From a virus: DNA of 40,500 nt. The notes beneath the pieces were generated by a model. It searched no databases, was not told where the DNA came from, and saw only the letters and a program-made list of their open reading frames with translations. The number at the start of each line of letters is the position of its first letter. Within the stretch, counting starts at the first letter, position 1. Made by a program: the position numbers and the translations under genes. Shown in pieces: positions 1-40,500 of this stretch. The DNA lies in the IMG/VR virus record IMGVR_UViG_3300030085_003024, positions 1-40,500 of that record. One strand, given 5' to 3'.

Positions 1-2
1 CT

Positions 3-698
3 ACTCAAGACCCAAGAGCTACCTTGATTGGTAATGTTCACTTTGATAAGAAGAAAGGTACTTACTTTTCTGAATCACTATTCGTTAAGGCTATTCAAAC
101 ACCTAACGCTGTGATTCTTCTCGATGAGTTATCAAGAGCTCATCCAGATGCTTGGAATATCTTGATGACTGTTCTTGACCAAGGGCAGAGATACTTAAGA
201 CTTGATGAGGCTAGTGGACAGGAAACTATCCCAGTCGCTGAGGGTGTTACCTTTGTGGCTACCGCTAACATTGGTAATGAGTATACTTCTACTCGTGTTA
301 TGGATAAGGCTCTTATGGACAGATTCACTATCGTTGAGATGGATGTTCTGACTGATGATGAAGAGTTTGGATTACTAACTTATATGTTTCCGCATGTTGA
401 CCCTGAATTACTTCAGGCTGTTTCAGAGATTGCTCACACTACGAGAATGGAATCTAAATCAGATAATGGTAAAGTTTCGACTGGTGTTTCCACAAGAACT
501 TCAGTTGAGATGGCTGGTTTGATTTACGATGGTTTCGGATTGGATGAGGCTTCTGAAGTAAGTATCTATCCACAATTCGCCGATGATGGTGGAGTTGATT
601 CTGAGAGAACTTTCGTGAAACAATTGGTTCAGAAGTTTATGAACGATGGTTCTGATGAAAACCTTTTCAATGAAGAGGAAGAGTTAGACGAGTTCTAA
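3..698 (+). CDS. AAA+ ATPase, CobS/MoxR-like (5' partial)
   Basis: The reading frame is open to the left edge, so only the C-terminal part is present (about 231 codons). Visible AAA+ elements are a Walker B strand (AVILLDELSRA), a sensor-1 strand (VTFVATANIGN) and an arginine-finger region (ALMDRFTIVEMD). The C-terminal tail is acidic. This fits the MoxR/CobS-type AAA+ proteins common in marine T4-like phages, where they are often labelled cobaltochelatase CobS; the true phage role is not established. The Walker A motif must lie outside the window. The stop is followed by GC-rich hairpins, so the transcript probably ends here. Family assignment is firm; the cobalamin function is not. Confidence 0.85.
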   Translation, partial: TQDPRATLIGNVHFDKKKGTYFSESLFVKAIQTPNAVILLDELSRAHPDAWNILMTVLDQGQRYLRLDEASGQETIPVAEGVTFVATANIGNEYTSTRVMDKALMDRFTIVEMDVLTDDEEFGLLTYMFPHVDPELLQAVSEIAHTTRMESKSDNGKVSTGVSTRTSVEMAGLIYDGFGLDEASEVSIYPQFADDGGVDSERTFVKQLVQKFMNDGSDENLFNEEEELDEF

Positions 699-712
699 TT
701 AGAATTCATATT

Positions 713-766
713 CCCCACTACCGTGGGGTTGCCGACCGGTTTTTATTCCTTTCTTTCCCGGTCGGC
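713..766 (+). terminator. Tandem GC-rich hairpins after the ATPase gene
   Basis: Two stems lie in an otherwise AT-rich gap. CCCCAC/GTGGGG (713-718 with 723-728) has a 4-base loop. A 9-bp perfect stem, GCCGACCGG with CCGGTCGGC (731-739 with 758-766), encloses an 18-base pyrimidine-rich loop. No clean T-run follows the second stem (GTAAAAAC), so it is not a textbook intrinsic terminator; the first stem is followed two stems later only by T-rich loop sequence. It could end transcription, protect the 3' end of the mRNA or be a structured RNA. Confidence 0.5.
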
Positions 767-826
767 GTAAAAACTTTTGAATTTAAAGATTTGGAATGAT
801 ATTTAACAATATAGGAATTTGTGCAT

Positions 827-1141
827 ATGAAACAAAAAATAAAAATGGTGTTAGACAGACATAAGGATGGACAAGGTAATTTATCATCAGATTCATTCAG
901 AGATATGTTGGCTGTAGAGCTTGAAGCTAATCTTGCACTTAAAGATAATTCACATACAGAATCAATGGTATTAAAAAAGGATGGTCAATTAGCAAAAGAT
1001 AATCCATTAACTATTGAGATGTGGAAAGGCTATAACTACGAGGATAAACCAACTACTTGGCGTAAAGAAGAAACTGAAGATGGTAATCGATATACACCAG
1101 AAAAAAATAATAAACAAATGGAGTTAGAGTTTAATGATTGA
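827..1141 (+). CDS. Hypothetical protein, 104 aa
   Basis: No family recognised. The protein is hydrophilic and charged, with an N-terminal KQKIKMVLDRHKDGQGN segment and a C-terminal lysine/glutamate-rich stretch. I chose ATG at 827; an in-frame GTG at 821 is also possible, and the AGGA at 813-816 lies 10 bases before the ATG and 4 before the GTG. The last codons overlap the start of the next gene, suggesting translational coupling. It starts the transcription unit that follows the hairpins at 713-766. Confidence 0.65.
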   Translation: MKQKIKMVLDRHKDGQGNLSSDSFRDMLAVELEANLALKDNSHTESMVLKKDGQLAKDNPLTIEMWKGYNYEDKPTTWRKEETEDGNRYTPEKNNKQMELEFND

Positions 1142-1415
1142 GTATTCAGAATATTTAGTTCTATCAGAGCGAGATTCTAAAAACTTTAAAGGTGACTATC
1201 GTAGTTTCTGTAATTTCAAAGAAGTGTTAGAACTGGCTGAAAACATATCAAGAAAACAGATTGACACATACTTATATATGGATGAACACTATAAGCTACC
1301 AATAACATTGGTTGAATTAAATAAAGCTATAGATAGTGTTAAAACGAAGAAATTTGGAAGTAATACTAAACTACTTAGAAAGATTGCTCTTCAAATAGGT
1401 ATAAGAAAAATTTAG
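1134..1415 (+). CDS. Hypothetical protein, 93 aa
   Basis: No family recognised. The ATG lies inside the end of the upstream gene (8-base overlap), a coupling arrangement typical of phage operons. The product is soluble-looking and has a lysine-rich C-terminal third (KTKKFGSNTKLLRKIALQI). It sits directly upstream of the thermonuclease gene, with a 40-base gap that contains the thermonuclease ribosome binding site. Confidence 0.65.
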   Translation: MIEYSEYLVLSERDSKNFKGDYRSFCNFKEVLELAENISRKQIDTYLYMDEHYKLPITLVELNKAIDSVKTKKFGSNTKLLRKIALQIGIRKI

Positions 1416-1455
1416 AGAACATTGATTCTCTTGGTTATTATAACAGGAGAATACA

Positions 1456-1950
1456 ATGGGTAAAAAGTTAGATACAAGAGAGTATCAAGCAGAGTTAATT
1501 AAAGTTCTTGATGGTGATACAATTGATTGTTGGATTGATTTAGGATTCAATTTAAAAATCAAAAAGAGAGTTCGATATATGGGTATCGATACTTGGGAAT
1601 CAAGAACAAGAGATTTAGATGAAAAGAAAAAAGGTTTAGCCGCAAAAGCTAGAAATAAGGAGTTATTAGAAGCAGGTGTTTTTAAACTTAAATCATTTGG
1701 TACAGGTAAGTTCGGAAGAGTACTCGGAGAAATATTTGTCGCACCCGACTTTGTGGGAGACCATATTACAGAGTGTATATCTAATCCTGATAGTTCTATT
1801 GACCTTAGTTCTGATGGATGGGTATCGGTTAATGACATCTTAATTGAAGAAGGTCATGCATATGATTATCACGGCGGTAAGAAAAAGGATTTCAAAAATG
1901 AAGTTAAAGAAGAAAAACAAAAAGCTAAGGAATCAGTCAAAGACATATAA
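1456..1950 (+). CDS. Staphylococcal-type thermonuclease (SNase family)
   Basis: A 164-aa SNase-like OB-fold nuclease that would cleave DNA or RNA in a Ca2+-dependent manner. The catalytic set is visible: D21 in VLDGDT, R40, D45 and E48 in RYMGIDTWE, and R88 in GKFGRVLG, matching D21, R35, D40, E43 and R87 of the S. aureus enzyme. A family-typical C-terminal element (LIEEGHAYDYHGGKK) follows an insertion at about residues 100-125, and the tail is lysine-rich. There is no signal peptide, so it probably acts in the cytoplasm, perhaps in host DNA breakdown for nucleotide recycling. A clear AGGAG lies 7 bases before the ATG. Confidence 0.93.
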   Translation: MGKKLDTREYQAELIKVLDGDTIDCWIDLGFNLKIKKRVRYMGIDTWESRTRDLDEKKKGLAAKARNKELLEAGVFKLKSFGTGKFGRVLGEIFVAPDFVGDHITECISNPDSSIDLSSDGWVSVNDILIEEGHAYDYHGGKKKDFKNEVKEEKQKAKESVKDI

Positions 1951-2019
1951 TATTGTAGTTCCATACGCTACTGAATCTTCAACACAAAGTTACAAACAGA
2001 TAATATGGAGTAAATAACT

Positions 2020-3261
2020 ATTTACGATTATTTAAAAGAAATTCCACCTTCATACCAAGAGGAATATAAAGGTTTAGTTAGTAAATCTATACCGATAAAT
2101 GATTCGGTAAAATTTCAATTAATTATACTCGCGTATAGAGAAGAGAATGTAATAGAAGAGTGTATAGAATCACTTATTAATCAGAATGTTTCACCTGATG
2201 AATTTGAAGTATTGATTATAAATAATTGTTCAGAGAAACAAGAGTTTGATAATACTGAAATTATAGTTAAGGAAACATTAGAGAATTATAAGTATGATAA
2301 TATACATTTAATAAATGTAAAGTTTCCTAAAGAAATCGTTGGTGCGGCCTTAGCAGCAAAATTTGGAATGGATATAGCGTTACATAGGTGGAAAGGTTAT
2401 GAAAGATTTAATAATGGAGTAGTCGCGTATTTTGGAGCAGATAATATATTTGAGAATCATTTTGTTTCAGAGGTATTAAAGACATTTGATATGCCATCAA
2501 AATATGATATGCCATATCAACTTAATCCAATTGGATTGGGTGAAGATAGGATAGATATTTTAATGACTCATTGTGATGGTAATTATAAGTTTACTAGCTC
2601 TGATACTATGATTGATATTTCAGAGTTAAAACCTTATATAGATAAGATGGATACTATGAACGCATTATTGGGGGAATGGTACTTTAAAAATTTTGATATA
2701 AATTGGGGAGTAAAAAGAGGAACTCAAAAAAGTTTAGATGAAAGATTAATTTATAGACCTGATGGAAGTTCAGTTTGGCCTAAAACATTTAGAGCATTAG
2801 CGTATAATGATTTAGATGGAATCTCAATTCAACCACAAGAAGAGCAAGCATTAATAATTAAAGCGGTGGTTAGAAATTATGTTGTAAAATTTAATGATAT
2901 AACAAATTTTACTCATATACAAAGATTAGAAAAGCCAAGAGTTCCTGATGGTAGTATTTCACAATGGTATTATGACAGTGCTCAAGCACATTTAAATAAA
3001 TCTGAATTAAAATCCTACTCACTTGATTATTGGACGATGAGAAATAATATTGAAAAATATTTTTATGAAAAGAAATTCTATGATAATTGGAACCCTACAT
3101 TTTTTTCAGAAAAAGATTTAGATAAAATTAAGATAGAATCTGGTGAATCATATTTATATTTTAGAAATAAGTTTATTCATCAATATCAGGAAGAGATAAA
3201 CAAGATTTACAAAAAGATAAGCATCAATAAAGTTATTGATGATATAAAGAAACAAATATAA
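2020..3261 (+). CDS. GT-A-type glycosyltransferase with a non-ATG start
   Basis: The N-terminus reads as a family-2-like GT-A Rossmann start: KFQLIILAYREENVIEECIESL, then VLIINN, with a nucleotide-sugar/metal-like VAYFGADN segment near residue 140. The first ATG (2212) would remove this core. The frame is open back to a TAA at 2011-2013 and contains no ATG, GTG or TTG before the TTG at 2206. A GGAG at 2007-2010 is placed for a start at ACT (2017) or ATT (2020); I annotate ATT, giving about 413 aa. The C-terminal half (about 200 aa) is not recognised. It probably transfers a sugar to a phage or host glycan. Function class is likely; the start is uncertain. Confidence 0.7.
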   Translation: MYDYLKEIPPSYQEEYKGLVSKSIPINDSVKFQLIILAYREENVIEECIESLINQNVSPDEFEVLIINNCSEKQEFDNTEIIVKETLENYKYDNIHLINVKFPKEIVGAALAAKFGMDIALHRWKGYERFNNGVVAYFGADNIFENHFVSEVLKTFDMPSKYDMPYQLNPIGLGEDRIDILMTHCDGNYKFTSSDTMIDISELKPYIDKMDTMNALLGEWYFKNFDINWGVKRGTQKSLDERLIYRPDGSSVWPKTFRALAYNDLDGISIQPQEEQALIIKAVVRNYVVKFNDITNFTHIQRLEKPRVPDGSISQWYYDSAQAHLNKSELKSYSLDYWTMRNNIEKYFYEKKFYDNWNPTFFSEKDLDKIKIESGESYLYFRNKFIHQYQEEINKIYKKISINKVIDDIKKQI

Positions 3262-3278
3262 ACAATATGGAGTAAATA

Positions 3279-3602
3279 ATGGAAGATGTAAAAATCATAT
3301 ACTTTAGTGCAGAATGGTGTGGTCCTTGTAAAACATTTAAACCAATTATGGAAGGTTTACAAAAGAAAGGTTATCCTATTTCTTTTGAGGATGTAGATAA
3401 TGACCCGATTCTCGCTGAAAGTTATCAAGTAAGAGGTGTACCTACAATCAAAATAATTGATGAAGGTAAAGTAGTAGAAACAATGGTTGGTATTCAAGAC
3501 CTTGATATTCTATTAGCTAAGTTTGATATGTACTATCCTGGTTTGTTAGAACAAGTTAATGAATCAGAAGGAGACACTAAATCAAATGAAAGTAAAAGTT
3601 GA
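3279..3602 (+). CDS. Thioredoxin
   Basis: A 107-aa thioredoxin-fold protein with the classic redox motif WCGPC (residues 13-17) and the cis-proline loop GVPT (P55). Length matches ordinary thioredoxins, plus a short Ser/Glu/Lys tail. It would reduce disulfides, for example in a ribonucleotide reductase cycle, although no reductase is in this window. A GGAG sits 6 bases upstream in a leader block (3264-3279) that is copied from, or shared with, the block before the glycosyltransferase. The next gene starts inside its 3' end. Confidence 0.93.
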   Translation: MEDVKIIYFSAEWCGPCKTFKPIMEGLQKKGYPISFEDVDNDPILAESYQVRGVPTIKIIDEGKVVETMVGIQDLDILLAKFDMYYPGLLEQVNESEGDTKSNESKS

Positions 3603-3768
3603 ATTTGATTATCCCACAATCGAGGGGATGATTCATAAAGGAACAATTATCAAATGTGATGAATCCGAATTTGAAAAAAAGATGCACGATGAAAAAGTTA
3701 AAGGTACGGATGATATGGGTAAAATAGTTTGGGTTCCTAAAAAGTTGTTAAAGCAAATCAATGGGTGA
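3586..3768 (+). CDS. Hypothetical protein, 60 aa
   Basis: Starts at the ATG inside the thioredoxin tail (17-base overlap), 12 bases after an AGGAG; an upstream in-frame ATG at 3559 has no ribosome binding site. The sequence (FDYPTIEGMIHKGTIIKCDESEFEKK) looks like a small beta-rich domain. No family recognised. It overlaps the following gene by 8 bases, so thioredoxin, this gene and the next are probably one translation-coupled unit. Confidence 0.65.
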   Translation: MKVKVEFDYPTIEGMIHKGTIIKCDESEFEKKMHDEKVKGTDDMGKIVWVPKKLLKQING

Positions 3769-4858
3769 GTTTTTATATCAAGATGGAAAGACTGGTAAAG
3801 ATGTTAAAGTCAATGCCGATGAATGGATAGAACAACACGCGCCAAAAAATGGAATACTAAAATTGTGGTGGAAGGCTGGTGGTAATATACAAGACCCACC
3901 AGTATTTCATAATGAAGGTCACGGATTAAGATATCTGTGGGCTTATAAAGATGGTAAAAGAGCAGATGGTTTTAGTAGAAGTTGGTACTATAATCAACAT
4001 AAATGTGGAGTAGATAAGAACGATGATTACACTTCTACTAATAATGGTTCACCAAGATTTTTAGCCAATTGGAAAAATGGTGTGATGGTTGGTTCACGAT
4101 TTTTTTATCACTCTAATGGTCTACCTTATTTAGAAGTTCACGAACCAGAAACTAAATTTGGAAAGAGAACCGTATTGAGAAATAGTTGGTCGGTAGATGG
4201 AGTACAACAAGTTATAGATGGTAATGGTACGATTGAAGTTTACGAACCTATTCGAATAAGAACTTTTAAAACTTATGATGATGAAAATTTACAAAAATTA
4301 GATGGACATGATTTAATATGTGAAACTAAATTTCTTTCTTTATGGACTCTTGATGGTCTTAATTTTGAAGATAAGTTATATATGAAAAAGGATATTGATG
4401 CAGGACACGATTTAGATAGTATGCACGAACATTTTATAACAGATTATTTTCAATCATCTCATTTACCAAAAGTAGAACAATATAATAAATTTAAAAACAT
4501 ACCAGGTAAAGGTTTTGTAAAAGTACTTTCAAAAGAAGTTGAAGATACCATTGAAAAAATTTGGAAAAAAGGTATGCCCACTCTTGAGCATGGAACACAC
4601 TTAGAGTATCAACAATATCTTTCTTTGTTTAGTTTTCCTAATAGGTTTGTAAGATATAGAGCTGAATATAAAGATGGATTTAAAATTAAAGAAACTTGGT
4701 ATACACCAATTGAACAATCTGAGTTGGGTGAAATATATACTTCACATAAGACTCGTGAAATAGAATATAATTTAGATGATACTAATTCAATAAAAAAAGA
4801 TAATATGATTAGAAAAGATTTATGGAAAGATGATATGATGGCTTGGAGAGTTTATTAA
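3761..4858 (+). CDS. MORN/YwqK-like repeat protein, 365 aa
   Basis: The N-terminal half contains repeated W-x-K-x-G-x-x-x-G type units (for example LWAYKDGKRADGFSRSWYY and LANWKNGVMVGSRFFYHSNG, then a later RYRAEYKDGFKIKETWY). These resemble MORN or YwqK-family beta-hairpin repeats. The middle (about 180-290) is acidic, with no recognised domain. No signal peptide or TM segment is seen. MORN-type repeats usually serve in protein or membrane contact; the role here is unknown. The stop overlaps the ATG of the oxygenase gene by one base, suggesting co-production. Confidence 0.7.
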   Translation: MGEFLYQDGKTGKDVKVNADEWIEQHAPKNGILKLWWKAGGNIQDPPVFHNEGHGLRYLWAYKDGKRADGFSRSWYYNQHKCGVDKNDDYTSTNNGSPRFLANWKNGVMVGSRFFYHSNGLPYLEVHEPETKFGKRTVLRNSWSVDGVQQVIDGNGTIEVYEPIRIRTFKTYDDENLQKLDGHDLICETKFLSLWTLDGLNFEDKLYMKKDIDAGHDLDSMHEHFITDYFQSSHLPKVEQYNKFKNIPGKGFVKVLSKEVEDTIEKIWKKGMPTLEHGTHLEYQQYLSLFSFPNRFVRYRAEYKDGFKIKETWYTPIEQSELGEIYTSHKTREIEYNLDDTNSIKKDNMIRKDLWKDDMMAWRVY

Positions 4859-5445
4859 TGAATGAACAAATAATAACTGAACACACAAAGCCTTGGAAAC
4901 ATTATACTTTTGAAAACTTTTTTCCACTTGAACATTATGAAAATCTTTTAGATATTCCAACATTAGAATCTGATTATACAAACATCACAGGTTATAGAGA
5001 TGTAATTGGTAATAGAGTTTTTATATCTAATGATTATGTAAAACAAAATCCACATTTAAAACCTATGATGGATTTATTAAATGATAAAGAACAATGGGAA
5101 AAGTTTGGTGTTGAATTGGAAGATGGATTATTAAGAGTTGAATTAATTGATGACAGATATCCATTCTTTCACGATATACATTATGATACACCAGAAAAAC
5201 TTATAACAATTATTGTTAATCTTAATAAAGAAGATGAAAAGAATTTAGCTACAGATTTATATCTTGATAAAGATACACATTATAAAAAATTAGATTGGGA
5301 AGATAATTCGGCACTATTATTTATACCTACTAAAGATAAGTATCACGGATTTAATCCAATAGAATATAATGGTATCAGACGAATAATGATTATTAACTTT
5401 GTTGATAAAAATGTTTGGAGAGATAAGGAACAATGTTATTTTTAA
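4858..5445 (+). CDS. 2OG-Fe(II) oxygenase, prolyl-4-hydroxylase-like
   Basis: A 195-aa protein with the double-stranded beta-helix signature of 2-oxoglutarate/Fe(II) dioxygenases: H108-x-D110 in FHDIHYDT, a distal His (H163 in KYHGF) and a following Arg (R174 or R175 in GIRRIMIINF) for the 2OG carboxylate. The first two strands (LITIIVNLN) fit the family. Such enzymes are frequent in marine phages and could hydroxylate a protein, nucleic acid or small molecule; the substrate cannot be read from sequence. The start is the TAATG overlap with the preceding gene. A long AT-rich gap with a late-promoter-like motif follows. Confidence 0.8.
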   Translation: MNEQIITEHTKPWKHYTFENFFPLEHYENLLDIPTLESDYTNITGYRDVIGNRVFISNDYVKQNPHLKPMMDLLNDKEQWEKFGVELEDGLLRVELIDDRYPFFHDIHYDTPEKLITIIVNLNKEDEKNLATDLYLDKDTHYKKLDWEDNSALLFIPTKDKYHGFNPIEYNGIRRIMIINFVDKNVWRDKEQCYF

Positions 5446-5472
5446 AAAAAATGTATTTTTCTAAACCTACAT

Positions 5473-5484
5473 TATATTTATATA
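5473..5484 (+). promoter_or_regulatory. Candidate phage late promoter (TATATTTATATA)
   Basis: An exact copy of the 12-mer also found at 15900, 26979 and 38304, in the gap before hsp20. It contains the reverse complement of the T4 late promoter core TATAAATA. Here it sits in a CTACAT/ATGTAG inverted context, about 110 bases before the Hsp20 start. A gp55-like late sigma factor is encoded in this window. Confidence 0.45.
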
Positions 5485-5591
5485 TGTAGTAAAGATTCTA
5501 CGCACAATGTGGTAGATTACTATAACAATGTATTGCTCAAATGAGGATACAGTTTGAACGAAAAGTTAAACAACATATAAGGAGAAATAAA

Positions 5592-6065
5592 ATGACTAAA
5601 TTCGTTGTAAATCATAAGTTCCCTGTCATAGATAGGGATGAATTCTTAACACCATTCGATAGAATGTTTGACCAAATAATCTCAAACCAATTTCCACAAA
5701 TTGAAAAACAAGTTGGAGTTAAACCATATTCAGGTACTGCATATCCAAAAGTAAATGTATATGAGTATGATGATAAGGTTGGAGTTATTGCAGAGATACC
5801 AGGTCTTGATAAAAAAGATTTGACTATTGATGTAGAGGAAGGCGTATTAACAATCGCTGGAAACAAACACGGATTATTTAATGATGATGGTGCTAAAGTT
5901 ATCAGAAGAGAACTAAAACAATCATCATTTAAACGCCAATTCGAATTAGGTGAATTATTAGATGGAGAAAAAGTAAAGGCATCATTTAAAGATGGATTAC
6001 TCTCTATCGAGATTCCAAAGGTAGAACCAGAAAAACCAAAGAAACATTCTGTCAAAATTTCCTAA
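5592..6065 (+). CDS. Hsp20 family small heat-shock protein
   Basis: A 157-aa alpha-crystallin-domain chaperone. The domain spans about residues 50-150, with the diagnostic strands VNVYEYDDKVGVIAEIPGLDKKDL, VEEGVLTIAG and the A-x-x-x-GxL-like KASFKDGLLSIEIPK. Hsp20 genes are widespread in marine T4-like phages, where they may assist virion protein folding. I chose ATG 5592 because of the ATAAGGAG 7 bases upstream; a longer in-frame start at 5541 has no ribosome binding site. The transcript may start at the motif at 5473. Confidence 0.93.
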   Translation: MTKFVVNHKFPVIDRDEFLTPFDRMFDQIISNQFPQIEKQVGVKPYSGTAYPKVNVYEYDDKVGVIAEIPGLDKKDLTIDVEEGVLTIAGNKHGLFNDDGAKVIRRELKQSSFKRQFELGELLDGEKVKASFKDGLLSIEIPKVEPEKPKKHSVKIS

Positions 6066-6066
6066 C

Positions 6067-6255
6067 ATAGTCTCTATAGGAAATGATAGATATGTCGTTC
6101 TCGGAACGGTAAAGGTTAGTTCTGGTTATTCTCCCGAAACTATTAAATCAATGTATGGATTGGCCGATACCGTTCTGAGGAACGGAGATTTATTTTATGC
6201 TGTCTATAAAGTAATAGAAGCAGAGTTTGAAGAATTAGAGAATCAAGAAACATAA
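6067..6255 (+). CDS. Hidden small ORF without ATG start, about 62 aa
   Basis: From 6067 the frame reads as a protein-like sequence (IGNDRYVVLGTVKV...IKSMYGLADTVLRNGDLFYAVYKVIEAEFEEL) that ends at TAA 6253-6255. It is open upstream to a TAG at 6022-6024 but holds no ATG, GTG or TTG until ATG 6151, which would leave only 34 codons. ATA 6067, ATT 6046 or CTG 6049 are possible starts; none has an obvious Shine-Dalgarno. The composition (balanced hydrophobic and acidic) is more protein-like than random AT-rich sequence. No family recognised. It could instead be a decayed gene. Confidence 0.45.
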   Translation: MVSIGNDRYVVLGTVKVSSGYSPETIKSMYGLADTVLRNGDLFYAVYKVIEAEFEELENQET

Positions 6256-6276
6256 TAGAGTCGTGATTTCTTGTTA

Positions 6277-6288
6277 CCACTTCGGTGG
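6277..6288 (+). terminator. Short CCAC-UUCG-GUGG hairpin followed by T-rich sequence
   Basis: A UUCG tetraloop closed by a 4-bp stem, followed by GTTGTTGTTTTC. It could be a weak terminator between the small ORF ending at 6255 and the gene at 6306, or a structured leader. The stem is short, so confidence is low. Confidence 0.3.
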
Positions 6289-6305
6289 GTTGTTGTTTTC
6301 GGAAT

Positions 6306-6482
6306 ATGAGTGAAAGGTTTGGGGTAGCGACCAAACAAAAGTCCTTGCGGGTAGTATTGGATGATGAAGTAGTTGTAGATGCTTTTGATTTCATATATAT
6401 CACCTACGAAGATAGTTCCGATGGGGAACTTAGTAGAGTCAAAACAAAGCCAATTGGAGATATCCTAACAAAAGGTACATAA
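6306..6482 (+). CDS. Hypothetical protein, 58 aa
   Basis: Reads MSERFGVATKQKSLRVVLDD, then a hydrophobic/aromatic stretch (VVVDAFDFIYITYEDSSDGELS), suggesting a small beta-rich domain. I used ATG 6306; the TTG at 6285 lies inside a hairpin and is unlikely. The ribosome binding site is weak (CGGA close to the start). No family recognised. Confidence 0.5.
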   Translation: MSERFGVATKQKSLRVVLDDEVVVDAFDFIYITYEDSSDGELSRVKTKPIGDILTKGT

Positions 6483-6615
6483 CAGGATACTATGAGTTAG
6501 GCTGGGTTGTAGACCAGAGATTAGTAGTATCTTATAGTATAGATTTGATATAGCAAATTTATTAAGGAATCAATAAAACATTGGTATTTTCGTACGCCCG
6601 AACATACTTATAGAT
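6483..6615 (+). other. Noncoding gap before the J-domain gene
   Basis: About 130 bases with no convincing full ORF. One frame stays open from about 6437 to a TAG near 6554 and reads as a short aromatic-rich peptide (YITGYYELGWVVDQRLVV) with no start codon; this may be chance or a remnant. No clear promoter or hairpin is seen. Confidence 0.4.
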
Positions 6616-7158
6616 ATGGATGAACAGGTAAAGTTATTACATCAAAGAAAAGTTAGGCAACAATTAAGGTTTTTACAATTAGAGTTGGAAGAAACAAGAA
6701 TCTTATATGATAGAAGTCTTGAAAAGTTCAATCACGATTTCAGAAAGTTTATGTTAGAGAATCCATCTGATTATCAAGCTGATGGTAAACAAAAATTATC
6801 AGAAGATGAAAATGTAAAAATAGAAACTGAAGTTGATGATGATACATTTAAAAAGGTGTATCGTAAAGTTGCTGGTAAAACACATCCTGATAAAGGTGGT
6901 GATGATTCTAAGTTTAAAGAAGCCAACGAAGCTAATCGTAATAAAGATTTAGGTAAGTTAATGGAAATGGCGGATGAATTAGGAGTTGAAGTTCCTATGG
7001 ATGATGATATGGTACAGAACTTAAAGAAACAAACTAAAGCTATTGTTGATACTATTCAACGAATGAAAACCACAATGGCTTGGACTTGGATGTTTTCACC
7101 ACAAGAACAGAAGAAAGATTTAAAGAAATATATTCTACATCAATTACAGATGTTGTGA
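6616..7158 (+). CDS. DnaJ-like J-domain protein, 180 aa
   Basis: The N-terminal 60 residues form a charged helix or coiled coil (HQRKVRQQLRFLQLELEETRILYDRSLEKF is the key region). A J domain follows at about 75-125, with the essential HPD tripeptide at 90-92 (KTHPDKGGDDSKFKEANEA). J domains stimulate DnaK-type Hsp70 ATPase, so the protein could recruit host DnaK to a phage target through its coiled N-terminus. Phage J-domain proteins are known but the client is unknown. The start has no clear Shine-Dalgarno. Confidence 0.85.
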   Translation: MDEQVKLLHQRKVRQQLRFLQLELEETRILYDRSLEKFNHDFRKFMLENPSDYQADGKQKLSEDENVKIETEVDDDTFKKVYRKVAGKTHPDKGGDDSKFKEANEANRNKDLGKLMEMADELGVEVPMDDDMVQNLKKQTKAIVDTIQRMKTTMAWTWMFSPQEQKKDLKKYILHQLQML

Positions 7159-7190
7159 TATTTATAACTAAGTAAAATAATAGGTTAATA

Positions 7191-7370
7191 ATGAGAAGAA
7201 AAAATACAGTATTAGAAAAAATAGATACTTTTTCTGAAGAACTTGACAGATTATATCATCGAATACCTGAAGATACGAATGAACAATTCGACCAGTGGTT
7301 GAGTATTATTCGTAATCTAAAGAGACAATTAGAGATGATACAAAATTTTGTCGAGTTAGAAGAAGAATAA
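7191..7370 (+). CDS. Small charged helical protein, 59 aa
   Basis: An ORF of 60 codons, MRRKNTVLEKIDTFSEELD to FVELEEE, predicted to be almost entirely alpha-helical with alternating Lys/Glu. No family recognised. It fills the gap between the J-domain and membrane-protein genes in the same direction; the next gene follows after 15 bases that contain an AGGAG. Confidence 0.6.
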   Translation: MRRKNTVLEKIDTFSEELDRLYHRIPEDTNEQFDQWLSIIRNLKRQLEMIQNFVELEEE

Positions 7371-7385
7371 TAACAGGAGAATTAA

Positions 7386-8306
7386 ATGGAACGCTCTAAG
7401 AATTTCCACATATACTTGGGAATTGCTGCGTTACTTATAGCTGGAAGTGCTGCATTCTTTTCAGTATTCGGTTTAAGTAAATTGTTCGCAGGAGCGGCCT
7501 TAAGTGTAATCATAATGGCGGGTTCATTAGAATTCGGTAAGTTGGTTACTGCCGCATTCCTTTATCGATATTGGGATAAAGTTAATATATTCCAAAAAAC
7601 ATATCTGATGACAGCAGTAATAACATTAGTGTTAATTACTTCAGCTGGTATCTTTGGTTACTTATCAAATGCATATCAAGGTGCAACCGTAACCTTTGAG
7701 AAACAATCAAATCAATTATTAGCTTATGAAGATAGGTTAGAACAATTACAAGAAGATAAATCATTTTTAAAAGAAGAGTTAGAAGTTCAAGTAAATGATT
7801 TACCTGAAAACTACATCACAGCGAAAAGAAAGTTAAGAGAAGATTATAATCCAAGAATCCAATCAGTTAATGATGAGATACTTGATGTTAAAGGTAAGAT
7901 AGGTGATTTAAAAGTATCACTTGTAGAAACAGGTGTTGATGTTGGTCCAGCAATATATCTTGCTAGAACTTTTGGAACCGATGTGGATTCAGTTGTGAAG
8001 TTCTTTATCTTTATCCTTATCTTTGTGTTTGACCCATTAGCAGTTATGTTAGTTGTAGCATTTAACCAAGCACTACTACTTAGAGAAGAAAACGAGCCGT
8101 CGAAGGATAGTAATCAGGTAAACTTGATTACCAAGAAAGCAAAATCGTGGTGGAAGTTTTGGGAAATGTATGGTGAAGAAAAACCAAAGGTTAAAGAATC
8201 AGTTCCAATATACCAACCTACAGGATTCAGAGCATTAGAAGATGATGAAGATGAAGAAGTACAAGAAGAAAAAATTGTAAAAAAAGGTGGAGTTAAGATA
8301 GTATAA
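7386..8306 (+). CDS. Membrane protein with periplasmic/cytoplasmic coiled coil
   Basis: 306 aa. Three TM segments lie in the N-terminal 100 residues (about 9-31, 35-58 and 74-97). A charged coiled coil follows (about 105-175: QSNQLLAYEDRLEQLQEDK and LREDYNPRIQSVNDEI). A fourth TM is at about 200-228 (VVKFFIFILIFVFDPLAVMLVV), then an acidic tail. Proteins with this layout occur in many large marine myoviruses and resemble DUF4407-like proteins; the role is unknown, with membrane remodelling or holin-like activity only guesses. AGGAG lies 6 bases before the ATG. Confidence 0.75.
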   Translation: MERSKNFHIYLGIAALLIAGSAAFFSVFGLSKLFAGAALSVIIMAGSLEFGKLVTAAFLYRYWDKVNIFQKTYLMTAVITLVLITSAGIFGYLSNAYQGATVTFEKQSNQLLAYEDRLEQLQEDKSFLKEELEVQVNDLPENYITAKRKLREDYNPRIQSVNDEILDVKGKIGDLKVSLVETGVDVGPAIYLARTFGTDVDSVVKFFIFILIFVFDPLAVMLVVAFNQALLLREENEPSKDSNQVNLITKKAKSWWKFWEMYGEEKPKVKESVPIYQPTGFRALEDDEDEEVQEEKIVKKGGVKIV

Positions 8307-8370
8307 CCTGAATATATATTCTATTTATTTATAAGAGTTTCTTATTAACTAAATTATAAGGAGATGTTTT

Positions 8371-8535
8371 ATGAATCGAGTAGAGAGAATTACACGAAGT
8401 CTACGAGCCCGTAGAAGAAGAAAAACTATCAGAAAAATTAACGAGGGTGTATTTAACAGATATCGTAGAAAGAAAAAAGCACTTCGGAAAAAGTATCAAA
8501 AAATTAAGGGTAGACAATTAACAAATAATTTATAA
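8371..8535 (+). CDS. Very basic small protein, 54 aa
   Basis: A 55-codon ORF with a perfect AAGGAG 8 bases upstream. The product is extremely rich in Arg/Lys (SLRARRRRKTIRKINEG, RYRRKKKALRKKYQKIKG) and predicted helical. Such peptides can bind nucleic acid or be processed virion components; no family is recognised. It ends nine bases before the promoter at 8544, so it terminates its transcription unit. Confidence 0.65.
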   Translation: MNRVERITRSLRARRRRKTIRKINEGVFNRYRRKKKALRKKYQKIKGRQLTNNL

Positions 8536-8543
8536 AAAAAGAC

Positions 8544-8575
8544 TTGACTTATATAGTATTTTATTCGTACCTTTG
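8544..8575 (+). promoter_or_regulatory. Promoter P1, TTGACT-18-TACCTT(TG)
   Basis: TTGACT at 8544-8549, an 18-base spacer, then TACCTTTG at 8568-8575. It is preceded by an A-run and shares the block AAAAAAGACTTGACTT with three other sites (9640, 19777, 24718). It drives the 3'-phosphatase gene, with a leader of roughly 20 bases before ATG 8600. The -10 also fits the Bacteroidota form TAnnTTTG. Confidence 0.75.
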
Positions 8576-8599
8576 GGGGTAATGAATAAGGAAAATATT

Positions 8600-9109
8600 A
8601 TGAATAGAAAAACGGTTATATTTGATTTAGACGGAACCTTAGCCAATATTGATGTTAGGAGAGATAAATCTCTTAAACCTAATGGTAAGTTAGACTGGGA
8701 GATATTTGCTTCACCTACTTCTATTATGGATTGGGATGAACCAAATCATCCAGTTATTAAGTTGGCTCAGATGTTCCATAATGATGGTTTCAGAATTGTT
8801 ATCTTTAGTGGTAGAAACGATAGAGGTTTCTTCGCTACTCAAGATTGGTTGAAACTACACAATGTTCCACACGACCTTTTGGTTCTTAGACCTGACAAGT
8901 TTAAAGAACATTCGTGGCCTATCGCTAATGGTAATCCTGCTACACCAGCTATGAGATTTATGCCAGATGAGATATTGAAGAAAGCTATGTTAGATACTTT
9001 CGTAGATATCGATGATGTATTTCTCGTGGTTGATGACAGAGATAAGGTTGTAAAGATGTGGAGAGACTTAGGATTGAATACATTCCAAGTAGCACCAGGT
9101 GATTTCTAA
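8600..9109 (+). CDS. HAD polynucleotide 3'-phosphatase (PseT phosphatase domain only)
   Basis: A 169-aa HAD hydrolase. Motif I is FDLDGTLAN (D9, D11), motif II lies in VIFSGRNDRGF, and motif III/IV is VDDRDKVVKMWRDLG followed by the C-terminal FQVAPGDF. That end closely parallels the phosphatase half of T4 polynucleotide kinase/phosphatase (IDDRTQVVEMWRRIG...VASGDF, from memory). The P-loop kinase half is absent, so it probably removes 3' phosphates from nucleic acid ends, in repair or tRNA repair. ATG 8600 was chosen for AAGGA 7 bases upstream; ATG 8582 would sit almost at the predicted transcription start of P1. Confidence 0.85.
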   Translation: MNRKTVIFDLDGTLANIDVRRDKSLKPNGKLDWEIFASPTSIMDWDEPNHPVIKLAQMFHNDGFRIVIFSGRNDRGFFATQDWLKLHNVPHDLLVLRPDKFKEHSWPIANGNPATPAMRFMPDEILKKAMLDTFVDIDDVFLVVDDRDKVVKMWRDLGLNTFQVAPGDF

Positions 9110-9630
9110 TGAAGTGTTCGGTATGTGATAACATATTAGATGACTATCGTGTCCACTTGGGCTACAAGGAATGTTTAGATTGTAGTGATGTAGAAAAGTA
9201 CTCTGCTCATACAGTGTATCCACACAAGACAGGTGCATTCGTACAACCTGTATCTGAAACAGCATCCAAGAATCTTAAACGAATGGACAGACGAAGTGTT
9301 GGTGGTACTCGTACTGCCAAAGGTATTTATGCTGATAACTCTTGGGATAGGTGGTTAGAAGATTACAACGCTGGTAAGTTCAAACCTAAACCATCTATTG
9401 GTCCAAAAGGTAAACCACTTAAGAATAAACCAAGACCATATAAAATGGTTCAATGGACTTGTATTGATTATTATATGAACAATGGTTATTATCCAGCATT
9501 AGATTTTGTAAAAGAATTATATAAAGATGATAAAATTACAATGATGACTAAAACTAAGATAGTGAATGAAATTACTTCACTACAAACATTACCTACAAAA
9601 GTAAGAAAAAAATTATTTTCACAAAATTAA
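9109..9630 (+). CDS. Zinc-ribbon-like hypothetical protein, 173 aa
   Basis: The N-terminus carries two CxxC knuckles (CSVC and CLDC, residues 3-6 and about 22-25), suggesting a Zn-binding ribbon. The middle is basic (PKPSIGPKGKPLKNKPRPYK) and the C-terminal 60 residues look helical. No named family recognised. It overlaps the phosphatase stop by one base and probably shares promoter P1, so a nucleic-acid-related role is plausible but not shown. Confidence 0.65.
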   Translation: MKCSVCDNILDDYRVHLGYKECLDCSDVEKYSAHTVYPHKTGAFVQPVSETASKNLKRMDRRSVGGTRTAKGIYADNSWDRWLEDYNAGKFKPKPSIGPKGKPLKNKPRPYKMVQWTCIDYYMNNGYYPALDFVKELYKDDKITMMTKTKIVNEITSLQTLPTKVRKKLFSQN

Positions 9631-9639
9631 AAAAAAGAC

Positions 9640-9671
9640 TTGACTTTAATATATTTTATTTTGTACATTTA
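9640..9671 (+). promoter_or_regulatory. Promoter P2, TTGACT-18-TACATT(TA)
   Basis: TTGACT at 9640-9645, 18 bases, TACATTTA at 9664-9671, with the shared AAAAAAGACTTGACTT block. The run AGGGGTAAT after the -10 is also present after P1, so the two regions look duplicated. The first gene after it is the 25-aa peptide at 9697. Confidence 0.75.
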
Positions 9672-9696
9672 GGGGTAATAATTAAGGATTTAAATT

Positions 9697-9774
9697 ATGT
9701 TTGAAATTAGTGTTTTATTATTGGTGGGTATTTTACCAATAGGAATTATGTTATATATTATGTTAGGAGATTAG
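9697..9774 (+). CDS. 25-aa single-TM peptide
   Basis: ATG preceded by AAGGA at 8 bases. The product MFEISVLLLVGILPIGIMLY plus five residues is essentially one TM helix. It is the first gene after promoter P2 and ends two bases before the next ATG. Small membrane peptides are common in phage early regions; function unknown. Confidence 0.6.
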   Translation: MFEISVLLLVGILPIGIMLYIMLGD

Positions 9775-9776
9775 TT

Positions 9777-10019
9777 ATGACTTTAGTATTTAAAAAAGAA
9801 ACACCAGCGGGTGAGTTAGTGGTGGAATATGTTATTTCATCAGTTACCAAAGGTGTTAAGGTTGTTGATATGACACTTGATGGTCAATTTCATAGGTTGA
9901 ATTGGATGACTAATCAAGGTTCATTGGAATTGATGGATGATTTGGAAAATCATTATAGAGATACGATGGATGAGGCAGCTTGGTTAGAATCAAAAGCGGA
10001 GTTACATTATGGGATATAG
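9777..10019 (+). CDS. Hypothetical protein, 80 aa
   Basis: Soluble, acidic, with a likely N-terminal beta-sheet (LVFKKETPAGELVVEYVI) and a helical C-terminus (ENHYRDTMDEAAWLESKAEL). No family recognised. It lies in the P2 unit and its stop overlaps the ATG of the following membrane peptide by 11 bases. Confidence 0.6.
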   Translation: MTLVFKKETPAGELVVEYVISSVTKGVKVVDMTLDGQFHRLNWMTNQGSLELMDDLENHYRDTMDEAAWLESKAELHYGI

Positions 10020-10134
10020 GAATTTTGTTTTGAGGAATAATATAAAATTATTCTTTTATAGGGTAGGAGAGTTTCTTACTATATTATGGATATTTTTTGT
10101 TTTTTACATTTTAATGGTAGTGGCTAATATTTAA
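10009..10134 (+). CDS. 41-aa single-TM peptide
   Basis: MGYRNFVLRNNIKLFFYRVG is basic and is followed by a TM helix (EFLTILWIFFVFYILMVVA). The ATG overlaps the end of the preceding gene, which supports coupled translation. No family recognised. Confidence 0.55.
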   Translation: MGYRNFVLRNNIKLFFYRVGEFLTILWIFFVFYILMVVANI

Positions 10135-10138
10135 AAGT

Positions 10139-10408
10139 ATGGAACAGTCCGTAATAGATTATGTGATTGAGTTATTTGATGGTGTTCTTGTTGATGAATA
10201 CGGCTGGGAACACTATCGAATAGATGGTAAGAAATATGATATTCGTTTCGACCCATCAAGGATTGAATGGGCATGTGATTGTCCAGCATTTACATATAGA
10301 CGAAAATTTAAGAAGAAGTATTGTAAACATATACTTGAGGTACAAGATAGAAAATTTAAACAACGAGTGGCAGATGCAGAAGGCCGTGCAGGTGCCAGAG
10401 TGGTTTAA
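10139..10408 (+). CDS. SWIM zinc-finger protein, 89 aa
   Basis: Contains the SWIM pattern CxC-xn-CxH: C and C in WACDCPAF and C and H in KKKYCKHIL (about residues 46-66), preceded by the typical YDIRFDPSRIEWACDC strand. SWIM domains bind DNA or proteins. The C-terminal end (GRAGARVV) is encoded by the first 23 bases of the tRNA-Cys gene, an unusual overlap. Start at ATG 10139; no strong Shine-Dalgarno. Confidence 0.8.
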   Translation: MEQSVIDYVIELFDGVLVDEYGWEHYRIDGKKYDIRFDPSRIEWACDCPAFTYRRKFKKKYCKHILEVQDRKFKQRVADAEGRAGARVV

Positions 10409-10459
10409 TGGGGTGGATTGCAAATCCATTGTTCGTAGGTTCGAATCCTATCCTGCACT
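10386..10459 (+). tRNA. tRNA-Cys (GCA)
   Basis: Acceptor GTGCAGG (10386-10392) pairs fully with CCTGCAC (10452-10458). The anticodon loop TTGCAAA gives GCA, and the T arm is GTAGG-TTCGAAT-CCTAT. Discriminator T at 10459 is the expected U73 for CysRS. CCA is not encoded. It overlaps the SWIM gene 3' end. Confidence 0.95.
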
Positions 10460-10477
10460 CAAAATTTGGAGAACTTA

Positions 10478-10717
10478 ATGAAAATAGTTGATTTAGTGAA
10501 TAGATTGGAAGAGATAGAAAAAGAATCAAAGGGTGAGGCACAAAAAATGTGTGCTGAGTTAATTGATGATTTAATTGAATATGATTTAAAGATTGCGAAA
10601 ATGATGAGTAGTCAATCTAATAATAGTATTATGAAACAATTAGAACAAGAAGGTGATGAGTTTATAAAGTTTCTAATGGAAGAAGGAATCAAAAGTGGTT
10701 CGATAGGAGAAGCTTAA
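10478..10717 (+). CDS. Small helical protein, 79 aa
   Basis: KIVDLVNRLEEIEKESKGEAQ and ELIDDLIEYDLKIAKMM suggest an amphipathic, acidic helical protein. GGAG lies 7 bases before ATG 10478; the upstream TTG at 10466 is in that leader and unlikely. No family recognised. It begins 19 bases after tRNA-Cys and overlaps the next gene by one base. Confidence 0.65.
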   Translation: MKIVDLVNRLEEIEKESKGEAQKMCAELIDDLIEYDLKIAKMMSSQSNNSIMKQLEQEGDEFIKFLMEEGIKSGSIGEA

Positions 10718-10866
10718 TGGATGGTTTTATACATTTTATAAAACATTTTCTTGGTTTGTGTGGTGAGGCACATCCAAGTGTATTAGTGACTGGTGGTATA
10801 TTTTTAACATCAGTATCTATTTACTTTAAACAGATTATTTCAAACATAAAGGATTTTATTTCTTAA
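10717..10866 (+). CDS. 49-aa single-TM protein
   Basis: The N-terminus is aromatic/basic (MDGFIHFIKHFLGLCGEAHP), followed by a TM segment (SVLVTGGIFLTSVSIYFK) and a short tail. The start overlaps the previous stop as TAATG. No family recognised; a holin-like role is possible only by size and topology. Confidence 0.55.
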   Translation: MDGFIHFIKHFLGLCGEAHPSVLVTGGIFLTSVSIYFKQIISNIKDFIS

Positions 10867-10880
10867 ACAAAGGAGTTATA

Positions 10881-11321
10881 ATGATGGGTAAATTTGAAGA
10901 CAACGGTGGTTATTACATTGATGGTGTTCCTTATATGGATTGTAAGATTACAGGTGACCCTGTCAAGAATGTAAGTACAGATGCAAAGGAAGTGATTGGT
11001 GATAGAGCACTAATGAGTAGGATGTACAAAATGTTTCCAGAAGAAATGGAAGCGAAAACTAAATCTTATAAACCTACAGGTCGTCCTGCTGGTTGGCATT
11101 GGATGGCTGAGTTTGTTGATAAAGATGGTAATGTATTTCACAAGGGTGTAGAACAACCAAAACTAAAAGGTACACTTCCACCTACTAAGGTTAAGAAACC
11201 TAAGAAGAAAATGAAACGAAGAACCAAAGATGAAATCTTGGTTGCTAAGTATAATGAGAAAAAGAAAATTCTCAAAAAAGAATTACAAAAACAAAAAGAT
11301 TTTTTAAACCATAAAATATAG
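10881..11321 (+). CDS. Hypothetical protein with basic C-terminus, 146 aa
   Basis: AAAGGAG lies 6 bases before ATG 10881. The N-terminal 100 residues look folded (NGGYYIDGVPYMDCKITGD; a PTGRPAGWHWMAEFVDKDGN segment). The last 50 residues are strongly lysine-rich (KKPKKKMKRRTKDEI), predicted helical. No family recognised. The basic tail suggests nucleic-acid contact, which is inference only. Confidence 0.65.
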   Translation: MMGKFEDNGGYYIDGVPYMDCKITGDPVKNVSTDAKEVIGDRALMSRMYKMFPEEMEAKTKSYKPTGRPAGWHWMAEFVDKDGNVFHKGVEQPKLKGTLPPTKVKKPKKKMKRRTKDEILVAKYNEKKKILKKELQKQKDFLNHKI

Positions 11322-11329
11322 GAGTTACA

Positions 11330-11542
11330 ATGAGTAATATTCGTTTTAGGGATGAGTTTGTTTATCCTGTCCAAACTAAAAAAATGAAGGATAACAATGA
11401 AGACCCACGAGTAAAAGTAAGTGATATGCTTGAAGGTGATAAAAGACTTGAAGGTGAATCATTTGAAGATTATAAAACACGATTAAAAGTTGAGAAAAGA
11501 CTTGTTCGTGATTACCTGAAAGGTTACTTAATCGAGAGGTAA
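11330..11542 (+). CDS. Hypothetical protein, 70 aa
   Basis: Charged protein ([20 protein letters not shown], then a helical [15 protein letters not shown] end). AGGAG lies 6 bases upstream of the ATG. No family recognised. It precedes the peptide deformylase gene by 2 bases, so the two are probably translated together. Confidence 0.65.
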
Positions 11543-11544
11543 GA

Positions 11545-12129
11545 TTGAAAAAGGTTATAAATTGTATTAAGGATTCTAATCCTTTAATTAATCAAAAGTT
11601 AAAAGAGGTTTCAGTTGAAGAAGGAAATGTTATCGCAACAGAACTATTTCAAATACTTAACAAAAGAAAAGACGGGATTGGGTTGGCAGCGAATCAAGTG
11701 GGAATTGATGCACAAGTGGCCGTTGTCAATGTTCGTAAACCTGTGGTTCTCATTAATCCAAAAATTATCTCAAAAGAAAATGAAATAAATTATTACGAGG
11801 GTTGTTTAAGTTATCCAAAGAAAGGCGTACATACTAAACGATTTGAAACTATTGAGATTACATCAGATAATGTTGAGGGTTCATTAATATTTAGTGGTGT
11901 TGAAACTTCTACTGAGGGTAAAGGTAGTTGGGAAAAAAGTGATGATAGTGATAGGGATTTAAGATTATTAGAAACAGTTTGTGTACAACACGAGATAGAC
12001 CACTTGAATGGTATTATCTGTATGGATAGAAAGATTGAAACAAGTTATAAAAGAACAGAAAAAAAGGTTGGAAGAAATGAACCTTGTCCTTGTGGAAGTG
12101 GAAAGAAGTATAAGAAATGTTGTCAATAA
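11545..12129 (+). CDS. def: Peptide deformylase fused to a SEC-C zinc motif
   Basis: 194 aa with all three deformylase motifs: GIGLAANQ (44-51), EGCLS (85-89, metal ligand C87) and HEIDH (149-153). It would remove N-formyl groups from new proteins. A serine/acidic insertion at about 107-139 separates the last two motifs. The C-terminus is a SEC-C motif (residues 176-194: C181, C183, C192, C193), not normal for deformylases; SEC-C zinc motifs in SecA bind SecB and ribosomes. Deformylases are known in marine phages, but this fusion is unusual. The start codon is TTG, 2 bases after the previous stop. Confidence 0.92.
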
Positions 12130-12152
12130 TTTTTAACTTAATACAAATAGTA

Positions 12153-12230
12153 ATGGGCTTTATAGTAGGTGTAATTCTACTGATTGCTCTTTATGTATTA
12201 TTATTTAGATGGGATGATTATGGGAGATAA
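12153..12230 (+). CDS. 25-aa (or 36-aa) single-TM peptide
   Basis: MGFIVGVILLIALYVLLFRW followed by DDYGR: one TM helix with a short polar end. An in-frame TTG at 12120 would extend it by 11 hydrophobic residues and overlap the deformylase stop, giving a longer TM helix; I cannot decide between them. Its stop region overlaps the next ATG, consistent with a coupled small gene. Confidence 0.5.
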   Translation: MGFIVGVILLIALYVLLFRWDDYGR

Positions 12231-12369
12231 AAAGAAATCAATATATGATTCAGGTACTACAAAAGGTAGTGCACCAAGAACTTCTGATAGAAAAAGATAC
12301 GAAGATAATTGGGAAAAGATTTTCGGTAAAAAGAAGAAAAACAAAACGGAGAAGAAAAAAGATGAGTAA
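12220..12369 (+). CDS. Lysine-rich small protein, 49 aa
   Basis: MGDKKKSIYDSGTTKGSAPR, then a lysine-rich end (KKKKNKTEKKKDE); probably disordered. ATG 12220 lies in the overlap with the previous TM peptide. An upstream start at 12184 is frame-compatible but unlikely. No family recognised. Confidence 0.55.
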   Translation: MGDKKKSIYDSGTTKGSAPRTSDRKRYEDNWEKIFGKKKKNKTEKKKDE

Positions 12370-12817
12370 AGAAAAAGTAGTTATATGTAGTGGATATTTT
12401 GACCCATTGCATGTAGGACACTTAGAATACTTTAAGATGGCTAAAGACCTTGGAGATACATTAGTGGTTATTATAAATAATCGTGAACAATGTTTATTGA
12501 AAAAGGGTGATGAGTTTATGGACGAAAAAGATAGATTAGAAATCGTGTTTCATTTAGATATGGTTGATGAAACAATCTTATCAGTTGATGAAGATAAATC
12601 AGTATGTAAATCATTAGAGTTAATAGCTCAATTCAAACCACACGCTGAATTAATTTTCTGTAATGGTGGTGATAGAAATTTTGGTGAAGTACCTGAAACA
12701 AAAGTTTGTGGTAAATTAGGTATCAAAATGGTTGATGGATTGGGTGATAAAATTCGTTCATCATCAGATATGACTGGGTTAGTTGAATACGATGAACCTA
12801 ATGCTTATAGAAGATGA
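12362..12817 (+). CDS. Cytidylyltransferase-like nucleotidyltransferase
   Basis: 151 aa, matching the small HxGH nucleotidyltransferase family (glycerol-3-phosphate cytidylyltransferase/RfaE-C type). It starts VVICSGYFDPLHVGHLEYF (H17-x-G-H20) and has a late KIRSSSD segment in place of the usual ISST. It would transfer a nucleotide to a phosphorylated sugar or alcohol, giving an activated precursor such as CDP- or ADP-sugar. Its role here may relate to phage glycan or lipid changes, perhaps with the glycosyltransferase at 2020. ATG 12362 overlaps the preceding gene by 8 bases. Confidence 0.85.
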   Translation: MSKEKVVICSGYFDPLHVGHLEYFKMAKDLGDTLVVIINNREQCLLKKGDEFMDEKDRLEIVFHLDMVDETILSVDEDKSVCKSLELIAQFKPHAELIFCNGGDRNFGEVPETKVCGKLGIKMVDGLGDKIRSSSDMTGLVEYDEPNAYRR

Positions 12818-12933
12818 ATAAAATAAATTCAATTTTCAGAAAAATATTACATATATATTATATGTGGTTATATAAAAAACACTTAAATAAACGAATAATG
12901 AAAAATGATTTTGGGAGAAATGAAGAATGGTAA
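12814..12933 (+). CDS. Small basic peptide, 39 aa
   Basis: The ATG overlaps the stop of the cytidylyltransferase as ATGA, and the ORF ends 7 bases inside the endonuclease gene. It reads MNKINSIFRKILHIYYMWLY, then a basic end. The overlaps at both ends support a real coupled gene, but nothing is recognised and the region is AT-rich, so chance is possible. Confidence 0.4.
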   Translation: MNKINSIFRKILHIYYMWLYKKHLNKRIMKNDFGRNEEW

Positions 12934-13874
12934 ATAACAAAATAGGTTATGCTTGTATCTCAATGCAACTTAGTTATCCTACTAAGTATGGTAATAAACC
13001 AAGAGGTACACAACCAATCACAACAAATCGTAGTATGATTCGTAGAACCTTTGATGAGAAAGGTGTGGATTATGCATCAGAATTATGTTTACAAAATGTA
13101 AAAGATTTACATCAATTAATTCAATGGAATATTATGAATGGTTATGATTTCTATCGTTTGAGTTCTGATATGGCGCCGTGGAAAACAGAATATGAGTGGA
13201 GTGATTTGAAAGATATTGATGAGATTAAAAGATGGTTTCATTCGGCTGGTACAATGGCTAAAACACACGGAGTTAGATTAACTGCTCATCCAGGCCCTTT
13301 CAATGTATTGGTATCACCAAACGAGAATGTAGTTGAGAACACTATTAAAGATTTGACTATTCACGGAGATGAGTTTGATATGATGGGTTTATCTCGTACA
13401 CCTTACAACAAACTAAACATACATTGTAATGGTGTGTATGGAGATAAGTTATCTGCTATGGATAGATTCTGTAAGAACTTTGAACGATTACCTGAATCAG
13501 TACAAACAAGATTGACTGTTGAGAATGATGATAAAGCAAGTATGTATTCAGTAAAAGATTTGATGTACATCCACGAGAGAATTGGAATACCAATTGTGTT
13601 TGATTATCATCATCACAAATTCAATACAGGTGATTTATCAGAACAAGAAGCGTTAGAACTTGCTATCTCTACTTGGCCTGATGATATTGTTCCTGTAGTT
13701 CATTATTCCGAATCTCGTAGTAAAGAACAATTGGATGAAAAGATTAAACCACAAGCACATTCAGATTATGTGGTTGATTACATTGATACCTATGGCCACA
13801 ATGTAGATATTATGGTTGAGGCTAAACACAAAGAATTGGCTGTAGATAAATACAAGGAGTTACATTTTGGATAA
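12927..13874 (+). CDS. uvsE: UV-damage endonuclease (UvsE/UVDE)
   Basis: 315 aa, TIM-barrel UVDE family, which nicks DNA 5' to UV photoproducts and some abasic sites. Family segments in order: RLSSDMAPW, LTAHPGPFN, LTVENDD, VFDYHHH, VHYSESR, AHSDYV and VDIMVEAKHKE, which carry the metal-binding His/Glu/Asp residues. Length fits the family (about 300). The protein would repair phage DNA damaged by sunlight. GGGAG lies 11 bases before ATG 12927. The last codons overlap the next gene. Confidence 0.95.
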   Translation: MVNNKIGYACISMQLSYPTKYGNKPRGTQPITTNRSMIRRTFDEKGVDYASELCLQNVKDLHQLIQWNIMNGYDFYRLSSDMAPWKTEYEWSDLKDIDEIKRWFHSAGTMAKTHGVRLTAHPGPFNVLVSPNENVVENTIKDLTIHGDEFDMMGLSRTPYNKLNIHCNGVYGDKLSAMDRFCKNFERLPESVQTRLTVENDDKASMYSVKDLMYIHERIGIPIVFDYHHHKFNTGDLSEQEALELAISTWPDDIVPVVHYSESRSKEQLDEKIKPQAHSDYVVDYIDTYGHNVDIMVEAKHKELAVDKYKELHFG

Positions 13875-14061
13875 ACAAATGACAAAAAAAGAATGGTTGA
13901 ATGAAATGGTATTTAGAGATACTTTTGGTAGACCATATAATTTATCTGATGTTCCTATGACAATGATGACTCGTAAAGAATCATTTGAAAAACAAGGAGC
14001 AACAAAAGAAGCTATTAATGAGTATTGGAATGAAAACAAACATATGTATACAAAGGAGTAA
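13867..14061 (+). CDS. Hypothetical protein, 64 aa, TTG start
   Basis: Starts at TTG 13867, 7 bases after AGGAG inside the end of the endonuclease gene; ATG 13879 is an alternative. The product (DKQMTKKEWLNEMVFRDTFG...) is charged, probably helical. No family recognised. Confidence 0.6.
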   Translation: MDKQMTKKEWLNEMVFRDTFGRPYNLSDVPMTMMTRKESFEKQGATKEAINEYWNENKHMYTKE

Positions 14062-14063
14062 AT

Positions 14064-14267
14064 ATGTATTATGAAGCACAAGTAGTATTCGTAGAAGAGA
14101 TACCAACAAAAAATGGAGTTCGTGAAAAAAGAACTCGTAGAGCGTTTTTAGTTGAGTGTGATTCTGTGAGTGTTGCAGAAGCAAAAGTAAATGAGGTACT
14201 AAAAGATTCACCTTACGCTTTTGAAGTTAAAGTAGTTAAAGAATCTAAAATAGTAGAGGTGATATAA
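14064..14267 (+). CDS. Hypothetical protein, 67 aa
   Basis: AAAGGAG 5 bases upstream of ATG. The product starts YYEAQVVFVEEIPTKNGVRE and has a beta-alpha-beta flavour (RRAFLVECDSVSVAEAKVNE, EVKVVKESKIVEV), resembling small DUF4494-like domains, not firmly. It overlaps the next gene by one base. Confidence 0.6.
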   Translation: MYYEAQVVFVEEIPTKNGVREKRTRRAFLVECDSVSVAEAKVNEVLKDSPYAFEVKVVKESKIVEVI

Positions 14268-14407
14268 TGACATTCGTAGAAGCGTGTGAATTATTAACTG
14301 AGATATTAGTTGGTAAGAAAAAACCAGTATCAAGAAAAAAGAAGGCCGTTAAATCTGTAACGAATTCTAAAACAAGAAGAAGATATCAGAGGAGAAAACA
14401 AAAATGA
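14267..14407 (+). CDS. Basic small protein, 46 aa
   Basis: MTFVEACELLTEILVGKKKP, then a strongly basic tail (SRKKKAVK, KTRRRYQRRKQK). It overlaps both neighbours by 1-4 bases. No family recognised. It resembles the other basic small proteins at 8371 and 12220 in composition. Confidence 0.55.
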   Translation: MTFVEACELLTEILVGKKKPVSRKKKAVKSVTNSKTRRRYQRRKQK

Positions 14408-14544
14408 ATCCGAAAGTAGAGATGATGTTTAATATCATAATTACGAGTCTTAAACTTGGAGCAGGATGTATCTTATTATATATGATGTATCAGTTCTCTC
14501 AAGGTATGGAAGCTTGGGTTGAATTGGATAGGATGATGAGATGA
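14404..14544 (+). CDS. 46-aa single-TM protein
   Basis: Short N-terminus, one TM segment (FNIIITSLKLGAGCILLYMM) and an amphipathic tail (YQFSQGMEAWVELDRMMR). ATGA overlaps with both neighbours support coupling; GAGGAGA lies about 6 bases upstream. No family recognised. Confidence 0.55.
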   Translation: MNPKVEMMFNIIITSLKLGAGCILLYMMYQFSQGMEAWVELDRMMR

Positions 14545-15125
14545 TGTTACAGAGTTTATTAAGTGGATTAGTTTTATTCACATCATTCAGTGCGAGAACA
14601 CCTAATGATGATTCTATTCTTAAAGATGATTATGAAATTGCAATCGGATTTAAATCTGAAAACATATATTTCAAAAGAGATTGGGAACGAGAGTTAGGTA
14701 AATCTTATATCGATGATGAGATATGGTTTGAGTATGAACCTAAGAACTTTTATTTCAAACCACAATATGTTAATAAAGCATCTCGTGATTTAAGATATGG
14801 TAAGGCTGATGTTCGTTATCGTGATGGTGATTATTCAATTGGATACACAGGTTTATACTCTGAAGATAAATTCGAAAGTGGTATATCTGTAGGTATTCAA
14901 AGAAAAAAACAAATCAATGATAAATTCTCAATGGAAGTAAAATGGGATGGTTATTATTTCAGAGATGAATTAACTGGTGAAAATCGTTTTGATATGGAAG
15001 ATTATGCTCAGATTAATTGGAAGATTTCTGATAGGTTGATACTTACTAATATCTTTGATTACAATGATATTAAAGGTAGAGAATATTATACATTTAGAGT
15101 AGGAGTAGAATATGAACTTAAGTGA
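14541..15125 (+). CDS. Predicted beta-rich outer-membrane-like protein, 194 aa
   Basis: The N-terminus (MMLQSLLSGLVLFTSFSAR) looks like a signal peptide although the n-region lacks Lys/Arg. The remainder alternates polar and aromatic residues in strand-like units (YEIAIGFKSENIYFKRDW, IWFEYEPKNFYFKPQYVN, YSIGYTGLYS, ISVGIQRKK, MEVKWDGYYF) and ends in FRVGVEYELK, similar to a beta-barrel terminal strand. This suggests a small barrel exported to the outer membrane, perhaps altering the surface or blocking superinfection. This is inferred from pattern, not homology. Confidence 0.6.
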   Translation: MMLQSLLSGLVLFTSFSARTPNDDSILKDDYEIAIGFKSENIYFKRDWERELGKSYIDDEIWFEYEPKNFYFKPQYVNKASRDLRYGKADVRYRDGDYSIGYTGLYSEDKFESGISVGIQRKKQINDKFSMEVKWDGYYFRDELTGENRFDMEDYAQINWKISDRLILTNIFDYNDIKGREYYTFRVGVEYELK

Positions 15126-15282
15126 AATTAAAAAGAAATTAGAATATGCATATCAAGAAGAAGATTGGAATTTAATTGAAGATTTAATTGATGTGTTAGA
15201 TACATTAGTTACCATTGGAGAAGGTGATGATTATGGTAATACCTACGATGAAGATGGTGCTGAAGAAAGTTGGATAGAATAA
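15112..15282 (+). CDS. Acidic small protein, 56 aa
   Basis: MNLSEIKKKLEYAYQEEDWN, then a helical, strongly acidic end (ETYDEDGAEESWIE-like). AGGAG 6 bases before the ATG inside the barrel gene. It is the last gene before the RNA cluster. No family recognised. Confidence 0.6.
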   Translation: MNLSEIKKKLEYAYQEEDWNLIEDLIDVLDTLVTIGEGDDYGNTYDEDGAEESWIE

Positions 15283-15290
15283 ATTTATTC

Positions 15291-15363
<73 letters not shown>

Positions 15364-15369
15364 CAACGA

Positions 15370-15407
15370 TGAGTACAATACTACTCACTTGAGTAATATA
15401 TTACTCA
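15370..15407 (+). repeat. Inverted repeats between tRNA-Thr and tmRNA
   Basis: TGAGTA (15370-15375) pairs with TACTCA (15382-15387). Next to it is an 18-base perfect palindrome, TGAGTAATATATTACTCA (15390-15407). Because both share TGAGTA/TACTCA arms, alternative pairings are possible. It may be an RNA-processing stem between the tRNA and tmRNA or a protein-binding site. Confidence 0.7.
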
Positions 15408-15417
15408 TTAATGATAT

Positions 15418-15757
15418 GGGGCCGACAGGTATCGACTGGTATTTGTTTGGTATTAAGTGCAACGAGGTTTGAGCAAGACCTACTAAAAAAGGTTCATTTT
15501 GTGAATTGGCACATATTCCAATGTTGCTTACGCTTAAGTAAGCCATCTTACTTATGACTCCGATAGTAAGATAAGATGTCGATATCGGAACCAAACTCAC
15601 TTCAGGTTTAGAGTATAAATGAAATCTCAGTTAAACCATTCTGAACAAAATGGGATATGGTGGGTTGTTGGTGACTACCGATTTGGAACCTAACTAAGTT
15701 GTGAATGACTTGGTATTGAGAATAGGCAGGACGGCGGTTCGAATCCGCCCGGCTCCA
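15418..15757 (+). ncRNA. ssrA: tmRNA (SsrA), one-piece
   Basis: The tRNA-like ends are GGGGCCG (15418-15424) and CGGCTCC plus discriminator A (15750-15757), with the G3-U70 wobble read by AlaRS. The T arm GGCGG-TTCGAAT-CCGCC is canonical. The reading frame GGC ACA TAT TCC AAT GTT GCT TAC GCT TAA (15508-15537) gives tag GTYSNVAYA if GGC is the resume codon; the stop lies in the loop of a 6-bp hairpin GCTTAC/GTAAGC. The 340-nt length is normal. The molecule would rescue stalled ribosomes. The tag end VAYA differs from the usual ALAA. Resume codon choice is inferred. Confidence 0.93.
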
Positions 15758-15761
15758 CAAT

Positions 15762-15846
15762 GGTAAGTTGGCTGAGTGGTTAAAAGCATCAGACTGTAAA
15801 TCTGACTCTCGTATGAGATACGGTGGTTCGAATCCATCACTTACCA
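15762..15846 (+). tRNA. tRNA-Tyr (GTA)
   Basis: Acceptor GGTAAGT pairs with ACTTACC (15839-15845), discriminator A. Anticodon stem TCAGA/TCTGA encloses CTGTAAA (anticodon GTA). A long variable arm (class II) precedes the T arm GGTGG-TTCGAAT-CCATC. It begins five bases after the tmRNA, so the two are almost certainly co-transcribed. Confidence 0.95.
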
Positions 15847-15899
15847 CGATTTAACATATAAACAAAATGCAAAAACATTAAGTTTTTACATAGAAAGGT

Positions 15900-15911
15900 T
15901 ATATTTATATA
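15900..15911 (+). promoter_or_regulatory. Candidate phage late promoter (TATATTTATATA)
   Basis: Second exact copy of the 12-mer. It ends at the first base of the ATG at 15911. If it is a -10-type element, transcription would start downstream of that ATG and the 3D-domain protein would begin at ATG 15947 instead. Confidence 0.5.
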
Positions 15912-16456
15912 TGAGTGATTATGAAGAACTTTATGATGATAACATTATGAAGAACAAATTAATTTACATATTAGCTATGCTAATCGTTTTATTTAACGGT
16001 TTTGTATGGACAGAAATCTTTGACAATTACAAAGAATTCCATAAGGAATCAGTTCGCGAACTAACTCTTGAAAACGAAAGATTAAAAGAAATCGTTGATG
16101 AGTTTAAACTTGAGGGAATGGAAGTGACAGTGACAATGTATCATCCTGTTCGTTCTCAGACAGATTCTACACCGAACATTCTCGCGGATGGAACGCGTAT
16201 AAGGGTACACAAAGCTAGTGAGTATCGATTCATTGCGGTGAGTAGAAATCTTCTGAAACAACACGGCGGATTCTTGGAGTATGGTGATTTTATTGTTTTA
16301 AGTGGAACTGGTCATAAAGATGGAGTTTATCAAGTTAAAGATACGATGAATAAGAGGTTTGTAAACAGAGTTGATATATTAGAATCACCTGGTACTAAAC
16401 CTTATAAGATTGACACGGCAAAAATAATGAAGACTGATTTAGTATTGAATAATTAA
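15911..16456 (+). CDS. 3D-domain protein with N-terminal membrane anchor
   Basis: 181 aa. An N-terminal hydrophobic segment (NKLIYILAMLIVLFNGFVW, about 14-35) is followed by a short coiled coil (about 45-65). A double-psi beta-barrel of the 3D (Asp-Asp-Asp) type follows: VTVTMYHPV...ADGTRI, YGDFIVLSG and VKDTMNKRF. 3D domains occur in lytic transglycosylase-like wall enzymes such as MltA and in Gram-positive wall proteins. The anchor places it in the inner membrane or periplasm, suggesting a lysis or peptidoglycan role. Start uncertain: 15911 or 15947. Confidence 0.75.
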   Translation: MSDYEELYDDNIMKNKLIYILAMLIVLFNGFVWTEIFDNYKEFHKESVRELTLENERLKEIVDEFKLEGMEVTVTMYHPVRSQTDSTPNILADGTRIRVHKASEYRFIAVSRNLLKQHGGFLEYGDFIVLSGTGHKDGVYQVKDTMNKRFVNRVDILESPGTKPYKIDTAKIMKTDLVLNN

Positions 16457-16471
16457 AAATTGAGGTAATAA

Positions 16472-18082
16472 TTGAAAAAATGGTTTTATGAAAGAAGTAG
16501 ATTTAGTGAGTTTAAATCAAACACCACTTATCACGAACTACTTTCTATGTCACAAACAGAGTTTATTGAATGGGCTCGTTTATTAAGAAAAGAAGTAACT
16601 ACTCAATGGGATGAGTATGGTACGCCACCTGTTATTGGAAAAAATGAACAAGGTATTGTTGAATCATTTTCTAAACTAAAAGATAATCCTTGTAAGTTTC
16701 TTGAAGAAGATAAAACGGGTGATGAAGAATCTCTTGGAATTATACAGAACTTTAATAAAGATGCAAGTGCTGTAAATCAATTCTTTCCAACAATGTTAAA
16801 AACAAAAATATCAGTTGGTAAAACTGCTGATAATGGTTTATCTATTTATGACCACTTCGCAGACCCTAATATGGAAGAGAAGTTTGTAAAGATTATGACA
16901 AGGGCTGTTAAAAAAGATTCTATGTATAGTTGGAGTAGAAGTATTGTAAATAAAAGAGATGAGAATCCATTTTGGAATGGACAAGATGGAATACAATTTA
17001 TTAAAGATGTTCACGCTGGTAAAGTGTTTGTTGATAAGTGGGAAGATTATGATATTGTGTTAGCTCGTGTTAAAGATATCACTACAGATAATTATGGTAC
17101 ATTTAATGAAGAGTATCAAGGATTTAAGAATTTATATTTAACATCACAAGAAGTTAAAGATTTAGTTAAAGGTGGTTATTTAAATGAAACACAAGTAAGT
17201 AATCTTGGTGATATACCAGAATCAGAAACTGCTAAGAATGGTAATGTAACTAATTTCTTTTATTTGATTCGTTGGTATAATAAAAAAGATGGTATCTTTC
17301 CAAAGATATTACAAGTGTTTAGATTAAGTTGTGGACAACCTGCGGTAAACTTTCCAGCATTAACTGCTAAGTATTTGTATGAAACTTATACATCACATAT
17401 TGAGGAACCAATCACAATCTATGATTCATCAAGTGGTTGGGGTGGTAGAATCATTGGTGCTATGAGTATGAGAAAGAAAGCACACTATGTTGGTACAGAC
17501 CCTAATCCAGATACAAGTGGTAGATACCAAGCAGTTGCTGATTTCTATAATAACAATTGTGTGGATAATGAAAGTGAAACATTTCAAAAGTTTTTTGAAG
17601 TAGAGAAGAAATCAAATACTTATGAAGTATTTACAGATGGTAGTGAATTAATTGGGAACAATCCTGAGTTTCAGAAGTATAAAGGTAAGTTAGACATAGT
17701 GTTCACTTCACCACCTTATTTTAATCGTGAACAATATTCACAAGATGAGAATCAAAGTTTTAAAGCATATTCAGAGTATGAGGATTGGAGAGATAACTTC
17801 TTAAGACCTACATTAACTACGGCGTACACTTATCTTAAAAATGATAGATATATCCTTTGGAATATCGCAGATATTAAGATTGGCGACTCCCTATATTATC
17901 CACTTGAACAAGATAGTATAGATATTATATCAGAGTTAGGTGGAGAGTATAAAGGTAAGTTAAAGATGTTAATGACACGAATGGTAGGATTAGACCCAAG
18001 TAAAAGTGGAATCAAAAACGCAGTGAAACATAATGGGAAAGCTTATAAATTTGAACCTATATTTGTATTTCATAAAGGATAA
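16472..18082 (+). CDS. DNA methyltransferase (N4-C/N6-A type)
   Basis: 536 aa, TTG start 4 bases after GAGG. The C-terminal half is a SAM-dependent DNA methylase: motif I DSSSGWGGR (318-326), motif IV TSPPYF (412-417), then LKNDRYILWNIADI. SPPY is typical of exocyclic-amino methylases, with TSPPY favouring N4-cytosine. The N-terminal 300 residues are not recognised and may bind the target or another substrate. No restriction endonuclease is adjacent, so self-protection or DNA marking is likely. It precedes asparagine synthase by 3 bases. Confidence 0.85.
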   Translation: MKKWFYERSRFSEFKSNTTYHELLSMSQTEFIEWARLLRKEVTTQWDEYGTPPVIGKNEQGIVESFSKLKDNPCKFLEEDKTGDEESLGIIQNFNKDASAVNQFFPTMLKTKISVGKTADNGLSIYDHFADPNMEEKFVKIMTRAVKKDSMYSWSRSIVNKRDENPFWNGQDGIQFIKDVHAGKVFVDKWEDYDIVLARVKDITTDNYGTFNEEYQGFKNLYLTSQEVKDLVKGGYLNETQVSNLGDIPESETAKNGNVTNFFYLIRWYNKKDGIFPKILQVFRLSCGQPAVNFPALTAKYLYETYTSHIEEPITIYDSSSGWGGRIIGAMSMRKKAHYVGTDPNPDTSGRYQAVADFYNNNCVDNESETFQKFFEVEKKSNTYEVFTDGSELIGNNPEFQKYKGKLDIVFTSPPYFNREQYSQDENQSFKAYSEYEDWRDNFLRPTLTTAYTYLKNDRYILWNIADIKIGDSLYYPLEQDSIDIISELGGEYKGKLKMLMTRMVGLDPSKSGIKNAVKHNGKAYKFEPIFVFHKG

Positions 18083-18085
18083 GTT

Positions 18086-19768
18086 ATGTGTGGAATCATA
18101 GGTGGTAATAAATTTAAAAACGATACGAAAATCCAACAAGGGTTATTGAGTATTATACATAGAGGAAAAGATGATAACACCATTTTCTCATTTGATAACA
18201 ATATGTATCTCTCGCATAATCGTTTATCCATCCAAGATTTAAGTGAAGTTGCCAATCAACCGATGGTTTCCGATGATTCGAGATATTACCTTGCATTCAA
18301 TGGTGAGCTATGGAAAAGTTCCTTTGATAAGTTTGATAAGAAACTTCGTAAACTTTATAACTTTAAAACCGAGAAAAGTGATACCGAACTTTTACTTTAT
18401 TATTTAATACACAACATCAAAAATATCGGTCGTTCACTTCGTGAACTTGATGGTATGTTTGCGTTTTCTTTGTACGATAGTGAAACCAACACCACTTACT
18501 TGGGTAGAGATTTTATTGGTAGGATGCCATTGTATTATCATTATGATGGTGAGAAGTTTGGATATTGTAGTGAGGCTAAAGGATTAAGAGTTGGGTTAGA
18601 TACACCTTATTATAAAATAGATGTAAAGAGTAAGTATCATAAAATGGCTGATGTGAAAGATAAGGAAACAATATATCCAGTCTTACCTGGTCATTTAATT
18701 ACATTTGAACCACATCCATTTGTAACTGATTCGTATGAAATAAAAGAAGAAGTTTGGTATACATTTAAAGATGAGTATGATAAAGATAATCAAAGTTATT
18801 ATACAAGAGATGAAGAACAATTCAGACATTTCGAACAAGAGGATAAAGGTGTTGATTACTATGTGAATGGATTCAAAGATATCGTGAATGAAGCTGTAGA
18901 TAATGAATTAATTAGTGATGTACCTGTATGTACAATCTTAAGTGGTGGTATTGATAGTACTATTATCACTTATCTGTTATCAAAAAAATTAAAGAATGTT
19001 GAGGCATTTGTAGTGAATGTAAATCCACTTCGTAAATCTAAATACAAAGATGATTTATATTATGCTCGAATGGCCGCAAAAGAATTTGGTATCAAACTAC
19101 ACGAAGTAAATGTTGATAGAGAAGATATCGAAAAGAAACTAAAAGAAAGTATATGGGCAAGTGAAACATTTAAATGGACTCAAGTATCACCAGCAGTTGC
19201 ACAATTATTCTTGGCAGAAGAGATTGAGAAACAAGGATATAAAGTTGTGTTTGGTGGTGAGGGAGCTGATGAGATATTTGCTTCATATGGTGATGTTAAA
19301 AGATTCTGTTGGAATGAACCTGTACATTGGCATCAAAAAAGAATTAATTTATTAAATGGATTACATAAAAGTAATTTAGTTCGTACAAATAAATCTATGA
19401 TGTATGGTGGAACCGTAGAATTAAGAACACCATTTTTAAATAAAGAGGTTATAGACTTTGGATTAAGAATCCCTACAAAATATCGTGATGAAAACTATGA
19501 AGTAAGAAAAAACTTCGAATACAAAACAACAGAACATTCTGATGGAAATGTAATGAAGTTTATTTTAAGAAAGGCTTTTGAGAATGATATATCTGAAGAA
19601 TTATTATGGAGACCAAAGAAAACATTCCAAGTTGGTTGTCATACAGATTACTTAAAAACAGAAGAACCAATGATGTATAAAGTATTTGGTGAGTTGTTTG
19701 TAAAGGGAAATGGTTATACTGAATATCTATCAAAATCAGATAAAAAAATAAATTTAGAAAAAAAATAA
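18086..19768 (+). CDS. asnB: Asparagine synthase (glutamine-hydrolysing)
   Basis: 560 aa, close to E. coli AsnB in length. The N-terminal Ntn glutaminase has the catalytic Cys2 (MCGIIGG), RLSIQDLS, AFNGELW and LDGMFAFSLYD. The C-terminal synthetase has the PP-loop LSGGIDST (285-292) and GGEGADEIF. It would use glutamine, aspartate and ATP to make asparagine or, in diverged members, amidate other carboxylates. HRGKDD replaces the usual HRGPDD near residue 26. The gene follows the methyltransferase by 3 bases. Enzyme class is secure; the true phage substrate is open. Confidence 0.92.
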   Translation: MCGIIGGNKFKNDTKIQQGLLSIIHRGKDDNTIFSFDNNMYLSHNRLSIQDLSEVANQPMVSDDSRYYLAFNGELWKSSFDKFDKKLRKLYNFKTEKSDTELLLYYLIHNIKNIGRSLRELDGMFAFSLYDSETNTTYLGRDFIGRMPLYYHYDGEKFGYCSEAKGLRVGLDTPYYKIDVKSKYHKMADVKDKETIYPVLPGHLITFEPHPFVTDSYEIKEEVWYTFKDEYDKDNQSYYTRDEEQFRHFEQEDKGVDYYVNGFKDIVNEAVDNELISDVPVCTILSGGIDSTIITYLLSKKLKNVEAFVVNVNPLRKSKYKDDLYYARMAAKEFGIKLHEVNVDREDIEKKLKESIWASETFKWTQVSPAVAQLFLAEEIEKQGYKVVFGGEGADEIFASYGDVKRFCWNEPVHWHQKRINLLNGLHKSNLVRTNKSMMYGGTVELRTPFLNKEVIDFGLRIPTKYRDENYEVRKNFEYKTTEHSDGNVMKFILRKAFENDISEELLWRPKKTFQVGCHTDYLKTEEPMMYKVFGELFVKGNGYTEYLSKSDKKINLEKK

Positions 19769-19776
19769 AAAAAGAC

Positions 19777-19806
19777 TTGACTTTTATATATTTTTTTTCG
19801 TATATT
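19777..19806 (+). promoter_or_regulatory. Promoter P3, TTGACT-18-TATATT
   Basis: TTGACT at 19777-19782, 18-base spacer, TATATT at 19801-19806; the same AAAAAAGACTTGACTT block as P1, P2 and P4. ATG 19812 begins five bases after the -10, so a start 6-8 bases downstream would give a leaderless or nearly leaderless mRNA. Confidence 0.75.
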
Positions 19807-19811
19807 CACAT

Positions 19812-21917
19812 ATGAAAAATAATGAAAGTACAAAGGTTATGTTAAGAACAATAATAGATAGCAATTTTGTATCCACACCGACTATTGAAGATATGGTGGG
19901 TGGATATCAACACATTAAGTATCACGCGGTGATAAATGGTAAAGTAGTAAAATCTACTACAGTAATCATTCCATCTCCTGGTCAAAGATTTAAACAATCA
20001 CCAGCCGCTCAAATGAATAGTAAGTTTATTGGTAATGGAATCCAATCTACTTGGAATGAAGAACATATGGGTATGGGTTTAATTACTTGGTTTACCAACA
20101 CAGCTAATCCACAAGTACTTTTAAATGATTTCTTTTATGAAACAACAAATGTTTTTGTTTGTTATGATGGTGAATCTAAGTTACACTTCATTCAACACTT
20201 TGTGAATGGTGAAGATGTATTTAAGGTTTTAGAAAAAAGAAAAGGTAAGATAGAATTTACATTACCTATTCAAGAATTTAAGGCTAAGAAAAATTCTTAT
20301 CAAGATTATAAATCACTTGAGTTGATTGAAATGTTTGATGAGTTTATGGCTCAAAGGAAAGAATCTAAACATTCTTCTGATTACCTAACTACTACTTGGA
20401 TGAAGATGAATGGTTATGATGAACTATTAAATAGGTTCTTAAAAAATGAAATGATTGTATCAAAGAAAACATTACAACCTGAAGTAGAATCAGATATTTA
20501 TCAGATTCTTGGTAGTTGTGGTGCTGAACAATCTGTATCTCAGTTATCTATGGCTCACATTAAATCAGAAATGTATAATCGTTTGTATTATCGTAATGAA
20601 ACACCAGATGATATGATGAGTAAAGTTTTATATAATATGATTGACCCGAGTGTAAGTAAGTTTCATTACTTAAACAAATTATTTGAACAGGTTAATCAAA
20701 CTGATAAAGATGGTTATAAAGAGTATGATGTATACTTTTATAATATGTTCTTATTCTCATTCCTACACATTGATAACTCTGGTAAGTTATACTTCTCTAC
20801 TGATATTGATTGGGATAGTATGATTCCAAAGTTTGTTCGTTGGACAAGAAATAGAAGAATTATAAAGTTCTTCAAAGAAAGAACACAAGCATTTACTGAA
20901 TTATCTTCTAATGAACAAGAACTACTAATTAATAAATTAACAGACAAGGTTGTACCAGTTTTAAATAAATTGTTTGAATTGATTGGTAAACAAAAATATC
21001 ATAGTAAGTACAGAAGTCAAAACAAGAATGGTATACCAAAACAAATTAGAACTCAGTTCTTAAGTGAATCACAAAATGTTTCTAATAAAGTAGTTGATGA
21101 AAAGATTATACCACTTATCACTAAGTTAAGTGTTAATCAAGATGATATTGGTATTATTATTCCAATGTTATTTGCTTCTCAATATATTGTTTCATCATCA
21201 TCACTATCTAAAAATGATGTAGAAAATGTATTAGATAATATTTTAGATACATATCAAAGTGGTTATGTAAACTACTTGTATGGAAAAGAATCATTGGCTG
21301 TGTTTGATACATTTGATGGTTATGATGGTGTACGAAAAGATTATAAAGAAATGGGTTATCCTAAATATGAATCAGTTGGTGAGGTTGGTTCATCATTAGG
21401 TGTGAGTGGGTTTGGTATGGAAGGTACTGCTCACTTAATGAAACACTTCTTACAAACTACCGGTTCTGTAAATCTTAATGAAGAGTTTGGTGATAAAGAA
21501 AATACCGCTAAGGTAAAAAGAAAACTAAAATCATATGTTGAAAACAAACTTGGTGGTTTGGATAAATTCAGAATGGTAAATCCACACGGAGATATCTTTG
21601 ATTGGTATGGGTTTGATATTGGACATCCAATACCAGATAGTGTTATTGGTAATACGGTTACTGAAACTCACTTTATTGTTGAGGAATCAAATAAGAATCG
21701 TAACAAATATCGTACTGATAATAAAGATGTAGTAAAGTATTACTCTCTATCTAATATGAAACTTCAAGAACTTATGGATGAGGCTTTCAGTAATAGAGAT
21801 AATGAAATGATTTCTAAACTTACTGATGTTGAAAAAACATTAGAGTTCTTAGTTGAATATCACGGAATTGAATTAGTTGAAATGGATTTTGATGAAGAGG
21901 GTTATATTGAAAAGTAA
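19812..21917 (+). CDS. Large unrecognised protein, 701 aa
   Basis: No family recognised. The protein is soluble (no signal or TM), lysine-rich, with no obvious nucleotide-binding motif. Features: a beta-like N-terminus (GGYQHIKYHAVINGKVVKS), a long helical middle (about 150-480, rich in Asn/Ser/Lys), a Gly/Ser patch (SVGEVGSSLGVSGFGMEGT, near 540) and a C-terminal IFDWYGFDIGHPIPDSVIG segment. It is the first gene after promoter P3 and is followed by three overlapping enzyme genes. It may be an early, possibly host-directed protein; this is inference. Confidence 0.75.
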   Translation: MKNNESTKVMLRTIIDSNFVSTPTIEDMVGGYQHIKYHAVINGKVVKSTTVIIPSPGQRFKQSPAAQMNSKFIGNGIQSTWNEEHMGMGLITWFTNTANPQVLLNDFFYETTNVFVCYDGESKLHFIQHFVNGEDVFKVLEKRKGKIEFTLPIQEFKAKKNSYQDYKSLELIEMFDEFMAQRKESKHSSDYLTTTWMKMNGYDELLNRFLKNEMIVSKKTLQPEVESDIYQILGSCGAEQSVSQLSMAHIKSEMYNRLYYRNETPDDMMSKVLYNMIDPSVSKFHYLNKLFEQVNQTDKDGYKEYDVYFYNMFLFSFLHIDNSGKLYFSTDIDWDSMIPKFVRWTRNRRIIKFFKERTQAFTELSSNEQELLINKLTDKVVPVLNKLFELIGKQKYHSKYRSQNKNGIPKQIRTQFLSESQNVSNKVVDEKIIPLITKLSVNQDDIGIIIPMLFASQYIVSSSSLSKNDVENVLDNILDTYQSGYVNYLYGKESLAVFDTFDGYDGVRKDYKEMGYPKYESVGEVGSSLGVSGFGMEGTAHLMKHFLQTTGSVNLNEEFGDKENTAKVKRKLKSYVENKLGGLDKFRMVNPHGDIFDWYGFDIGHPIPDSVIGNTVTETHFIVEESNKNRNKYRTDNKDVVKYYSLSNMKLQELMDEAFSNRDNEMISKLTDVEKTLEFLVEYHGIELVEMDFDEEGYIEK

Positions 21918-22722
21918 TATATTACTAAGAGATAAATCTGATTTAAAAGGTATAGAAGAATTTATACCTAATGTATACATTCAAGGTGCGATGGAAAAAT
22001 CTAATCATCCTGTAAATGATATCAAAGTGATATCAAATAAGTTCACCAAAATAGGTAAAACTATTTTAGATAAATATCCAAATTTAGAATGGGTTGTATA
22101 TCGTGGACACGGAACAGATGGAATAAATTTAGAACTCTGTAAACAATATGGGGTTGGTGTAGTGGCCACTAATCCCAATACAGAGGGATGTGCGAATTGG
22201 ATAAACGATAAATTAGTTGATGGTAATACAATTATATTTGGTAACGGAAGTATATCAAAGCGATTACAAGAATTAATGGAAACATATTATTCAGTAAATG
22301 GGTTTGAATATTGTGTAGTGAACTCAAGTGTTAAAGTTCATAATATAAACAATCATTATAAAAATGTGGTTTCGTGTGTACCACTAAATGATGAAACAGA
22401 AAATATGTTTAATTATGAATTATTTAAAAATGTAAATGATATGAATTTTGTTTCTATCAGTAGGGCTAAAACACACAACAATAAAGATTTATTAAAATTA
22501 ATTGCCGAAAAGAAATTGAAAAGCATATTTATAGATACATTAGGTACAGAACTAAGAGATGAATTAATCAATACAGGAAAAGTAACTTATACAAAACATA
22601 TGAGTTGGGATTATCTTGGACATAAGAACGACCATAATAAGTTAATAGAAATAATAAAATCTTGTTTAAATAATGATGTAGAGAATCCTGTGTTGGAGAG
22701 GAGAGTGAACAAATGGTTTTGA
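21907..22722 (+). CDS. D-2-hydroxyacid dehydrogenase-like protein
   Basis: 271 aa. Layout matches the family: PNLEWVVYRGHGTDGINLEL (early substrate/hinge), a degenerate nucleotide-loop IIFGNGSISKRLQELM (about 109-123), VSCVPLNDETENMFN, and the catalytic set R186 (SISRAK), E215 (LGTE) and H231 (TKHMSW). The N-terminus is short and the Gly-rich loop lacks the third Gly, so NAD binding may be altered. It would reduce a 2-oxoacid or oxidise a 2-hydroxyacid. TTG 21907 chosen (AGAGGG 6 bases upstream, 11-base overlap); ATG 21892 is an alternative. Confidence 0.7.
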   Translation: MKSNILLRDKSDLKGIEEFIPNVYIQGAMEKSNHPVNDIKVISNKFTKIGKTILDKYPNLEWVVYRGHGTDGINLELCKQYGVGVVATNPNTEGCANWINDKLVDGNTIIFGNGSISKRLQELMETYYSVNGFEYCVVNSSVKVHNINNHYKNVVSCVPLNDETENMFNYELFKNVNDMNFVSISRAKTHNNKDLLKLIAEKKLKSIFIDTLGTELRDELINTGKVTYTKHMSWDYLGHKNDHNKLIEIIKSCLNNDVENPVLERRVNKWF

Positions 22723-23894
22723 TTCCAAAAACAAAAGATATAGATGATACAATAAAAGAACAATATAAAATAGAGGCTAAGTTCTTTCAAGATTACGATG
22801 TTCCACCACAATGGAAAGACCAACCAATTGCTGGCAAGGAACAAAACCTTGACCCATTCAAAAAAGTGAATTGGAAAAATATTTTTGATGAAAACTTCAA
22901 AGAAAATTATAGGTTTAAAAAGGTTGGTGATGAATTAGTATGGGCTTACTTTATAAAAGAAAGTAAATCTAATCGTGGTATTAAAGATGTGGCAGATGAT
23001 GTAGTGGGTAGAATCCAACCTGGTGATTTACAGATTACAAGATTTGCATATCATCCAGATTATTTAGATGACTTATATCAAGCAATACAACAAGAAAGAA
23101 CTGAAGAGAATCAGTTCCTAACTTCATTACGAGATATTTGGTTTACAGATATTAATATGGAATTAGAAGAAGATAAAAAACTTATGGAACTATTAGGTGG
23201 TAAACACTTATCAAGTAAAGTAACTGCTGTAGGTTCTGAAGTTCGTGGTATATATTATTGTGGTGATAAACAACAACCTGGTTATTCTGATTACGAAGAT
23301 ATTACAATTAAACGAATGAAGTTTGAATCAATAAACGAACAAGAATGTGCTGAGTTAGTTGAAGAAATTAAAAACTATCAAGATGCATTAAATCCTTGGT
23401 CGTATGATGGTATCAATGGAAACTATGGTGGTCCTGAAAAAACTTGGTACACTATTGAGATAGTTCCTATTAAACCAGATTCACCTATTGATACAAAAAT
23501 TTTAGAGGCACTTCCTAAACTACAAAAGATTGTAGATACAATTACAGAAGTTGGTAAGTGTACTTGGTTGGTTATAACAAGAGTTGAGCCTAACAAAGGT
23601 TTGATTATGAGACACTCAGATATCGGATACGATAGTTGGGATTATAAAACAAAGAATGGGCCAAAAGTTGGTAATTCTTTGAGAGTTCATTTCCCTATTC
23701 AAGTTGATGATGATTGTGTATTTACACAAGTTGGTTTAGATGGTGCTACAGAAGAACATCGATTGAAAACCGCTAACTATTATTATATGGATAAAAGAAA
23801 ACCACATTGGGTGGAGAACAAATCCGATAATTATAGATTCCATGTCATTATGGATATCGAGTGTGAACAGAAACATTTAGATGCCTTACTTTAA
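22713..23894 (+). CDS. Aspartyl/asparaginyl beta-hydroxylase-like oxygenase
   Basis: 393 aa. The C-terminal 130 residues fit a 2OG-Fe(II) oxygenase of the Asp/Asn beta-hydroxylase group: MRHSDIGYDSW (H301, D303), then LRVHFPI, and PHWVENKSDNYRFHVIMD (H365, R375). The first 250 residues are not recognised and may bind the substrate. Enzymes of this type add a beta-hydroxyl to Asp/Asn or related molecules. The gene overlaps the dehydrogenase before it and the PLP enzyme after it, so it works in the same unit. Substrate is unknown. Confidence 0.75.
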   Translation: MVLIPKTKDIDDTIKEQYKIEAKFFQDYDVPPQWKDQPIAGKEQNLDPFKKVNWKNIFDENFKENYRFKKVGDELVWAYFIKESKSNRGIKDVADDVVGRIQPGDLQITRFAYHPDYLDDLYQAIQQERTEENQFLTSLRDIWFTDINMELEEDKKLMELLGGKHLSSKVTAVGSEVRGIYYCGDKQQPGYSDYEDITIKRMKFESINEQECAELVEEIKNYQDALNPWSYDGINGNYGGPEKTWYTIEIVPIKPDSPIDTKILEALPKLQKIVDTITEVGKCTWLVITRVEPNKGLIMRHSDIGYDSWDYKTKNGPKVGNSLRVHFPIQVDDDCVFTQVGLDGATEEHRLKTANYYYMDKRKPHWVENKSDNYRFHVIMDIECEQKHLDALL

Positions 23895-24732
23895 TTTCGA
23901 TACACCTATAGAAGAACATACTTGTGGTGAAAACAAAGTATGGGTTAAAAGAGATGATTTACTTAATGGTGATTTAGATTTACCACCGTGGGCAAAGATG
24001 GAAGGTATCAAACGAGTATTAGAAAGTGGAGATTTAGATAAATCAATACCTATAATACATTTATCTGTTCGAGTAAGTTATAGTGGATGGGCACTTGCTT
24101 ACATCGGAAGAGAATTAGGATATGATATTAAGATTGCTTATCCTGATTCAAAAAATTATCCAAAAGAAATATTGGATAAAGTAAAACAATATGGAGCTGA
24201 ATTAGTTCCTGTGAAACCAAATCTACTTGATATTGTAAACACTTATGTAAAAAGAGTTGCGGATGAAAAGGGTTATCAACAAATGCCTTATGCATTTAAT
24301 CATCCAGCTTATATTGATTACTTTAGTGAACGAATGAAAACAATACAAGAAGAATATGATTTCGATAATATTGTTATAAATGCTGGAAGTGGAGTTACTG
24401 GTTCAGCCTTATTAAAAGGTTTTATGGATTATGATAACTTCATTCCACAAAAAAAGGCTTACTTGATTACTACAGCAGGAAAACAATCAATAGAACGAAT
24501 GTTAAAAAAGTGGGATATGTATCATCATAAAAATGTATTCATATCAGAAACAGAACACGATTTCTTTGATGGTATGGATTGGTTGGAAACACCATTTCCT
24601 TGTAATGGCAATTGGGATAAGAAAGCTTGGTTTTGGTTACAAAATAATAAATTAGAGGGCAAGACTTTATTCTATAATCTCGGTGGAGAAAATATGGAAA
24701 ATATTGCGAAAAAAGACTTGACTTTAATATAA
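23881..24732 (+). CDS. PLP-dependent enzyme, fold type II (ACC deaminase-like)
   Basis: 283 aa. N-terminus VWVKRDDLLNGDLDLPPWAKMEGIKRVLE matches the KRDD...K-x-R region of D-cysteine desulfhydrase/ACC deaminase enzymes, with K39 the candidate PLP lysine. The phosphate-cup-like NAGSGVTGS is at 167-175. Family members are usually about 330 aa, so this is short. It could deaminate or eliminate from amino acids, perhaps those made by the upstream oxygenase or synthase. Starts inside the upstream gene (14-base overlap); its last codons are promoter P4. Confidence 0.75.
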   Translation: MPYFNFDTPIEEHTCGENKVWVKRDDLLNGDLDLPPWAKMEGIKRVLESGDLDKSIPIIHLSVRVSYSGWALAYIGRELGYDIKIAYPDSKNYPKEILDKVKQYGAELVPVKPNLLDIVNTYVKRVADEKGYQQMPYAFNHPAYIDYFSERMKTIQEEYDFDNIVINAGSGVTGSALLKGFMDYDNFIPQKKAYLITTAGKQSIERMLKKWDMYHHKNVFISETEHDFFDGMDWLETPFPCNGNWDKKAWFWLQNNKLEGKTLFYNLGGENMENIAKKDLTLI

Positions 24733-24749
24733 AAAATTTTGTATATTTG
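24718..24749 (+). promoter_or_regulatory. Promoter P4, TTGACT-18-TATATT(TG)
   Basis: TTGACT at 24718-24723, 18 bases, TATATTTG at 24742-24749. The shared AAAAAAGACTTGACTT block codes for the last residues (KKDLTLI) of the PLP enzyme. It drives the HD hydrolase with a leader of about 35 bases containing AAAGG. Confidence 0.75.
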
Positions 24750-24787
24750 ACAGTAAATTAAATTGGGAAAATACAAAGGTTATTAAA

Positions 24788-25564
24788 ATGAAAAACTTAA
24801 CAGAACAACAATTACTCGATAACTATCAGCGTTTACTTAATGTAGTTGAGGAAAACTTTGATGGTGAGAGAAAAGAAAAGATACTTGAGATGTACAAGTT
24901 CTTTGAAGATAGAATAGTTGTGGCTCCCGCTTCTGGTAAACCTAACTATCACTTTTGTTTTGTGGGTGGATATGTAGAACATGTCTTACACATTGTAGAA
25001 ACTGCAAAAGAGTTAGTTAAGGTATATGAGAAAGTTGGTGGTACAATTGATTTCACTATGGAAGAATTAGTATTCACAGCTCTACATCACGACTTAGGTA
25101 AAGTTGGTGATTTAGATGGTGAGTATTATTTACCACAAGATGATGATTGGAGACGAAAGAAACTAAATGAATGGTTTACACAAAATACTGATATATCATT
25201 TATGAGTGTTACGGATAGGGCTCTTTACTTACTTCAACACTTTGGAATTAAGATTACACAACAAGAGTGGATTGGTATTAAGTGTAGTGATGGTATGTAT
25301 GATGATGCAAATATTCAGTACTTTAAAACATTCAAACCAGAACACGCTTTCGAAAGTGCTCTACCATACATAATACATTGGGCAGACCATATGGCGACTG
25401 TTACTGAAAAATCACAATGGAAACATCAAGAAGATGTTAAAACCAAAAAGGTAAACAAATCAGTTGGTAATATTAAACAAGCAGTAAAAACTGAAGTAGA
25501 AACTAAACTCACAGGTGATTCACCAAAGGATTTATTTGATGAGTTGTTTGGAGAGAAAAAATGA
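24788..25564 (+). CDS. HD-domain phosphohydrolase
   Basis: 258 aa. HD-domain metal ligands are visible: H65 in GGYVEHVLHI, H101-D102 in TALHHDLGKVGD, and D200 in IIHWADHMA. HD proteins hydrolyse phosphate esters of nucleotides such as dNTPs or (p)ppGpp, or cyclic nucleotides; the exact substrate is unknown. The C-terminal 50 residues (lysine/glutamate-rich) look like a coiled tail. It is the first gene after promoter P4 and overlaps the next gene. Confidence 0.82.
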   Translation: MKNLTEQQLLDNYQRLLNVVEENFDGERKEKILEMYKFFEDRIVVAPASGKPNYHFCFVGGYVEHVLHIVETAKELVKVYEKVGGTIDFTMEELVFTALHHDLGKVGDLDGEYYLPQDDDWRRKKLNEWFTQNTDISFMSVTDRALYLLQHFGIKITQQEWIGIKCSDGMYDDANIQYFKTFKPEHAFESALPYIIHWADHMATVTEKSQWKHQEDVKTKKVNKSVGNIKQAVKTEVETKLTGDSPKDLFDELFGEKK

Positions 25565-25812
25565 TAGTAGAAATAATACTTGGTTGTTTAGCAGTTACAT
25601 TTGGATACACAACATTTAACCTTACAAGAAAAGTAGAGAGGTTAGAAGGTTGGGTTGAAGATTATGCTGCTAAAGTAATCATAACAAAAAATGTACTCGA
25701 TGAATTAGATTCAGAGGGTAAGTTTGAAGCCGATGATGAAATCGGAACTGTGTTTCAAGGAATTAAAGAAACAATTACTGAATTAGAAACCATAACAAAT
25801 CAGGAGATATAA
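25561..25812 (+). CDS. Small membrane-anchored coiled protein, 83 aa
   Basis: The N-terminus is one TM helix (IVEIILGCLAVTFGYTTF), then charged helical sequence (LTRKVERLEGWVEDYAAK). The ATGA overlap with the HD gene and the one-base overlap with the sigma factor suggest a single operon. No family recognised; the role could be to place a partner at the membrane. Confidence 0.6.
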   Translation: MIVEIILGCLAVTFGYTTFNLTRKVERLEGWVEDYAAKVIITKNVLDELDSEGKFEADDEIGTVFQGIKETITELETITNQEI

Positions 25813-26531
25813 TGCCAAGAAAAGCAAAAAAAGGTTCAACAAGATATTACTTTACCGATTCAACAGAACAAGCGGTTATTCGTCATAATAAAGAAAAACG
25901 AGCTCATATGAGAGAACGAATTTATAATGAACATATTCGTACACCATTTGAAAAGTTGGCAGAAAACATTATTCACACATTTAAGTTTTATTACTTTGAT
26001 GTTCCAAGTGAAGATGTGAAACACGAGGTTGTAAGTTTCTTATATATGAATATGCATAAGTTTACTGAGGGTAAAGGTAAGGCATTCTCTTACTTTAGTA
26101 TTGTTGCTAAGAACTATTTGATTCTACATAACAACAATAACTACAAACGAATGAAACAACACGATGGTGAAGAAGTTACGGATTACAAACGAGACCCAAT
26201 TACTGAAATGAGAAATACAGAATTTAATAGTGTTCAAGTAGAGTATTTAGAAACTCTTGCGGAATATTGGAAAAATAATTTAACCACAGTCTTTAAACGA
26301 AAGAAAGATTTAGATGTTGCAAATGCAGTTATTGAGTTGATTGATATGAGACATAATATCGAGAACTTTAACAAGAAGGCATTATACATCTTGATTCGTG
26401 AGATGACAGGTTCCAACACACAACACATTACTCGTGTTATCAATGTGATGAAGAAACATCACAATCAATTACATAAAAGATTTTTGGCTACTGGTTCAGT
26501 AGATACCAAATTTACTGGTAGTTGGTTCTAA
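25812..26531 (+). CDS. 55: Late-transcription sigma factor, gp55-like
   Basis: 239 aa. It matches the gp55-like sigma factors of marine T4-type phages: N-terminal TRYYFTDSTEQAVIRHN, then FEKLAENIIHTFKFYYFDVPSEDVKHEVVSFLY and GKAFSYFSIVAKNYLILHNNNNY, corresponding to sigma region 2 (core binding and -10 recognition). The C-terminal part has a helical region that may contact DNA or core. It should direct the host RNA polymerase to late promoters, for which TATATTTATATA is the candidate here. It is followed directly by tRNA-Glu. Confidence 0.88.
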   Translation: MPRKAKKGSTRYYFTDSTEQAVIRHNKEKRAHMRERIYNEHIRTPFEKLAENIIHTFKFYYFDVPSEDVKHEVVSFLYMNMHKFTEGKGKAFSYFSIVAKNYLILHNNNNYKRMKQHDGEEVTDYKRDPITEMRNTEFNSVQVEYLETLAEYWKNNLTTVFKRKKDLDVANAVIELIDMRHNIENFNKKALYILIREMTGSNTQHITRVINVMKKHHNQLHKRFLATGSVDTKFTGSWF

Positions 26532-26536
26532 AAAAT

Positions 26537-26608
26537 GGCCCATTCGTCTATCGGTTAGGACATCAGGTTTTCATCCTGAAAAGAGGGGTTCGATTCCCCT
26601 ATGGGCTT
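26537..26608 (+). tRNA. tRNA-Glu (TTC)
   Basis: Acceptor GGCCCAT pairs with ATGGGCT (26601-26607; the first pair is G-U). Anticodon stem TCAGG/CCTGA with loop TTTTCAT (anticodon TTC), T arm GGGG-TTCGATT-CCCC. Discriminator T. The G1-U72 pair is unusual. It begins five bases after the sigma-factor stop. Confidence 0.92.
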
Positions 26609-26614
26609 CAACAA

Positions 26615-26656
26615 AAAAGGGGAAATCAATTACGACTTCCCCTTTTCTATTTTTAT
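26615..26656 (+). terminator. Bidirectional intrinsic terminator
   Basis: A 10-bp stem AAAAGGGGAA (26615-26624) with TTCCCCTTTT (26637-26646), 12-base loop, followed by CTATTTTTA on the plus strand and by a run of six T on the minus strand. It lies between the convergent tRNA-Glu transcript and the minus-strand gene, so it can end both. Confidence 0.85.
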
Positions 26657-26666
26657 CCGATTAGTA

Positions 26667-26888
26667 CTATTTACGGAATAAACCCACTAACACCAACAAA
26701 GCGACTAATCCAGCAAATCCAGATTCGCCGAATGTGTTGATTATAGATGTTAGATTACCAATAACATTAACGCCGAAGATACCACTTCCAAAGATAACTT
26801 CAGAAATCGCACCTATGGCTACAAAAGATAAAAGAAGATGAGCTAAGTCATCTACATATCCTTTGACGAGTGTTATGATTTCCTTCAT
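26667..26888 (-). CDS. Small membrane protein, 73 aa, on the minus strand
   Basis: The only convincing minus-strand gene in the window. Start ATG with GGGAG 10 bases upstream on that strand. Two TM segments: about 19-40 (LLLSFVAIGAISEVIFGSGIFG) and 54-72 (GESGFAGLVALLVLVGLFRK). It has its own gap of about 155 bases upstream, shared divergently with the baseplate operon, and ends at the bidirectional terminator. Size and topology fit a holin-like or other small membrane protein; no family is named with confidence. Confidence 0.7.
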   Translation of the reverse strand: MKEIITLVKGYVDDLAHLLLSFVAIGAISEVIFGSGIFGVNVIGNLTSIINTFGESGFAGLVALLVLVGLFRK

Positions 26889-26978
26889 ATGGTCTTTCTC
26901 CCGTTTATTTGTATTATGGCCGGATTTTCACCGACTCGTATAATAACTATGATATATATTGAATTTTTATGTTTAGTA

Positions 26979-26990
26979 TATATTTATATA
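26979..26990 (+). promoter_or_regulatory. Candidate phage late promoter (TATATTTATATA)
   Basis: Third exact copy of the 12-mer, about 54 bases before the first gene of the baseplate operon (27044). It lies in the divergent gap with the minus-strand gene; the element is nearly symmetric, so it could be read either way. Confidence 0.55.
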
Positions 26991-27043
26991 CCTGAATTTT
27001 TTAACAATCTTATATTTATTATTGATTAATTACAGGTAAAATT

Positions 27044-27421
27044 ATGGCGATAGATTTCGAAATATTCGAGGGTAAAACCTTATCAGATGTGTTCAAAGAC
27101 ATCTATGATAATTCCAAACGAAACAAAGAACAATTAGAAGTACTGATGAAAGAAGTAGTTGGATTTATTAAAGATGGTGATACCGCTGTGCAAATTATTC
27201 CTATGTTAAAAGAATACTTAGAAATAAATGTAAAGAATGATGAACAATTAGTTAAGTTGGCTACTATTGTACAGAGATTAGCACAAGCGAGTAAACAAGG
27301 TGATAGCGAAGGTGAATTCGGATTAACAGAAAAAGAAAAAGAACAATTAATGCAAAACATAACCGATACGGTTAATGAGTTACAAGACCATAGTGATAAC
27401 ATTTCAGCAAAGGTAAATTAA
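27044..27421 (+). CDS. Baseplate-region protein, 125 aa
   Basis: MAIDFEIFEGKTLSDVFKDI, then helical charged sequence (DGDTAVQIIPMLKEYLEINVKNDEQLVKLATIVQRL). Similar proteins sit next to the hub gene in marine T4-like phages as I recall; a scaffold or assembly role is likely but not shown. First gene after the promoter-like motif at 26979. A single-base overlap links it to the hub gene. Confidence 0.65.
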   Translation: MAIDFEIFEGKTLSDVFKDIYDNSKRNKEQLEVLMKEVVGFIKDGDTAVQIIPMLKEYLEINVKNDEQLVKLATIVQRLAQASKQGDSEGEFGLTEKEKEQLMQNITDTVNELQDHSDNISAKVN

Positions 27422-28623
27422 TGTCATATACAAAGGAACAGCTATCTTCACTTGCAACAAGTAGAGGTAGGGATAACAAACTTCAAAGTTTGGATTCTGT
27501 ATTTAAGGCAATTCGACAAGTAAGAGATAGAGTAGCTGCAGAGTTTTTTGAAATAGAAGCGTTCGAAGTATTAGAAGTTAATATAGACCCTGAAAAACCA
27601 TCCTTTCCAAAAAAAGATGGAAAACCTGATTATGATATGTTAGGTTCGGTAAAGGGTAGATATCTTATTTCAGAATTTGAAGCTAACATAGATAGATGTA
27701 AAAACTTTAGACCACTAAATATGAATAACAATCAGTATCCTTTGGTTGGCGAAATATGTGCTGGTATAGAATTATTTGGACAAAGATTTTATTTTTCACC
27801 AACAAATCTTTTTGGAAATACTCATCAAAATACTAAACACGGAATAAGTGGTGGATTAAATAAAAATAGTTTAGTATCTAAAAAAGGATACACTACAGCA
27901 CAAGATAGTTCAGGAAAAAAGACTGGATATTATTCTAATGATTTAACACCATATAAACCTTTACTACCTTTTGAAGGTGATACAATTTTTAATGGTAGAT
28001 ATGGGCAAGGTATTAGAATTGGTAGTGATAAGAAAAAGAACTCAAATATTCTTTTAAGTGTTGGACACGAGTTCAAAGAAAATGATGATTTTAAATTAGA
28101 GAGTCCAGATAATGATGGTGCGAGTATTTATGTTGTGAATCACAAATTAAGTGAAGAAGAAAAATTAAAATTTACACCAGGTAAAGAATCAAAAGTAGTT
28201 ACTGAATTAGATTCTTTTAGTGAACCACAAATTTATATGGGTGCGAATAGAATTATTTTAAATACAAAACAAAAAGGTGATATTTATTTAAGTAGTAATA
28301 ATAACATAGCAATTAGTTCAGTAAATAATGTTGTGATTGAGGATAGAAAAACACAAATAGGTTCAACAAGTGCTAATGAACCATTGGTGTTAGGAAATAA
28401 AAATGCAGATGCTTTAACGGAAATACATAAAGCGTTAAATGCAATTAATCAGGTATTAAGTGCTGGTTTAGTACAAACTGTACCATCAAATATACCTGTT
28501 GTGGTTGGTCCAGCTGGACAATCACCATTCCAAGAATCCACATCTGCGGCTGGTGAGTTAGGAAAGTTAATACCGAAAACTAAAAGTGAAGCACACTTTA
28601 CTGAAAAAGGAACAAAATCATAG
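27421..28623 (+). CDS. Baseplate hub/central spike protein, gp5-like
   Basis: 400 aa. About 60-130 (GRYLISEFEANIDRCKNFRP, then PLVGEICAGIELFGQRFYF) resembles the gp5 N-terminal OB-fold. The C-terminal third is a repeat of short strands (NRIILNTKQKGDIYLSSNNNIAISSVNNVVIEDRK) typical of the spike beta-helix. No lysozyme domain is visible, unlike T4 gp5. The protein should form the membrane-piercing tip. Position right before gp25 supports the assignment. Confidence 0.8.
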   Translation: MSYTKEQLSSLATSRGRDNKLQSLDSVFKAIRQVRDRVAAEFFEIEAFEVLEVNIDPEKPSFPKKDGKPDYDMLGSVKGRYLISEFEANIDRCKNFRPLNMNNNQYPLVGEICAGIELFGQRFYFSPTNLFGNTHQNTKHGISGGLNKNSLVSKKGYTTAQDSSGKKTGYYSNDLTPYKPLLPFEGDTIFNGRYGQGIRIGSDKKKNSNILLSVGHEFKENDDFKLESPDNDGASIYVVNHKLSEEEKLKFTPGKESKVVTELDSFSEPQIYMGANRIILNTKQKGDIYLSSNNNIAISSVNNVVIEDRKTQIGSTSANEPLVLGNKNADALTEIHKALNAINQVLSAGLVQTVPSNIPVVVGPAGQSPFQESTSAAGELGKLIPKTKSEAHFTEKGTKS

Positions 28624-28632
28624 GAGTGAATA

Positions 28633-29109
28633 ATGACTAAAAAAGACCTTGTAAAAATAATACAAGAAGTTGTGAGAAGAGAAGTACAAAAAGAGGTTAA
28701 GAAACTATTTATTAAGGAGAATAAATCGTCTCTAAAATCTCTTGCACCAAAACCCAAGAAAGTTACAAAACCAATTCAGAAAAAAGAACAAGTTCAATAT
28801 ACAGATAATTTAGAGTTGAATAAAGTTCTAAATGAAACAGTAGGTTTAAGTAAAGGTGATTCAGAGTTTGATGAATATCCAACAATGGGCGGTGGAGCAT
28901 TTGATTCTTCAAGAGCTACCGAATTATTAGGATATGGTGATTCAATGAGAGCTGGTGGTGATAAAGAAACACAACGAAATATGATAGCCGCACAAACATT
29001 AAGAGAAAAGAATGTAAGTGTAAATGATGTACCTGAATCATTAGTGAATGCTTTATCAAGAGATTATAGTGATTTAATGAAACACGATAAATTCAAGAGT
29101 AAAAAATAA
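28633..29109 (+). CDS. Virion-region protein, 158 aa
   Basis: An N-terminal Lys/Glu helix (LVKIIQEVVRREVQKEVKKL), then a flexible part and a Gly-rich segment (PTMGGGAFDSSRATELLGYG). AGGAG lies 6 bases before the ATG. Located between the hub and gp25, so likely a baseplate or assembly protein; family not recognised. Confidence 0.6.
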   Translation: MTKKDLVKIIQEVVRREVQKEVKKLFIKENKSSLKSLAPKPKKVTKPIQKKEQVQYTDNLELNKVLNETVGLSKGDSEFDEYPTMGGGAFDSSRATELLGYGDSMRAGGDKETQRNMIAAQTLREKNVSVNDVPESLVNALSRDYSDLMKHDKFKSKK

Positions 29110-29564
29110 TGGCTGAAAATGTAACCACAACAAATAATCCATCTGTAAGAACTATCAATGATGATAGTGATGCATTTTTTGGATTAACTTTACCACTTGA
29201 GTATAAAGGTGGTAGTGTTGGGTTCTTTCATAGAGCTTCTACACTTCTTGAACAAGCTAGAAGTAATATAAAAAATCTTCTACTTACAAGAAAAGGTGAA
29301 AGGGTTGCTCAGCCAAATTTTGGTACGGATTTATTTATAATATTATTTGAACAAATAGATGGTTCACAAGATATACCAGATAGAGTAGAACAAGCGATTA
29401 GAGAAGCTGTTGATTTCTGGTTACCATATGTTACAGTAGAAGCTGTGTTTACATCTTTTGAACCAGATTTAAATCAAGTAATAGTTGAACTAACATTTTC
29501 TGTGAATGTAAATGATGAAGAAGCAATTGATACAATCACATTTGAATTTAATGGAGTAGGATAA
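29109..29564 (+). CDS. 25: Baseplate wedge protein gp25-like
   Basis: 151 aa with the gp25/GPW signature: NIKNLLLTRKGERVAQPNFGTDLFIILFEQ, followed by REAVDFWLPYVTVEAV and a beta-sheet end (VIVELTFSVN). gp25 is the conserved wedge protein that nucleates sheath assembly. It overlaps both neighbours by one base. Confidence 0.93.
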   Translation: MAENVTTTNNPSVRTINDDSDAFFGLTLPLEYKGGSVGFFHRASTLLEQARSNIKNLLLTRKGERVAQPNFGTDLFIILFEQIDGSQDIPDRVEQAIREAVDFWLPYVTVEAVFTSFEPDLNQVIVELTFSVNVNDEEAIDTITFEFNGVG

Positions 29565-31534
29565 TGCCAATAGATGTAGAATACGGAACAAATATAAAAA
29601 AAGAGAAAAAGAAAGTAAAGTATCTTGGTAGAGATTTTAGTTCAATAAGACAGAACCTTATTGAGTTTGCTAAATCATACTATCCAACAGCGTATAATGA
29701 TTTTAATGAATCATCACCAGGTATGATGATGATTGAAATGGCTGCGTATGTTGGTGATGTATTATCATACTATGTTGATAATCAATATCGTGAAACTTTA
29801 TTACACTCTGCAGAAGAAAAGAAAAACATTTTTAAGATTGCACAATCATTTGGATATAAACCAAAACTTAGTTCACCTGCGAGTGCAGTTTGTGATTTCA
29901 GTATAGAAGTTCCAGCTGTAATAGAGGGTGATACATATGTACCAGATACTAATTATGCACTTAGGGTAAATGCTGGTAGTATGTTTTCAAGTAGAAGTGG
30001 TAGAACATTTAGATTAAAAGATGATATTAATTTTAAATCCAAAACAGCTTTTGATGCTCGAGTAGATAGAATTAATAGATATTCTGGTGATACACCATCA
30101 CATTTTAAATTAACAAAAAAAGGTATCGTTGAAAGTGGTAAAAGAAATACAGAAACATTTGTATTTGGTAGTGCTGTAAAATTTGATAAAGTACTTTTAA
30201 ATAAACAAAATGTTATTGAAATTGTATCAGTAGTTGATGATGATGGAAACACTTGGTATGAAGTTCCTTTCTTGGCACAAGATACTGTATTTGTTGATGT
30301 AGAGAATAACTCTACTAACACACCTGATGTATCTGCACAATTAAGTTCAGCACCATTTATGTTAAAATTATTAAAAACATCAAATCGTTTCACTACATAC
30401 GCTCGTAGTGATGGAAAAACAGAATTAAGATTTGGAGCAGGTATTAGTTCAAATGCTGATGAAGAGATTATACCTAATCCAGATAATGTTGGTAGTTCAC
30501 TTGGTACAGGTTTATCTAAACTTGATGATTCCTTTGACCCAAGTAATTTCTTAAAGACAAAAGCTTTTGGACAAGCTCCAAGTAATATTTCATTGACTGT
30601 AACTTATACTTATGGTGGTGATATTAAAGATAATGTTGTTAGTGGAGAAATTTCAAGTGCTGATAATTTAACTCTTACTTTAAATGAAGAGGGATTAGAT
30701 GCTACTGAAGTTCAGAATACAAAACAAGGTTTAAGTATCACAAATCCTGAACCTGCAACAGGTGGTTCTGAAGGTGAAACACCAGAACAAGTTAGACAAA
30801 ATGCATTAGCATATTTTAATTCTCAGAATAGAGCAGTTACACGAGAAGATTATGTTACAAGAATATATTCATTACCACAAAAATATGGTGCAGTTGCAAA
30901 AGCTTACATTGTTCAAGATGAACAATTAGAATTAAATACAAAAACAATTATAAAAAATAATAAAATCAGTCTTAATAAAGGAACTCAAATTGTTCCTAAT
31001 CCATTAGCATTGAATATGTATTTATTAGGATATAATTCAAACAAACAATTAGTAACTTTGAATGAAGCAGTTAAACAAAATCTGAAAGTTTATCTTTCAC
31101 AATACAGAATGCTTACTGATGCTATAAATTTAAAAGATGGATATATTGTTAATGTATCTTGTAGATTTTCAATTGTTACACAAAGAGGATATAATAAAAA
31201 TGAAGTATTGTTGAAATGTGTAGAAGCTGTAAAGAAACATTTCACTATTGATAATTGGCAAATTAATCAACCGATTGTATTAAGTGATATTGCTTATCAA
31301 ATCTCATTAGTGGATGGTGTGGCAAGTGTAGTTCCACCTGAAGAAGATAATCCTAATAAAAATATTGTGGTTATAGAAAACAAATATAAAACCGCAGATG
31401 GATATAGTGGACATGTTTATGATATAACATCAGCTACAAAAGATGGTGTTATTTATCCATCATTAGACCCAAGTATATTCGAACTTAAATACCCGAATAC
31501 AGATATTGAGGGTAGAGTAATAGGAGACATTTAA
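29564..31534 (+). CDS. 6: Baseplate wedge protein gp6-like (baseplate J)
   Basis: 656 aa, close to T4 gp6 (660). The N-terminus GRDFSSIRQNLIEFAKSYYP, DFNESSPGMMMIEMAAYVGD and LSYYVDNQYRETLL is the usual gp6/baseplate J start. The central part contains TPEQVRQNALAYFNSQNRAVTREDY, another family mark. gp6 forms the inner ring of the baseplate. One-base overlaps on both sides show a tight operon. Confidence 0.93.
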   Translation: MPIDVEYGTNIKKEKKKVKYLGRDFSSIRQNLIEFAKSYYPTAYNDFNESSPGMMMIEMAAYVGDVLSYYVDNQYRETLLHSAEEKKNIFKIAQSFGYKPKLSSPASAVCDFSIEVPAVIEGDTYVPDTNYALRVNAGSMFSSRSGRTFRLKDDINFKSKTAFDARVDRINRYSGDTPSHFKLTKKGIVESGKRNTETFVFGSAVKFDKVLLNKQNVIEIVSVVDDDGNTWYEVPFLAQDTVFVDVENNSTNTPDVSAQLSSAPFMLKLLKTSNRFTTYARSDGKTELRFGAGISSNADEEIIPNPDNVGSSLGTGLSKLDDSFDPSNFLKTKAFGQAPSNISLTVTYTYGGDIKDNVVSGEISSADNLTLTLNEEGLDATEVQNTKQGLSITNPEPATGGSEGETPEQVRQNALAYFNSQNRAVTREDYVTRIYSLPQKYGAVAKAYIVQDEQLELNTKTIIKNNKISLNKGTQIVPNPLALNMYLLGYNSNKQLVTLNEAVKQNLKVYLSQYRMLTDAINLKDGYIVNVSCRFSIVTQRGYNKNEVLLKCVEAVKKHFTIDNWQINQPIVLSDIAYQISLVDGVASVVPPEEDNPNKNIVVIENKYKTADGYSGHVYDITSATKDGVIYPSLDPSIFELKYPNTDIEGRVIGDI

Positions 31535-32712
31535 TGCATTATTTTGAATATCCAATAACCGATACAACAATTTATGAGGGTAGTGTAACTTCATCAAGAA
31601 ACACAGGTTTAGATGAAATACTTGAAGTTAATAAAATTGTAAATTCAACAGGTACGACAGTAAATGTTTCAAGAATATTAATGAAGTTTGATTATACTTA
31701 TATTTCATCATCAATACAAAGTGGTATTATACCAAGTGATGCAAAGTATTATTTAAATTTATATGATGCTAAATCAGAAGAATTGGCAGTAGAACAAACT
31801 TTATTCGCTTATATTGTTAGTGGAAGTTGGAGTGGTGGTACGGGTAGATTAGATTCAGACCCTACCATTAGTGATGGAGCAAGTTGGAAGTATCGTGATA
31901 ATGATACAACAAAAACTGCTTGGGTTGGTGATAGTACAACACAAGGTGGAACTTGGTACACATCAAGTTTAGGTGCAGAATATGAAGTTAGTTCATCATA
32001 CAGTTTAGTTTATGAAACTGAAGATATAAGAATGGATATTACTGATTTGGTAAAGAATCATATCTATAGTGGTTCAACCTATCCAAACTATGGCTTCATT
32101 ATTAAAAGAGAAAATTTACACACATCATCAAGTAGATTTAGTATCTATGACCCAACAACAGCGACTGGTTCTGCTGAGGGTAATGAAGACCAACTTGGAA
32201 ATTTACAATTTTTCTCAAGAGAAACACATACAATCTTTCCACCAAAATTAGAAGTTGAGTGGGACGATAGTTCTTTCTCAACAGGAAGTTTAAGTGCCTT
32301 AAGTGCAGATGATTTAGATAGATTAAAAATTTATTTTAAAAATTTAAAACCAGAATATAAACAAAAATCAAAAGTAAAATTTAGATTTGTTGGTAGAGAG
32401 TTGTATCCAACAAGAGGCTTTGATACAACACCAGCAGCCCTAACAGTCAAATACTTACCAAGTGGTAGTAGAAGTTTAGGACAAGGTACATATTATTCTG
32501 TAAAGGATGCTGAAACAGAAGATGTGATAATACCTTTCAGTACAGGTTCTATTGTAAGTTGTGATTCCACAGGTAATTACTTTAACTTATGGATGGATGG
32601 GTTTCAACCTGAAAGATTTTATAGATTTGAAATTAAAGTAGTTAGTGGTAGTGGAGCTGATGAAACTTCAATGATATATGATGATGATTTTCAATTCAAA
32701 ATAGTGAGATAA
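31534..32712 (+). CDS. Baseplate-region structural protein with DNRLRE-like fold, 392 aa
   Basis: N-terminal part (PITDTTIYEGS, NTGLDEILEVNK, SRILMKFDYTYI) resembles the DNRLRE beta-sandwich, a fold used in surface and virion proteins. The rest is Ser/Thr/Gly-rich beta sequence, ending RFYRFEIKVVSG. Located between gp6 and the giant protein, it is probably a baseplate wedge or fibre component. The family call is moderate. Confidence 0.65.
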   Translation: MHYFEYPITDTTIYEGSVTSSRNTGLDEILEVNKIVNSTGTTVNVSRILMKFDYTYISSSIQSGIIPSDAKYYLNLYDAKSEELAVEQTLFAYIVSGSWSGGTGRLDSDPTISDGASWKYRDNDTTKTAWVGDSTTQGGTWYTSSLGAEYEVSSSYSLVYETEDIRMDITDLVKNHIYSGSTYPNYGFIIKRENLHTSSSRFSIYDPTTATGSAEGNEDQLGNLQFFSRETHTIFPPKLEVEWDDSSFSTGSLSALSADDLDRLKIYFKNLKPEYKQKSKVKFRFVGRELYPTRGFDTTPAALTVKYLPSGSRSLGQGTYYSVKDAETEDVIIPFSTGSIVSCDSTGNYFNLWMDGFQPERFYRFEIKVVSGSGADETSMIYDDDFQFKIVR

Positions 32713-32715
32713 TAA

Positions 32716-33291
32716 ATGCCTTATAAACTAAATTCTAAAGAGGCTTTTAAATATGAAACATATAGAAACATATTTGAAGCAAATAGAGAAGAACAATTAA
32801 GATTAGCTGAAAAAGAATATAAAAGAATGCAAATCTCTGGTTCTACTCTTGATGCATCACCACATTTAAGAGATGAAGAGGGAGTATTATTATCATACGA
32901 AAGTCCAGATAATGAAGTAGATTCTATAAAAGAACCATATTCGAATGTAAGATTATTGATTAATCAAAAAGTTGGAACAGAAGATAGAGTTCTTAAATTT
33001 TTTGGTAATGATATACAATTTAATGATATATTTCCAAAAGAACCAGAACCTGTAGAACTAACAGCTGAAACGGACCCTGAACTACAAACTGAACTTGATA
33101 CATATAGAGAACTAAATGCTCAATTAAGAGGAATCATAGGTAATGGTGGTGAATCAACATCAACAACAGAGTCTGTAGCGAATTCATCAGAAATTAAAAA
33201 ACAAAACGCTCAAAAGAACTTATTAAGTAACTTGAAAAAGTTAGGTGGAAAAATGAGAAGACAACTTTCAAAAATATTTGGATTAAGATAA
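32716..33291 (+). CDS. Structural-region protein, 191 aa
   Basis: Charged helical N-terminus (YRNIFEANREEQLRLAEKEY), an acidic/Thr-rich middle (EPVELTAETDPELQTELD) and a basic C-terminus (KKLGGKMRRQLSKIFGLR). No family recognised; gene order makes it part of the tail module, possibly an adaptor or chaperone of the giant protein that starts 4 bases later. Confidence 0.6.
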   Translation: MPYKLNSKEAFKYETYRNIFEANREEQLRLAEKEYKRMQISGSTLDASPHLRDEEGVLLSYESPDNEVDSIKEPYSNVRLLINQKVGTEDRVLKFFGNDIQFNDIFPKEPEPVELTAETDPELQTELDTYRELNAQLRGIIGNGGESTSTTESVANSSEIKKQNAQKNLLSNLKKLGGKMRRQLSKIFGLR

Positions 33292-33294
33292 TCA

Positions 33295-36200
33295 ATGTTA
33301 AATTACGGATTAAAAGAAAAAGATAAAGTTCAATTAGAACATCCTAAATCAGTTTATACTGGTTGGGGTAGAGATTCTCGTGATTATTTAAAACTACTTA
33401 TTTATAATTTAAATGATGAGAAAATAAATGAAATAGTTCTTCGTCCAGCAGATGTTGTATTCACTACTGATACCACAATAGATATTGATGTAGGTTCTCA
33501 CATTAGGGAGTTAGGTTATCGTGAAGGTGAATTTAAATTTCAATATTTGTTTTTCAGATATATGGCTGGTAATGAAGATACAGTTTTTATAAATCAAAAA
33601 GGATTCATTAATGTTGGTAAAGTACAAACACGAGTTGTAAATGGTAAACCTAAATATTATACCGTAAAGGGTGGTAAAGCTAGATTACAAGATGAATTAG
33701 AAGTTAAAGAATTAAAATATGTTATAAAAGAAATATCACCTAATAGAGATGAAATAAAAGTTGATGTTCAAGATATTAGTAATTTAAAATATAGAAGAGA
33801 TTTCGCCGCTATAAATAAAGATATAGTTTATACACCTAAAAAAATTAATCCAACGGATGGCGAAATAAGGTTTGATAAAAATGACCCAAATGTTTTAATA
33901 TTTGAACCAGCTACTAAAGAAAGAGGATTTACAGATTCTATGGTGGGTGGACAAATAGTTATTCGTGGTATGTATGAATATTTAAAAGTGGAACCTGAAA
34001 CAAAGGAACCAATACCTACACCAGACTTACCAACAGATGAAGATAATAAACCACAACCTATTAAACCATTTTTAGATATTATAGGTTACAAAGACCCTAT
34101 AAAATCTTTATTTAAACCTAAAGAATTAATAAGACAAAATAGATACACTGCTTTAAGTTCGGCAGAAGAACAAGAAGCGTATGAAGAGTATAATAGAAGT
34201 GATACATATGGTAGTGTTTGTTTTGTTGGTGATACAAAAATAAAATTAAGTAACAATCGTACTATACCTATTCGTTTAATGAAACCAGGTATGAAAGTTA
34301 AAACTCAACAAGGGTACGCAAAAGTATTAAAAGTATTAAAAGATAATAAACCTTACGGAGATAAATTAGTAAGATTTGGTAAACTCATCACAACAGACCA
34401 TCATCCAATTTATCATAAAGGTAAATGGTTTATGGCTAATGAAATTGGTGAAGAATTTTTATCAGAACCATTATCAGTTTGGAATTTATTATTAGATAAA
34501 CATCACACAATATACGCTAATAATGTTGTTTGTGCTACAATGAATAAATGGAAATCCGATGATACTAAACATTGGAGTGAAAGATTTTTTGAATCAAGAA
34601 ATAGATTTAAGATGTTACGACCTGCTGGACCAATACCTGGTGGTGGTTTAACAGGTGGTGGATTTGGTGAAGATGGATTTGAAAGTCAAGCTGATTTGGC
34701 ATCAGAAGAGGGACTTGGATTAACTGTAGGTTCAGGTGTATCAGCATTTACACCAAATGAAATTATTGTAGAAGAACAATTAGAACCTGTAACAAGAGAA
34801 TTTATTGATGATATATCAGAAAAAGATGATATAATAGATGACTTTCCACCAGACCCAAGTTTTCCAAGACCATTTCCTGATGAGGAAATAAAAAAATTAC
34901 CTAAATCACCAACACCTGTACCAATAGATTATCACGCTAAAATTACAGAGGTATTGGATTACAATAGAGTTCGTGTAGATACTTCATATGAAGATGGTGC
35001 TGATGATGCTGGACATAGTGGAGAAGATAATTCAAGAAAAAGATTTTCTGATTGGTATGTAAACTTCAGAAAAGCTAAAGTAGGTAGATTAAACACTTAT
35101 ATGGTTAGTGATGAGGGATTACATTTATGTTTAAGTGTATTGGATTCACCAGATGTAATTGATACAGATGATGTGGATTTACGACCTCTTTCAGACCAAA
35201 CTGCTAGATATTTTAAATTATATGAACCATTACCAGATTCATTAGAAAAAGGTGATTTGGTTTATTTTGCAGAAGAAAAAATGGAACCATATTCAGATGT
35301 AATTAGATTAATTCCATTTATTGATGATGATAGAGATGAGTTATTTCTTAGAGTTCCTAATGTAGAATCTATGGATAATCCAATTACCTTTAGAGGTACT
35401 AATTTTAAAAACAGAACGGATTTAATCGGTACTGATGATAGCACAAAAGAAAGTATTACAAACTCAGTTTTCTCAAGTAGTTTATTAGATGTACAAGTAA
35501 ATGTAGATTATCAAAAAAGAACAGATAAATTTGGTGTTGATGTTACTGATTATGGATTTAGTAACTTTGTTAATTTTAGTTCAGCTAAACTTCGTTTAAA
35601 AAACTTTAAAAAGAAACTTGAATTAATAGAATTTTATACAAGTTCAAGTTCAGCGATTAATGATGTAACAGGTTCATCGGATACTAAGAGTGAGTTTGAT
35701 TTAAATAAAAGAAGAATTATAAATTCATTTGACCCTTATGAAAATTTCTTATATACCGTTTCATCAAGTTACGCTTCAAGTTCAGTAGGTGAGTTTTATG
35801 ATTCATCTTGGCCAAAATCAAACTCAACATCACCATATACATTAAACGCTGTTACAAGTTCTGAGGGTATTTCTTGGTATAATACTTGGATTAATTATGC
35901 GGAAGATTATGATAGAGGTAATCGTGATAGATTAGTGAATAATTTACCAACACATATTACTAATGATACACAAAATAAAGTATTTATAGATTTTATGGAT
36001 ATGATAGGTCATCAATTTGATGAAACTTGGACTTACTTAAAACACTTTACAGATGTAAATGAAAGAGTGAGTAAAGTTAGTGAGGGTATATCAAAAGATA
36101 TTGTACAAGAAGTTGCTAAAAGTATGGGATTTGAAGTTATCAATGGTAATGATTTAATAATCTTACCTGAATATCTGTTAGGGAAAGATATAGATGGTGG

Positions 36201-38289
36201 AGCTTTATACGAATCACCACAAGAAACGGTAACGGAAGAAGTGTGGAAACGAATACTTGCTAACTTACCTTTCTTTATGAAAACAAAAGGAACAAAAAGA
36301 GCTATTAAAGGATTGTTAAATTGTTACGGAATACCAAGTTCCATATTACGAGTTCGTGAGTATGGTGGACCTGATAAAGGAACAGCTGTTGGATATGAAG
36401 TAAAAAGAAAATTCACATATGCTTTAGATTTTAAATCAAATGAATATCTAAGATTGCCGTGGAAAGATACTGCTGATAGTATTAAACCAGAAACAATAGA
36501 ATTTAGATTTAGAAGTCCTGAATCTAAAAATCAAGTTATTGTTGAATCAGAAGATAAATGGGCAATAGAATTAACTGATAATGGTGAACCTGATGATAAA
36601 GGTAGATTACAATTTAGTGTTAGTGGAAGTGGTGCAACTGCATTTATAACATCTTCAGTATTACCATTTTATAATGATGATATGTGGAGTGTGATGTTAA
36701 CCAGAAAATCAGCCAGTGGAGCTGATTTAACTGCAGATACTGCTACACAAAATATTACATATGAATTAACTACAAGACAATACGATTCAACAAGAGAAAC
36801 AATTTTATATTCTGATTCATCAAGTATATCAACAAACACTTCTGCAATCAATACAGCATTTGCAGCAGATACAGATTTATATATTGGTGGACATAATGAT
36901 AAATTCCACAATACAAGATTTAGTGGTTCATTAATGGAGTTCAGATTATGGAGTGAACCATTATCACAAAGTGTATTTGAGAATCATGTCCGAACACCAA
37001 AAGCATATAATGGAAACACATCATCATCAGCTTATGATAATTTAGAACTTAGATTAACCTTGAGTGATAATGTAAACTTAAATACTTCACCAAGTGCTAA
37101 TGATAATAAATCAGGAAAGAATTTATATCACACGAGTGCGAGTGCACATAGTTTTAGTGGAAACTCTTACAGAAGTTTAGTTGATTTAGAACAATTAAAA
37201 GTTCCTGATATTGGTCCAAATAGAAGAAATGCAACTAAAATTAGAATTGAAAATACATCTTTGACTGGATTGTTATCACCAAATATAAGAAGAGAACAAT
37301 CATCACAAGATTTAGCACCATTAGATAGTAATAAACTTGGTATTTATTTCTCACCTGTAGATGTTATTAATGAAGATATTATGTATTCAGTTGCAGATTT
37401 AAATATTGATGATGAGATTGGAGACCCAAGAGATTTATATGAACCTACATATAGAGGTTTGAGAAAAAAACAAAGAGAATATTTTAAAAAATATAGTGGA
37501 ACAAATAATTTTTGGGATTATATGAGATTAATCGGTTTTTATGATGACAGTATATGGAGACAGATTGGTAAAATGGTTCCTGCTAGAGCAAATTCTACTT
37601 TAGGGTTATTGATAGAACCAAATATTTTAGAAAGAAGTAAACAAGTCGTTGGTAAGAAACCAGAAGTTAAAAATGTATATTATGAAAATGCTAATCATTT
37701 TGAATTTGGATTACAATTAAGTTCAAGAGAAACAAGTTCAATTGGACACCAACCATTTAGTTTTGAAGCAGAACTACCACAATATGAAACTGAGTTAGAT
37801 TTAAATGGTAGTGATTTCGTAAGTGGTTCTACTGGTAAATTAGGATTACCAACATTAATTAGATTAAATGAAATAGACCATACGAGTCCGTATGGAAACT
37901 TTTATGCAACTGCGAGTATTACCTTTGGTGGTATTACTTCAGATTTTACAGACTCACTACAAGTATTTGTAAGTGGTTCAAGAATTAGTGAACATAATGA
38001 GATTGAAGTTCCATTTTACACAAGTTCACTTTCAGTATCAGAAGCAAATGGATATGGTGATTTTCCACAATATAAAAATAATGGAAATTATCAATATAGT
38101 AGTTCATTTGAACCAACAGATATTCAAAGTATGGCTTATGATGGAAATTTATTTAGAGCATTTGTTCAAGGAACTTTATTAACAAAAGATAACACTATAG
38201 ATGGTAATGAACCAGTAGAGATAACTATAACTTCACCAGGTAAACTTGTAACACAGAATTCAGGTGAATCCAAACTAAAAGTTGATTAA
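33295..38289 (+). CDS. Giant baseplate protein (gp7-like) with Hint and LamG domains
   Basis: 1664 aa. Beta-rich N-terminus (about 1-300), a Hint domain at 309-415, a Pro/Gly/acidic linker (about 430-540), and a second beta region. Near 986-1015 is the ILANLPFFMKTKGTKRAIKG/NCYGIP segment common to large marine-myovirus baseplate proteins. A LamG/concanavalin-like domain follows at about 1040-1250 (SNEYLRLPWKD, WAIELTD, LYIGGHND, SLMEFRLWSEPL), then a C-terminal fibre-like region. Gene position corresponds to T4 gp7. LamG domains usually bind carbohydrate. The ATG follows the previous stop by 3 bases, with no strong Shine-Dalgarno. Confidence 0.82.
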   Translation: MLNYGLKEKDKVQLEHPKSVYTGWGRDSRDYLKLLIYNLNDEKINEIVLRPADVVFTTDTTIDIDVGSHIRELGYREGEFKFQYLFFRYMAGNEDTVFINQKGFINVGKVQTRVVNGKPKYYTVKGGKARLQDELEVKELKYVIKEISPNRDEIKVDVQDISNLKYRRDFAAINKDIVYTPKKINPTDGEIRFDKNDPNVLIFEPATKERGFTDSMVGGQIVIRGMYEYLKVEPETKEPIPTPDLPTDEDNKPQPIKPFLDIIGYKDPIKSLFKPKELIRQNRYTALSSAEEQEAYEEYNRSDTYGSVCFVGDTKIKLSNNRTIPIRLMKPGMKVKTQQGYAKVLKVLKDNKPYGDKLVRFGKLITTDHHPIYHKGKWFMANEIGEEFLSEPLSVWNLLLDKHHTIYANNVVCATMNKWKSDDTKHWSERFFESRNRFKMLRPAGPIPGGGLTGGGFGEDGFESQADLASEEGLGLTVGSGVSAFTPNEIIVEEQLEPVTREFIDDISEKDDIIDDFPPDPSFPRPFPDEEIKKLPKSPTPVPIDYHAKITEVLDYNRVRVDTSYEDGADDAGHSGEDNSRKRFSDWYVNFRKAKVGRLNTYMVSDEGLHLCLSVLDSPDVIDTDDVDLRPLSDQTARYFKLYEPLPDSLEKGDLVYFAEEKMEPYSDVIRLIPFIDDDRDELFLRVPNVESMDNPITFRGTNFKNRTDLIGTDDSTKESITNSVFSSSLLDVQVNVDYQKRTDKFGVDVTDYGFSNFVNFSSAKLRLKNFKKKLELIEFYTSSSSAINDVTGSSDTKSEFDLNKRRIINSFDPYENFLYTVSSSYASSSVGEFYDSSWPKSNSTSPYTLNAVTSSEGISWYNTWINYAEDYDRGNRDRLVNNLPTHITNDTQNKVFIDFMDMIGHQFDETWTYLKHFTDVNERVSKVSEGISKDIVQEVAKSMGFEVINGNDLIILPEYLLGKDIDGGALYESPQETVTEEVWKRILANLPFFMKTKGTKRAIKGLLNCYGIPSSILRVREYGGPDKGTAVGYEVKRKFTYALDFKSNEYLRLPWKDTADSIKPETIEFRFRSPESKNQVIVESEDKWAIELTDNGEPDDKGRLQFSVSGSGATAFITSSVLPFYNDDMWSVMLTRKSASGADLTADTATQNITYELTTRQYDSTRETILYSDSSSISTNTSAINTAFAADTDLYIGGHNDKFHNTRFSGSLMEFRLWSEPLSQSVFENHVRTPKAYNGNTSSSAYDNLELRLTLSDNVNLNTSPSANDNKSGKNLYHTSASAHSFSGNSYRSLVDLEQLKVPDIGPNRRNATKIRIENTSLTGLLSPNIRREQSSQDLAPLDSNKLGIYFSPVDVINEDIMYSVADLNIDDEIGDPRDLYEPTYRGLRKKQREYFKKYSGTNNFWDYMRLIGFYDDSIWRQIGKMVPARANSTLGLLIEPNILERSKQVVGKKPEVKNVYYENANHFEFGLQLSSRETSSIGHQPFSFEAELPQYETELDLNGSDFVSGSTGKLGLPTLIRLNEIDHTSPYGNFYATASITFGGITSDFTDSLQVFVSGSRISEHNEIEVPFYTSSLSVSEANGYGDFPQYKNNGNYQYSSSFEPTDIQSMAYDGNLFRAFVQGTLLTKDNTIDGNEPVEITITSPGKLVTQNSGESKLKVD
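34219..34539 (+). other. Hint (intein/hedgehog-type) domain inside the giant protein
   Basis: Residues 309-415. Block A: C309-FVGDTKIKL (N-terminal nucleophile Cys). Block B: ITTDHHPIYHKGKW, the T-x-x-H-type catalytic stretch. Blocks F/G: VWNLLLDKHHTIYANNVVCAT. There is no homing endonuclease. The position of the intein C-terminal Asn and following Cys/Ser/Thr is occupied by Thr415 and Met416, so full splicing looks impossible; N-terminal thioester formation or cleavage remains possible. Confidence 0.85.
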
Positions 38290-38303
38290 AAGTTTGGTAG
38301 AGT

Positions 38304-38315
38304 TATATTTATATA
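38304..38315 (+). promoter_or_regulatory. Candidate phage late promoter (TATATTTATATA)
   Basis: Fourth exact copy of the 12-mer, in the gap after the giant gene and 42 bases before ATG 38358, with a normal AGGAG leader in between. Best placed of the four copies as a promoter. Confidence 0.6.
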
Positions 38316-38357
38316 TGAACAATTATCATCTTAAGTTCAAATCAATAGGAGTAAAAA

Positions 38358-39185
38358 ATGGGATTTTTAAATAATACAAGTATCACCGTAGATGCTGTAT
38401 TAACCAAAAAAGGTCGAGAGTTATTAGCAAGAGGACAAGATGAGTTCAAAATCACAAAGTTCGCACTTGCAGATGACGAGGTTGATTACAGATTATGGGA
38501 TACAGCTCATCCTAACGGAAGTAACTACTATGGGGCAGTAATTGAAAATATGCCTATATTAGAATCTTTCGTAGATGAGAATCAAATAATGAGATTTAAG
38601 TTAGTATCTTTACCAAAGAATACAGCGAAGTTACCTATATTAGAAATAGGTGCACCGAATGTAACTTTAACTGGTCCAGGTATTACACAAACTATTTCAC
38701 CAAACACAAGAAATTCTGGTGGTGGCGAAAGTTATGCATTTACATTACACGATGCTACAATCGCAAATATAACACCAGTTGTATCTGTTAGAACAACACC
38801 AAAAGAAACACCAGCACAAAGAAGAAATAGACTTCGTAGAGCAAATCTAAGAAGAAGAGGAGCTGCTGGATTGGTGGATGGATTACCTTTAGGTGGCGGG
38901 CCGATACCAGGAGGAAATAATATAGTTTCTATATTTCCAGAACCTGAAATGGCACCACCAATGGAAGAGATTGAATTAATCGAAAACAATGTAGGTGCAA
39001 CAACACCAGTATTTACAAATGAGGAAGAAAGAAAACGCTCTATCACAATAGAGGGTAAATCAATTAATCTTGTTTCTCGTTCTGTAACTACTGATTCTTC
39101 AACAAATTTAACCGTGACAGGTCTATCAACAGGAGCTTCATTTAATGTTGCAGTTACTGTTAAGGCAGACCCAAGTACATTATAA
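38358..39185 (+). CDS. Tail/baseplate structural protein, 275 aa
   Basis: N-terminus MGFLNNTSITVDAVLTKKGR and FKITKFALADDEVDYRLWD is, from memory, a conserved virion protein start in marine myoviruses. After residue 150 comes an inserted-looking stretch: Arg-rich (QRRNRLRRANLRRRGAAG) then Pro/Gly-rich (PLGGGPIPGGNN) and acidic. A beta C-terminus follows (SVTTDSSTNLTVTGLSTGAS). AGGAG lies 6 bases before the ATG. Exact role unknown. Confidence 0.7.
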   Translation: MGFLNNTSITVDAVLTKKGRELLARGQDEFKITKFALADDEVDYRLWDTAHPNGSNYYGAVIENMPILESFVDENQIMRFKLVSLPKNTAKLPILEIGAPNVTLTGPGITQTISPNTRNSGGGESYAFTLHDATIANITPVVSVRTTPKETPAQRRNRLRRANLRRRGAAGLVDGLPLGGGPIPGGNNIVSIFPEPEMAPPMEEIELIENNVGATTPVFTNEEERKRSITIEGKSINLVSRSVTTDSSTNLTVTGLSTGASFNVAVTVKADPSTL

Positions 39186-39195
39186 GGAGTAGAAG

Positions 39196-40218
39196 ATGTC
39201 AGTATTTACAATATTCGATAGAGAAAACGATGTAGTTGAAAATCAACGAGTAAAGGTATCAAGTGGTATCTTTAGTGGTGGTACAGGTACTTTAACTTCG
39301 TTCTTCACTTCATCAGTACAAAACGCAACTGGTTCTTTTTTACACATATATCATCAAGATGTTAATGAGGCCGCAACAAGTGCTACAGCCGAAGTCCAAT
39401 TTGATATTGGTTATGCCCATTTCTTCGGTAGTGGTTCAAGTGGTAATTCAAATAGTTCTAAACAAGGAACAGCTGGTAAAAGAGAAACTGCGGGTAATTA
39501 TAGACAATTCGCAAATGTGTTATTACCACAAGGTACTGAGAAGTTTACTTTCACAAGTGCTCCAAGTGCTTCAAATGATTTTTACTTTGTATCATTTAAC
39601 AGAGCTCGTATGAGAGAAAAGGTTGACCCAGGTAATTGGGAACTAAGACTTGGTAATTTTAAATTCATTGACGATAGTGGAGCAACTACTAATCCAACAA
39701 CAAATGAAGGTGGTAGAGTGTTTAATATTGTTAGTGGTTCAATTGAAACAGGAACAGGAGTTATTAAAACAACCGCAACATCACAAACAGGTGGAGCAGT
39801 TGGTAGTTTTTATCCTGATTTAGGTATATTATTATTTAATGCATCTCAATTGGATTCTCATTTTGGATTAAGTACATCAAGAAGTTCAGATACTTTTGAT
39901 AATAACGGTAGAAAATTCTTTAATTCAATAGTTGATGGAGAATACTTCCAAGCTCGTAGAGAAGAAGAAATTAGTTCTACTAATTATTTCTGTAGAGTAA
40001 CTAATAAAAACTATAACTTTAGTGCTAACCCAACATTCTTCTCGGGTTCAGATGGTTCATTAACAAACTCAACATTCTTTAAAGACCCTAAAGTGTTTAT
40101 TACACAAGTTGGTCTTTACAATGATGCAAATGAACTATTGGCTATCGCTAAGTTAAGTAAACCAATATTAAAATCATACTCAAGGGAAGCTATTATTAAG
40201 GTTAAACTTGACTTCTAA
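39196..40218 (+). CDS. Structural protein, 340 aa, possibly gp8-like wedge
   Basis: Ser/Gly/Thr-rich beta protein (FSGGTGTLTSFFTSSVQNATG). The C-terminal third (FKDPKVFITQVGLYNDANEL and LAIAKLSKPILKSYSREAII) is typical of marine phage baseplate proteins. Length is close to T4 gp8 (334), but sequence evidence for gp8 is not decisive. AAGGAG lies 6 bases before the ATG; it is part of the operon from 38358. Confidence 0.65.
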   Translation: MSVFTIFDRENDVVENQRVKVSSGIFSGGTGTLTSFFTSSVQNATGSFLHIYHQDVNEAATSATAEVQFDIGYAHFFGSGSSGNSNSSKQGTAGKRETAGNYRQFANVLLPQGTEKFTFTSAPSASNDFYFVSFNRARMREKVDPGNWELRLGNFKFIDDSGATTNPTTNEGGRVFNIVSGSIETGTGVIKTTATSQTGGAVGSFYPDLGILLFNASQLDSHFGLSTSRSSDTFDNNGRKFFNSIVDGEYFQARREEEISSTNYFCRVTNKNYNFSANPTFFSGSDGSLTNSTFFKDPKVFITQVGLYNDANELLAIAKLSKPILKSYSREAIIKVKLDF

Positions 40219-40229
40219 GGGAAAGTAAA

Positions 40230-40500
40230 ATGTTAAAGAACATTGACCCAGCTGATAAGTCAATAAGACCATATAAAGCACATAAAAATTTCACTCTCAC
40301 TAATAACGATAGTGGGAGTGGACATTTTGTTCTTCGTGCTATAAGTGGTTCTACATTTAATTTTGTTTCAAGTAGTGCGGCTTCTCAATCTTTAGGTAAT
40401 TATATTGCCACTTCAAGTAAATTCGAATATGGAACATATTATGATATTCCAAATTACTTTATGGTTAAAAATGTTTATTATGAAAATGATGAACCATATC
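40230..40500 (+). CDS. Structural-region protein, N-terminal part (3' partial)
   Basis: Starts LKNIDPADKSIRPYKAHKNF and continues with Ser-rich beta sequence (FVLRAISGSTFNFVSSSAAS) to the right edge. The frame stays open for about 90 codons. AGGGA lies 6 bases before the ATG. Same operon and composition as the two genes before; probably another baseplate or fibre protein. Confidence 0.65.
   Translation, partial: MLKNIDPADKSIRPYKAHKNFTLTNNDSGSGHFVLRAISGSTFNFVSSSAASQSLGNYIATSSKFEYGTYYDIPNYFMVKNVYYENDEPY

Follow-up and report, generated by a model that had tools for sequence, protein, structure and literature searches.

A Vint-type Hint domain in a predicted phage baseplate protein appears to occupy the place of a gene boundary

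The described domains closest to the one considered here are the Vint domain, the Hog domain of Hedgehog, the bacterial intein-like (BIL) domains together with BIL2 (BUBL1) of Tetrahymena, and the inteins of phages. Vint (PF14623; Tetrahymena structure 8R2C; PMC2362128) forms the C-terminal part of eukaryotic proteins with the order VWA-Vwaint-Vint, while the known bacterial intein-like domains and BIL2 cleave or conjugate instead of splicing. Phage inteins, known from terminase, helicase and RNR, carry the splice-junction residues and sit in replication and packaging enzymes (PMC3556154, PMC5259590). The first step of the intein reaction uses Cys1, Thr B:7, His B:10 and position F:4 (PMC4031507). 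Phage proteins are already known to contain Hint domains in the form of inteins, and BFVD includes predicted proteins of uncultured phages that have one; none of the open-access papers searched describes such a domain in the baseplate proteins of phages or in the place of a gene boundary. The domain described below is embedded in a 1664-aa protein encoded in the window, the whole stretch of viral DNA that was analysed (40,500 nucleotides; Table 1).

The gp25-like and gp6-like wedge genes lie upstream of the 1664-aa ORF, and a relative of its C part, with no Hint domain, is found in Flavobacterium phage immuto in the same gene order and in Microcystis phage Mel-JY01 in a similar one; because of this gene order, the protein is most likely a contractile-tail baseplate protein. 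It has 71 homologous loci among the viral contigs. Pfam recognizes two domains in it, Vint and Laminin_G_3, and PHROGs contains no family for the protein or for its Hint domain. The predicted model of the C part is poor (pLDDT 56), and the laminin-G match alone was used from it. A duplication of the N domain within the C part, hinted at by an iterated profile, proved to be an artefact (profile-profile probability 0.3%; no match with a clean N profile). Elsewhere the window encodes a UV-endonuclease UvdE (12927-13874; Pfam E=2.4e-60), and, as parts of a phage genome, a protein with a match to phrog_16728 and a weak QueC-like match (18086-19768) and a threonine-dehydratase-like protein (23881-24732).

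Table 1. Features of the 1664-aa ORF, its putative processing site and the upstream wedge genes (window coordinates)
Feature	Position	Strand	Basis or remark
gp25-like baseplate wedge protein	29109..29564	+	PF04965 E=1.1e-10
gp6-like baseplate wedge subunit	29564..31534	+	phrog_6 E=1.5e-22
Whole ORF: predicted 1664-aa baseplate protein that contains the Hint domain	33295..38289	+	ORF call
N domain, residues 1-239	33295..34011	+	Separate protein in split-gene relatives
N-side linker, residues 240-308	34012..34218	+	dN/dS ~1; last six residues conserved
Hint (Vint-type) domain, residues 309-417	34219..34545	+	Pfam Vint, fold match, dN/dS 0.27
Cys309 (codon TGT), expected N-S acyl shift nucleophile and putative cleavage point	34219..34221	+	45/45 Cys
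Block B, T367-D-H-H370 (Thr B:7, His B:10)	34393..34404	+	T367 and H370 each 45/45
Block F, N397 (position F:4), D401, H404	34483..34506	+	Each 45/45
A414-T415 in place of the intein terminal His-Asn; Leu/Met next, no +1 nucleophile	34534..34539	+	45/45, 44/45, 45/45
Conserved post-Hint segment, last residue Met440	34546..34614	+	Separate C gene of L063 begins at the equivalent Met
C-side linker, residues 441-544	34615..34926	+	dN/dS ~1
C part, residues 545-1664	34927..38286	+	Separate protein in split-gene relatives
Laminin_G_3 / concanavalin-like domain, residues 1115-1225	36637..36969	+	Pfam E=1.9e-6; fold matches

Residues 308-417 match Pfam Vint ('Hint-domain') with E=2.1e-19, scoring 70.4 bits where the curated cut-off is 27, along positions 1-114 of the 166 in the profile, and the same profile matches all 16 aligned relatives. 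A profile built from the phage Hint domains finds, by sequence, the crystallised Tetrahymena Vint (E=3.8e-7). In an AlphaFold model of residues 1-440 the Hint part has a pLDDT of 86-95 in most ten-residue blocks and the N-side linker is poor; Foldseek with the Hint model returns BIL2 at the top, along with Vint, many inteins and Hedgehog, with E values down to 4e-8. The match is not due to chance. An initial annotation, made from the window's sequence, had proposed a Hint domain in a baseplate protein, with blocks A, B and F/G, lying between the N domain and a flexible linker; profile and predicted fold agree with it on the domain, and the blocks and the placement are as it described.

By profile and fold this is a Vint-type domain, sharing with Vint also motifs A and B and the lack of a His-Asn terminus. 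It differs in being internal, and the VWA and Vwaint domains by which Vint genes are recognized (PMC2362128) are absent from the 1664-aa protein, with no VWA detected by Pfam. With Hedgehog it shares the Hint fold (1AT0 is among the fold matches), an N-terminal Cys, the TxxH motif and a restriction to the first step, but the two are distant in sequence and the phage protein has no signalling domain and no sterol-recognition region; Pfam gives no Hog-family match above the cut-off in the 1664-aa protein or its 16 aligned relatives, and the post-Hint segment is short. The bacterial intein-like domains and BIL2 have the fold in common with it. The solved BIL2 (a C1A-N143A construct) has Asn at its C-terminal end, whereas the phage domain never ends in His-Asn, and the terminal His-Asn with C-terminal cleavage that characterizes BIL type A is likewise missing. 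Phage inteins resemble it as Hint folds within phage proteins, but where an intein has its terminal His-Asn and a +1 Cys, Ser or Thr, this domain has Ala-Thr and then Leu or Met, and where an intein interrupts a contiguous host protein, the Hint-less homologues here are separate genes, or fusions with other linkers. The domain belongs to the Hint superfamily by its fold (AlphaFold/Foldseek), its Cys nucleophile and its block B TxxH; it is neither a Vint gene in the VWA sense, nor an intein, nor a BIL of type A. Uncultured Caudovirales proteins in BFVD, some of them named after structural modules such as collagen repeats (A0A6J5QMR4) or FnIII (A0A6J5NYB8), are also Hint fold matches; compared by fold match only, such Hint-containing phage proteins give no sign of being the same protein as the one described here.

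All the Hint-bearing ORFs found encode this same baseplate protein, with the domain at the identical place, and the protein belongs to uncultured marine phages. INPHARED phages and PLSDB plasmids yielded no relatives of the Hint domain, and the genome_contigs set yielded a single locus with a relative, L164 (NZZP01000021.1), on a contig from a Gammaproteobacteria MAG. L164 may be a phage contig binned with that MAG, and is a possible pointer to the host. At another Hint-bearing locus, L021 (2947-3873 and 3804-7766), the frame is broken shortly before the Hint Cys; the break is probably a single indel from assembly or sequencing, because no ATG precedes the Cys in the second, downstream frame.

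Conservation of individual residues was counted over 45 distinct Hint-bearing sequences. Block A is C309-F310, block B is T367-x-x-H370-P371, block F is V-W-N397-L-x-L-D401-x-x-H404-T405 and block G is A408-N-N-V-V-C-A-T415; Cys309, Thr367, His370, Asn397, Asp401 and His404 are identical in all 45. Motif alignment assigns Thr367, His370 and Asn397 to the intein positions B:7, B:10 and F:4, with Asn at F:4 instead of the usual Asp. The flank of the presumed scissile bond is also conserved: Asp303 is kept in 37/45, Tyr or Phe at 305 in 44/45 and Val308, the residue at -1 to Cys309, in 42/45, so that the pattern before the Cys reads [D/F]-x-[Y/F]-x-x-V. Beta-branched residues at -1 slow thioester cleavage in many inteins; this Val and the Asn at F:4 both weigh against cleavage here.

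At the other end of the domain, Ala414, Thr or Ser at 415 (Thr itself in 44 sequences) and Leu or Met at 416 are each constant in 45/45. The terminal His-Asn is missing throughout and, by profile alignment, from the solved Tetrahymena Vint as well; none of the 45 has the residues needed for transesterification or Asn cyclisation, and the Hint domain contains no endonuclease. The initial annotation had noted both the missing His-Asn and Cys/Ser/Thr and the missing endonuclease, correctly, and its view that splicing is unlikely accords with the absence of the later-step residues in every relative; its description of the splice junction as a lesion does not hold, given a terminal motif that is constant in the family and a solved Vint that likewise lacks His-Asn. 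With the first-step residues invariant and the later-step residues missing throughout, the domain appears, from its residues, to be equipped for the N-terminal N-S acyl shift alone, as is Hedgehog, and not to be a damaged intein. N-terminal thioester chemistry is the likely activity, as the initial annotation had proposed. A degenerate intein remnant would indeed show a Hint fold with no endonuclease and no His-Asn, but the constancy of the terminal motif, the lowest dN/dS in the protein and an alignment of the domain free of gaps make that origin exceedingly improbable.

Those last figures come from 34 full-length proteins. Within the protein, pairwise identity is highest in the Hint domain (0.68), which has zero gaps and a dN/dS of 0.27, compared with 0.30-0.46 for the N and C parts and about 1.0 for both linkers; the dN/dS values, obtained by the simple NG86 method where dS is near 1, are usable as ranks. 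The Hint domain is the part of the protein under the strongest constraint, and since it evolves most slowly while the flanking linkers are near 1.0, it is in use. Conservation would also be expected of a structural domain, and the fold could be an inactive spacer or docking element retained in an uncut baseplate protein, a reading that gains from the existence of 16 near relatives fused without Hint. We consider this unlikely: a structural role needs no nucleophile, and yet Cys309, Thr367 and His370 never vary; conservation extends to the residues just before the Cys, in a linker that is otherwise neutral; and the position of the domain matches a gene boundary in relatives. The initial annotation had itself named, as a refuting outcome, homologues in which this stretch is a plain structural domain, and what was seen was the opposite, with the strongest constraint, an invariant catalytic set and a gene-boundary position.

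That boundary is seen in five near relatives (L030, L032, L034, L062 and L063), in which the N and C parts are two genes and there is no Hint. The genes overlap in a TAATG stop/start in four of them, and in L034 are separated by a 23-base gap. The stand-alone N proteins have 314 aa in L030, 302 in L032, 291 in L034 and 302 in L062; the N fragment predicted before the Cys in Hint-bearing relatives is 268-314 aa. More distant relatives are also split, mostly with TAATG, and have longer N proteins. The C protein of L063 begins MARSDRAKQ... and, from this initiating Met onward, is collinear with the Hint-bearing L152-L160 clade (58-62% identity over about 80 residues; pairwise E 1e-26 to 2e-32), whose counterpart starts at the Met directly past the post-Hint segment (RNRFR, then MGTSDRARQ...). 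This collinearity places the right side of the Hint cassette, as aligned, at the exact position of the gene boundary; the right-hand junction is precise in L063 only, and on the left the swap has no sharp edge, the N-protein tails being unlike the Hint-side linkers.

The same Met, Met440 in the window's protein, is kept in 44/45 sequences, and its correspondence to the start of the separate C gene in L063 would suit an internal translation start that makes the C protein, with the long chain as a minor product. Against this, L046 lacks the Met, no clear ribosome site is seen by eye before Met440, and the constancy of the Hint active site would go unexplained; we regard such a start as very improbable.

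In the 16 near relatives fused without Hint, the linkers differ or other segments are inserted. No autoprocessing domain was detected by Pfam in the five Hint-less proteins scanned, four of them fused. Separation is therefore either not needed in every lineage or is achieved differently there, and these fused lineages give the strongest reason to doubt that it is needed. A different insert of about 200-300 residues takes Hint's place in 12 fused relatives (L036-L045, L068), and L050, L051 and L053, also fused and Hint-less, have a long extra segment that widens the N-to-C gap to about 780 residues; the segment of L050 has no Pfam match.

The C-part tree puts the Hint-bearing proteins at two separate positions, and split and fused lineages nest between these. 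The AU test rejects a single Hint clade (p=3.3e-5), which also appears in 0/200 bootstrap trees of a second, careful C-part tree; the short N-domain tree does not reject it (p=0.075). Because the C-part tree rejects a single Hint clade, Hint and the gene split probably replaced each other in evolution, in one direction or the other, the root of the tree being unsure.

We favour, as reasonably probable on the sequence comparisons, the reading that the Hint domain divides a precursor post-translationally into two baseplate proteins, a separation that relatives achieve with a gene boundary. The 1664-aa chain would be the precursor, two baseplate proteins linked by a Vint-type autoprocessing domain. 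Cys309, activated by His370, Thr367 and block F, would attack the Val308-Cys309 bond in an N-S acyl shift and leave a thioester with Val308. Because the domain lacks what transesterification and Asn cyclisation require, this thioester would most likely be resolved by water or another small nucleophile. Each precursor would yield one 308-aa N protein and one 1356-aa Hint-C protein, a strict 1:1 ratio, and relatives would arrive at the same two-protein state through two overlapping genes. The sequences show the domain and its fold, the invariant active-site residues, purifying selection and the coincidence with the gene boundary; that the bond is cut, that water or another small nucleophile ends the reaction, and that both products enter the baseplate, we infer.

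The same first-step residues would also serve a thioester resolved by the amine of another chain, so that the N domain is not simply released but joined to an adjacent protein of the baseplate by a covalent isopeptide or ester bond. The Hint domain would then be an assembly-triggered conjugating device, passing the N domain to its partner's amine with no separate enzyme. The Val at -1 may disfavour plain hydrolysis; Hedgehog attaches a sterol, and in BIL2 of Tetrahymena, which heads the fold matches, the upstream domain becomes conjugated to a lysine (PMC8616854). In split-gene relatives, on the other hand, the N protein is free and ends in an ordinary C terminus, and therefore a covalent bond is not needed there; both the transfer and the device it would constitute seem to us rather doubtful.

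If the cleavage is real, a Hedgehog-type self-cutter does at the protein level what a stop/start overlap does in the genes of related phages, and two baseplate proteins are made in equal number. It would also give Vint-type Hint domains a role, left open in the paper found on them, and would provide a natural, testable case of gene fission swapped for autoproteolysis.
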